A DNA stretch of 42,031 nucleotides from Longimicrobium sp. (lineage in GTDB: Bacteria; Gemmatimonadota; Gemmatimonadetes; Longimicrobiales; Longimicrobiaceae), in NCBI GenBank assembly GCA_036389795.1, contig DASVWD010000153.1, forward strand, positions 1-42,031. Direction: 5' to 3'. Position 1 is the stretch's first letter. Every line of letters begins with the position of its first letter. This document shows, in pieces, positions 1 through 42,031 of this stretch. The notes beneath the pieces are model-generated. The model made no database searches and was not told where the DNA came from. It was given only the letters and a program-made list of their open reading frames with translations. A program made the position numbers and the translations under genes.

Positions 1-139
1 GGATGCGCGCCCGGAGGGCCGGGACGCCGCCGCGACACGGGGTATCGTCGCGGCGGTGGCCCGGCGCGGTTGGGCACGGTCGTATCGTGCCCTACCGCGC
101 GCGCAGCCCGGCCCGGAGCGCAGCGGAGGGACACGCCCG
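1..139 (+). repeat. Interspersed ~145-bp structured repeat, copy A (left end cut by window)
   Basis: This is the first of four copies of one element; the others are at 19243-19387, 35467-35610 and 38689-38832. It folds into two hairpins. The first pairs 27-35 with 48-56 (CCGCCGCGA/TCGCGGCGG). The second pairs 72-78 with 86-92 (GGGCACG/CGTGCCC) and continues past a T-T mismatch into GCGCGGT/ACCGCGC. It ends about 47 bases before the trpB start, so it may sit in the trpB leader. An open frame runs through it into trpB, but that frame reads repeat sequence and is not taken as coding. Confidence 0.85.
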
Positions 140-185
140 AATCCGTAGTTGCTGTTCGAGCATTTCAATCGACGAGGTAGTCGTT

Positions 186-1394
186 GTGACGTCTTTCGCG
201 GGGACGGTGGACGCGGCGCCGGAGGTGCGCACGGGGCGCTTCGGCGAGTACGGGGGGCGCTTCGTCCCCGAGACGCTGATCGCGGCTCTGGACGAGCTGA
301 CGGAGCTGTACGCGGAGGCCTCGGCCGATCCGGCGTTCTGGGAGGAGCTGGACGCCCTCTGGCGCGACTTCGTGGGGCGCCCCACGCCGCTCTACCGCGC
401 CGCGCGGCTGGGCGAGGCGTGCGGCGGGATCACGGTGTACCTCAAGCGCGAGGACCTGAACCACACCGGCGCGCACAAGATCAACAACTCGCTCGGCCAG
501 GTGCTGCTGGCGCGCAAGATGGGCAAGCGCCGCATCATCGCCGAGACGGGCGCCGGGCAGCACGGGGTGGCCACGGCCACGGCGTGCGCGCTCTTCGGGC
601 TGGACTGCATCGTCTACATGGGCGAGGAGGACGTGCGGCGCCAGGCGCTCAACGTCTACCGCATGAACCTGCTGGGCGCGGAGGTGCGCCCGGTCTCCAG
701 CGGCACGCGCACCCTCAAGGACGCCACCAACGAGGCGATCCGCGACTGGGTGACCAACGTGGCCGACACGCACTACATCATCGGCTCCGTCGTCGGCCCC
801 GACCCCTACCCGCGCATGGTGCGCGACTTCCAGTCGGTGATCGGCCGCGAGGCGCGCGAGCAGGTCCTGGCCGTCGAGGGGCGCCTTCCCGCCGCGGTGG
901 TCGCCTGCGTGGGCGGCGGGTCGAACGCGATCGGGATGTTCCACCCCTTCGTCGAGGACCGCGGCGTCGAGCTGGTCGGCGTGGAGGCGGCGGGGGAGGG
1001 GGTGGAGACGGGGCACCACGCGGCCACGCTCACGCACGGGCGGCCCGGGGTGCTGCACGGCTGCCTCAGCTACCTCCTCCAGGACGAGCACGGGCAGGTG
1101 GCGCCGGCGCACTCGGTCTCGGCGGGGCTCGACTACCCGGGCGTGGGGCCGGAGCACTCGTTCCTGAAGGACAGCGGCCGCGCCCGCTACACCTCGGTCA
1201 CCGACGCGGAGGCGCTGGACGCCTTCGCCCGGTTGGCGCGGCTGGAGGGGATCATCCCCGCGCTCGAGTCGGCGCACGCCATCGCCTTCCTGCTGCGCGA
1301 GGGGGCGCGCTGGAAGGACGCCGGCCCCGTCGTGGTCTGCCTGAGCGGCCGCGGCGACAAGGACGTGGCCCAGGTGGCCGCGATGGGGGTCTGA
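186..1394 (+). CDS. trpB: Tryptophan synthase beta chain
   Basis: TrpB condenses indole with L-serine to L-tryptophan, using pyridoxal phosphate, in the alpha2-beta2 complex with TrpA in the cytoplasm. The protein opens with [15 protein letters not shown], typical of Trp[10 protein letters not shown] places the PLP lysine at about residue 98, and the phosphate-binding loop GGGSNAIG lies at about 243-250. The start is taken as GTG at 186, with GAGG eight bases upstream, giving 402 residues, normal for the family. The longer open frame upstream only translates the interspersed repeat. The partner trpA is not adjacent: a HEAT gene and an HD-GYP gene lie between them. Confidence 0.97.
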
Positions 1395-1418
1395 GAGGGG
1401 GCCCGCACGACCACAACG

Positions 1419-1604
1419 CTGTCATCCTGAGGGCGCACGCACCGAAGCCGCGTCTGCGCAAGAGCTTGTGCGCCCGAAGGATCTGCGGGCGGGGACTCGC
1501 GCGTCTGCCGGGCTCACGCTCGGACCCGACCCGCAGATCCTTCAGTCGCCGCCAGGCATCCGCGTTCGAAGAGGTTCTGCGCGGCGGCTCCTTCAGGATG
1601 ACAG
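1419..1604. repeat. Nested palindromic repeat, copy 1 (fills the 1395-1786 gap)
   Basis: The outer arms are GTCATCCTGAGG near 1421 and CCTTCAGGATGAC near 1590-1602. The inner arms, AAGGATCTGCGGG (1477-1489) and CCCGCAGATCCTT (1530-1542), match perfectly. A second copy at 20783-20977 has the same outer arms but inner arms AAGGATCTACTC/GAGTAGATCCTT, so the inner stem differs and still pairs. Read in one frame it gives HPEGAAAQNLF-like peptides, which are often mis-annotated as proteins. No gene is seen between 1395 and 1786. Confidence 0.8.
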
Positions 1605-1720
1605 CGTCGGGGATCGAAAGTGTAGACCCTTTTCGCCCCGCTGCGAATGGCACTGAGACGCCTTGCCGTAGCAGAGGGTGAGTTTTGGACGCCCGGCGGC
1701 CGCCGCGGCACAGAAAAGCA

Positions 1721-1749
1721 TTGTCGGGGCGGCGCTTAGGCGTTAACAT
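1721..1749 (+). promoter_or_regulatory. Possible sigma70-type promoter for the HEAT/HD-GYP/trpA segment
   Basis: TTGTCG (1721-1726) and TAACAT (1744-1749) are separated by 17 bases and lie about 38 bases before the ATG at 1787. If real, the HEAT/HD-GYP/trpA block can be transcribed separately from trpB. The match is modest and the call tentative. Confidence 0.35.
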
Positions 1750-1786
1750 CCTTGGCGTCCCTCCGCCGGTACCGTCCCTCCGCCAC

Positions 1787-3478
1787 ATGACCGACTCCAC
1801 ACTCCATCCGCTGCTGGACCCACCCTCCGCCCCCGGCGCGCCCGCCGCGGGCGAGGAGCTGCGCGTGGAGGTGCAGGAGGTCGCGCGCGGGCTGGCCAAG
1901 GCGCTGCGCACGCACCTCCTCTACGAGGGGAGCAGCCCCGCCCTCGACCGCTTCCTGGAGCAGCTCACGCAGGGCATGCGCGCGCTCTGGCGGAAGAAGC
2001 CCTCCGTCACCCTCGCCGTCGAGGAGCGCGAGCTGCTCTGGGAGGGGCTCCCCGTCTACCACGGCGAGGACCGCGACAGCCTGGCCTTCCTCCTCTACCG
2101 CGACGGCGTGCGCGAGATCTCGCTCTACCGCGGCTTCGAGGACGAGGAGCTGGGGGTCCTGATCGACCTGCTGGTGCGGGTGCACAGGGCGCGCGGCGAG
2201 GAGCAGGAAGACCTGCTGACGCTGTTCTGGGACCACGACTGGAGCCACTTCCGCTACCGCTACGTGGAGCCGCTGGCCGAGGGCGCCGTGCTCCCGGCGA
2301 AGTCGGAGGAGGCGCCGGGCCCGATCCAGGTGCGCGAGGAGGTGGAGGCGGCCGCCGTCGCCACGGTGTCGCCCGACGACTTCCAGGGGGCGCTCTACTT
2401 CCTGGACGCGGCGGAGCTCAGGCGGCTGGAGGACGAGCTGCAGCGCGAGATGCGGCGCGACCTGTGGACGGGGGTGCTGGACGCGCTCTTCGACCGGCTG
2501 GAGGACGGCGCGCCGCTCAGGCAGGAGCAGGCGGTGGGGATCCTCTCCGACGTGCTGCCGACGCTCCTGGGCGCGGGGAAGCTGGACCTGGCGGCGCGCG
2601 TGCTGGGCGAGCTGGTGCAGATCGCCACCGGCGGCCGCCGCATGCCGGCGCCGGTGATGCGCAGCTTACGCACGCTCTTCGAGCAGCTGGCCCGCCCCGA
2701 GACGGTGGAGGAGCTGGTGCGCACGGTGGAGCAGGCGGGCCCGCTCATCTCCGAGCAGTCGCTGGGGGCGCTACTGACGTACTTCCCCCCCGACGCGCTG
2801 GCGCCGCTGCTGAAGGCGGGGGAGACCAGCGCCTCGCCGGCCGTGCGCCGCACCGTGCTGGCCGCCGCCGAGCGCCTGGCCGACGCCGCCCGCGAGCACG
2901 CCGCCGCCCTGGCGCGCGACGCCGACCCGGCGGTGGCCGGCGGTGCCGCGCGCATCCTGGGGCGGCTGCGCGTCGCGGGCGCGGCGGCGGACATCGCGCG
3001 GCTGCTGCAGCGCCCCGAGCCGGCGCTCCGGCTCACCGCGGTGGAGGCGCTGGCGGAGCTGCGCTCGCCCAACGCGGCCGGGGCGCTGGAGGCGGCGCTG
3101 GACGACGCCGAGCGCGAGGTGCGCGTGGGCGCGGCGCGGGCGCTCGCCGCGCTGCGCTACGCGCCCGCGAAGGCGAAGCTGGAGGCGGCGCTCGACTCCA
3201 AGCGGCTGCGCGAGGCGGAGCTCTCCGAGCGGATCGCCTTCTTCGAGGCGTACGGCGCGCTCGCCGGGGCCGAGGGGGTGCCGCTCCTGGAGCGCACGCT
3301 GAACGGCAAGAGCTGGCTCGGCCGGCGCGAAAGTGCCGAGATGCGGGCGTGCGCGGCGCTGGGGCTGGGCAGGATCCCCCACCCCGCGGCGGAGAAGGCC
3401 TTGAACGCCGCCGCGGCGGACCCCGACCCCGTGGTGAGGAGCGCCGTGGGGCGCGCGCTCAAGGCGGTGCGCCAATGA
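1787..3478 (+). CDS. HEAT-repeat protein
   Basis: This 563-residue protein shows no signal peptide or membrane segment. The N-terminal ~200 residues form an alpha/beta region that includes LAKALRTHLLYEGSSPALDRFLEQL and a conserved-looking WEGLPVYHGEDRDSLAF stretch. The C-terminal half (about residues 330-560) is alanine- and leucine-rich helical repeats of HEAT/PBS-lyase type, for example VAGAAADIARLLQRPEPALRLTAVEALAEL followed by a similar unit. HEAT arrays bind proteins, so a scaffold or regulatory role with the downstream HD-GYP protein is likely; the two genes overlap by 4 bases (ATGA). The ATG at 1787 is chosen because upstream sequence is repeat-like, though no clear ribosome-binding site is seen. 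The specific function is unknown. Confidence 0.85.
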   Translation: MTDSTLHPLLDPPSAPGAPAAGEELRVEVQEVARGLAKALRTHLLYEGSSPALDRFLEQLTQGMRALWRKKPSVTLAVEERELLWEGLPVYHGEDRDSLAFLLYRDGVREISLYRGFEDEELGVLIDLLVRVHRARGEEQEDLLTLFWDHDWSHFRYRYVEPLAEGAVLPAKSEEAPGPIQVREEVEAAAVATVSPDDFQGALYFLDAAELRRLEDELQREMRRDLWTGVLDALFDRLEDGAPLRQEQAVGILSDVLPTLLGAGKLDLAARVLGELVQIATGGRRMPAPVMRSLRTLFEQLARPETVEELVRTVEQAGPLISEQSLGALLTYFPPDALAPLLKAGETSASPAVRRTVLAAAERLADAAREHAAALARDADPAVAGGAARILGRLRVAGAAADIARLLQRPEPALRLTAVEALAELRSPNAAGALEAALDDAEREVRVGAARALAALRYAPAKAKLEAALDSKRLREAELSERIAFFEAYGALAGAEGVPLLERTLNGKSWLGRRESAEMRACAALGLGRIPHPAAEKALNAAAADPDPVVRSAVGRALKAVRQ

Positions 3479-4959
3479 GCGTCGACGCCACCCTCCCCCA
3501 GGCGGCCGAGGCACCGCGCCCGGGCGCGGTGCCGCTTTCCTCCGGCGACGACCGGGGGCTGCAGCGCAAGGGGCGCGAGCTCCTCTTCGCGCTGGCCGCG
3601 GCGCTCCGGGCGCTGCAGCTCTACCCGCTGGAGAACCAGGCGGTGGGCAACGCCCTGGCCGAGCTGGACCAGGCGGCGCGGGCGCTGCTGGAGACCGAGG
3701 AGGAGATCGTGGTGCGCTTCGTGGGCGACTTCTTCTTCGTCAACGACGTGCGGCTGCGCATCGACCTGGCGAGCTACGCCACCTTCGGCTCGGTGGGGCG
3801 CGCCCTCTCGCGCCACCGCATCGGCCAGGTGGAGGTGTTCCGCGGGGTGGAGACGGTGGAGTGGACGGCGCTCCTCTCGCTGGTGAACGCCGAGCCCGAC
3901 CCCGAGGACCCCTTCGGCGGCTTCTTCGACCGGCTGGGGAGGACGGCCGTGCTGCACCTGTCGGTGGGCGCCGACCGCGACAGCGAGCTCGACAGCAGGG
4001 ACGACGACGCCCGCCAGCTGGCCCGGCGCACCTACGCGCAGACGGTGGCGGTGGCGCGCGAGGCGATGACGGGCCTGAGGATGGGCAAGGGGGTGAGCCT
4101 GCGGCCGGTGAAGCGCGCCGTGCAGTCGATCGTGGACCAGGTGCTCACCAACGAGACCTCGATCGTGGGGCTCACCACGCTGCGCGACTACGACGAGTAC
4201 ACCTTCACCCACTCGGTGAACGTGTGCATCTTCTCGGTGGCGCTGGGGAAGAAGCTGGGCTTCGACAAGCACCAGCTGTACGAGCTGGGGCTGGGGGCGC
4301 TGCTGCACGACGTCGGCAAGGTGCGCATGCCCTGGGAGCTGATCAACAAGACGGGCCCGCTCACCCCGGAGGAGTTCGCGGTGCTGCAGGAGCACCCCGC
4401 CGAGGGGCTGCTCTCGCTCTTCGAGATGCGCGGCCTGGCCGAGCTCCCTTTGAGGGCGATGCTGATCGCCTACGAGCACCACATGAAGGTGGACCAGACG
4501 GGGTACCCGCGCTCGGTGCGCCCGCGCGAGACCACCCTCTTCGGGCGGATCGTGGCGGTGGCCGACGGCTTCGACGCGGCCACCACCAAGCGCAGCTACC
4601 AGGCGCAGCCCTGGACGCCCGACCGGGTGCTGCGCGAGATGCGCGACAACCCGCAGCGCGGCTTCGACCCGCTGGTGGTGAAGGCGTTCATCAGCATGAC
4701 GGGGATCTATCCCGTGGGGAGCGTGGTGATCCTGGACTCGTTCGAGCTGGCGGTGGTCGTGGCGCCCAACCCCAACCCCGAGCAGCTGCACCAGCCCACG
4801 GTGAAGGTGATCTACGACTCGATGGGGATCCCGCTCTCGCCGCCGCGCACCGTCGAGCTCGCCGAGATCGACCCGGCGACGGGGAAGCCGCGCCACGCCA
4901 TCATCAAGACCACCGACCCGGAGCGCTACGGGATCAATGTCGGCGACTACTTCGTCTGA
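3475..4959 (+). CDS. HD-GYP domain phosphohydrolase (putative c-di-GMP phosphodiesterase)
   Basis: HD-GYP proteins hydrolyse the second messenger cyclic di-GMP at a metal centre. This 494-residue protein has an N-terminal region of about 220 residues with no recognised domain, followed by the catalytic domain. LLHDVGK (H278-D279) is the HD motif, EHH is at about 334-336, and TGYP (about 342-345) is the GYP signature. It has no transmembrane segment. The start overlaps the HEAT stop by 4 bases, indicating translational coupling, and its end overlaps trpA by 23 bases. The N-terminal region shares its general style (ALRALQLYPLENQAVGNAL) with the start of the HEAT protein, so the two may have a common sensory or dimerisation module. 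Confidence 0.93.
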   Translation: MSVDATLPQAAEAPRPGAVPLSSGDDRGLQRKGRELLFALAAALRALQLYPLENQAVGNALAELDQAARALLETEEEIVVRFVGDFFFVNDVRLRIDLASYATFGSVGRALSRHRIGQVEVFRGVETVEWTALLSLVNAEPDPEDPFGGFFDRLGRTAVLHLSVGADRDSELDSRDDDARQLARRTYAQTVAVAREAMTGLRMGKGVSLRPVKRAVQSIVDQVLTNETSIVGLTTLRDYDEYTFTHSVNVCIFSVALGKKLGFDKHQLYELGLGALLHDVGKVRMPWELINKTGPLTPEEFAVLQEHPAEGLLSLFEMRGLAELPLRAMLIAYEHHMKVDQTGYPRSVRPRETTLFGRIVAVADGFDAATTKRSYQAQPWTPDRVLREMRDNPQRGFDPLVVKAFISMTGIYPVGSVVILDSFELAVVVAPNPNPEQLHQPTVKVIYDSMGIPLSPPRTVELAEIDPATGKPRHAIIKTTDPERYGINVGDYFV

Positions 4960-5758
4960 GCGCGCCGCCGCCCTGGCGCGGGCCTTCGCGGCGGCCGCCG
5001 CCGAGGGGCGCGCCGCCCTGGTCCCGTACGTCACCGCCGGACACCCGTCTCCCGAGGTCTTCCCCGCCGTCCTCTCCATGCTGGCCGAGGAGGGCGCGGA
5101 CGTGATCGAGCTGGGCGTGCCCTTCAGCGACCCGCTGGCGGACGGGCCCACCATCCAGCGCTCGTCGTTCGAGGCGATCGCGCAGGGCGTCGACCTGCGC
5201 TGGGCGCTCGACGTGCTGGCGGACTTCCGGCGGGAGCACGACACCCCGGTGGTGCTCTTCACCTACCTGAACCCCGTGCTGCGCCACGGGGTGGACCGCT
5301 TCCTGGACGACGCCGCGCGCGCCGGGGCCGACGGGGTGCTGCTCACCGACCTCCCCGTGGGCGCCGACCCGGAGCTGGAGCGCCGCTTCGGCGAGTCGCC
5401 GCTCGACCTGATCCGGCTGGTCGCGCCCACCACGAAGCCCGAGCGGGTGCGCGAGATCGCCCGGGCGGCGCGCGGCTTCCTCTACTACGTCTCGCGCACG
5501 GGGGTCACCGGCGCGCGCGAGGAGCTGGCGGCGGGGCTCGCGCGCGAGGTGGCCGCGGTGCGCGCGGCGACCGGCGTCCCCGTGGCCGTGGGCTTCGGCG
5601 TCTCCACCCCGGAGCAGGCGGCCGAGGTGGCGCGCCTGGCCGACGGGGTGGTGGTGGGGAGCGCGCTGGTGGACCGCCTGGCGCGGGAGGGGCTGGAGGG
5701 CGCCCGCGCCTTCGTCCGGAGCCTGCGCCGCGCCACCGCCCGCGCCGCGGCCGACTGA
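4937..5758 (+). CDS. trpA: Tryptophan synthase alpha chain
   Basis: TrpA cleaves indole-3-glycerol phosphate to indole and glyceraldehyde 3-phosphate and channels indole to TrpB. The family block [17 protein letters not shown] is present and carries both catalytic residues, E58 and D69 here (E49 and D60 in the Salmonella enzyme). [13 protein letters not shown] and the phosphate-binding GFGVSTPEQ follow. The length, 273 residues, is normal. The ATG at 4937 lies inside the 3' end of the HD-GYP gene in another frame, so the two cannot be separated without damage. This links trpA expression to a c-di-GMP gene and not directly to trpB. Confidence 0.97.
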
Positions 5759-5772
5759 CATCGTTCTTCCTC

Positions 5773-7923
5773 TTGCTGGATCGTCCTTCCCCGCCGGCCG
5801 TCGTGTCGACTTCGATCTCCCCTTCCGCTTCGCGGGTGCTGGTGGCGGTGCTGCGCGTCTACGCGCGGGCGCTCCTCTACGGCGGCCTGCTGGTGCTGGG
5901 CGCCGCCTGGCTCTGGGCCCCGCCGTCGGCGGCCGGGCACCTGGCCGCGGCCGTCGGCATCCTCGCCGTGGCGGCGCTGCGCTACGGGGCCGTCCAGCTC
6001 TCCAAGTTCTCGTACGTCACCATGACGGTGGTCCCCGTCGGGGTGCTCACGCTCCTCGGCGAGCCCACCGCGGCCGTGCTCGCGGCCGGGCTCGGCACGC
6101 TGCTGGGCGACCTGGCGCGGCGCAAGGACGCCTTCCCCGCCGGGGTGAACGCGGGGCGCGAGGCGCTCGCGGCCACCGGGGCGGCGGGGGTCTACGCGCT
6201 GGTGGCGCACCTCACCGCGCTCCCCGAGGCGGCCGGGTGGGGCGGCCCGGCGCCGGCGCTCTCGGCCGAGGGGATCCCCGCGCTGGTGGCCTTCTTCCTG
6301 GCCTGGTTCGTCTTCTCGCGCGGGCTCTTCTACTTCTCGCTGGCGTACCGCGGCAAGCTGACCCCGGCGGAGTGGATGATCATCTTCCGCTACGAGGTGG
6401 TCTCGGCCGCGCTGGGGATCGTGGGGGCGCTGGCGCTGGCGGCGGCGTTCCACTTCTACGGCGGCGGGCCCGGGTGGCCGTTCATCGCGGCGTTCGTGGT
6501 GGCGGCGGGGCTCCTGGCGCGGGCGCTGGTGATGGAGGCGATCGCCTCGGAGGAGCTGCGCAAGGTGGTGGCGATGGAGGCGGTGATCGCCGCCGGGATG
6601 CCGCTGGGCGAGTCGCTCCGCCAGATCGAGCAGCTGGCTGCGCGGCTGGTGGAGTGGAGCTGGCTGCACATCTACGCCGGCCCGCCCGAGCGCCTGGTCT
6701 CCATCTACCCGCCCTCGGGCCCCGGCGCGCTCCCCGGCGTGGACGGGCTGCGCGCCCGGGCGGCCGGGGCCGAGGAGGCCACGCTGGTGCCGGACGCCCG
6801 GCGCGACCCGCGCGTGGGCGGCGTGGGCGAGGGGGTGCGCTCGCTGGTGCTGCAGCCCCTGCGCTACGGCCGGCTCCCGCTGGGGGTGCTGGAGATCGCC
6901 CACCACCGGCCCCGGACGTACGGGCCGAACGAGGTGCGGCTGATCGAGCGCTTCGCCCGGCAGGTGGCGCTGGCGCTGCAGCTGGACGCGCTGGTGCGGC
7001 CGATGACGGTGAGCGCGCGGGAGATGGAGGAGGAGCTGCGCGAGCTGGGCGCGCGCCTCTCCGAGCTGCGGGCGAGCGGCCAGGGGGTGGCGGCGCACTC
7101 GGCGCAGATCGGCGAGCGGATCGAGGACCAGGGGCGCCGCACCGCGCGCGGGCTGGAGGCCACCGCCGCCCTGGCCGCGTCGGCCGCCGAGACCGCGGCC
7201 GACGCGGCGCGCTCGGCCGGCTCCAGCCGCGACGCGGGGCGCCTGGCGGCCGAGAACCGCGCGGCGATGCGCGAGGCGATCGAGCGGCTGGTGGCGCTGC
7301 GCGACTTCGTGGACGAGGAGGCGCGCGACCTGGCCGAGGCGGCCGCGTCGTCGGACCGCATCTCCGAGGTGGTGGCCAGCATCCACGAGATCGCCGACCA
7401 GACCAACCTGCTGGCGCTGAACGCGGCGATCGAGGCGGCGCGCGCGGGCGAGCACGGCCGCGGCTTCGCGGTGGTGGCCGACGAGGTGCGCAAGCTGGCC
7501 GACAGCAGCGCGCGGGCGGCGCTCGAGGCGCGGGAGATGGTGGACGCGGTGCGGGCGCAGATGTCGGCCGTGGTGGGGCGGATGGAGCAGGGGGCCAGCC
7601 GCGTGGCGGGCGTGGGCGACCTCTCGCGCACGGCGCTGGAGTCGGTGGACCGCATCGTGGCCGCGGCGGCCGAGTCGGCCGAGCTCACCGGGCGCATGGC
7701 CGAGCGCGCGGGCGAGCAGGAGGCGCGCCTGGCCGCCGTGCGCGACGAGATCGCCGCCGTCTCGCTGATCGCCGAGCAGAACGGCGAGGAGGCGGGGCTG
7801 GTGGCCGAGGCCGCGCGCGCCCAGGCCGAGACGCTGGAGGAGATCGAGCGCGCGGCGGCCGCCCTGGGCGAGGTCTCGGGCCGCCTCAACTCCTACATCG
7901 CCCGCCTCCACGCGATGACGTGA
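5773..7923 (+). CDS. Membrane methyl-accepting chemotaxis-like protein with GAF domain
   Basis: From N to C terminus the protein (up to 716 residues) has a multi-pass membrane region of about six to eight helices (roughly residues 20-255), a GAF-like domain (about 265-415), and a long helical signalling domain. The last carries the kinase-control hairpin [34 protein letters not shown] (about 543-576), diagnostic of methyl-accepting chemotaxis proteins that bind CheA and CheW. No HAMP domain and no large periplasmic sensor domain are seen, so input probably comes through the membrane or the GAF domain. The start is uncertain: TTG at 5773 or GTG at 5803. It follows trpA by 14 bases. No chemotaxis kinase or adaptor gene is in the window. 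Confidence 0.9.
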
Positions 7924-7933
7924 GCGGCCGGCG

Positions 7934-8425
7934 ATGACTCCGCCGCGCCCCAACCGCCTGCGACCGCCCGCGCGCCTGCTGCTCGCGCTGGCGGTCTGCG
8001 CGCTCGGGGGGTGCGTGCCGTTCGTGCGGCGCGACCGCTACGCGGACCTCGAGCACCGGATGTTCGAGCTGGTGAACCGGCACCGCGCCGCGCGCCGCCT
8101 CCCGCCGCTGGTGTACGACCCCGTGCTGGCGGAGATCGCGCGGCGGCACAGCCTGCAGATGGCGCGGGGGAAGGCGCCGTTCGGCCACCGCGGCTTCATG
8201 GGGCGGGCGCGCGCCGTGCGCGCCCTGCGGCCGGCGGAGCGGATCTCCGAGAACGTGGCCATGAACGTCTTCGAGCGCGGCGCGTCGCCGGTGATGGCGG
8301 TCAAGGGCCTGGTGGGCAGCCGCAAGCACCGCCGCAACCTCGAGGGCGACTACGCGCTCACCGGCGTCGGCGTGGCGCGCGGCCCGGACGGCGCCTTCTA
8401 CTACACGCAGCTCTTCGTGCGCTGA
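7934..8425 (+). CDS. CAP (SCP/PR1-like) domain lipoprotein
   Basis: A 163-residue exported protein. The first ~27 residues form a lipoprotein signal peptide ending in the lipobox LGGC. The mature part is a compact CAP domain: FELVNRHRAARRLPPLVYDPVLAEIARRHS, then HRGF, the ENVAMN block, SRKHRRNL, and the closing GVGVARGPDGAFYYTQLF. Bacterial CAP proteins are extracytoplasmic and often bind cell-wall or lipid ligands; no catalytic role is certain. It starts 8 bases after the chemoreceptor stop, and its stop overlaps the HIT gene start, so it is cotranscribed with both. Confidence 0.9.
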   Translation: MTPPRPNRLRPPARLLLALAVCALGGCVPFVRRDRYADLEHRMFELVNRHRAARRLPPLVYDPVLAEIARRHSLQMARGKAPFGHRGFMGRARAVRALRPAERISENVAMNVFERGASPVMAVKGLVGSRKHRRNLEGDYALTGVGVARGPDGAFYYTQLFVR

Positions 8426-8850
8426 TGTCCGACTGCGTCTTCTGCCGCATCCTCGCGGGCGAGCTGCCCGTGAGCTGGGTCCACCGCGGCGAGCGGTGCG
8501 TGGCGCTCATGGACATCCAGCCCGTCAATCCCGGCCACGTGCTGGTGATCCCGGTCGAGCACGCCGTCTCCCTAACGGACGTGCCGCCGGAGACCGCGGG
8601 GGAGATGATGCGGATCGCCCGGCGCGTGGCGGCCGCGCTCCCCGCGAGCGGCCTGCGCTGCGAGGGCGTCAACCTGTTCCTGGCCGACGGCGAGGCGGCC
8701 GGGCAGGAGGTCTTCCATTCCCACCTGCACGTCATCCCGCGCTGGCGCGGCGACGCGTTCGTCCTGCGCTTCGGCCCGCGCGACCGCGAGTTCCCCGCCC
8801 GCGCCGCCCTCGACGTCGCGGCCGAAGCCATCCGCCGGAAACTGAATTGA
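8425..8850 (+). CDS. HIT family nucleotide hydrolase
   Basis: Histidine-triad proteins hydrolyse nucleotide phosphoramidates or dinucleoside polyphosphates. The 141-residue product has the CxxC zinc pair (C4, C7), the LMDIQPVNPGHVLVIPVEHAVSL core, and the catalytic triad HSHLHVIPR near residue 95. The start codon shares one base with the preceding stop, as expected for coupled translation. Its exact substrate cannot be read from the sequence. Confidence 0.94.
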   Translation: MSDCVFCRILAGELPVSWVHRGERCVALMDIQPVNPGHVLVIPVEHAVSLTDVPPETAGEMMRIARRVAAALPASGLRCEGVNLFLADGEAAGQEVFHSHLHVIPRWRGDAFVLRFGPRDREFPARAALDVAAEAIRRKLN

Positions 8851-9026
8851 GCCCGGTGCTGGTCGCAGAGAACGAGCCCATGGTGCGGGGTCGCCCCGGG
8901 GCCTGACGTCATGCCATTGTGCAGAGGATCGTTCGGGATCGAGATCCGCAACTGAATGTCTCATACCTGGTGCGGCTCATCACGCACGTCTCCTTCGCGG
9001 CCAGCACCGAGGAGACGCGGCCGATA

Positions 9027-9099
9027 TCACACGGAGTCAACGGAGTTAACGGAGGAACGGCAAAGGGGTTTCTCCGTTGACTCCGTTAACTCCGTGTGA
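9027..9099. repeat. Dyad with 9-base tandem words (8851-9244 gap)
   Basis: The left arm reads TCACACGGAGTCAACGGAG and continues with a further CGGAGTTAA-type word; the right arm (9071-9099) is its near-perfect inverse. The arms are built from a ~9-base word, CGGAGT(C/T)AA, repeated about three times. It belongs to a set of dyads in this window that share this layout but not the word. The rest of 8851-9199 has no gene; a short stretch at 8908-8940 resembles 41890-41920. Confidence 0.75.
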
Positions 9100-9208
9100 G
9101 GCCCTTCCGCAGTAAAATCGGATCCAGAAGTAATCCCCCCGCTGACGGTGCCGATCCGCCGGCCCGCGTCCCGCGCCACGATTCCCCTTGCGCGGATGAT
9201 TGTCAAAC

Positions 9209-9231
9209 GACTATAGTATTTTTGACTATAG
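9209..9231 (+). promoter_or_regulatory. Paired GACTATAG boxes, likely PadR operator over a promoter
   Basis: GACTATAG occurs at 9209-9216 and again at 9224-9231, a 15-base period, in a clearly A+T-rich patch 14 bases before the padR start. Within the first box TATAGT (9212-9217) resembles a -10 element, with TTGCGC at 9188-9193 as a weak -35. A repressor bound here would block its own promoter. PadR regulators commonly bind dyads at their own promoters, so autoregulation is inferred. Confidence 0.55.
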
Positions 9232-9244
9232 ACGAAAGGTCACC

Positions 9245-9592
9245 GTGCGCGACGCGCGAGCGTTCCTGCCCCTCAAGCCCGCCGAGCTGATGATCCTCAC
9301 CGTCCTGTCCGGCGGCGACAGGCACGGCTACGGCATCCGCCAGGACATCCTCGAACAGACCGGCGGGCAGATCGAGATCGAGGCCGGGCACCTGTACCGG
9401 CACATCAGGAGCCTCGCGGACGACGGCCTGGTGGCCGAAGCCCCCGCGCCGCCCGGGGAGACCGACGAGCGGCGCATCTACTACCGCCTCACCCCCATGG
9501 GCAGGCGCGTCCTCGCGGCCGAGATGCAGCGGCTGCGCGAGCTGGTGCGGCTGGCGGAGGCGCGCGGCATCCTGGCGCCGGCGGGCCCATGA
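9245..9592 (+). CDS. PadR family transcriptional regulator
   Basis: This is a 115-residue winged-helix DNA-binding protein. ELMILTVLSGGDRHGYGIRQDILEQTGGQIEIEAGHLYRHIRSLADDGLVAE is the classic PadR core, and the C-terminal RRIYYRLTPMGRRVL is the wing region. GTG at 9245 is preferred: AAAGG lies six bases upstream and the conserved part begins soon after. A TTG at 9200 would add 15 residues but would make the operator-like boxes coding. The stop overlaps the permease start by 4 bases. PadR-ADOP pairs are common in Acidobacteria and Gemmatimonadota, and the regulator probably controls the permease in response to an unknown ligand. Confidence 0.93.
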   Translation: MRDARAFLPLKPAELMILTVLSGGDRHGYGIRQDILEQTGGQIEIEAGHLYRHIRSLADDGLVAEAPAPPGETDERRIYYRLTPMGRRVLAAEMQRLRELVRLAEARGILAPAGP

Positions 9593-12201
9593 AGCTCATC
9601 GACCTCCTCCTCCGGCTCTACCCGGAGGAGTTCCGCGCCCGCTTCGGGCGGGAGATCCGCGCCTTCCACGAGCAGCGCGTCCGCGAGCGGCGCCCCCGCT
9701 GGGCCCGCATCGTCGCCGACCACGTCACCTCGGCCCTGGCGGAGCAGATGCACTCGATCGGCCCCGACGTCCGCTACGCCCTGCGCGGCATCGCGCGCCG
9801 CCCCGCATTCGCGGCCGTCGTCATCCTCACCATCGCGCTCGGCGTCGGCGCCAACGCCGCGATCTTCAGCGTGATCAACGCCGTCCTCCTCCGCCCCCTG
9901 CCGTACCCGCGGGCGGACCGGCTGGTGTCGTTCGGCCACGAGCCGCCGCAGTGGCTCGTCTCCGAGCCGCAGTACGCCGAGTACCGGAGCTACCTGCGCT
10001 CGTTCGCGTCGCTCGCGGCGTTCACCACGGGCGAGGGCACCCTGGCCACGGCGGAAGATCCCGAGCGCATCGCGACGGCGCAGGTGACGCCCGACTTCTT
10101 CGCCACGCTGGGAGTGGCGCCCGCGCTCGGCCGGACCTTCGCGCCCGGCGAGGACGCCGTGCGCCCCGCGGCCGTGGTCGTCCTGAGCCACGAGCTCTGG
10201 CAGCGGCGCTTCGGCGGCCGCGCGGGCATCGTCGGGCAGACGCTCACCCTCAACGGGCTCCCGCGCACAGTCGTCGGCGTCATGCCGGAGCGCTTCGACT
10301 ACCCGTCGCGCGAGACGCAGCTCTGGCTCCCGATCTGCTCCCAGCGCGCGTGCACGCCGTTCGGGCAGCTCACGGCCGACAGCCTCGACGGCTGGGCGAA
10401 CCACTACCTGTCGCTGGTGGGGCGCATCCGCCCCGGCGCCAGCGTCGCCCGGGCGCGGGCCGAGGCGGCGGGGATCGCGCGGCGGATCATGCGCGAGCAC
10501 CCGGACAACTTCGACCCGGCCACGCCGCTCGCCCCGAAGATCGTGGCCGTGCGCGACCAGCTGGTGGGGCCGGCGCGGCCGTACCTGGTCGCGCTCATGG
10601 GGGCGGTGGGGTTCGTGCTCCTCATCGTCTGCGCCAACGTGGCCAACCTGCTGCTCGCGCGCGGCGAGGGGCGGCGGCGCGAGCTGGCCGTGCGGCTGGC
10701 GCTCGGCGCGTCGCGGCGGCGGCTGGCGACGCAGCTCCTCACGGAGTGCGGCGTGTTCGCGCTCGCCGGCGGGGCCGCCGGGCTGGCGCTCGCCTGGGGC
10801 GGCAGCCGCGTGCTGGTGGCGCTCGCGCCGGCGTCGCTCCCGCGGCTCGACGAGGTCCGCGTCGACTGGATCGTCGTCGCGTTCGCCCTCGCCGTATCGC
10901 TCCTGGCGGCGCTGCTGTTCGGGGTGGTGCCGGCGCTCAGGGCCGCGGGCGAGGAGCCCGCCGACTCGCTCCGGGCGGCGGGGAAGGGGAGCGCGCAGCA
11001 GGCGCGCTCCGGCCGCGCGCGGCAGGTCCTGGTGGTGGCGGAGGTGGCGCTCGCGATGGTCCTCCTGAGCGGGGCGGGGATGCTGGTGCGCAGCCTGGTG
11101 CACCTGCACGACTCCGACGTGGGGTTCACCCCGGGCGGCGCGCTCACCGCGAAGGTGTCGCTGGACGCCAGCCGGTACGACGACGCGCGGACGCAGCTCT
11201 TCTACTCCCAGGTGCTCGAGCGCGTGCGCGCGGTCCCGGGCGTGCGGGCGGCGGGCGCGGCGCGCTGGCTCCCGGTGGTGGACGCCGGCGGGCTGTGGGA
11301 CATCCGCGTGGAGGGGAAGACGTTCCCCCCGGCGCAGGGGCCCGTGGCCGTGCCGCAGGAGGTCACCCCGGGGTACTTCGCCGCCATGGGGATGCCCGTC
11401 GCGGCGGGGCGCGACTTCACGGAGCACGACCGCGCGGGGGCGCCGCCGGTGGCCGTGGTCAGCCGGTCGTTCGCGCGCCGCTACTGGCCGGGCGAGGACC
11501 CGCTGGGGCGGCGCTTCCGGCTGGGGGGCCTCGACTCGGCGTGGGTCGCCGTGGTGGGCGTGGTGAGCGACATCCGCGCGCGCGGGTTCACCGACGAGCC
11601 GGAGCCCACGATGTACTTCCCGCACGCCCAGGCGGCCACGAGCAGCTACTTCGTGCCGCGGACCATGTCGCTGGTGGTGCGCACGAGCGGCGACCCGGCG
11701 CGCGTGGCGAACCCGGTGCGCGCCGCGGTGCGGGCGCTGGACCCGATGGTGCCCGTCTCGAGCGTGCGCACGCTCGAGGCCGTCGTCGGCACGGCGACGG
11801 CGGACCGGCGCTTCACCACGGGGCTGATCGCGGGGTTCGCGGCGCTCGCGATGGTGCTGGCGGGGATCGGGATCTACGGGGTGATCAGCTACGCCGTCTC
11901 CGAGCGCACCTTCGAGATCGGCGTGCGGATGGCGCTCGGCGCGGAGAAGGGGGCCGTCCTCGCGCTCGTGATGCGCGACGGGGCGCGGCTCGCGCTGGCC
12001 GGGGTCGCGCTCGGCGCCGCCGGGTCGGTGGCGCTGGCGCGCGGCATCCGCTCGCTGCTGGTCGGCGTGCCGGCGGTGGACGTCGCGACGCTGCTCGCGG
12101 TCGGCGCGCTGCTCGGCGCCGTGGCCGCGCTGGCGTCGCTGCTGCCGGCCCGCCGCGCGACCGCCGTCAGCCCGACCGAGGCGCTGCGCGGCGGGACCTG
12201 A
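9589..12201 (+). CDS. ADOP-family FtsX/MacB-like permease
   Basis: An 870-residue membrane protein with the layout of acidobacterial duplicated orphan permeases. It has a cytoplasmic N-terminal stretch (LLRLYPEEFRARFGREI), a first helix followed by a MacB-like periplasmic core (VILTIALGVGANAAIFSVINAVLLRPLPYP), three further helices, and then a second periplasmic core and FtsX helix set ending PARRATAVSPTEALRGG. No ATPase gene is adjacent, as is usual for ADOP proteins. MacB relatives work as mechanotransmitters with an ATPase and not as channels; the partner here is unknown. Start and upstream stop overlap by 4 bases. Confidence 0.93.
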   Translation: MKLIDLLLRLYPEEFRARFGREIRAFHEQRVRERRPRWARIVADHVTSALAEQMHSIGPDVRYALRGIARRPAFAAVVILTIALGVGANAAIFSVINAVLLRPLPYPRADRLVSFGHEPPQWLVSEPQYAEYRSYLRSFASLAAFTTGEGTLATAEDPERIATAQVTPDFFATLGVAPALGRTFAPGEDAVRPAAVVVLSHELWQRRFGGRAGIVGQTLTLNGLPRTVVGVMPERFDYPSRETQLWLPICSQRACTPFGQLTADSLDGWANHYLSLVGRIRPGASVARARAEAAGIARRIMREHPDNFDPATPLAPKIVAVRDQLVGPARPYLVALMGAVGFVLLIVCANVANLLLARGEGRRRELAVRLALGASRRRLATQLLTECGVFALAGGAAGLALAWGGSRVLVALAPASLPRLDEVRVDWIVVAFALAVSLLAALLFGVVPALRAAGEEPADSLRAAGKGSAQQARSGRARQVLVVAEVALAMVLLSGAGMLVRSLVHLHDSDVGFTPGGALTAKVSLDASRYDDARTQLFYSQVLERVRAVPGVRAAGAARWLPVVDAGGLWDIRVEGKTFPPAQGPVAVPQEVTPGYFAAMGMPVAAGRDFTEHDRAGAPPVAVVSRSFARRYWPGEDPLGRRFRLGGLDSAWVAVVGVVSDIRARGFTDEPEPTMYFPHAQAATSSYFVPRTMSLVVRTSGDPARVANPVRAAVRALDPMVPVSSVRTLEAVVGTATADRRFTTGLIAGFAALAMVLAGIGIYGVISYAVSERTFEIGVRMALGAEKGAVLALVMRDGARLALAGVALGAAGSVALARGIRSLLVGVPAVDVATLLAVGALLGAVAALASLLPARRATAVSPTEALRGGT

Positions 12202-12248
12202 CGCGCGCGTCAGGCGCCCGGCTCGCGGCCGGGGACCGGGCGGCGGCG

Positions 12249-13040
12249 TCATTCTGGAGAAAGTTTGCTGACGATCCGAGCGCACTCGTCGAAGCACAGA
12301 CGCAGTGTTGCCTGGATCTCGGCGTCCGTGAGTGGTTTGAGCAGACGAAGCGGGAAGAGTGAAAGGAGGGGCTTGTCCATCGCACGAGCGAATCCCTGGC
12401 CGACGTACCGGGCGTCGATTCCGGGATCGATCAGGATCAGGTCGTCGAGCAGAGTGCGGAACCGGGTACGCAGGAGGGTTTCGTCGACTGGCTCATTACC
12501 GGCGGGGCGGTGCAGGATCGCGTGCAGATCCACGTAATCGCGTGCCTCGAACCGGTCGCAGAGCGCGTGCAGCTTCCCCGCGCAGACGTCACGGAAAGAC
12601 GCGATTCCAATCCCCTCCTCGGTAGGCTCAATCGATTCGAGCAGGAATGGTGAGGTAGCAGCGAAGTCCACCCGCACTCCAGTCGCTTCGCCGCCGTCAC
12701 GCTCGCGGGCGATGAAACGAGCGAAACCCGCCGTCTGTGGCCCGGCAACCTCAAAGTCCACCCCCTCACGCGCGAGCTCGTCTCGCACCCGCTCACCGAG
12801 CGCTCGCGCGTTCAGCGTCAGTCCTCCGAAGACGTCCAGATCCTCCGACTGGCGATGGCTCAGATAGAAGGCCGCGAGCGCCGTACCGCCGTCCAGCCGA
12901 AGATCCGGCACCTCCGTCGCATCATTGGCGCGCGCAACCGCTCGCAACACCTGAACGTGCAACTCACCGATAACTTCAGGATCGTGCCTAAGCACGGGCG
13001 GCTCGCCGGGACTTTTCCGCGCGCCGGAACTCCAGAACAC
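12249..13040 (-). CDS. AbiEii/AbiGii-type nucleotidyltransferase (putative toxin)
   Basis: The protein (up to 263 residues) has the AbiEii nucleotidyltransferase signature: LRLDGGTALAAFYLSHRQSEDLDVF, with the GG loop and metal-binding D67 and D69, then VCAGKLHALCDRFEARDYVDLHAI, with the conserved lysine and RDxxDL block. Members of the family add nucleotides to tRNA or other RNA and act as type IV toxins. The start is uncertain: GTG at 13040 overlaps the upstream small gene by 53 bases, while GTG at 12995 (first 15 residues removed) overlaps it by 8 and looks more natural. Base composition is less extreme than in the neighbours, consistent with transfer. Toxicity is inferred from the family. 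Confidence 0.88.
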   Translation of the reverse strand: MFWSSGARKSPGEPPVLRHDPEVIGELHVQVLRAVARANDATEVPDLRLDGGTALAAFYLSHRQSEDLDVFGGLTLNARALGERVRDELAREGVDFEVAGPQTAGFARFIARERDGGEATGVRVDFAATSPFLLESIEPTEEGIGIASFRDVCAGKLHALCDRFEARDYVDLHAILHRPAGNEPVDETLLRTRFRTLLDDLILIDPGIDARYVGQGFARAMDKPLLSLFPLRLLKPLTDAEIQATLRLCFDECARIVSKLSPE

Positions 13041-13278
13041 GGCTCCAGAACAGGCGCGTGTGCTCGGGAATGACCAGTTCGGGAAGTTGACGTTCCAGCA
13101 CGTCGAACGGGACGAGGTCGAAGATGGCCTTCAGACTTCCTTCCCGCAGGAGACGGGCGACGATCATGGGGTGATCGGCCAGGATCGGCTCCTCCGGCTT
13201 CATGTCCCAGAACAGCTCCGGGTAGTCGCCGTACCGCGGCGGGTCGTGCGTGTCCTTTCGCTCAGCCGTGCTCGCCAT
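12988..13278 (-). CDS. Small protein paired with the AbiEii-type toxin (putative antitoxin)
   Basis: This 96-residue protein has no signal peptide or membrane helix. It contains YPELFWDMKPEEPILADHPMIVARLLREGSLKAIFDLVPFDVLERQLPEL. Small proteins with a FWD.KPE block of this kind (DUF6922-like, from memory) often precede AbiEii nucleotidyltransferases. Its position directly upstream of and overlapping the toxin gene fits antitoxin-first order. No typical AbiEi winged helix is evident, so if it is the antitoxin it belongs to a different type. Antitoxin activity is an inference from context. Confidence 0.75.
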   Translation of the reverse strand: MASTAERKDTHDPPRYGDYPELFWDMKPEEPILADHPMIVARLLREGSLKAIFDLVPFDVLERQLPELVIPEHTRLFWSRVLEFRRAEKSRRAARA

Positions 13279-13345
13279 CTGCGTTCGTCCGCGCTGAAGG
13301 TCCGGTCGTGCGCAGCCTGAATCTGTGTGCGAAAGCCGCGCCGGC

Positions 13346-15028
13346 TCAAGTCTCCCGCAGCCGCTCCTCGATGGCGGGGTCCGGCTCGACGAAGACCGTC
13401 TTCGCCTGGAGGAGGGTGACGCGGCCGGGCGGGGCGCCGCGGGGCTTGCGAACGTACCTGCGGCGCGTCCAGTCCACGGCCACGGTGCCCGACGAGCGCG
13501 CCTTGCTGTGCAGCGCCGCCAGCACCGCCGCCTCCTCCAGGTCGCGCGCGGGCGGCGCGCCCTCGCCCGCCCAGCGCAGCACCACGTGCGAGCCCGGCAC
13601 GGAGCGCGCGTGCAGCCACACGTCGCCGGGCGCCGCGTGGCCGAAGGTGAGCCGGTCGTTGTCCTTCGAGGTGCGCCCCACGCGCACCTCCAGCCCGCCC
13701 GAGGTGCGGTAGACGCGGAACGGCTTCCGCGCTTCCGGCGCCGCCTGCGCCCGCGGCTCGCGCGCCTCCGCCCGCCCGAGCGCCGCCTCCACCCACTGCG
13801 GCGCCTCGCCCGCCTCCAGCGCGCGCACCGCCCCGTCCCAGCGCGCCGCCTCGGCCTCCGCGCGCTCGATCAGCCCCGGCAGGCGCTCCTCGGCGCGGGC
13901 GCGGCGGCGCGCCTCCTCATACCAGCGCTCCGCGTTCTCGTGCGGGCGCAGCGCCGGGTCGAGCGGCACCTCCACCTCGCCGCCGTCGAAGCCGGGGAGC
14001 GTGACGACGGCCGCGCCCGCCGGCACCAGGTGCAGGTGCGCCAGGAGCAGGTCGCCGCGCGCGCGCAGCCGCTCCGCCTCGCCCACGCCGGCGCGCTCCG
14101 CGTGCAGCCGCTCCACCCGGCGCCGCGCCCCCTCCAGCCGCCTGCGCGCCCGCTCCAGCAGCCCCGTGCGGTCCCGCGCCGCCGCGTCCTCCTCCCCGGC
14201 TTCCGCGACCGCATCCATCGCCGCCAGCAGGGAAGGGAAGCAGCGGGACGGAATCCCCTCCAGCGGCGCGGGATACGGCTGCGGCCCGCCCTTCGCTTCC
14301 AGCAGCACCGGCTCCGCGTCCGTCCCCGACGCCAGCGCCCACCAGCGCGCGAACGCCCGCTCCAGCGCCTCGCGGTCGTCCGACGCCGCCGCGTCCCCCA
14401 GCAGGGCGGCGGCGTTGACGGGGCTCGTCCCCGCGAAGCCCCGCAGCAGCTCGCCGCGCCGCTCGGCCGGGGGGAGCGGTCCCAGGCGCGCCATCCACTC
14501 GTCGCGCGCCACCTCGCGCGCGTGCCCCTGCGCGCCGAAGCGCCGCTGCGGCTCCGGCGGGCGGTAGACCTCGCCGGTGCGCAGCACGCGCCCGCCCGCC
14601 TCGCGCGCGCGCAGGACGGAAACGATGCGCCGGTCGTCGCCGTCCACCAGCAGCGCGTTCCACTGGTTGGTGTGCAGCTCGACGACCAGCGAGCGCGTCC
14701 CCCCGCGGAAGCGCCCCCCCTCGTGCAGGTCGACGCGCAGCATCCGCTCGTCGGGCGGCGCGCCCACCCGGACGATCCGCGCCGTCATCTCCCCGGGAGG
14801 CACTTTCGCACTCTCGCACTCTCGCACTTTCGCACTCAGCACCCGGATCCACCCCCGCGCCGGGTGCAGGTCGAACCGCAGGCACTCCCCCCGGTCCAGG
14901 AAGAGCGTCGCGGAGAGGTCGCGGTCGAAGACGGGCGAGGGGTGCGCGAGGCGGCCGGCCAGGCGCGCGTGCAGCTCGGCGGCCAGCGCGCGGACGAGGG
15001 GCGGGTCGTAGCGGACGGCGTTTGACAC
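13346..15028 (-). CDS. rqcH: RqcH-like NFACT protein (ribosome quality control)
   Basis: RqcH binds the 50S subunit carrying an obstructed nascent chain and, with tRNA-Ala, adds C-terminal alanine tails that mark the chain for proteolysis. The product (560 residues) has an NFACT-N-like region (about 1-210), a central helical coiled-coil region (about 250-420), and the NFACT-R domain (about 435-485) with YRTSGGLEVRVGRTSKDNDRLTFGHAAPGDVWLHARSVPGSHVVLR, the family hallmark. The start is GTG at 15028. Residues 65-76 (SAKVRECESAKV) translate an 8-base tandem array (14801-14838) that looks inserted into the N-terminal domain. The strictly conserved basic residues of the N domain could not be aligned by eye. 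Confidence 0.88.
   Translation of the reverse strand: MSNAVRYDPPLVRALAAELHARLAGRLAHPSPVFDRDLSATLFLDRGECLRFDLHPARGWIRVLSAKVRECESAKVPPGEMTARIVRVGAPPDERMLRVDLHEGGRFRGGTRSLVVELHTNQWNALLVDGDDRRIVSVLRAREAGGRVLRTGEVYRPPEPQRRFGAQGHAREVARDEWMARLGPLPPAERRGELLRGFAGTSPVNAAALLGDAAASDDREALERAFARWWALASGTDAEPVLLEAKGGPQPYPAPLEGIPSRCFPSLLAAMDAVAEAGEEDAAARDRTGLLERARRRLEGARRRVERLHAERAGVGEAERLRARGDLLLAHLHLVPAGAAVVTLPGFDGGEVEVPLDPALRPHENAERWYEEARRRARAEERLPGLIERAEAEAARWDGAVRALEAGEAPQWVEAALGRAEAREPRAQAAPEARKPFRVYRTSGGLEVRVGRTSKDNDRLTFGHAAPGDVWLHARSVPGSHVVLRWAGEGAPPARDLEEAAVLAALHSKARSSGTVAVDWTRRRYVRKPRGAPPGRVTLLQAKTVFVEPDPAIEERLRET
14801..14838 (-). repeat. rqcH: 8-base tandem array inside the rqcH-like reading frame
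   Basis: Four to five copies of CACT(C/T)TCG lie head to tail within the coding sequence. The same word appears between genes at 34146-34217 and 34360-34420. The unit length is not a multiple of three, so gain or loss of one unit would shift the frame after about residue 65. In this assembly the frame is open. Confidence 0.85.
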
Positions 15029-15050
15029 GCCTGCAAAGTCTGGTTACGTT
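15022..15050 (+). promoter_or_regulatory. Candidate sigma70-type promoter of the pan operon
   Basis: TTGACA (15022-15027), a perfect -35, and TACGTT (15045-15050) are separated by 17 bases, about 80 bases before panB. The -35 overlaps the start codon of the divergent rqcH-like gene, so transcription from the two could interfere. The call rests on sequence match only. Confidence 0.5.
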
Positions 15051-15130
15051 ACCGGCACGTCAACCCGCTGACACGGACATTGTGTGCGGCCCGGCGGCGC
15101 CTGGAAGGCCGGGCCCGGAGAAACGGGAAA

Positions 15131-15955
15131 ATGTCCACAGAGCGCGGGAATGGCGTCCGGAGGGTCGGTGTGTCCGACCTCCGGGAGATGAAGCGGCGTG
15201 GAGAGAAGATCGCCGCGCTGACCGCATACGACTACCTCTTCGCCAAGCTCGTTGACGGCGCGGGGGTAGACGTCGTGCTGGTCGGAGACTCCCTCGGGCA
15301 GGTGGTGCTCGGCCTCGACACCACGCTGCCCGTCACCCTGGGCGACATGATCCACCACGCGCGGGCCGTCCGCCGCGGGGTGGAGCGCGCCCTGCTCGTC
15401 GTCGACCTCCCCTTCCTCACCTACCAGGTCTCGCGCGAGGAGGCCGTCCGCAACGCGGGCCGCGTCCTGCAGGAGACCGGCGCCGCCGCCGTCAAGCTCG
15501 AGGGCGGCTCCCCCGACATCGCCGAGACCGTCCGCACCCTGGTGCAGGTCGGCATCCCCGTCATGGGGCACGTCGGCTACACCCCGCAGTCGGTGAACGT
15601 CCTGGGCGTGAAGGTCCAGGGCCGCGAGGAGGCCGCGCGCGCCCGGCTGGTCGAGGAGTGCCGGCGCCTGGAGGAGGCCGGCGCCTTCTCCGTGGTGCTG
15701 GAGCTCGTCCCCGGCGCCCTCGCCGAAGAGCTCACGGCGATGCTGTCGATCCCCACCATCGGCATCGGCGCGGGGGCGGGGTGCGACGGGCAGGTGCTGG
15801 TGCTGCACGACATGCTGGGGCTGAACGTCGACTTCCGCCCGAAGTTCCTGCGCCGCTTCGCCGAGGTGGGCGAGGCGGCCGCGGCGGGGGTCGGTGCGTA
15901 CGTGCGCGCCGTCAAGGACGGCGAGTACCCGGGCGCGGAGCACACCTTCGCATGA
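15131..15955 (+). CDS. panB: 3-methyl-2-oxobutanoate hydroxymethyltransferase
   Basis: PanB transfers a one-carbon unit from 5,10-methylenetetrahydrofolate to alpha-ketoisovalerate to give ketopantoate, the first committed step of pantothenate synthesis. The 274-residue protein shows LTAYDYLFAKLVDGAGVDVVLVGDSLGQVVLG (metal-binding D in GDS), the AVKLEGG block, GHVGYTPQSV, and the C-terminal IGIGAGAGCDGQVLVLHDMLGL. ATG at 15131 is chosen because GGAG lies about ten bases upstream and the length matches the family. It is the first gene of a six-gene unit. Confidence 0.97.
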   Translation: MSTERGNGVRRVGVSDLREMKRRGEKIAALTAYDYLFAKLVDGAGVDVVLVGDSLGQVVLGLDTTLPVTLGDMIHHARAVRRGVERALLVVDLPFLTYQVSREEAVRNAGRVLQETGAAAVKLEGGSPDIAETVRTLVQVGIPVMGHVGYTPQSVNVLGVKVQGREEAARARLVEECRRLEEAGAFSVVLELVPGALAEELTAMLSIPTIGIGAGAGCDGQVLVLHDMLGLNVDFRPKFLRRFAEVGEAAAAGVGAYVRAVKDGEYPGAEHTFA

Positions 15956-16851
15956 GCGTCGCGACGTTTGCAGGCGCGGCGTCGCCCGCGTCCGCGGGGC
16001 GGGAGATGCGGGTCGTCTCCACGAAGGCCGAGGTGCGCGACGCCGTCGGCCGGGTGAAGGCCGCGGGCGGCACCGTCGCGCTGGTGCCCACCATGGGGTA
16101 CCTGCACGCCGGGCACCTGTCGCTGGTGGACCGCGCGCGGGAGCGGGCGGACCGGGTGGCGATGTCCATCTTCGTCAACCCGCTGCAGTTCGGGCCCAGC
16201 GAAGACCTGGCCCGCTACCCGCGCGACCTGGAGCGCGACCTGGCGCTGGCCGCCCGGCGCGGCGTGGACCTGGTCTTCACCCCCTCCGCGGCCGAGATGT
16301 ACTCGGGCGGCGAGCCGCGCGTCACCGTCGTCCCCGACGAGGCGATCGCGGGGCGGCTCTGCGGCGCGTCGCGGCCCGGGCACTTCCGCGGCGTGCTCAC
16401 CGTGGTGGCCAAGCTGTTCGGGATCTTCCGGCCCGACGTGGCGGTGTTCGGGCAGAAGGACTGGCAGCAGGCCGCCCTCATCCGCCGCATGGTGGACGAC
16501 CTCGACATGGGGCTCGAGGTCGACGTGGCGCCGATCGTGCGCGAGGCGGACGGCCTCGCGATGAGCTCGCGCAACGTGTACCTTTCGCCCCCCGAGCGGG
16601 AGCGCGCCCTGGTGCTCTCGCGCTCGCTCCGGCGCGCGCGGGACCTCTTCGCCGCGGGAGAGACCGACGCGGCGGCGCTCGCCGCCGCGCTCTGGAGCGG
16701 GATGTCGGTTCCGGGCGTGGAGCCCGAGTACGCGGAGGTGGTGGACCCCCGCACGCTCGAGGCGGTGGTACGGGCCGTGCCCGGCGCCGTGTGCGCCGTG
16801 GCGGCCAGGGTCGGCGGGACGCGGCTGATCGACAACGCGGTCCTGCCCTGA
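15952..16851 (+). CDS. panC: Pantothenate synthetase
   Basis: PanC joins pantoate and beta-alanine with ATP through a pantoyl-adenylate. The nucleotide-binding block PTMGYLHAGHLSLV, FVNPLQFGPSEDLARYPR, the GQKDWQQ block and MSSRNVYL (KMSKS-like) are all present. The start at 15952 overlaps the panB stop by 4 bases and gives 299 residues. An ATG at 16006 behind GGGCGGGAG would give 281 residues, nearer the usual length, and may be the true start. The gene is cotranscribed with panB and panD, which supplies beta-alanine. Confidence 0.96.
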   Translation: MSVATFAGAASPASAGREMRVVSTKAEVRDAVGRVKAAGGTVALVPTMGYLHAGHLSLVDRARERADRVAMSIFVNPLQFGPSEDLARYPRDLERDLALAARRGVDLVFTPSAAEMYSGGEPRVTVVPDEAIAGRLCGASRPGHFRGVLTVVAKLFGIFRPDVAVFGQKDWQQAALIRRMVDDLDMGLEVDVAPIVREADGLAMSSRNVYLSPPERERALVLSRSLRRARDLFAAGETDAAALAAALWSGMSVPGVEPEYAEVVDPRTLEAVVRAVPGAVCAVAARVGGTRLIDNAVLP

Positions 16852-16884
16852 ACGAACCTGTGTGAGAGCCCAGAGGATCGACTC

Positions 16885-17259
16885 ATGTACCGCACCATGT
16901 GCAAGTCGAAGATCCACCGGGCCACCGTGACCGGCGCGGATCTGAACTACGTGGGGTCCATCACCATCGACCCCGAGCTGATGGAGGCCGCCGACCTGCT
17001 GGAGTTCGAGCAGGTGCACGTGGTGAACGTGAACAACGGCGCGCGCTTCGAGACCTACGTGATCCCGGGGGTGCGCGGCAACGGCGAGATCTGCCTGAAC
17101 GGCGCCGCCGCCCGGCTCGCCCACCCGGGCGACCGGGTGATCGTGATCAGCTACGGCCAGTACGCCGAGGAGGAGATGGAGCGCTACCGCCCCGTCTTCA
17201 TCTTCGTCGACGAGCACAACCGGATCGCGCGGGACGGCCTGCGGGCGGTCGGCGCCTGA
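16885..17259 (+). CDS. panD: Aspartate 1-decarboxylase proenzyme
   Basis: PanD makes beta-alanine from aspartate with a pyruvoyl group formed by self-cleavage. The 124-residue proenzyme has NYVGSITID, placing the cleavage site between G24 and S25 as in E. coli, and the [22 protein letters not shown] block that forms the active site. AGAGGA precedes the ATG at 16885. With panB and panC it completes the pathway to pantothenate, apart from ketopantoate reductase, which is not in the window. Confidence 0.97.
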
Positions 17260-17262
17260 GGG

Positions 17263-18093
17263 ATGGGGGGCTGGACGGCCGTCGCGTTCGCCCCGGCGGC
17301 GCCCGGCGCCGGCGGGCTGGGCTCGCGGCTCTCCAAGTACCTGCACCCGCTGGCCGGGCGCCCGCTCGCCTGGCACACCCTGCACGCCCTGGCGTCGCTC
17401 CGGCCGGCGCCGGGCCGCGTCCTGGTGGTCGGCGCGCCCGAGCTGGAGCCCGAGCGCTTCCCCGGCCTGGACGTCGAGGTGGAGTGCGTCGCGGCGGAGG
17501 GTGACGACGCCCGGGCGGCGCTGGGGCCGCGCCTGGCCGGCGGCGGGCCGGTGCTCGCCGTGGACGCGGCGGCGCCGGCGCTGGGGCCCGCGCTCCAGCG
17601 GCTGGTCGAGGCGCCTCCCCCGCTCTTCCTCGAAGACCCGCGGGGGAGGCCGCTCGCCGCCTGGGTCGCCGCGGCGCCGGCCGACGCGGCGCGCGGGCTG
17701 GAGGCGTTCCGCGCCGCCGTCCCGCCCGGCGCCCGACAGGTCGATCCCGACGGCTTCGTGGTGGAGAGCCGCGCCGAGCTGGCCCGCGCCACCGCGCGCG
17801 TGCGCGACCGGCTGGTGCGCGCGCTGATGGACGCCGGGGCCACCTTCCTCCTCCCCGACACCGTGCTGGTGGACGTGGACGTGCGCATCGGGCGCGACAC
17901 CGTCGTCTACCCGAACGTGGTGCTCGAGGGGCAGACCACCATCGGCGACGAGACGGTGATCGGCCCCGGCTGCCGCATCGTGGACAGCTGGGTCGGGAGC
18001 GGCGTCGAGCTGAAGGGCTTCAACTACGTCTCGCACACCTCCATCCGCAACCGCGCCATCCTGGAGCCGCATGTCCGCCGCGGGTTCGACTGA
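17263..18093 (+). CDS. Degenerate GlmU-like nucleotidyltransferase / left-handed beta-helix protein
   Basis: This 276-residue protein resembles a shrunken GlmU. The N terminus GLGSRLSKYLHPLAGRPLAWHTLHAL recalls the GlmU uridylyltransferase signature, but the PKV segment with the catalytic lysine is altered and the loop is shorter. A possible metal aspartate remains in LAVDAAAPAL. A linker leads into a few left-handed beta-helix turns (DVRIGRDTVVYPNVVLEGQTTIGDETVIGPGCRIVDSWVG), and the protein stops before any acetyltransferase active site. It starts 3 bases after panD. It may be a non-catalytic paralogue or an enzyme with another substrate; a true GlmU is presumably elsewhere. Confidence 0.75.
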   Translation: MGGWTAVAFAPAAPGAGGLGSRLSKYLHPLAGRPLAWHTLHALASLRPAPGRVLVVGAPELEPERFPGLDVEVECVAAEGDDARAALGPRLAGGGPVLAVDAAAPALGPALQRLVEAPPPLFLEDPRGRPLAAWVAAAPADAARGLEAFRAAVPPGARQVDPDGFVVESRAELARATARVRDRLVRALMDAGATFLLPDTVLVDVDVRIGRDTVVYPNVVLEGQTTIGDETVIGPGCRIVDSWVGSGVELKGFNYVSHTSIRNRAILEPHVRRGFD

Positions 18094-18661
18094 GGCCGCC
18101 GGGCTCTCCCCCCTGGTCCGCGACGCCGCGGAAGGGCGCCTCCCCGACTGGGCGCGGGCGGGCCCCCGGCGGCGCGAGCACATGGGCCGCGTCGCCGCCC
18201 TGATGCGCCAGTGGGCCGGCTCGCTCGGCCTCTGCCCGGACGACGTCGCCCGCTGGGCCGCCGCCGCGTGGCTCCACGACTCCCTGCGCGACGCCGACCC
18301 CGACGAGCTGCGCCCCCTGGTGCCGGAGGAGCTCCGCGAGCTGAAGGGCAAGCTCCTGCACGGCCCCGCGGCCGCCGAGCGCCTGGCCGGCCACGCCGAC
18401 CTGGAGCTGCGCGAGGCGGTGCGCTGGCACACCCTGGGCTCGCCCCGCTGGGGCCTCCTGGGGCGGGCGCTCTACCTGGCCGACTTCCTGGAGCCGGGCC
18501 GCACCTTCGCCCCCGAGTGGACCGAGTCGCTCCGGCGCCGCATGCCGGAGGAGATGGACGCCGTGCTGCGCGAGGTGGTGCGCTCGCGCGTGGCCCACGT
18601 GTCCGCGTCCGGCGCCACCCTGCACCCCGAGACCCGGGCGTTCCATGACGCGCTCGCGTAG
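18071..18661 (+). CDS. yqeK: YqeK-like HD domain hydrolase
   Basis: YqeK-type HD proteins symmetrically hydrolyse diadenosine tetraphosphate. The 196-residue product has REHMGRVAALM, the AAWLHDS motif (HD), LLHGPAAAERL, and VRWHTLGSPRWGLLGRALYLADFLEPGR, all in YqeK order. The usual lysine after HD is not present (HDSLRDA). It overlaps the GlmU-like gene by 23 bases and the next gene by 17. In many bacteria yqeK lies next to lytR/LytR_C and rsfS genes; the first partner is here, but rsfS is not found downstream. Confidence 0.8.
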   Translation: MSAAGSTEAAGLSPLVRDAAEGRLPDWARAGPRRREHMGRVAALMRQWAGSLGLCPDDVARWAAAAWLHDSLRDADPDELRPLVPEELRELKGKLLHGPAAAERLAGHADLELREAVRWHTLGSPRWGLLGRALYLADFLEPGRTFAPEWTESLRRRMPEEMDAVLREVVRSRVAHVSASGATLHPETRAFHDALA

Positions 18662-19130
18662 CAGGCGCGCGGGCGGCGGGGGCCGGCTCAAGACCGTCGG
18701 CCTCTTCCTGACGCTGCTGGCGGTGGCCGCGCTGGTCGGCTCGGCCGCGTGGGCGTTCTTCGGCCGCCGCGCGGGCGCGGGCCGCGGCGCCGCCCCCAGC
18801 GTCTCCGCTCCGGCGCCGGTGGGCCGGGTGCGCGTGGAGGTGCTGAACGCCTCCGGCCGCCCCGGGCTGGCGCGCGAGGCCACGCGCATCCTGCGCGACC
18901 GCGGCTTCGACGTGGTCTCCTTCGGCAACGCGCGCGGCTTCGGTCCCGACACCTCGCAGGTGCTGGACCGCGTGGGCCGCATGGACGCCGCCCGCCAGGT
19001 GGCCGACGCGCTGGCCATCCGCCGCGTGCTGGCCCGCCCCGACTCCAACCTCTACCTCGACGCCACCGTCGTCCTGGGCCGCGACTGGCGGCAGCCCGCC
19101 CCCGATTCGACTCTCGCCGAGCCGCGGTAA
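18645..19130 (+). CDS. LytR_C domain membrane-anchored protein
   Basis: A 161-residue protein with a basic N terminus, one transmembrane helix (about 16-39), a short linker and a LytR_C domain (about 60-150): RVRVEVLNASGRPGLAREATRILRDRGFDVVSFGNARGF. The domain faces outside the membrane and is associated with cell-envelope proteins of the LytR-CpsA-Psr group, but no LCP catalytic domain is attached. It is the last gene of the pan-yqeK unit. Confidence 0.88.
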   Translation: MTRSRSRRAGGGGRLKTVGLFLTLLAVAALVGSAAWAFFGRRAGAGRGAAPSVSAPAPVGRVRVEVLNASGRPGLAREATRILRDRGFDVVSFGNARGFGPDTSQVLDRVGRMDAARQVADALAIRRVLARPDSNLYLDATVVLGRDWRQPAPDSTLAEPR

Positions 19131-19138
19131 GAAAAGGA

Positions 19139-19236
19139 GTGCGTGAGTGGGCGTGAGTGCGTTGGGACCGGAACAGTTACGGCACTAACGCACTAACGCA
19201 CTAACGCACTAACGCACTAACGCACTAACGCACTTG
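19139..19236. repeat. 8-base tandem array CACTAACG with inverted left arm
   Basis: Six to seven copies of CACTAACG run from about 19184 to 19234. A looser inverted arm (GTGCGTGAGTG repeats) lies at 19139-19167. The site is directly after the LytR_C gene and directly before copy B of the 145-bp element. It belongs to the same word family as 34146-34425. Confidence 0.8.
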
Positions 19237-19242
19237 GGTTTT

Positions 19243-19387
19243 GGGCGTGTCCCTCCGCTGCGCTCCGGGCCGGGCTGCGCGCGCGGTAGGGCACGATACG
19301 ACCGTGCCCAACCGCGCCGGGCCTCCGCCGCGACGATACCCCGTGTCGCGGCGGCGTCCCGGCCCTCCGGGCGCGCATCCCTCACGC
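19243..19387 (-). repeat. Interspersed ~145-bp structured repeat, copy B
   Basis: Inverted relative to copy A. The second hairpin pairs 19289-19295 with 19303-19309 (GGGCACG/CGTGCCC). The gap 19131-19562 holds only repeats: the tandem array, this element, and the hairpin block at 19441-19492. Confidence 0.85.
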
Positions 19388-19440
19388 GAACGGCGAGGGA
19401 CGGGGTACAGCCAGCCCCCACGCACCGAAGTCGCAAAGTC

Positions 19441-19492
19441 CACCCTCCCGAAGTTGGGAGAGGGTTGCCGCTCTAAGGCGGCGGGTGAGGGC
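19441..19492 (+). repeat. CCTCCC..GGGAGAGG hairpin block, copy 1
   Basis: A hairpin with arms around GAAGTT is followed by GCCGCTCTAAGGCGGCGGGTGAGGGC. Related blocks are at 38455-38513 (inverted) and 41836-41892. Confidence 0.7.
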
Positions 19493-19562
19493 CTCCGGGG
19501 TTGCCCCGGAGCCGGGCGCCGTGCACACTTCACCATCCCCCACCCCAAACCGCGGTGCCCCC

Positions 19563-20738
19563 ATGACCGACACCCTCGCCGCGCCACGCCCCGCCGCCCC
19601 CGCCGTCGAGGTCGCGCAGCCGCCGGCGGCCGCGCCGGGGCGGCTGCTGTCGCTGGACGTGTTCCGCGGCCTCACCGTCGCCGCGATGCTGCTGGTGAAC
19701 AACCCGGGGACGTGGAGCGCCGTCTACGACCCGCTGGAGCACGCCCCCTGGCACGGCTGGACGCCCACCGACCTCATCTTCCCGTTCTTCCTGTTCATCG
19801 TCGGCGTGGCGATGACCTTCTCGTTCGACGCGCAGCTCGCGAAGGGCGCCTCGCCGGGCCGCGTCTGGGCGCGCGCGGCGAGGCGCTCGGCCGTCCTCTT
19901 CCTGCTCGGCCTGCTCCTCGCCGCGTTCCCTTACTACAACCTCGACCCCGGGCACCTGCGCGTCATGGGCGTGCTGCAGCGCATCGGGCTCGCCTTCCTC
20001 CTCGCCGCGACGGTCGTCCTCTTCACCTCGCTGCGCGCGCAGGTCGGCGTCGCGGCCGCGCTGCTGCTGGGCTACTGGGCGGCGATGACGCTGGTGCCCG
20101 TCCCCGGCTTCGGCGCGGGCGACCTCTCGAAGGACGGCAGCCTGGCCGCGTACGTCGACCGCATGGTGCTGGGGACCGACCACCTGTGGGCGCAGGCGAA
20201 GACGTGGGACCCGGAGGGGCTGCTGAGCACGCTGCCCGCCGTGGCCACCGTGCTGCTGGGCGTCTTCGCGGGGCGGTGGCTCCGCGGCGGGCGCACCCCG
20301 GCCGAGCGCGCGGTGGGGCTGTTCGCCGCCGCCAACGTGCTGCTCGTCGCCGGACTTGTCTGGAATGCCGCGTTCCCGATCAACAAGAACCTGTGGACCA
20401 GCTCGTACGTGCTCTTCACCGGGGGCGTGGCGCTGCACGTCCTGGCGATGACCTACTGGCTGGTGGACGTGCGCGGGTGGAAGCGCTGGACGCGGCCGTT
20501 CGTGGTCTTCGGCGTGAACGCCATCGCCGCGTTCTTCCTCTCCGGCGTCATGGCGCGCCTGCTGACGCTCATCAAGGTGCCCGGCGGGAAGACGCTCAAG
20601 GGGTGGATCTTCGACGGCGCCTTCGCCTCGTGGCTTCCGCCGCACGCCGCGTCGCTCGCCTTCGCCCTTTGCTTCGTGCTCTTCTGGATCGGCGTGATGG
20701 AGGTCTTCTACCGCCGCAGGCTGTTCATCAAGGTGTGA
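19563..20738 (+). CDS. HGSNAT-like membrane acyltransferase (DUF5009 type)
   Basis: The 391-residue protein has about ten transmembrane helices. LLSLDVFRGLTVAAMLLVNNPG and WHGWTPTDLIFPFFLFIVGVAMTFS (H64 in the position of the family's conserved histidine) are typical of heparan-alpha-glucosaminide N-acetyltransferase relatives. The middle and end, PAVATVLLGVFAGRWL, NKNLWTSSYVLFTGG and FVVFGVNAIAAFFLSG, fit too. Bacterial members are thought to acetylate amino sugars of the envelope, but the substrate here is unknown. ATG at 19563 is chosen because upstream sequence is repeat. Confidence 0.9.
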   Translation: MTDTLAAPRPAAPAVEVAQPPAAAPGRLLSLDVFRGLTVAAMLLVNNPGTWSAVYDPLEHAPWHGWTPTDLIFPFFLFIVGVAMTFSFDAQLAKGASPGRVWARAARRSAVLFLLGLLLAAFPYYNLDPGHLRVMGVLQRIGLAFLLAATVVLFTSLRAQVGVAAALLLGYWAAMTLVPVPGFGAGDLSKDGSLAAYVDRMVLGTDHLWAQAKTWDPEGLLSTLPAVATVLLGVFAGRWLRGGRTPAERAVGLFAAANVLLVAGLVWNAAFPINKNLWTSSYVLFTGGVALHVLAMTYWLVDVRGWKRWTRPFVVFGVNAIAAFFLSGVMARLLTLIKVPGGKTLKGWIFDGAFASWLPPHAASLAFALCFVLFWIGVMEVFYRRRLFIKV

Positions 20739-20782
20739 CACCACCTTCCGAAACCGGCTGCGCATTCCACGCCACACGAGAA

Positions 20783-20977
20783 GTCATCCTGAGGGAGCGT
20801 CCGCGCGCAACTCGCTCCCGCGCAGATGGTGGGACGCGACCGAAGGATCTACTCCGCGTGTCTGGTGGCCAGATGCAGCGCGCAGAAGCCGGCCTCGCTC
20901 CGGGGTGAGTAGATCCTTCGGTCGCCGCCAAGCATCGTTGCCGAGGCAGGTTCGGCGCAGCGGCTCCCTCAGCTCGA
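20783..20977. repeat. Nested palindromic repeat, copy 2
   Basis: The outer arms are GTCATCCTGAGGG (20783-20795) and CCCTCAGCTCGAC (20965-20977). The inner arms CGAAGGATCTACTC (20841-20854) and GAGTAGATCCTTCG (20907-20920) pair perfectly over 14 bases. It follows the acyltransferase gene by 44 bases and is related to 1419-1604. Confidence 0.8.
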
Positions 20978-21157
20978 CTTTGGCCTTTTTTCCTCGCACC
21001 GGAATCAGGTGGGAGGAAGGCCACGAGATCGCTCCTAGCGGCACCTGCGACGGAGATTCGAATACTGTCGTACTCCTTCGAGAAACCGGAGTGCAACAGA
21101 ATTCCGCCCGGTCTTAGTGGCAGCTAACGCGCTGTGTGTCAGCAGCTCCTGCGAATG

Positions 21158-21234
21158 ATTGTAAGTACAATTTCCATAAGCGCTTGCGACACAGCCCGAA
21201 AAGTTGAACACTGTTCAAGTTCACGTTGAACGTG
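21158..21234. other. A+T-rich patch with three small palindromes, no gene
   Basis: ATTGTA-AG-TACAAT is at 21158-21171. TTGAACA-C-TGTTCAA at 21204-21218 is perfect, and CACGTT-G-AACGTG is at 21222-21234. The last two share GTTGAAC..TGTTCA, so one motif occurs twice 22 bases apart. The flanking genes converge here, so no known gene start explains a regulatory site. The whole gap 20739-21359 shows no supported reading frame. Confidence 0.5.
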
Positions 21235-21281
21235 TTCAGAATGGACAAAGTCGAGCTCAGGATGACATCCACTGCCCGCAA

Positions 21282-21330
21282 AGCAGCAGAGTCAGCGGAG
21301 AACGAGGTGTTCCTCTGCTGACTCTGCTGC
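21282..21330. repeat. Dyad with 9-base tandem words
   Basis: The arms 21283-21303 and 21309-21330 pair with one mismatch and one unpaired base around a short GAGGT loop. They are built of CAGCAGAGT/CAGCGGAGA-like 9-base words. It may also end transcription of the flanking convergent genes. Confidence 0.7.
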
Positions 21331-21359
21331 TCTGCGTGAGTAAGTCTTCTACCTCGCCC

Positions 21360-23066
21360 TCACTGCCGGCAGGGAGCCTTCGGGTCGGGCTTGGGCTTGT
21401 CGACCACCAGGCGCCGCTCGCGCTCCGCCACGGCCACGGCCACGTCGTGGACGAAGGAGGCCACGCGCGCCATGTGGTCGTAGTCGATGTACTGCGGCTC
21501 GTCGCTCACCTGGTGGTAGTCCACGTGGTAGCCGAGCGAGAAGTAGGTGATGGGGATGCCGTAGCGCGCGTACATGAAGTGGTCGCTGCGGCAGTAGCGG
21601 TTCAGCGGGTGCCCCGGCGCGTCGAACGAGTAGTCCACCCGCATCGGGTTCGGCCGGCCGGCGTTGAGCGCGTCGATCAGCTCGCCCAGCTCGGTGGAGA
21701 GCCGCCGCGAGCCGATCATCTGCAGGTACCAGGGGCCCCCGCCGGGGACGTCCTCGGCGCGGCCGCGCCCCACCATGTCCATGTTGAGCGCGGCCACGAT
21801 CGACTCGCGCGGCACCGTGGGGTGGTCGGTGAACCACTCCGAGCCGTAGAGCCCCTTCTCCTCGGCCGTGTGCGAGACGAAGAGGATCGAGCGCCGCGGC
21901 CGCTCGCCCCGCGAGGCCAGCTCTTCGGCGATCTCCAGCAGGGTGACGGTGCCGCTGCCGTCGTCGTCGGCGCCGTTCATCACCGAGTCCATCCGCACCC
22001 CGCCGTGCGCCCGCCGCAGACTGTCGCGGATGGCGGTGATCCGCGCCCACTGCCCGTTGCTGGGCTCGCCGGGGTCGTCGTTGGCGCCGCGCGGCCGCAT
22101 CACCCGGTTGTAGGCGCGCACCGAGTCGTGGTCGAACGCCTCGGGGAGCACGCCGTCGTGGTCGTTGTGCGCGCTGACCACCACGTACTCCCCGCGCGCG
22201 GCGGGATCGCGCCCGCGCAGCACGGCCACCACGTTGCGCGCCGGCGCCTCGGTGGGCCGCGCGGCGAAGCGGAAGCCGCCCCCTACCTTCTTCCCCGCCG
22301 CGCCCACGCGGGCGTTCGCCAGCCGCACGCCCAGCATCCGCTCGGCCGCCGCGGCGCTCACCAGCACGCCGGCCGCGCCCGCGCCGGCGCCCTCGCCGCG
22401 GTCCATCTCCATCCGCTCCTCGCCGAAGAACTCGAGCAGGGAGGGAGGGGAGACGTCGAGCGAGGCGACGGCCACGAGCGCGGCGCCGGCGTAGCGCTCC
22501 AGCCCCGGGTTGCCGGCCCAGAAGCGGTAGTTCGCCCGCCCGTCCTGCCCCGGCGGCGGCGCGAAGACCACCACCTTCCCCGCCGCGCGCCCGGGGTCGA
22601 TCATCTCCGCGCCGATCCGCCCGCCGTAGACCACGTCGGCCCCCTGGGCGGCGAAGGCGGGGCCGAAGGGGAAGATCGTCCCGTAGCGCGGCACCGGGAA
22701 GAAGTCCTCCCCGGGCCGGAGCGGCGCGCCGTCCACGGTGAGCGCGGCGCCGGGCTCCAGCGCGTTGACCACCAGCGGGACCGCCTGGAAGAAGGTGCCG
22801 TTCTCGCCCGCGGGCTCCAGCCCCAGGCGCCGGAACTCGGCGGCGACGTAGTCGGTCCCCATCGCGTTCCCCCGCTTCCCCGCCTCGCGGCCGCGCATGG
22901 AGTCGTCGGCGAGGACGTAGAGCCGCGTCATCAGGTCCGCGGGGGTGATCGCGGCCGTCGTCGGGCGCGGGGCGTGGGTGCGCGGCGGCTCGCCGGTCTG
23001 CGCGGCGGCGGGGGCGGCGGCCAGGAGCGCCAGGGCGAGCGGCGCGATCGGTCGGCTGCGGGTCAC
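21360..23066 (-). CDS. Secreted M28 family metallopeptidase
   Basis: This is a zinc aminopeptidase-type protein of 568 residues. An N-terminal signal peptide ends near AAPAAAQ (residue 23). A PA-type insert (about 130-260) precedes the M28 catalytic domain. Metal ligands visible are H in SAHNDHDG, D in NGADDDGSG, the EE pair in TAEEKGLYG, D in NMDMVGRG, and a late H in DYHQVSD. The start is GTG at 23066, with a strong AAGGAAGGA ribosome-binding site just upstream. It acts outside the cytoplasmic membrane, probably trimming peptides. The LEA gene lies upstream on the same strand but a terminator-like hairpin separates them. Confidence 0.93.
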   Translation of the reverse strand: MTRSRPIAPLALALLAAAPAAAQTGEPPRTHAPRPTTAAITPADLMTRLYVLADDSMRGREAGKRGNAMGTDYVAAEFRRLGLEPAGENGTFFQAVPLVVNALEPGAALTVDGAPLRPGEDFFPVPRYGTIFPFGPAFAAQGADVVYGGRIGAEMIDPGRAAGKVVVFAPPPGQDGRANYRFWAGNPGLERYAGAALVAVASLDVSPPSLLEFFGEERMEMDRGEGAGAGAAGVLVSAAAAERMLGVRLANARVGAAGKKVGGGFRFAARPTEAPARNVVAVLRGRDPAARGEYVVVSAHNDHDGVLPEAFDHDSVRAYNRVMRPRGANDDPGEPSNGQWARITAIRDSLRRAHGGVRMDSVMNGADDDGSGTVTLLEIAEELASRGERPRRSILFVSHTAEEKGLYGSEWFTDHPTVPRESIVAALNMDMVGRGRAEDVPGGGPWYLQMIGSRRLSTELGELIDALNAGRPNPMRVDYSFDAPGHPLNRYCRSDHFMYARYGIPITYFSLGYHVDYHQVSDEPQYIDYDHMARVASFVHDVAVAVAERERRLVVDKPKPDPKAPCRQ

Positions 23067-23237
23067 GGAGGTCCTTCCTTCGGAGGTGCGGTTCGGCGCC
23101 GTCGCCCGCGCCGCATCGGGCAGACGCGAGGAGAAGGCGCGCGCGACCGGGGCCGGTCGGCCGGCCCGATCGCGGGGAGATGGCCCGGGAGGGGGGATTC
23201 TACCGCCGGGCCGCCCGCCGGGTCCACCCCCGGCGCG

Positions 23238-23274
23238 GTTTTCCTCTGCTACCTCTGCTTCCTCTGCGTGAGAA
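23238..23274. repeat. Single arm of a 9-base-word repeat
   Basis: TTTCCTCTGCTACCTCTGC followed by TTCCTCTGCGTGAG repeats a ~9-base word and matches the right arm of the dyad at 26425-26491. No left arm is seen here. The gap 23067-23371 otherwise holds the M28 leader and the LEA terminator. Confidence 0.6.
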
Positions 23275-23308
23275 AAGCTTTTTGAGGAATTTGATGAGAG
23301 AAGAAAGC

Positions 23309-23342
23309 CGAGGCGGCGAGATCGATCGTCTCCGCCGCCTCG
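23309..23342 (-). terminator. Hairpin terminator after the LEA gene
   Basis: CGAGGCGGCG (23309-23318) pairs with CGCCGCCTCG (23333-23342). On the minus strand the stem is followed by GGCTTTCTTCTC, moderately T-rich, 30 bases after the LEA stop. Confidence 0.65.
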
Positions 23343-23371
23343 CCTACGTGTCTGTTGATCGGCCGATCCGC

Positions 23372-23878
23372 TCAGCGCGACACGCGGACGTCGCCCTCCA
23401 GCAGCGTCATGGGGCCGAAGGTGGGCTGGCCCAGGAGGCCGGCGTCGACGCCCACGGTGCCGTTCAGCCGGTAGTTGATCGACTGGCCGGTGACGGCGCG
23501 CAGGAGCACGCTGCCGATGGTGGGGAGGTCGTCGAAGTTCACGCTGATGTCCAGCGGCACCATCTGCTCGCCGCCGGGCTGCAGCGGCACCCCCAGCGGG
23601 AAGTCCACCTGGGCGGCGTCGCGCCCCTGCAGCTGCAGGCCGCCCGCCAGCCGCGCCAGCGTGATCCCCACCGGGTTGGGGTTGCTCACCCGCGCGTAGA
23701 GCCGCACCACCGCGCCGCCCGACGGACGGCCCGGCCCCGGCGGCAGCAGCCTCAGCTGCGCCTGCTGGCCGCCGTCCACCCGGAACTGCGGCGCCTGGAT
23801 CCCCAGCTGGGCCAGCGTCGCGCACCCCGGCAGCGCCACCACCGCCAGGAGCAGCGCCCCGCGTCGAAGCACCTTCAT
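23372..23878 (-). CDS. LEA type 2 (WHy domain) lipoprotein
   Basis: A 168-residue protein with a lipoprotein signal peptide ending in the lipobox LPGC (C19). The mature part is an all-beta LEA14/WHy-like domain: VVRLYARVSNPNPVGITLARLAGGLQLQGRDAAQVDF...PGGEQMVPLDISVNFDDL. The NPNP turn is typical of the family. Bacterial members are stress-linked and membrane-attached. ATG at 23878 is chosen because GGGAG lies about seven bases upstream; another ATG at 23884 is too close to it. The gene is divergent from the ferritin-like gene, across 297 bases with no other gene. Confidence 0.88.
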   Translation of the reverse strand: MKVLRRGALLLAVVALPGCATLAQLGIQAPQFRVDGGQQAQLRLLPPGPGRPSGGAVVRLYARVSNPNPVGITLARLAGGLQLQGRDAAQVDFPLGVPLQPGGEQMVPLDISVNFDDLPTIGSVLLRAVTGQSINYRLNGTVGVDAGLLGQPTFGPMTLLEGDVRVSR

Positions 23879-24175
23879 CGTCATCTCCCTCGTCTGACTC
23901 GTCTTTCCCGATACCCCCCGCGGAGGCGCGGCCGATGCCGGCGCAACTCCATGCGCGGCATGCGGATATGCAAATCGGGAGCCGGGGCCGGCGGGGGCCG
24001 GAAACTCCGCGCCGCGGCGGGAAGGCCGGGCCGCCGGGGTGGAATGGATAGTGCATACCCGGCCCAGGCTCCCGTCCCCGCCGGACGACACTCCGCCACC
24101 CGGCGCGAGGACGGTCGGAACGAGCAGGACCGGACCAGGAGACGGCACCCACAGTCTGCCCCAAGGAGGTACCCG

Positions 24176-25057
24176 GTGGATACCGACACGACCCTCGGAC
24201 AGCCGGCGCCGGCGCTCGCGGAGGTGCTCGACGGGCTGAACGACCTGCTCCAGCTGGACCATGACGCGATCGCCGCGTACGACGTGGCGATCGAGAAGCT
24301 GGAGGACCGTGACCACGCCAGCCAGATCGCCGGCTTCCGCCGCGACCACGAGCGGCACATCCGCGAGCTGAACGAGCTGGTGCTGCGCCTGGGCGGCACG
24401 CCGAAGAACGAGCCGCACCTCACCGGGCCCTTCAAGACGGCCATGCAGAGCCTGGGCGGCCTGGCGGGCGACAAGGGGCTCCTGCTGGCCTGGCGCACCA
24501 ACGAGCTGCAGGTGCGCACCAAGTACGACCACTACGCCAGCCGGGCCATGCTCTGGCCGCCCGACGTGAAGCGGGTGATCGACGGCGCGGCGCTCGACGA
24601 GGAGCGGCACTACGCCTGGGTGGCCGACGTGCTGCAGCGCATGGGCGTGGGCCACGGCGAAGACCCGCAGGTGCACGCCATGAACGCGGCCCGCGAGCAG
24701 GCGAACGTGAGCGGCGGCGTGGTGGACCGGGCGAAGGAGACCGTGGCCGACGCGGCGAGCGCGGTGGGCGAGGCGGTGAGCGGCGTGGCGGGCTCGGTCG
24801 GCGAGAGAGCGTCGAGCCTGGCGGGCTCGGTGCGCGAGCGGGTGGCGGGGGGCGCGGGGGCGGTGAGGAACCGCATCTCCGGGCTGCTCGACACCGAGGA
24901 GGGGCCGCTGTCGGGGCCGGCCGCGCGGGTGCGCGGCGGCGTGGACGGCGCGCGCGGCGCGGCGGTGACGTTCGAGGAGAGGGTGCGCGAGAAGCCCGTG
25001 CAGACGCTGCTGGTGGCGGGCCTCGCGGGGTTCATCATCGGCCGGCTGCTACGCTAA
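24176..25057 (+). CDS. Ferritin-like protein (DUF2383 type) with membrane-anchor tail
   Basis: Residues about 10-165 form a ferritin-like four-helix bundle with acidic and histidine ligands on successive helices: LDHDAIAAYDVAIEKL, FRRDHERHIRELNELV, and a last helix with DEERHYAWV. The second part (about 175-250) is an Ala/Gly/Ser-rich amphipathic stretch with repeats such as VSGVAGSVGERASSLAGSVRERV. The end, VREKPVQTLLVAGLAGFIIGRLLR, is a membrane tail like that of the YqjD/ElaB (DUF883) stress proteins. The start is GTG at 24176, with a perfect AAGGAGG six bases upstream. This looks like a fusion that tethers a ferritin-like domain to the membrane. Iron handling is inferred. Confidence 0.88.
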   Translation: MDTDTTLGQPAPALAEVLDGLNDLLQLDHDAIAAYDVAIEKLEDRDHASQIAGFRRDHERHIRELNELVLRLGGTPKNEPHLTGPFKTAMQSLGGLAGDKGLLLAWRTNELQVRTKYDHYASRAMLWPPDVKRVIDGAALDEERHYAWVADVLQRMGVGHGEDPQVHAMNAAREQANVSGGVVDRAKETVADAASAVGEAVSGVAGSVGERASSLAGSVRERVAGGAGAVRNRISGLLDTEEGPLSGPAARVRGGVDGARGAAVTFEERVREKPVQTLLVAGLAGFIIGRLLR

Positions 25058-25068
25058 ACGGAGGACCC

Positions 25069-26325
25069 ATGGCAGAGATCCGCATTTCGCACGAGGGCGA
25101 CCCCGACGCCACGCTCCCCGCCGGGGCGGCGCCGGCCGGGGTGAACCGCACGCCCGAGACCGACCCCGACCACCTGCTCCCCGAGCGCGCCGGGCGCGGC
25201 ACGCCGGGCACGGTGGCCGCCAGCAGCGACCCCGACGTGGTGCGTGACGAGATCGAGCGCACCCGCGCCCGCATGTCGGAGACGATCGACACCATCGAGG
25301 AGGTGCTCCTGCGCAAGAAGGAGCGCCTGGAGGAGCGGCTCGACGTCGCCGCGCCGGTGCGCGAGCGGGTGCGCGAGCAGCCCTGGCTGTACGTGGGCGG
25401 CACCTTCGCGGCCGGGCTGGCGCTGGGCCTGCTCACCGGCGGCGGCGACGACGAGGACCACCGGCGCGCCGTGCCCACCATGGAGATCGGGCTGGACACC
25501 GACGACGGCACCGAGCACTCGGAGGACCGCGGGTGGAAGCGGCGCGCGAAGAAGTGGGAGAAGCGGGCGCGCAAGCTCCAGAAGGCCAGCCTCCGCCACG
25601 AAGAGGAGATCCGCACCCTCCGCGGCGGCGCGGAGGAAGAGGAGGAAGGCGGCGGGCTGTTCGGCGCGGTGAGCGCGGGCCTCTCCGGCGCGGTGGCGGG
25701 CGTGGTGTCGCGCCTGACGGGCGGCGGCGGGATGGACGTGGAGGTCGACCTGGAGCAGCCGCGGGGGACGACCGACACGCTGTACGGCGGCCAGGCGCAG
25801 GGGACGGCCGGGGCGTCGTACGCGGCGCAGCCGCAGGGCGACCTGCAGGTGGAGGTGGACCTGGAGCCGGCGCACGGGACGCCGCACCCGTACTACAGCG
25901 GCCCGCCGCGGGAGCACCACTACCACCATGCCGGCGAGATGCAGGTGGAGGTGGACCTGGAGGAGGAGGGGCGCGGCCGCAAGCCCGTGCTGATGGGCCT
26001 GGTCGGCACCGCGCTGACGGCGGTGGTGGCGACCGCGGTGGCGAGGCTGGTCACCGGCCGTCGCCGGGAGGCGCGGGAGCTGGACGTCGAGGTGGAGCTG
26101 GAGCGGCAGGCGTCGTACGCGGCGCAGCCCACGTACACGGCCGCCCCCTCGCCGCCCCCGTACGCCTCGCCCGTGGGCGCGGCGGGCACGGAGGTGGAAG
26201 TCGACCTGGAGTCGCGGCCCGGGAGCACCTACCCGTTCACCGAGGGCGAGATGGGCTCCGCGCCCCGGGCCGGGGAGGAGCTGCGGGTGGAGGTGGACCT
26301 CGAGCGCCGCCCGCCGGCGACGTGA
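25069..26325 (+). CDS. DUF3618 protein with repeated VEVDLE motif
   Basis: An acidic 418-residue protein. A DUF3618 segment (about 53-125) has SDPDVVRDEIERTRARMSETIDTIEEVL and a transmembrane helix, WLYVGGTFAAGLALGLLTGG. A basic coiled stretch (WKRRAKKWEKRARKLQKASLRHEEEIRTLR) follows. From residue 222 the motif xVEVDLE occurs six times (222, 259, 291, 338, 374, 405; the fourth is VEVELE), spaced 31-47 residues apart by Gly/Pro/Tyr-rich linkers. A second hydrophobic helix (PVLMGLVGTALTAVVATAVARLV) lies between copies three and four. It begins 11 bases after the ferritin-like gene, so both are probably one operon. The repeat is not one I recognise. Confidence 0.85.
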   Translation: MAEIRISHEGDPDATLPAGAAPAGVNRTPETDPDHLLPERAGRGTPGTVAASSDPDVVRDEIERTRARMSETIDTIEEVLLRKKERLEERLDVAAPVRERVREQPWLYVGGTFAAGLALGLLTGGGDDEDHRRAVPTMEIGLDTDDGTEHSEDRGWKRRAKKWEKRARKLQKASLRHEEEIRTLRGGAEEEEEGGGLFGAVSAGLSGAVAGVVSRLTGGGGMDVEVDLEQPRGTTDTLYGGQAQGTAGASYAAQPQGDLQVEVDLEPAHGTPHPYYSGPPREHHYHHAGEMQVEVDLEEEGRGRKPVLMGLVGTALTAVVATAVARLVTGRRREARELDVEVELERQASYAAQPTYTAAPSPPPYASPVGAAGTEVEVDLESRPGSTYPFTEGEMGSAPRAGEELRVEVDLERRPPAT

Positions 26326-26360
26326 GCCGGGCCGGCGGAAGCCGATGGCGGTTCGAGGGA

Positions 26361-26394
26361 GGGCGCCGGGAGAGATCCCGGCGCCCGCTTCTTT
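26361..26394 (+). terminator. Intrinsic terminator after the DUF3618 gene
   Basis: GGGCGCCGGG (26361-26370) pairs perfectly with CCCGGCGCCC (26377-26386) over a 6-base loop, followed by GCTTCTTT. It lies 36 bases after the stop and ends the ferritin/DUF3618 operon. Confidence 0.8.
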
Positions 26395-26424
26395 GGGATT
26401 CCCTGCGAAGACAACAGCTTTTTT

Positions 26425-26491
26425 CACGCAGAGGAAGCAGAGGAAGCAGAGAACTCATCGCTTTCGTGGGTCCCTCTGCTTCCTCTGCGTG
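26425..26491. repeat. Dyad with 9-base tandem words (AGAGGAAGC)
   Basis: CACGCAGAGGAAGCAGAG (26425-26442) is perfectly complementary to 26474-26491. The left arm runs on for one more 9-base word. It has the same design as 9027, 33601 and 41939, with another word. Confidence 0.8.
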
Positions 26492-26516
26492 AGGCTTGCT
26501 GTTTTCTGGCCTGGGA

Positions 26517-28328
26517 TCAGTGCGGCGCCGGGGTGGAGAGCGGAGGCTGGTGCGCGCGCTCGGAAGCGGCGGCCGGACGGTGGCGGCGACGCGGGGTGAA
26601 GGCGGCCAGGAGGACGATGGTGAAGGCGACGGCGAGGAGGCTGAGCGTGGCGTAGCGGTCGTCGTTCCACCAGAAGGCGCTCCAGGCGACCTGCGAGAGC
26701 GCGGCGAGAGCCAGGAGCGGGACCTCCAGCCGGCGGCGCAGGCGGCTGAGCGGCGCGGCGAGGACCAGGAACGAGTAGTAGTAGCAGGTCAGCTCCGGCA
26801 GCAGCACCAGCCAGGCGAGCGAGAGCGCCTGCGCGGCCCACAGGCGCCGGACGCGGCGCAGGATCACCAGGAACCAGGCGCCCGCGGCGGCGGCGAGGAG
26901 CCAGAACAGGGGCCGGGTGCGCTCGCGGCGCGCGCTCCGCGCCTCCTTCCATGGGGCGACGGGGTCGGGCGCCCGCTCGTCGCGCAGGTACTCGAGGCGG
27001 GCGGACCCCGGGCCCCGGCCCACTCCGGCGGCGAGCAGCGTACGCAGCCCGACGTGGTTGGTGAGCGGCGTGCGCTCGTGCACGCGGATGTGGCGCGCGA
27101 AGCCGGCGTAGGAACCGCGCCCGACGACGGCGAGGCTCGCGGGGACCAGCACCGCCGCGGCGAGCGCCCCGCCCGCGGCGAAGCGCAGGACGGGGCGGGG
27201 GATGCGCCGCGTGCGCACCAGGCTCCAGAGCGCCAGGGCGGCCGGGCCGGCCAGGAGGAGCACGGGGAAGACGCGCAGCAGCGCCGAGCACGCCAGCGCC
27301 GCGCCCGAGGCGGCGTACCAGCGGCGGCGCGCCAGGCAGACGGAGAGCACCAGGAAGAAGAGCCAGTCCTGCCGGAGGAAGGCGCCTCCCGTCCAGTAGA
27401 AGGTCGACCACGCCTGGCACCCCCAGAACACCGCGCCCAGGGCCGCCACCCGCCACCCGAACGCCCACCCGAGCGCGCCCAGCATCCCCAGCAGGAGCAC
27501 CACGTCCAGCGCGCCGAGCGCCTGCAGCCAGCGCGTCCCCGCCGGGCGCAGGCCGGCGAGCGCGCCGCCCGCGAGCGTCCAGGCGGGCGGCGGGTTGTAG
27601 CCGTGGTCCTGCTGCATCCGCTCCCAGTCCGCCGGCCCGGCGGCCAGGCGGAAGAAGCGCACGTCGGCGCGGAAGGCGGCCCAGCGCGCGGGGGTGAAGC
27701 GCGCGCGGCAGGCGGCGGGCTCCGCCAGCGCGCGGGCGGCGGGGACGAGCGTGTTGTCCACGCCCAGGTTGCGGATCAGCCGGCCGGGGGCGCGCACCTC
27801 GGCCCGCAGGTCGGCCACGGCGGGGCGGCCGCGCTCGCCGGGGTAGCGGACGGCGCCCAGCTCGTCCATGGCGACGGCGGCGCAGCGGTAGAGGCCGTCG
27901 TAGCCCAGCTCGCGGAAGTAGCGGCTGCCCACGAAGTAGTGGTACTGGTCCCAGACGTGGTAGAAGCCGCGGTACGAGTACAGGGCGCCCGAGAAGTACG
28001 CCGCCACCGCCGCCGCCGCGAGCGCCAGCCCCACCCGCCGCTTCACCCGCGGCGCCACCGGCCGCCCGGCCCGCGCGCGGTGCCGCTCGTAGACCACGCA
28101 CGCGAGCGCCGCCGCGACGACGGCGACCTTCGCCGTGTCCATGGCGACGTTGCCGCCGAACGTGAGCCGCTGCACCGCGGCGTGGAAGAGCGTGAGCGTC
28201 GCCGCCCCCGCGGCGCAGCGGAACAGGACGCGCCGGTCGCCCGCCAGCCGCCGGTCCGCCAGCGCCAGCGCGGCGAGCCAGACGACGCCCCCCACCAGGG
28301 CGGCCAGGCGCAGCGGCGTGAGCGGCAT
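26517..28328 (-). CDS. Multi-pass membrane protein, GT-C glycosyltransferase-like
   Basis: The protein (603 residues) has about ten to twelve hydrophobic helices across its length. After the third comes a loop with YRGFYHVWDQYHYFVGSRYFRELGYDGLY, in the position where GT-C glycosyltransferases carry their catalytic acidic residue (WD here). Further landmarks are NPPPAWTLAGG, FYWTGGAFLRQDW and LLPELTCYYYSF. GT-C enzymes use lipid-linked sugars to modify envelope components. No characterised member can be named. The start is ATG at 28328, divergent from the Nudix gene across 182 bases. Confidence 0.8.
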   Translation of the reverse strand: MPLTPLRLAALVGGVVWLAALALADRRLAGDRRVLFRCAAGAATLTLFHAAVQRLTFGGNVAMDTAKVAVVAAALACVVYERHRARAGRPVAPRVKRRVGLALAAAAVAAYFSGALYSYRGFYHVWDQYHYFVGSRYFRELGYDGLYRCAAVAMDELGAVRYPGERGRPAVADLRAEVRAPGRLIRNLGVDNTLVPAARALAEPAACRARFTPARWAAFRADVRFFRLAAGPADWERMQQDHGYNPPPAWTLAGGALAGLRPAGTRWLQALGALDVVLLLGMLGALGWAFGWRVAALGAVFWGCQAWSTFYWTGGAFLRQDWLFFLVLSVCLARRRWYAASGAALACSALLRVFPVLLLAGPAALALWSLVRTRRIPRPVLRFAAGGALAAAVLVPASLAVVGRGSYAGFARHIRVHERTPLTNHVGLRTLLAAGVGRGPGSARLEYLRDERAPDPVAPWKEARSARRERTRPLFWLLAAAAGAWFLVILRRVRRLWAAQALSLAWLVLLPELTCYYYSFLVLAAPLSRLRRRLEVPLLALAALSQVAWSAFWWNDDRYATLSLLAVAFTIVLLAAFTPRRRHRPAAASERAHQPPLSTPAPH

Positions 28329-28510
28329 CGGGAGCGGGGGATCGCAGGGAAGACGGGTCGGGAAGAGGTGCGAGCGCGGAAGGTTAGCGGCGGCGCACGG
28401 AGGCGTGCAACCCGGCGGTTTCCAGCTTGCACGAACGTCGGCGCCTGCCGCAGCTTCTGCCGCGAGCGATTCGTGGAGACGACGAGGCTGTGCGCCTTAT
28501 CAGAACGTAG

Positions 28511-28963
28511 ATGCAGCGATTACCCGTTCGCGAGACCGCTCGCCTGATCGTGGTGGATGCCGCGGGCTCGATCCTGCTCGTTCGTTATCGCGATCATCGG
28601 GTGAGCGGCCGGTGGTACTGGGCCACGCCGGGAGGGAGTGTCGAGCCCGGCGAGTCGCTGGAAGACGCGGCCGCTCGCGAGCTCCGGGAGGAGACGGGCC
28701 TTCGGCAGGCGATCGGTCCTCTCCTCTGGCGGCGGCGCTTCCAGTGGGAATCGCCGCAAGGCTGGGTGGAGCAGGCCGAGACTTTTTTCCTGGTGCGGGT
28801 CGACGAGGTGTCCCCGGTCGTCCGGAATTCGTCGCCCGAGGCGATCGAGGAGCACCGATGGTGGAGCGTGGCCGACGTGGAGAGGACGGCGGAGACGGTG
28901 TATCCCGAGGAGCTGAAGAGCCGGCTTCCCCGGTGGCTGGGTCTCCAGGTCGATGCCCGCTAG
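28511..28963 (+). CDS. Nudix hydrolase
   Basis: Nudix enzymes hydrolyse nucleoside diphosphates linked to other groups. The complete Nudix box spans residues 42-64: G42, E48, R56-E57, E60-E61, G63, matching GX5EX7REUXEEXGU with no missing residue. The protein is 150 residues with no extra domain. [30 protein letters not shown] is characteristic. No ribosome-binding site is obvious before ATG 28511. The substrate cannot be read from the sequence. Confidence 0.94.
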
Positions 28964-28993
28964 TCGGCCCCGCACCAGGCCAGGCTGGTCGAA

Positions 28994-29031
28994 GTCGAAG
29001 GGGACCGGAGTCGCTTCCGGTCCCCTTCGAC
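28994..29031. terminator. Bidirectional terminator between Nudix and SDR genes
   Basis: GTCGAAGGGGACCGGA (28994-29009) pairs perfectly over 16 bases with TCCGGTCCCCTTCGAC (29016-29031). It sits between the ends of two convergent genes, 31 bases from one stop and 24 from the other. Confidence 0.8.
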
Positions 29032-29054
29032 GTTCGATCCGGCGTCGGCCGGGA

Positions 29055-30263
29055 TCAGATCCCGAAGCCGTAGCCGTTGCCGTTCCCGTACCTCCCGGCC
29101 GGGTCGGAGCCGGCGTCGGGGCGGTAGCCGTCGCCGGGGGCGGGGTCGAGGCCGGCGTGGGCGTAGCGCTCCTCGGTGGACGGGACGCCCTCGCCGGGGC
29201 CGCGCACCTGCACCTCGATGTCCGCGTCCTCCATCGCCCGGCGCTCGCCGATGAGCTGCCCGGCGGTCTTCACCAGCGCGAAGCCGAGCCCGAATGCGCC
29301 CAGCGCCAGCACGGTCCTGCCGGGGTGGAGCGCGGCCTTGGTGTACAGGCTCGACTTCATGATGTGCCCCGGCTGGTCGCCGCGGGTGCGGCCGGAGAGC
29401 GGCGAGGGCGCCCACAGCGCCTCGTCCTGCGGCAGGGAGCCCGGCTTCTTCCGCTTCTGCTGGCGGTACATCGTGGCCTCCATGTACCGGTCGGCCAGGC
29501 GCGGGGTCAGCACGCCCATCATCGCCATCATCCGCCCGCCGCCGCCCACGGTGATGGAGCGCTTCGGGTGCTGGGCGCACTCCAGGATGGCGTCGGCCAC
29601 CACCTCGGGGGCGTAGACGGGCTGCGGGTGGCGCGGCTCGGCGTCCATGTAGTTGCGCGCGTGCTCGGGGTACGGCGTGTCGATGGCCCCGGGCTTGACC
29701 AGCGTCACCGAGACGGGCGCCCCCTCGTGCTCCAGCTCCATGCGCAGGGAGTCGGTGAACGCCTTCACCGCGTGCTTGGTGGCCGAGTAGTGGCCCTGCA
29801 GCGGGATGGCGCGGTCGGAGAGGATGCTGCCGACGTTGATGAGCGCCCCGCCCTGGGCCCTGAGGTATGGCAGCGCCGCCAGCGAGCCGTTCACCACGCC
29901 CCAGTAGTTGGTCTCGAAGAGGCGCCTCGCGTCGTCCACCGGCACCCGCTCCAGCTCGCCGTAGACGGCGACGGCCGCGTTGTTGACCCAGGTGTCGATG
30001 CGCCCGAAGGCGCGGATCGCCACCTCGGCCACCTCCAGCATGGCGTGGGCGTCGGCCACGTCGCCGGCGTGCCACTCCACCTGGGCGCCGAACTCGCTGC
30101 GCAGGTCGGCGGCGATGCTGGCCAGCTCCTCCTCGTTGCGCGAGTTGATCACCAGTTTGGCCCCCCGCTCGGCGGCCGCCCGCGCCGTGGCGAGCCCGAT
30201 CCCGCTGTCCGCCCCGGTGATCACCATCACCTGCTCGTCGATCGGCTTCAACTTGATGCGCAT
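29055..30263 (-). CDS. Short-chain dehydrogenase/reductase with C-terminal membrane tail
   Basis: An NAD(P)-dependent oxidoreductase of the classical SDR family. The Rossmann nucleotide loop TGADSGIG is at 16-23, NNAA at 94-97, and the catalytic S146, Y159 and K163 (YSATK) are present. SDR enzymes are usually ~250 residues; this one has 402. The extra C-terminal ~150 residues include a basic linker (QQKRKKPGSL), a hydrophobic segment (TVLALGAFGLGFALVK) and an Asp/Gly/Asn-rich tail ending NGNGYGFGI. The start is ATG at 30263 behind AAGGGAG. The substrate is unknown. Confidence 0.92.
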   Translation of the reverse strand: MRIKLKPIDEQVMVITGADSGIGLATARAAAERGAKLVINSRNEEELASIAADLRSEFGAQVEWHAGDVADAHAMLEVAEVAIRAFGRIDTWVNNAAVAVYGELERVPVDDARRLFETNYWGVVNGSLAALPYLRAQGGALINVGSILSDRAIPLQGHYSATKHAVKAFTDSLRMELEHEGAPVSVTLVKPGAIDTPYPEHARNYMDAEPRHPQPVYAPEVVADAILECAQHPKRSITVGGGGRMMAMMGVLTPRLADRYMEATMYRQQKRKKPGSLPQDEALWAPSPLSGRTRGDQPGHIMKSSLYTKAALHPGRTVLALGAFGLGFALVKTAGQLIGERRAMEDADIEVQVRGPGEGVPSTEERYAHAGLDPAPGDGYRPDAGSDPAGRYGNGNGYGFGI

Positions 30264-30542
30264 CTCTTTTTCTCCCTTGCAGTTGGACCACGTCGTCCAG
30301 GGGGAGGAAGGCGGCTGCAAGGGGTGGGCCGGAGCGGTGGAAGAGCGCCGAGCACGGGGTTGCGTTTCCATCTACAGGGGTTACGGCAAATCCAGGATCG
30401 GAAGTTCTCACGACCATGTGGAATTGCCCCACTGCCATCGTCTCGCCCCCAGAGGAAACATCCGGGGCTTGCGACAAACAAATTAGTACCCATTTTGGTG
30501 TCTCTCTTCAGTCCGCCCCCAACGATCACCGAACCAGCCCTC

Positions 30543-31922
30543 ATGGCCGATACACCGTCATCTCCTCCTGGCGAACGACTCGCACCTCAGTTGCGCCTCG
30601 CCGTCGTGTTCGGCGTCGTGTTCCTCGTTCTGATCCTGGTGCTCGCGGTTGCTCTTCCCCAACCGTCTCAATTCCAGATTCTCGTATTTCGCGTTACGCT
30701 CGCACTGGCAGCGGCGGCAGTCGGGGCGATCATCCCCGGCCTTTTGCACGTAGAGGGCAAGCTTCTCCAATTCACTCTTCGCGCGAGCGGAGCGCTGGCA
30801 CTGTTCCTGGTCGTCTACTCCGTGAACCCTCCGGCGCTCGTGGTCGACACGCAAGCCGTTCCGGGTGACTCCACGTCTACATCCTCGGGTCCTCCGATCA
30901 ACTATGCCGACACCGTAAGAAACCAGGGCCCGCGTACACGCCCCAGGACCGTCGGGTCAGGGACGGGCATGGAGCCTGTTTACCCCGCTGAGTTGGAGCA
31001 AAACTTTCACAAGCAGAGCATGCTCCCGCTCCTGAGCCTGTTCGGACGCAGAGCGGCGGTTCCTCGGATCACCAGCTTTGACCTGAGCGAGCGCAAGACG
31101 TCTTACGAAGAGGAAGCGCCCGGTGACCGGGGACAGCCGCGAAATCGCTCGGACCCGGGCGAGCCTGTCGAGCTGCGCAACTTGCGTCGCTTCTCGATAC
31201 CCGACAACTGGGGTCCTTGCACCCTCTACAATGACGTTCGCGTTCTCGAAGGCCTCCGCCGGTTCGTGCAGCGGGCGGGTCGCCCGGCGATGCTGCGGTA
31301 TCTTACCTCGACGAACAGCCTGAATTCACTCGCGAGCAGCGGCGACCCTGTTTTGAGGCAGATCATGCCGAGAGGTGGCGACTGGCACCGCGTCGACGCT
31401 GCTGATCGCGATGTGATCCTGGATTGGATGCGTGGCTGCGTAGGGATTTTCTTCCCTGTTTTCACGATCACGCTGTACAATCCGAACAGCTACGAAGTCT
31501 CGGTTCCCAGCGTTCGTTATTACGTGATCGCCGCCAGTCCAGGGGAGGCCGGGGCCGGAATGTTTGCTTACTCTCTCTTCCCCGTCGCAACGTACGCTCA
31601 CACGATACGGGTGATGCCGGGTACGGGTCCGAGGCAAGCATACCGTCCCAGTCTTCCGCTTCCGTCCGAGTTCGGATGGGATGAGGGTAGCCTTCGACGT
31701 GACCGCGCCGGCAATATTCTGGTAGCGCCACCCGCCAGGCGGACGCTGCAGAACCCTACCCCAGTGATTCCCGCTCGCGGGCATGTCAGTTTCGAGCTTC
31801 AAATCGCATCCGAGGAAGGTGGCCTTCTGGGGGATGTCTTGATGAACATCGAACTGGTGACGTCCGCAGGATCGGTGCGGACCGGAGAGTTCATCGTTGA
31901 GCTTGGTACCGGGGGTGGCTGA
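30543..31922 (+). CDS. Orphan protein with three N-terminal transmembrane helices
   Basis: A 459-residue protein I cannot assign. Residues about 18-95 hold three hydrophobic helices (LAVVFGVVFLVLILVLAVAL, FRVTLALAAAAVGAIIPGLL, LRASGALALFLVVYSV). The rest is soluble and not repetitive. It has a Pro/Arg-rich linker (about 115-200), a region with FSIPDNWGPCTLYNDVRVLEGLRRFV, and a beta-rich C-terminal part (ITLYNPNSYEVSVPSVRYYVIAASPG...PVIPARGHVSFELQI...GEFIVELG). G+C is visibly lower than in the neighbours and codon choice looser, suggesting later acquisition. The ATG at 30543 is the first in-frame start directly before the first helix. The three-helix N terminus followed by a soluble domain resembles sensor or effector layouts, but no function is claimed. 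Confidence 0.75.
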   Translation: MADTPSSPPGERLAPQLRLAVVFGVVFLVLILVLAVALPQPSQFQILVFRVTLALAAAAVGAIIPGLLHVEGKLLQFTLRASGALALFLVVYSVNPPALVVDTQAVPGDSTSTSSGPPINYADTVRNQGPRTRPRTVGSGTGMEPVYPAELEQNFHKQSMLPLLSLFGRRAAVPRITSFDLSERKTSYEEEAPGDRGQPRNRSDPGEPVELRNLRRFSIPDNWGPCTLYNDVRVLEGLRRFVQRAGRPAMLRYLTSTNSLNSLASSGDPVLRQIMPRGGDWHRVDAADRDVILDWMRGCVGIFFPVFTITLYNPNSYEVSVPSVRYYVIAASPGEAGAGMFAYSLFPVATYAHTIRVMPGTGPRQAYRPSLPLPSEFGWDEGSLRRDRAGNILVAPPARRTLQNPTPVIPARGHVSFELQIASEEGGLLGDVLMNIELVTSAGSVRTGEFIVELGTGGG

Positions 31923-32063
31923 CCATGTCGACTGTTGACCGATGATGGCCCTATGGCAGGCCACCTCGTTTCTTGAATGGTAGGTTGAAAGCTTCGGCAT
32001 GTCGCCCGGTGTTCCGAGCGAGGTAAGGCCTGATTACACGTCCGATCGATCCGGAGCTTCCGC

Positions 32064-33518
32064 CTACCCCCCCGCCAGCGCGTCCAGCAGCTTCTGGTGG
32101 ATGTTGCCGAAGCCGCCGTTGGACATGACGAGCACCACCTCGCCGCCGGAGAGGCGGGGCGCCAGGTGCGCCACGATGTCGTCGGGGGCGGGGATGAAGT
32201 GCGCCTCCTTCCCCGCGGCGCGCCAGGCCGCGACCAGCTCGAGGGGGTTGAGCGCCGTCTCGGCCGTGTAGCGCTCGGGGTGGAAGAGGCCGGCCAGGAT
32301 CACCTCGTCCGCATCGGCGAAGGCGTCCTGGTACGGCTGCTGGAATTCGCGGCGCTGGGCCGTGTAGCTCCGCGGCTCGAAGACGGCCACCAGCGGCCGG
32401 CTCCCGTAGCGCTGGCGCACCGCCTGGATCGTCTCGCGCACGGCGGTGGGGTGGTGGGCGAAGTCGTCGATCACCACCACGCCGTTCACCTCGCCGCGCA
32501 CCTCCATCCGCCGCTTGACGCTGGCGAAGGTGCGCAGCCCCTCGCGCACCCCCTCGCGGTCCGCGCCGATGAACTCGGCGACGGCGATCACCGCCAGGCA
32601 GTTGCGCACGTTGAAGGCGCCCGTGAGCGGCGTCACCACCTCGCCCCACGGCTCGCCGCCGCGCAGCGCCGTGAAGCGCGTCCCCTCGGGCCCGAAGCTC
32701 ACCCCCTCCGCCGTCCAGCGCGGGTGCTCGCCGTCCGCGGGCAGCTCTTCCCCGTAGGCGAACGACTCGACCGGCGCGAAGGCCTTCGGCGCCAGCTCGC
32801 GCACGATGGATGAGTCCCAGCCGGCCACCAGCGCGCCGCTGCGGGGGACCAGGTTGATGAAGCGCGAGAAGGCCCAGCGGTACGCCTCCTCGTCGCGGTA
32901 GATGTCGGCGTGGTCGAACTCGATGTTGTTCACCACCGCCGCGAAGGGCAGGTAGTGCCACATCTTGGGGCCCTTGTCGAAGTACGCCGTGTCGTACTCG
33001 TCGGCCTCCACCACGAACCACTCCGAGTCGGTGAGGCGGAACGAGGAGCCGAAGTTCTCGGCCACGCCGCCGATCAGGAAGCTGGGCTCGAGCCCCGCGC
33101 TCTCCAGCACCCACGCCAGCAGCGACGTGGTGGTGGTCTTCCCGTGCGTCCCCGCCACCGCCAGGGGCCTGCGGGTGCGCAGGAACTCCTCCTTCACGGT
33201 GCCGGCCGCCGAGGTGTAGGGGATGCGCTCGTCGAGCACCGCCTCCAGCTCCGCGTTGCCGCGCGAGATGGCGTTGCCCACGATCACCCAATCGGGGCGC
33301 GGCCGCAGGTTGTCGGGGCTGAAGCCGACGGCGTAGTCGATCCCCAGCTCGCGGAGCTGGTCGGACATGGGGGGATAGACGTTCTCGTCGGAGCCGGTGA
33401 CGCGGTGCCCCGCCGCGCGCAGCAGCCCCGCCAGCGAGGCCATCGCCGTCCCCGCGATGCCGATCAGGTGGTAGTGCTTCGGGTGCGAGGTCCGGACCTC
33501 TGGGCGGGGGGCTGTCAT
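32064..33518 (-). CDS. mpl: UDP-N-acetylmuramate:tripeptide ligase (Mpl)
   Basis: Mpl reattaches recovered L-Ala-gamma-D-Glu-meso-DAP tripeptide to UDP-MurNAc, recycling peptidoglycan in the cytoplasm. The 484-residue protein begins HYHLIGIAGTAMASLAGLLRAAGHRVTGSDENVYPPMS, the Mpl/MurC uridine-binding start. The ATP loop GTHGKTTTT is at 123-131. VVEADEYDTAYFDKGPKMWHYLP, typical of Mpl and not of MurC, and DDFAHHPTAVRETI follow. The ATG at 33518 fits the usual length. It implies meso-DAP peptidoglycan. Confidence 0.96.
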   Translation of the reverse strand: MTAPRPEVRTSHPKHYHLIGIAGTAMASLAGLLRAAGHRVTGSDENVYPPMSDQLRELGIDYAVGFSPDNLRPRPDWVIVGNAISRGNAELEAVLDERIPYTSAAGTVKEEFLRTRRPLAVAGTHGKTTTTSLLAWVLESAGLEPSFLIGGVAENFGSSFRLTDSEWFVVEADEYDTAYFDKGPKMWHYLPFAAVVNNIEFDHADIYRDEEAYRWAFSRFINLVPRSGALVAGWDSSIVRELAPKAFAPVESFAYGEELPADGEHPRWTAEGVSFGPEGTRFTALRGGEPWGEVVTPLTGAFNVRNCLAVIAVAEFIGADREGVREGLRTFASVKRRMEVRGEVNGVVVIDDFAHHPTAVRETIQAVRQRYGSRPLVAVFEPRSYTAQRREFQQPYQDAFADADEVILAGLFHPERYTAETALNPLELVAAWRAAGKEAHFIPAPDDIVAHLAPRLSGGEVVLVMSNGGFGNIHQKLLDALAGG

Positions 33519-33600
33519 CGGGTTCCGTAACGTCCTGCGTTGGCTGGGCTTCCGGGTCGGGCCGGGCTCTTGCGAAGAGCATGCCCCCGAACTGCGAGGG

Positions 33601-33671
33601 TACAGGGGACAGGGAACAGGGGACAGCCTGCAACGGCCATGCGGTTTGCTTGCTGTTCCCTGTCCCCTGTA
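33601..33671. repeat. Dyad with 7-base tandem words (ACAGGGG)
   Basis: TACAGGGGACAGGGAACAG (33601-33619) is perfectly complementary to 33653-33671. The arms are 7-base words in tandem (ACAGGGG, ACAGGGA). It lies in the divergent mpl-arfB spacer, so it is in or near both promoters. Confidence 0.8.
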
Positions 33672-33709
33672 ACCTATCCCCTGATTTTCTCCCGCGCCAA
33701 ACGCAGCCG

Positions 33710-34144
33710 ATGACCGACGAAGGCGTACTCGCCATCAACGACTCGCTCTGGGTGCCCCGGGCGGAGCTCACCTACCGGGCCACGCGCTCCGGCGGCCCGG
33801 GCGGGCAGCACGTGAACACCTCGTCCACGCGCGTGGAGCTGGCGTGGGACGTGGAGGGCTCGCCCAGCCTGACGGAGGAGCAGCGCGCGCGCATCCGCGA
33901 GAAGCTGGCGAACCGCATCAACTCCGAGGGCGTGCTGCTGCTGGCCGCCAGCGAGCACCGCAGCCAGCACCAGAACCGCGAGGCCGTCACCGAGCGCTTC
34001 GCCGAGCTGGTGCGCCAGGCGCTGGTGGTGCCCAAGGCGCGCAAGAAGACGCGCCCCTCGAAGGCCGCCCGCGAGGCCCGCCTGCACGCCAAGAAGCGCC
34101 GCTCCGAGGTCAAGCGCCTGCGCCGGAGCCTGCCGGAGGACTGA
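33710..34144 (+). CDS. arfB: Alternative ribosome-rescue factor B (peptidyl-tRNA hydrolase)
   Basis: ArfB releases peptides from ribosomes stalled without a stop codon. The 144-residue protein has SGGPGGQHVNTSSTRVEL with the catalytic GGQ at 31-33, and a lysine/arginine-rich tail (KARKKTRPSKAAREARLHAKKRRSEVKRLRR) that reaches into the empty mRNA channel. The ATG at 33710 gives the family length. With the RqcH-like gene at 13346 this is the second stalled-ribosome factor in the window. Confidence 0.95.
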   Translation: MTDEGVLAINDSLWVPRAELTYRATRSGGPGGQHVNTSSTRVELAWDVEGSPSLTEEQRARIREKLANRINSEGVLLLAASEHRSQHQNREAVTERFAELVRQALVVPKARKKTRPSKAAREARLHAKKRRSEVKRLRRSLPED

Positions 34145-34145
34145 A

Positions 34146-34425
34146 AGTGCGTGAGTGCGTGAGTGCGAAAGTGCGAAAGTGCGAAAGTGCGAAAGTGCGA
34201 AAGTGCGAAAGTGCGAGGTACGGCGAACGCGGGCGCCGAATGCGGGTGGGGTTAATGCGGGTGAACCCGCGGCTGGAAATACGAGAAGCCTCGCCGACCT
34301 GAATCGCGGGAACGGATTCGGAGCGGCGAGGCTTCTCGCTACCTTCGCACTAACGCACTAACGCACTAACGCACTTTCGTACTCTCGTACTTCCGTACTT
34401 TCGCACTGCCGTACCTACACTATCT
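34146..34425. repeat. Large inverted repeat of 8-base words enclosing a second palindrome
   Basis: The left array (34146-34217) is GTGCGTGA/GTGCGAAA in tandem. The right array (about 34343-34420) is the inverse, CGCACTAA and then CGTACTTT-like words. Between them a perfect 15-base stem pairs 34282-34296 with 34324-34338 (CGAGAAGCCTCGCCG and inverse). The gap 34145-34514 contains no gene; its right end holds the GlsB-like gene leader. Confidence 0.8.
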
Positions 34426-34514
34426 CCGCCCCGGCACCGAGTTTGCGTTCCCCACGGCCCGACGACGGTCCGAGGGGGACGTCGCGGCGGAAACTCAACC
34501 CGTGAGGTAAAGCC

Positions 34515-34775
34515 ATGTCGATCCTGTGGATGATCATCCTCGGCCTCATCGCCGGCGCCATCGCGAAGCTGATCATGCCCGGCCGCGACCCGGGCGGCAT
34601 CATCGTCACCATCCTGCTCGGCATCGCGGGCTCGCTGCTCGGCGGGTTCCTGGGCCGCATGCTGGGCGTGGGCGACGGCGACATGACCGCGGGCCTCATC
34701 GGCTCCATCATCGGCGCCATCATCCTGCTCTTCCTGTACCGGATGATGGTCGGCCGCCGGACCACGCGCATCTGA
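34515..34775 (+). CDS. GlsB/YeaQ/YmgE family membrane protein
   Basis: A small 86-residue protein with three hydrophobic segments and the family's glycine pattern: LIAGAIAKLIMPGRDPGGIIVTILLGIAGSLLGGFLGRMLG, then AGLIGSIIGAIILLFLYRMM. Relatives are general-stress membrane proteins once called transglycosylase-associated; no enzymatic activity is established. GTGAGG stands ahead of the ATG at 34515. The YciF-like gene follows after 42 bases. Confidence 0.92.
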   Translation: MSILWMIILGLIAGAIAKLIMPGRDPGGIIVTILLGIAGSLLGGFLGRMLGVGDGDMTAGLIGSIIGAIILLFLYRMMVGRRTTRI

Positions 34776-34817
34776 CCAGGCGCGGCAACCACTTCTTCTT
34801 GAGCGAACGGAGCAGTC

Positions 34818-35336
34818 ATGCCGGTCACGGAGCTGAAGGAAGTCCTCAAGCACGAGCTGGGCGACCTGCTGTACGCCGAGCGCCGCATCCTCACCATGCT
34901 CAAGACCATGGCGAGGGAGGTGTCCGACCCGCAGATGAAGACGCGGATCGAGGAGCACCACGGCGAGACGGAAGGCCAGATCGAGCGCCTGGAGCAGGCG
35001 TTCGAGGCCATCGGCGAGAAGGCGAAGGCCGAGAAGTGCGAGGGGATCATCGGGCTGAAGGAAGAGCACGACTCCTTCAAGTCCGAGGAGAAGCCCAGCA
35101 AGCCGATGCTCGAGGCCTTCGACCTGGGGTCGGGCCTGCGGGTGGAGCACTACGAGATCGCCGCGTATCGCACCGCCATCACCATGGCGACGGCGCTCGG
35201 CGAGGACCGGTGCGCGGGGCTCCTCCAGGAGAACCTGCTCGAGGAGGAGGCCATGGCCAAGTTCCTCGAGAAGAACGCCCTCCGCTCGCTCAAGAAGCTG
35301 GCGCAGCAGGGCGGCGGCGGCGGCAAGTCCGCCTGA
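34818..35336 (+). CDS. YciE/YciF-type ferroxidase family protein (DUF892)
   Basis: The 172-residue protein is a ferritin-like four-helix bundle. ELKEVLKHELGDLLYAERRILTMLKTM is the DUF892 start, and metal-binding Glu/His residues appear as EEHHGETEGQIERLEQAF, EHYEIAAYRTAI and LLEEEAMAKFLE. The family is associated with osmotic and oxidative stress and may bind di-iron. The tail ends in a glycine run (GGGGGKSA). It is probably cotranscribed with the GlsB-like gene and ends at the terminator at 35364. Confidence 0.93.
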   Translation: MPVTELKEVLKHELGDLLYAERRILTMLKTMAREVSDPQMKTRIEEHHGETEGQIERLEQAFEAIGEKAKAEKCEGIIGLKEEHDSFKSEEKPSKPMLEAFDLGSGLRVEHYEIAAYRTAITMATALGEDRCAGLLQENLLEEEAMAKFLEKNALRSLKKLAQQGGGGGKSA

Positions 35337-35363
35337 CCCGCCGGTCCTGGCTCAGCCAGACGC

Positions 35364-35396
35364 GAGCCCCCGCCGGACGAGCGCCGGCGGGGGCTC
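35364..35396 (+). terminator. Intrinsic terminator after the YciF-like gene
   Basis: GAGCCCCCGCCGG (35364-35376) pairs perfectly with CCGGCGGGGGCTC (35384-35396) over a 7-base loop, 27 bases after the stop, followed by CGCTTTGC. Confidence 0.75.
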
Positions 35397-35466
35397 CGCT
35401 TTGCGAACGGCACCAGCACGCCACCGCCCGAACAAACCGGACAGCTGCGACTGCGACTACGGATCT

Positions 35467-35610
35467 GGGCGTGTCCCTCCGCTGCGCTCCGGGCCGGGCT
35501 GCGCGCGCGGTAGGGCAGCAAACAACGCTGCCCAACCGCGCCGGGCCGCCACCGCCACGATACCCCCGTGGCGGCGGCGTCCCGGCCCTCCGGGCGCGCA
35601 TCCCTCACGC
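35467..35610 (-). repeat. Interspersed ~145-bp structured repeat, copy C
   Basis: Inverted relative to copy A. Its second hairpin uses GGGCAGC (35513-35519) and GCTGCCC (35527-35533) in place of GGGCACG/CGTGCCC. In the gap 35337-35771 only this element, the terminator before it, a GTAGGGGCGAGGCCTGC block (35636-35652) and the hairpin at 35725 are seen. Confidence 0.85.
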
Positions 35611-35724
35611 AAATTCGGCCCCGACGGCGAAACCCCCGTAGGGGCGAGGCCTGCCTCGACCGCCCCGCCCGCCGCCACACGCGTGGCCGCCTCGCACCTC
35701 GAACCCCGCCACCGATCGCGGTTG

Positions 35725-35749
35725 AAGCCTCGCGCCGTTTGCGAGGCTT
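35725..35749. terminator. AAGCCTCGC hairpin, possible zapE terminator
   Basis: AAGCCTCGC (35725-35733) pairs with GCGAGGCTT (35741-35749), 23 bases beyond the zapE stop on the minus strand. The same stem core occurs at 34282 and 40786. No strong T-run follows, so termination is uncertain. Confidence 0.45.
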
Positions 35750-35771
35750 TCCGTGGTTCCAGCGAGTGTCT

Positions 35772-36848
35772 TCAGGCGCTCGCGTCGTCGGCACTCGCGT
35801 CGGCGTCCGCCTCCGCGCTCTCTCCCAGCATCTCCTCCATCCGCGACAGGCAGCGCGAGAACTTCTTCCCGAACGGCCCGGCCAGGAACGAGGCGGGGAA
35901 CAGCTCCCCGAGCGCGGCCTCGGACGTCGCCGCGAAGGCCACCGAGTCGTCGTAGAGCTTGTCGACCAGGTGCACCCAGCGCAGCGCGTCGTACGGGTGC
36001 GCGAACGGCTCGATCCCCCGCACCAGCAGCGCCCCGATCCGCCCGGCCAGGGCGGCGTAGCGGATCGGGTGCACCTGCCCGAGCCCCGCCATCAGCTCGC
36101 CGAAGCCGGCGACGAGCGTGCGGGCGTCCGCCCGGGCGATCCTCCGCTCCATGGCCGCGTCGTCCAGGAAGTACGCGCGGCCCGGGTCCGCCTGGAAGCG
36201 GCGGTGGCGGTAGTCCTCGCCCGCGACCTCCAGCACCTCGAAGGCCGAGGCCAACTCCTCGATCTCGGCCGTGAAGCTCTTCTGGTCGAAGCGCCCGCGC
36301 CCCAGCTCGTCGGGGACGGTGTTCGAGGTGGTGGCCACGCGCACCCCGCCGGCCAGCGTGCCGCGCACGAAGGCCAGCGCCATCTTCAGGTTGCCGGGGT
36401 CGTCCAGCTCCCACTCGTCCACCGCCACCAGGTGCATCCCGCCGAGCGCCGCCCGGGTGCCCTCCACCCCCAGCAGCCCGATGGTGTAGACCAGTTCGTC
36501 GAAGCTCAGGTACGCGCTCGGCCTGGGTGCTTCGTGCCAGAGCGCCGCCAGGAGGTGCGTCTTCCCCACGCCGAAGCCGCCGTCCAGGTACACGCCGCTC
36601 CCCGCGCGCCTCCCGCCGAAGAGCCCGCGCACCAGGCCGCCCAGCCCGGGCCGCGCCCCTTCCCGCAGCTCGTCCGCGACCTCCCGCAGCCGGCGGACGG
36701 CCTCGGCCTGCGAGGGGTGCCGCGGGTCGGGCCGGTAGTCGTCGAAGCGCTTGTCCGCGAAGCGCGGCGGCGGGACGAAGCCGGCCACCAGCTCGCCCGG
36801 GTCGGGGCGCGCGGGGATCTCGCGGAGAACCGTCTGCAGGTCGAGCAA
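35772..36848 (-). CDS. zapE: Cell division protein ZapE (AFG1-like ATPase)
   Basis: ZapE is a P-loop ATPase that acts on the FtsZ ring under stress. The 358-residue product has FADKRFDDYRPDPRHPSQAEAVRRL, the Walker A GGFGVGKTH (90-98), the Walker B LVAVDE (D144-E145), TTSNTVPDEL, and an AFG1-type C-terminal region with YALRWVHLVDKLYDDSVAFAATSE-like sequence. The end is unusually acidic (ESAEADADASADDASA). The start is read as TTG at 36848, with no good ribosome-binding site, so it is uncertain by a few codons. Confidence 0.9.
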   Translation of the reverse strand: MLDLQTVLREIPARPDPGELVAGFVPPPRFADKRFDDYRPDPRHPSQAEAVRRLREVADELREGARPGLGGLVRGLFGGRRAGSGVYLDGGFGVGKTHLLAALWHEAPRPSAYLSFDELVYTIGLLGVEGTRAALGGMHLVAVDEWELDDPGNLKMALAFVRGTLAGGVRVATTSNTVPDELGRGRFDQKSFTAEIEELASAFEVLEVAGEDYRHRRFQADPGRAYFLDDAAMERRIARADARTLVAGFGELMAGLGQVHPIRYAALAGRIGALLVRGIEPFAHPYDALRWVHLVDKLYDDSVAFAATSEAALGELFPASFLAGPFGKKFSRCLSRMEEMLGESAEADADASADDASA

Positions 36849-37064
36849 AACGAAAGCGTGCGCCGGGTGTCACGGTCGGTCGGGAGCGGCCCCAACCTAG
36901 CCGCCGCCGGCGCCGGGACAAGGCCGGACGAACGGAGTGGGCGAACCGTGGTCTTCCGTCGGCCCCGGCCGTGCACGCGAGTTGATGCGGGCGGCTGAAT
37001 CATGTCGTATTGTGTCTCTCCCACGCGGTTCCTTCATCCCTCCGCTTCCACCGGGGGCTGGACC

Positions 37065-38405
37065 ATGTCCATCTTCACCTTCCACAACCCGATCGTCTCC
37101 GCCGCGCAGGCCGCGCTGCACCACGCGCTGGTCCGGCAGGGGCACCCCGACACGGCCAGCCTGAGCGCGGGGCACGAGAAGATGCAGCAGCTGGTGAAGC
37201 TGGGCCGGGGCTTCACCGGGCCGCGCAGCCCGGCCCCGGGCGCCGACACCACCGAGGAGGTGGCCGACGAGTGCCTGAAGCTGTACCTGGACTACGTGGC
37301 GGCGCGCTTCGCGGGGCACGAGCAGAAGGCGCAGCAGCTCTACGACGAGCTGAAGTTCTCGGTGTGCGACCCGCTGTGGCTGGAGGCGATCACCGCCTAC
37401 GAGGACTTCGTCCACTGCGAGGGCGGCAGGGTCAGCTACACGGGGCTCCAGCCCGGCGAGGACGTGGGCCCCTTCCCGGTCGACGCGAGCCCGCTCCGCA
37501 TCGCCCTGCTCGCCGACTGGGGGACGGGCGACGACCTGGCGAAGAACGTCCTGGCGCAGGCGAAGGCACTCGCTCCGCACCTGCTGATCCACATGGGCGA
37601 CGTCTACTACGCGGGGACGCAGGCCGAGCAGCAGGCCTACTTCCTCGACGTGGTCGAGCAGTACTTCCCGGGCACCAGGTCCGGCCGGTTCCCCGTCTAC
37701 GTGATCCCCGGCAACCACGACTACTACTCCGGCGGGACCGGCTTCACCTGGCTGATCGGGCAGCTGGGGCGGCAGAAGGGGAGCTACTTCTGCCTGCGCG
37801 GCGAGGGGTGGCAGGTGGTGGCGCTGGACACCGGCTACAACGACCGCGACCCGTTCACGGTGGAGAGCAACATCACCGCGCTCACCGACGACCAGGTGGC
37901 GTGGCTGGCGGACGTGATGGGGAGCGCCGGCGGGCGCAGGACGATCCTGCTCACGCACCACCAGCTGTACAGCGGCGCGGGCCCGGTCGGCGAGCAGGAC
38001 CAGGGCGGGCAGACGGTGCGCTGGGGGATCAACCCGCTCCTCTACGAGCAGGTGCGGCCGTACTTCGGCCAGATCCCCGTGTGGCTGTGGGGGCACGAGC
38101 ACAACTCGGTGGTCTTCCAGCCGCGGCAGGGCGTGCCGCCGGGCCGGTGCATCGGCTCGGCCGCCGTGCCGATGATGGTGATCCAGGACCCGTACCGGCA
38201 GGACGCGACGCTGCAGGGCGTCGACGGCATCGACGTGCCGCAGATGGACCCTTCGCACGAGCTGGGCAACAACGGGGTCGAGTACTACCACGGCTTCGCG
38301 ATGCTCACGCTGGACGCACAGCAGGCGACGGTCACCTACTACCAGGTCCCGCCCGGCGGCGCGTACCAGGAGATGCTTAGCGAGACGTACCCGGCGGCGG
38401 GGTGA
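37065..38405 (+). CDS. Metallophosphoesterase with N-terminal helical extension
   Basis: This 446-residue protein has a calcineurin-like phosphoesterase domain (about 148-400). Metal-site motifs are LLADWGTG (D151), MGDVYYAG (D179), IPGNHDYY (N217, H218), LTHHQ and GHEH (H344, H346). The first ~145 residues are helical and of unknown role (SAAQAALHHALVRQGHPDTASLSAGHEKMQQLVKLGRGF). There is no signal peptide, so it is probably cytoplasmic. ATG 37065 is preferred over one 63 bases upstream because GGGGGCTGG precedes it. The substrate is unknown. Confidence 0.88.
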   Translation: MSIFTFHNPIVSAAQAALHHALVRQGHPDTASLSAGHEKMQQLVKLGRGFTGPRSPAPGADTTEEVADECLKLYLDYVAARFAGHEQKAQQLYDELKFSVCDPLWLEAITAYEDFVHCEGGRVSYTGLQPGEDVGPFPVDASPLRIALLADWGTGDDLAKNVLAQAKALAPHLLIHMGDVYYAGTQAEQQAYFLDVVEQYFPGTRSGRFPVYVIPGNHDYYSGGTGFTWLIGQLGRQKGSYFCLRGEGWQVVALDTGYNDRDPFTVESNITALTDDQVAWLADVMGSAGGRRTILLTHHQLYSGAGPVGEQDQGGQTVRWGINPLLYEQVRPYFGQIPVWLWGHEHNSVVFQPRQGVPPGRCIGSAAVPMMVIQDPYRQDATLQGVDGIDVPQMDPSHELGNNGVEYYHGFAMLTLDAQQATVTYYQVPPGGAYQEMLSETYPAAG

Positions 38406-38454
38406 CACGGGGTCCGACCGCGCGCTGACGGCAGGCTCTGGCGCCGCCGCGGGG

Positions 38455-38513
38455 CCCTCACCCGCCGCCTTAGAGCGGCAACCCTCTCCCAACTTCGGGA
38501 GAGGGTGGACTTT
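38455..38513 (-). repeat. CCCTCTCCC..GGGAGAGGG hairpin block, copy 2
   Basis: Inverted copy of 19441-19492, with a perfect hairpin CTCTCCC-AACTTC-GGGAGAG. It may also terminate the metallophosphoesterase transcript, 50 bases upstream. Confidence 0.7.
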
Positions 38514-38551
38514 ACGGGTCGGTGTGCGAGGTTGGGATTTCGCGTGAAAAC

Positions 38552-38658
38552 GTAGGGGCGAGGCCTGCCTCGACCGGCGGGGGTCGGCCCCTGCGCGAGA
38601 GGCGGGGCAATGTGCCAATGCCACCTCCGCACGGACTCGCAGGCTCGCCCCTACGAGA
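38552..38658. repeat. GTAGGGGCGAGGCCTGC inverted pair
   Basis: GTAGGGGCGAGGCCTGC (about 38552-38568) faces GCAGGCTCGCCCCTAC (about 38639-38654). A single copy of the left arm is at 35636-35652. Part of the 38406-38914 gap, which carries repeats only. Confidence 0.65.
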
Positions 38659-38688
38659 CCCCCCGGTGCTGCGCGCGACGAAACCCCG

Positions 38689-38832
38689 CGTGAGGGATGC
38701 GCGCCCGACAGGGCCGGGACGCCGCCGCCACAGGGGTATCGTGGCGGCGGTGGCCCGGCGCGGTTAGGCAGCGTGGTTTGCTGCCTTACCGCGCGCGCAG
38801 CCCGGCCCGGAGCGCAGCGGAGGGACACGCCC
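38689..38832 (+). repeat. Interspersed ~145-bp structured repeat, copy D
   Basis: Same orientation as copy A. First hairpin CCGCCGCCA (38722-38730) with TGGCGGCGG (38742-38750); second AGGCAGC (38766-38772) with GCTGCCT (38780-38786). Both stems differ from copy A but remain fully paired. Confidence 0.85.
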
Positions 38833-38839
38833 AAACCGC

Positions 38840-38888
38840 AAGTGCGAAGTGCGGGAGATCGGACTGGCCGATCCAGCACTTCGCACTC
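38840..38888. repeat. Dyad with 7-base words (AGTGCGA)
   Basis: AGTGCGAAGTGC (38841-38852) is perfectly complementary to GCACTTCGCACT (38876-38887). More words (TTCGTACTTCGCACTCAG) follow to 38911. It directly abuts copy D of the 145-bp element, as the array at 19139 abuts copy B. Confidence 0.7.
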
Positions 38889-38914
38889 AGGACTTCGTAC
38901 TTCGCACTCAGGCG

Positions 38915-39604
38915 TTACAGGCCGGAGCGGACGAGGAAGATCCACTCCCAGCCGTCGGGGCCGCGGCGGAAGCCGGCGCGCAGGTCGAGGTAGTTGGGGG
39001 TCGTGGCGTACTCCGGCGGGGCGGCCCAGACGGGGGTGCCGCGCACGCCGGCGATGCCGCGGTCCAGCAGGAAGGGGAGCCGCCGCAGGTCGTTGGCGCG
39101 GTAGCCCCGCCACGCGCCGATCGCCTCCAGCGCGCCCTCGGCCCCCTCCAGCGAGTGCACGAAGTCGCGCGACATCACCGCCCGCAGCGCCTCGAGGTCG
39201 CCCCGCACGGCGGCGTCGCGCACGGCCAGCGCGAAGTCGGCCAGCTCCAGGCGCCGGGCGTCGGCGGGGGCGAGCGGGGCGTAGGCCACGCGGGCGCTGT
39301 CGACCCACCCCGTGGGCTGGCCGCGGCAGACGATGCAGCGCACCAGGAGCCCCGCCGAGTCCGCCCGCAGCACCTGCAGCCGCATGAACATGTGCGGAAG
39401 CGTGGTGGGCGCGGAGTCGCTCCGGAGCACCAGCCCCGGCTCGCGCGTCCACGCGTCGGTGGCGGTGAAGGCGGGCGGCGGGGGTGGGGGCGGGGCCGGC
39501 GGCGGCGCGGGGACGGGCGCCGGGCGGCGCGGCGGCGGCCCCCCGCAGGCCGCCTGCAGCGCCAGCGCGAGCGCGAGCGCGGCCGTGGCGAGGCGGCGCG
39601 TCAT
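38915..39604 (-). CDS. Proline-rich lipoprotein of unknown function
   Basis: A 229-residue exported protein. The lipoprotein signal peptide ends in LQAAC (C20), then a proline-rich linker (about 24-45: PPPRRPAPVPAPPPAPPPPPPP) and a globular domain. The domain includes TWVDSARV-like sequence, a CIVC pair, and ELADFALAVRDAAVRGDLEALRAVMSRDFVHSLEG, which resembles the start of SnoaL/NTF2-like folds, and ends YLDLRAGFRRGPDGWEWIFLVRSGL. The match to NTF2-like proteins is weak. It overlaps the YCII gene by 4 bases. Confidence 0.82.
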   Translation of the reverse strand: MTRRLATAALALALALQAACGGPPPRRPAPVPAPPPAPPPPPPPAFTATDAWTREPGLVLRSDSAPTTLPHMFMRLQVLRADSAGLLVRCIVCRGQPTGWVDSARVAYAPLAPADARRLELADFALAVRDAAVRGDLEALRAVMSRDFVHSLEGAEGALEAIGAWRGYRANDLRRLPFLLDRGIAGVRGTPVWAAPPEYATTPNYLDLRAGFRRGPDGWEWIFLVRSGL

Positions 39605-39903
39605 GCGGCCAGCTGGGTGAAGACGGTGCGCCACGGCTTGAGGTCGGCGCGGAAGAGGCCGTCCCGCACGCACGGGTCGCCGTCGATGAAGGCGCGTGCC
39701 TCTTCCTCGGAAGCCGCGTTGATCACCGCCAGGTTCAGCGAGGCGTCCTCGCAGCGGCCGGCCAGGAAGAGGCGGCCGGCGGCCAGCGCCCGGCGCAGGT
39801 AGTCGTAGTGCCGCTGCACGGTGGCGATCTCCTGCTCGGTGATGGTCTCCACCAGGCGCTCGCGCGTGGGGCGGTAGAAGATGGCGAAGTTTCCGGTCGA
39901 CAT
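39601..39903 (-). CDS. YCII-related domain protein
   Basis: A 100-residue protein with the YciI-like fold: FAIFYRPTRERLVETITEQEIATVQRHYDYLRRALAAGRLFLAGRCEDASLNLAVINAASEEEARAFIDGDPCVRDGLFRADLKPW. The central H is at the position of the conserved histidine of the family, and the ARAFIDGDP segment is typical. The biochemical role of most members is unknown. It is the first gene of a two-gene minus-strand unit with the lipoprotein and is divergent from mqnB by 33 bases. Confidence 0.9.
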   Translation of the reverse strand: MSTGNFAIFYRPTRERLVETITEQEIATVQRHYDYLRRALAAGRLFLAGRCEDASLNLAVINAASEEEARAFIDGDPCVRDGLFRADLKPWRTVFTQLAA

Positions 39904-39936
39904 CGCGGTCCAGGGGGTCTGGTTTCCCGTCGGGGG

Positions 39937-40764
39937 ATGCAGGCGATAAATTCGGCGCGCACGGCCGAAACGCAACCCGACCCCGGCTTCCGCGCCCCGA
40001 TCTTGCCCGCGCCCGCCCCGCTCGCCCTGGTCTGCTCGGTCCCGCTCGAGTGCGAGCGGCTCCGCGGCTGGCTCGCGGACGCCGCGCCGGTCGAGGTCGG
40101 CCGCAAGGCGGCGTGGAGCGGGGTGCTGGGCGGCGCGCCGGTGATCGTCTTCCCCGCGGGAATGGGCAAGACCAACGCCGCGCACGGGCTGACGGCGCTG
40201 CTGGAGAGGCGCGAGGTGCGCGGGGTGCTCGGCTTCGGCGTGGGCGGCGCGTACCCCGGCTCGGGGCTGGAGGTGGGCGACGTCGCCGTCGCCTCGCGCG
40301 CCGTCTACGGCGACGAGGGGGTGGAGGCGCCGGGCGGCTGGCTCTCGACGGAGGGGATCGGCATCCCGCTTCTGGAGCGCGGCGGCGAGCGCGTCTTCAA
40401 CGAGATCGCGCTCGACCCGGCCCTCGCCGGGCGGGCGCGGGCGGCGCTGGAGGCGGCGGGCTTCCGGGTGCGCGTGGGGCCGTTCGTCACCGTCTCCGCC
40501 TGCTCGGGTACGGCGGCGCGGGGCACGGAGCTGGCCCGCCGCTTCGGGGCGCTGTGCGAGGGGATGGAGGGCGCGGCGCTGGCGCACGTGGCGGCGATCT
40601 ACGAGGTGCCGTTCCTGGAGCTGCGGGCGATCAGCAACCGGGTGGAGGACCGCGACCTCTCGCGCTGGCGGCTCAGGGAGGCGGCGGAGGCGGCGCAGGA
40701 GGCGGTGCGGGTGGTGGTGGGAGGGTGGGGGGGCGAGGAGGGCGGGGGGGCCAGGGGCGGCTGA
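39937..40764 (+). CDS. mqnB: Futalosine hydrolase
   Basis: MqnB removes hypoxanthine from futalosine to give dehypoxanthine futalosine in the alternative menaquinone pathway. The nucleosidase fold is visible: VCSVPLECERL, PAGMGKTNAAHGLTALLE, VLGFGVGGAYPGSGLEVGDVAVAS, GMEGAALAHVAAIYEVPFLELRAISNRVEDRD with the catalytic acid region. The ATG at 39937 follows CGGGGG. The last ~15 residues are glycine-rich. A 5'-methylthioadenosine nucleosidase role cannot be excluded from sequence alone, but the neighbouring mqnD favours futalosine. Confidence 0.92.
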   Translation: MQAINSARTAETQPDPGFRAPILPAPAPLALVCSVPLECERLRGWLADAAPVEVGRKAAWSGVLGGAPVIVFPAGMGKTNAAHGLTALLERREVRGVLGFGVGGAYPGSGLEVGDVAVASRAVYGDEGVEAPGGWLSTEGIGIPLLERGGERVFNEIALDPALAGRARAALEAAGFRVRVGPFVTVSACSGTAARGTELARRFGALCEGMEGAALAHVAAIYEVPFLELRAISNRVEDRDLSRWRLREAAEAAQEAVRVVVGGWGGEEGGGARGG

Positions 40765-40784
40765 AGCCGCGGCAACAACTGCAG

Positions 40785-40840
40785 AAAGCCTCGCCTGGAC
40801 AGGGATCGGCGCAGTCGAGAACTCGGTGCGCGCGAGGCTT
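40785..40840. repeat. AAGCCTCGC hairpin in the mqnB-mqnD spacer
   Basis: AAGCCTCGC (40786-40794) pairs with GCGAGGCTT (40832-40840), with a long loop. Upstream, GCGGCTGAAGCCGC forms its own small hairpin. It may attenuate read-through between the two genes. Confidence 0.55.
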
Positions 40841-40918
40841 CAACGGCTTGCGGAACCGGGCCCTGGACCGGGGCGGGAGCGGGCGCGTCGCAGGCCGACG
40901 AAGGGATCAGGTCGAGAG

Positions 40919-41776
40919 ATGGTGGAGACGACGAACGAGGTGAGGACGCTGTCGCTCGGGTTTTCGCCGTGCCCGAACGACACGTTCATCTTCCACGCGC
41001 TGGTGCACGGGGCGGTGCGGGCGGAGGGGCTCGCCTTCGAGCCGCGGCTGGAGGACGTGGAGACGCTGAACCGGCTGGCGGAGGAGGCGGCGCTCGACGT
41101 CACCAAGGTGTCCTACGGCGCCATCCCGCACCTGGTACGCGACTACGTGCTCCTGCGCAGCGGCGGGGCGCTGGGGCGCGGGTGCGGGCCACTCGTGGTG
41201 GCGCGGGAGGAGGCCGACCCCTCGGAGCTGCGGACGAAGCGCATCGCCATCCCGGGGCGGAACACCACGGCCAACCTGCTGCTGCGGCTCTGCGCGCCGG
41301 ACGCGGCCGCCGGGGTGGAGATGGTCTACAGCGACATCATGCCCGCCGTGGCGCGCGGCGAGGTGGACGCGGGGCTCATCATCCACGAGTCGCGCTTCAC
41401 CTACCCGGCGCACGGGCTGGCGAAGGTGATCGACCTGGGCGAGTGGTGGGAGCAAACGACGGGGCTGCCGATCCCCCTGGGCGGCATCCTGGCGCGGCGC
41501 GGCCTGGGCGCCGGGACGATCCGCGCCGTGGACGACGCCGTCCGCCGCTCCGTCGAGCACGCCTTCGCCGACCCCGCCGCCTCGCGCGCCTACGTCCGCG
41601 CCCACGCGCAGGAGCTGGACGACGCGGTCACGCAGCAGCACATCGACCTCTACGTCAACCACTTCTCCGCCGACGTCGGCCCCGAGGGCGAGCGGGCCAT
41701 CGAAGAGATCTTCGCCCGCGCCCGCGCCGCCGGCATCATCGCGGAGGACGTCCCCTCGCCGTTCCTGGCGGACTGA
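40919..41776 (+). CDS. mqnD: 1,4-dihydroxy-6-naphthoate synthase
   Basis: MqnD makes 1,4-dihydroxy-6-naphthoate from the cyclic product of MqnC in the futalosine pathway. The 285-residue protein opens LSLGFSPCPNDTFIFHALVHGAV, the MqnD signature. Further blocks are LDVTKVSYGAIPHL, LGRGCGPLVVA, RIAIPGRNTTANLLLRL, and GEVDAGLIIHESRFTYPAHGL with the catalytic-site histidine. It lies 154 bases downstream of mqnB. MqnA, C and E genes are not in the window. Confidence 0.96.
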   Translation: MVETTNEVRTLSLGFSPCPNDTFIFHALVHGAVRAEGLAFEPRLEDVETLNRLAEEAALDVTKVSYGAIPHLVRDYVLLRSGGALGRGCGPLVVAREEADPSELRTKRIAIPGRNTTANLLLRLCAPDAAAGVEMVYSDIMPAVARGEVDAGLIIHESRFTYPAHGLAKVIDLGEWWEQTTGLPIPLGGILARRGLGAGTIRAVDDAVRRSVEHAFADPAASRAYVRAHAQELDDAVTQQHIDLYVNHFSADVGPEGERAIEEIFARARAAGIIAEDVPSPFLAD

Positions 41777-41835
41777 GCCCCGACACGTCCGGGGATAACC
41801 ACCGCGCAAGGCAGGCTCCGCACCGATCCGCAAAG

Positions 41836-41892
41836 TACCCTCTCCCGAAGTCGGGAGAGGGTGGACGCCCTGAGGCGGCCGGGTGAGGGCCT
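41836..41892 (+). repeat. CCCTCTCCC..GGGAGAGGG hairpin block, copy 3
   Basis: CCCTCTCCC (41838-41846) pairs with GGGAGAGGG (41853-41861), perfect over 9 bases, then GAGGCGGCCGGGTGAGGGC. About 60 bases after mqnD, so it may also end that transcript. Confidence 0.7.
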
Positions 41893-41938
41893 CATACCAT
41901 TTCGCAGGGAATCGTTCGGGTATCAGCCCTGAAAAGGT

Positions 41939-42020
41939 CTCACACAGAGGGCACAGAGAACACAGAGGAACAGCGGAGAGATTGAAGTTCTCTCCGTGTC
42001 CTCCGTGTCCTCTGTGTGAT
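41939..42020. repeat. Dyad with 9-base tandem words (ACAGAGGGC)
   Basis: The left arm begins TCACACAGAGGGCACAGAG and the right arm (to 42020) is its near inverse with CCGTGTCCT words. A stretch before it (41890-41920) resembles 8908-8940, which also precedes a dyad of this class. No gene is seen from 41777 to the window end. Confidence 0.75.
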
Positions 42021-42031
42021 GCCAATCTGTT

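Follow-up and report, generated by a model that had tools for sequence, protein, structure and literature searches.

The window, i.e., the whole analysed stretch of 42,031 nt, belongs to a 7.5-Mb draft genome (G000) of 285 contigs and 72% G+C from the phylum Gemmatimonadota. On its minus strand, positions 13346-15028 hold an open reading frame of 560 aa without internal stop that starts with GTG at 15028. An earlier note on this DNA had called the gene RqcH-like, and predicted domains as well as modelled fold agree with this label. NFACT_N (1e-28) and NFACT-R_1 (2.2e-9) of Pfam are found above their cut-offs in the one protein, which places it in the NFACT family; a PDB RqcH entry is matched at 2.3e-34, and the RqcH and EfbA models of NCBIfam match as well, each under its cut-off. 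The best structural match of the AlphaFold model (mean pLDDT 86) is B. subtilis RqcH (8s1u_H, Z 22.6, 472 residues), with 7aqc_R as a further match to the same protein (Z 21.4). The rmsd of 24 to 8s1u_H probably reflects domain placement; the N-terminal part of the model taken alone matches 3doa at 3.1 rmsd. The gene, rqcH in the following, adjoins an AbiEii-type nucleotidyltransferase at 12249-13040 on the minus strand (Pfam 2.7e-18; type IV toxin-antitoxin), beside which lies a small ORF (12988-13278).

Within rqcH, positions 14800-14838 are occupied by an array of octamers, which reads G-CACTTTCG-CACTCTCG-CACTCTCG-CACTTTCG-CACTC on the strand shown and GAGTGC-GAAAGTGC-GAGAGTGC-GAGAGTGC-GAAAGTGC on the gene (minus) strand. 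That is, five CACT cores follow each other at 8 bp, separated by four NNCG spacers and with a CACT at each end. In the notation of the general unit CACTNNCG, the array is imperfect, since its units alternate as TT, CT, CT, TT. Tandem Repeats Finder (TRF) reports it at 14800-14837 with period 8, 4.8 copies and 90% match. With 13 occurrences, the word CACTYTCG exceeds the 2.6 expected for the window, and none of the shuffled sequences reaches 13. Sequence, TRF, shuffles and the in-frame ORF thus bear out the earlier observation of a repeated CACT(C/T)TCG word inside the coding sequence, including its reading as residues 65-76 (SAKVRECESAKV). A misplaced start codon, which would put the array outside of the gene, was considered and rejected: residues 1-64 align with the homologues of the family and show coding codon usage. 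The array is a direct one, without inverted partner, and has a fold z of -1.45.

Several of its codons are unusual for the host. AGT, AAA and CGA, as found in the array, are 1-3% as frequent in G000 as the preferred synonyms, and only about 0.2% of 35,145 coding windows have a codon-adaptation value as low as that of the array (0.20). The encoded residues lie in a length-variable loop of the NFACT-N domain (approximately 14783-14848, minus strand) between the strands E61-65 and E83-89. Here, most array residues have a pLDDT below 50 in the AlphaFold model, i.e., residues 68-75 between the two strands. Rare codons and low pLDDT fit a recent, tolerated stretch.

The loop also varies among relatives. 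Counted from the HP to the DER motif, its length ranges from 29 to 39 residues across the family and is 38 in G000. G011 and G012, which at 70-71% identity are the closest relatives, have a loop of 32 residues without repeat; it reads RIVPRPEGMDARLPDARI in G011. The G000 loop is 6 residues (18 bp) longer than in these two. The earlier note had proposed to compare residues 65-76 with RqcH homologues for signs of an insertion. In this comparison, the residues are absent from G011 and G012 and the loop is longer in G000, but an insertion that simply added the array would have lengthened the loop by 38 bp and not by 18 bp, such that some of the former loop sequence must have been replaced or lost.

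The more distant congener G009 holds a different sequence at this place (CTG AGC GCG AAC GGG CGC GCG TCG GAA AGC GCG AAA GGG), which is identical to the G000 array at 29 of 39 nt, ungapped and in frame. Among 438,627 control coding windows, the best one shares 25 of 39 positions with the G000 array and none reaches 29. Judged by this comparison, G009 has a decayed in-frame array of equal length. Measured by G000 codon usage, the codon-adaptation value of the loop is 0.53 in G009 and 0.89 in G011. In a tree computed without the loop, G000 groups with the array-free species G011 and G012 (support 99/97) and G009 is found in another clade. Given this placement, G000 and G009 would have acquired their arrays in parallel, exchanged the patch, or retained an old array that is gone from the others. 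A site-pattern test for patch exchange between the two lineages gives no clear excess near the loop.

The common residues of G000 and G009 could also mark a constrained functional loop, with the repeat arising by coincidence or through selection on the protein. While 8 of 13 residues are indeed shared (LSAKVRECESAKV vs. LSANGRASESAKG), they are absent from all other relatives, including the sister species in which the rest of the protein is conserved. In addition, the array is at the DNA level an intact repeat of the family and includes very rare codons. The loop alignment largely refutes this reading, which we consider highly unlikely. A collapsed or chimeric join at the repeat, i.e., an assembly artefact, might be suspected because the draft is split into 285 contigs and arrays of this kind are found at some contig ends. 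The sequence on either side, however, belongs to a single rqcH gene, is in one frame and has a strong coding signal. A decayed copy is present at the same place in G009, and the region upstream of the gene is conserved among relatives, such that an artefact is very improbable.

The rqcH array is a member of a genus-level repeat family. Its 16-mer CACTYTCGCACTYTCG has 398 overlapping matches in the genome, while the reversed pattern has none. Of 21 genomes in the host's family, 9 contain it, and these are mostly congeners; among 200 genomes sampled over the whole phylum, 3 do, each a member of the genus. The sister unit CACTAACG is found in the genus only. The NN positions of array units are TT, CA, CT, AA, TC and few others, and arrays of 10-12 near-identical units are present in the G000 genome. 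Within the window, the family is also represented by 6.6 intergenic copies of the stop-bearing unit CACTAACG in an array at 19182-19234 (plus strand) and by an intergenic array about 5 bp past a stop codon (34143-34216, minus strand), which reads TGAAAGTG-CGTGAGTG-CGTGAGTG-CGAAAGTG and so on. About 130 bp from the latter, arrays of inverted orientation follow at 34346-34414 (plus strand). Many arrays are paired with an inverted one further on in this way, and a transcript hairpin could form between them. A second dispersed repeat, about cccggagcgcagcggagggacacgcccaa, adjoins several arrays, i.e., just past 19234 in the window and at the loci L078, L096, L100 and L103. At positions 3-90 of L088 (G000:C40), a draft contig ends within a long homogeneous array with 11 identical CT units. 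Given such a contig end inside a long array, long arrays may be under-counted in the assembly. Carriage of the arrays by viruses was rejected, as a viral contig collection contains no match to three YT units. Our literature search for such repeats in Longimicrobium or Gemmatimonadetes returned nothing relevant.

We also related array positions to genes in 1.94 Mb of G000 (121 stretches, some of which were picked for holding repeat matches), using heuristic gene calls by codon usage instead of a standard gene finder and counting arrays of at least three CACT cores. Out of 103 arrays, 93 are fully intergenic and 9 reach into a gene at its 3' end; the only one that is wholly intragenic is that of rqcH. 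For the control, 76% of random 38-mers are located inside genes. A looser search for decayed octamer arrays finds none in any other coding sequence of the sample, and arrays of 7-bp units with a GCACT core are intergenic there or overlap a gene edge.

The placement is polar. The AGTG side of the arrays is at most 15 bp from the stop of the neighbouring gene in 39 of 52 cases and from a divergent start in 11 of 48, compared to 0 of 57 and 1 of 43, respectively, for the other side. This bears on whether the array is a DNA or RNA regulatory element of the divergent panB gene that lies in rqcH by chance. Its distance of about 300 bp upstream of panB and its CACT orientation would be compatible with such a role. 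The arrays, however, are anchored to gene edges via their AGTG side, with the other side within 30 bp of starts in 0 of 57 cases, and no unit is present in the 320 bp upstream of rqcH in any relative examined. A panB element is therefore a very unlikely explanation.

The units also differ in their stop codon content. TT, CT, TC and CC units contain no stop in any frame of the two strands; in CA units, only the AGTG strand carries one (TGA), and in AA units both strands do. Stop-bearing units are part of 71/103 arrays, and 32/103 are without both CA and AA. All nine arrays that overlap gene ends contain CA units, and where we inspected the junction itself, the stop codon of the gene either comes from the array or is overlapped by it. 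The rqcH array consists of TT and CT units only, i.e., it has no stop-bearing unit. This is consistent with a survival of stop-free arrays within genes, here for a single case. Together, the data suggest that the fate of an array follows its stop codon content.

An in-gene location is not limited to rqcH, a restriction that we rejected based on dnaE2 and NRPS cases in congeners. These loci form a small sample chosen by array pattern, which gives no rate. In G011, an NRPS A-domain (L175, G011:C65, 1291-1512) contains 83 extra residues in frame; inverted octamer arrays delimit this insert, and the gramicidin synthetase structure is contiguous at this position. Further on in the same gene, a second stretch of about 80 codons looks non-coding. 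One loop of a dnaE2-like gene holds in-frame repeat inserts in four congeners (G000, G011, G012 and G017), with open frames and differing units. The insert of G011 (G011:C127, L199) comprises about 60 residues with octamers, the one of G017 (G017:C16, L200) octamers of other composition, while G012 (G012:C133, L201) and G000 (G000:C140, about 101640-101714, L202) have heptamer arrays of the form (AGTGCCC)n...(GGGCACT)n. The hairpin of the insert is near-perfect in G012 (z -12.6) and weaker in G000 (z -4.6). The dnaE2 loop offers a natural series for how arrays arise and change in place.

Of the two interpretations offered in the earlier note, the first is a phase-variable RqcH: slippage by 8-bp units would shift the frame at codon 66 and reversibly switch ribosome rescue on and off. 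The underlying arithmetic is correct. Removing one unit would lead to a premature stop at codon 368 and adding one to a premature stop at codon 84; the frame is lost for changes by one or two units in either direction and kept for three. Furthermore, the near-identical arrays of 10-12 units in the genome imply that unit numbers do change over time, and heptamer arrays within the coding sequence are known to switch neuO in E. coli K1 (PMC13001214). There, about 20 units (3-53) are common and strains differ, while rqcH has only 4.8 units that are broken by T/C differences. In addition, the repeat decays at unchanged length in G009, and the array type is family-wide and not directed at rqcH. The decayed copy also comes close to what the earlier note had named as speaking against its claim, i.e., homologues with the same residues in non-repetitive codons: G009 encodes part of the residues in this way. 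Fewer than five imperfect units and the equal length in G009 leave the switch without positive support, and we regard it as quite improbable. A repeat length that threatens the frame is on its own no evidence of phase variation.

The second interpretation, i.e., entry of such arrays into genes wherever the reading frame happens to survive, is well supported by the array type being otherwise intergenic, by the stop-free units, by the variable loop and by the dnaE2 and NRPS parallels. We thus favor, with a probability of roughly 0.8, that a genomic repeat came to lie in a tolerant loop of rqcH, where it is in frame and read through without being a dedicated phase switch. According to this explanation, an array of the CACTNNCG family, which usually lines the edges of intergenic regions, would have become embedded in the coding sequence by insertion or replacement, with an NFACT-N loop that tolerates length changes as host site. 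It could persist because CACTTTCG and CACTCTCG units are stop-free in all six frames, because the net change is a multiple of three and because the loop is presumably dispensable. The array would be translated as protein and then drift towards the codon usage of the host, as seen in G009. It would represent a selfish or neutral repeat. More speculative, and rather doubtful at present, is the wider idea that arrays turn over in place within conserved genes (four species for dnaE2, two for rqcH), such that stop-free units enter loops while stop-bearing ones cap gene ends, which would create variable linkers and gene ends and possibly slippage-based switching in some genes.

Small interspersed repeats that are in frame within unrelated genes and contain no stop are known from the Rickettsia palindromic elements (RPE) and, in enterobacterial genes, from ERIC/RU (PMC10969869, PMC2759123). 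Similar to RPE, the repeat is translated in conserved genes whose orthologues lack it (rqcH, NRPS, dnaE2). On the other hand, RPE are palindromic, about 150 bp long and form several families, while the rqcH array is a pure 8-bp direct array that is not palindromic. The dnaE2 and NRPS inserts resemble RPE in layout more than the rqcH array does, as they have an inverted array at either end. Direct-repeat arrays, besides palindromic elements, can thus be translated in core genes, which is shown here for a little-studied phylum.

Among short direct repeats, the TAACTGA heptamers of marine Beggiatoaceae form many sets that are mostly intergenic and oriented at gene edges (PMC4679880). One of their orientations stops all frames and can only end ORFs, while the other is found inside ORFs (PMC4679880). 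They are mostly placed just upstream of starts, in contrast to the Longimicrobium arrays, which are mostly located just past stops (the 39 of 52 within 15 bp given above) and have a different, variable unit. The cyanobacterial STRR heptamers are short tandem repeats between genes that are capable of forming hairpins (PMC2670836). Both STRR and the Longimicrobium arrays are dispersed and mostly intergenic; unit and host differ. The octamer CACTNNCG works alike but does not belong to the same family as the published heptamers (STRR, TAACTGA). With neuO, the rqcH array shares a unit length not divisible by three and a location in the 5' part of the coding sequence; the many identical units that define contingency loci are replaced here by 4.8 imperfect ones. 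Overall, the Longimicrobium arrays differ from STRR, TAACTGA and RPE in their unit, in their polar placement past stop codons and in being direct arrays.
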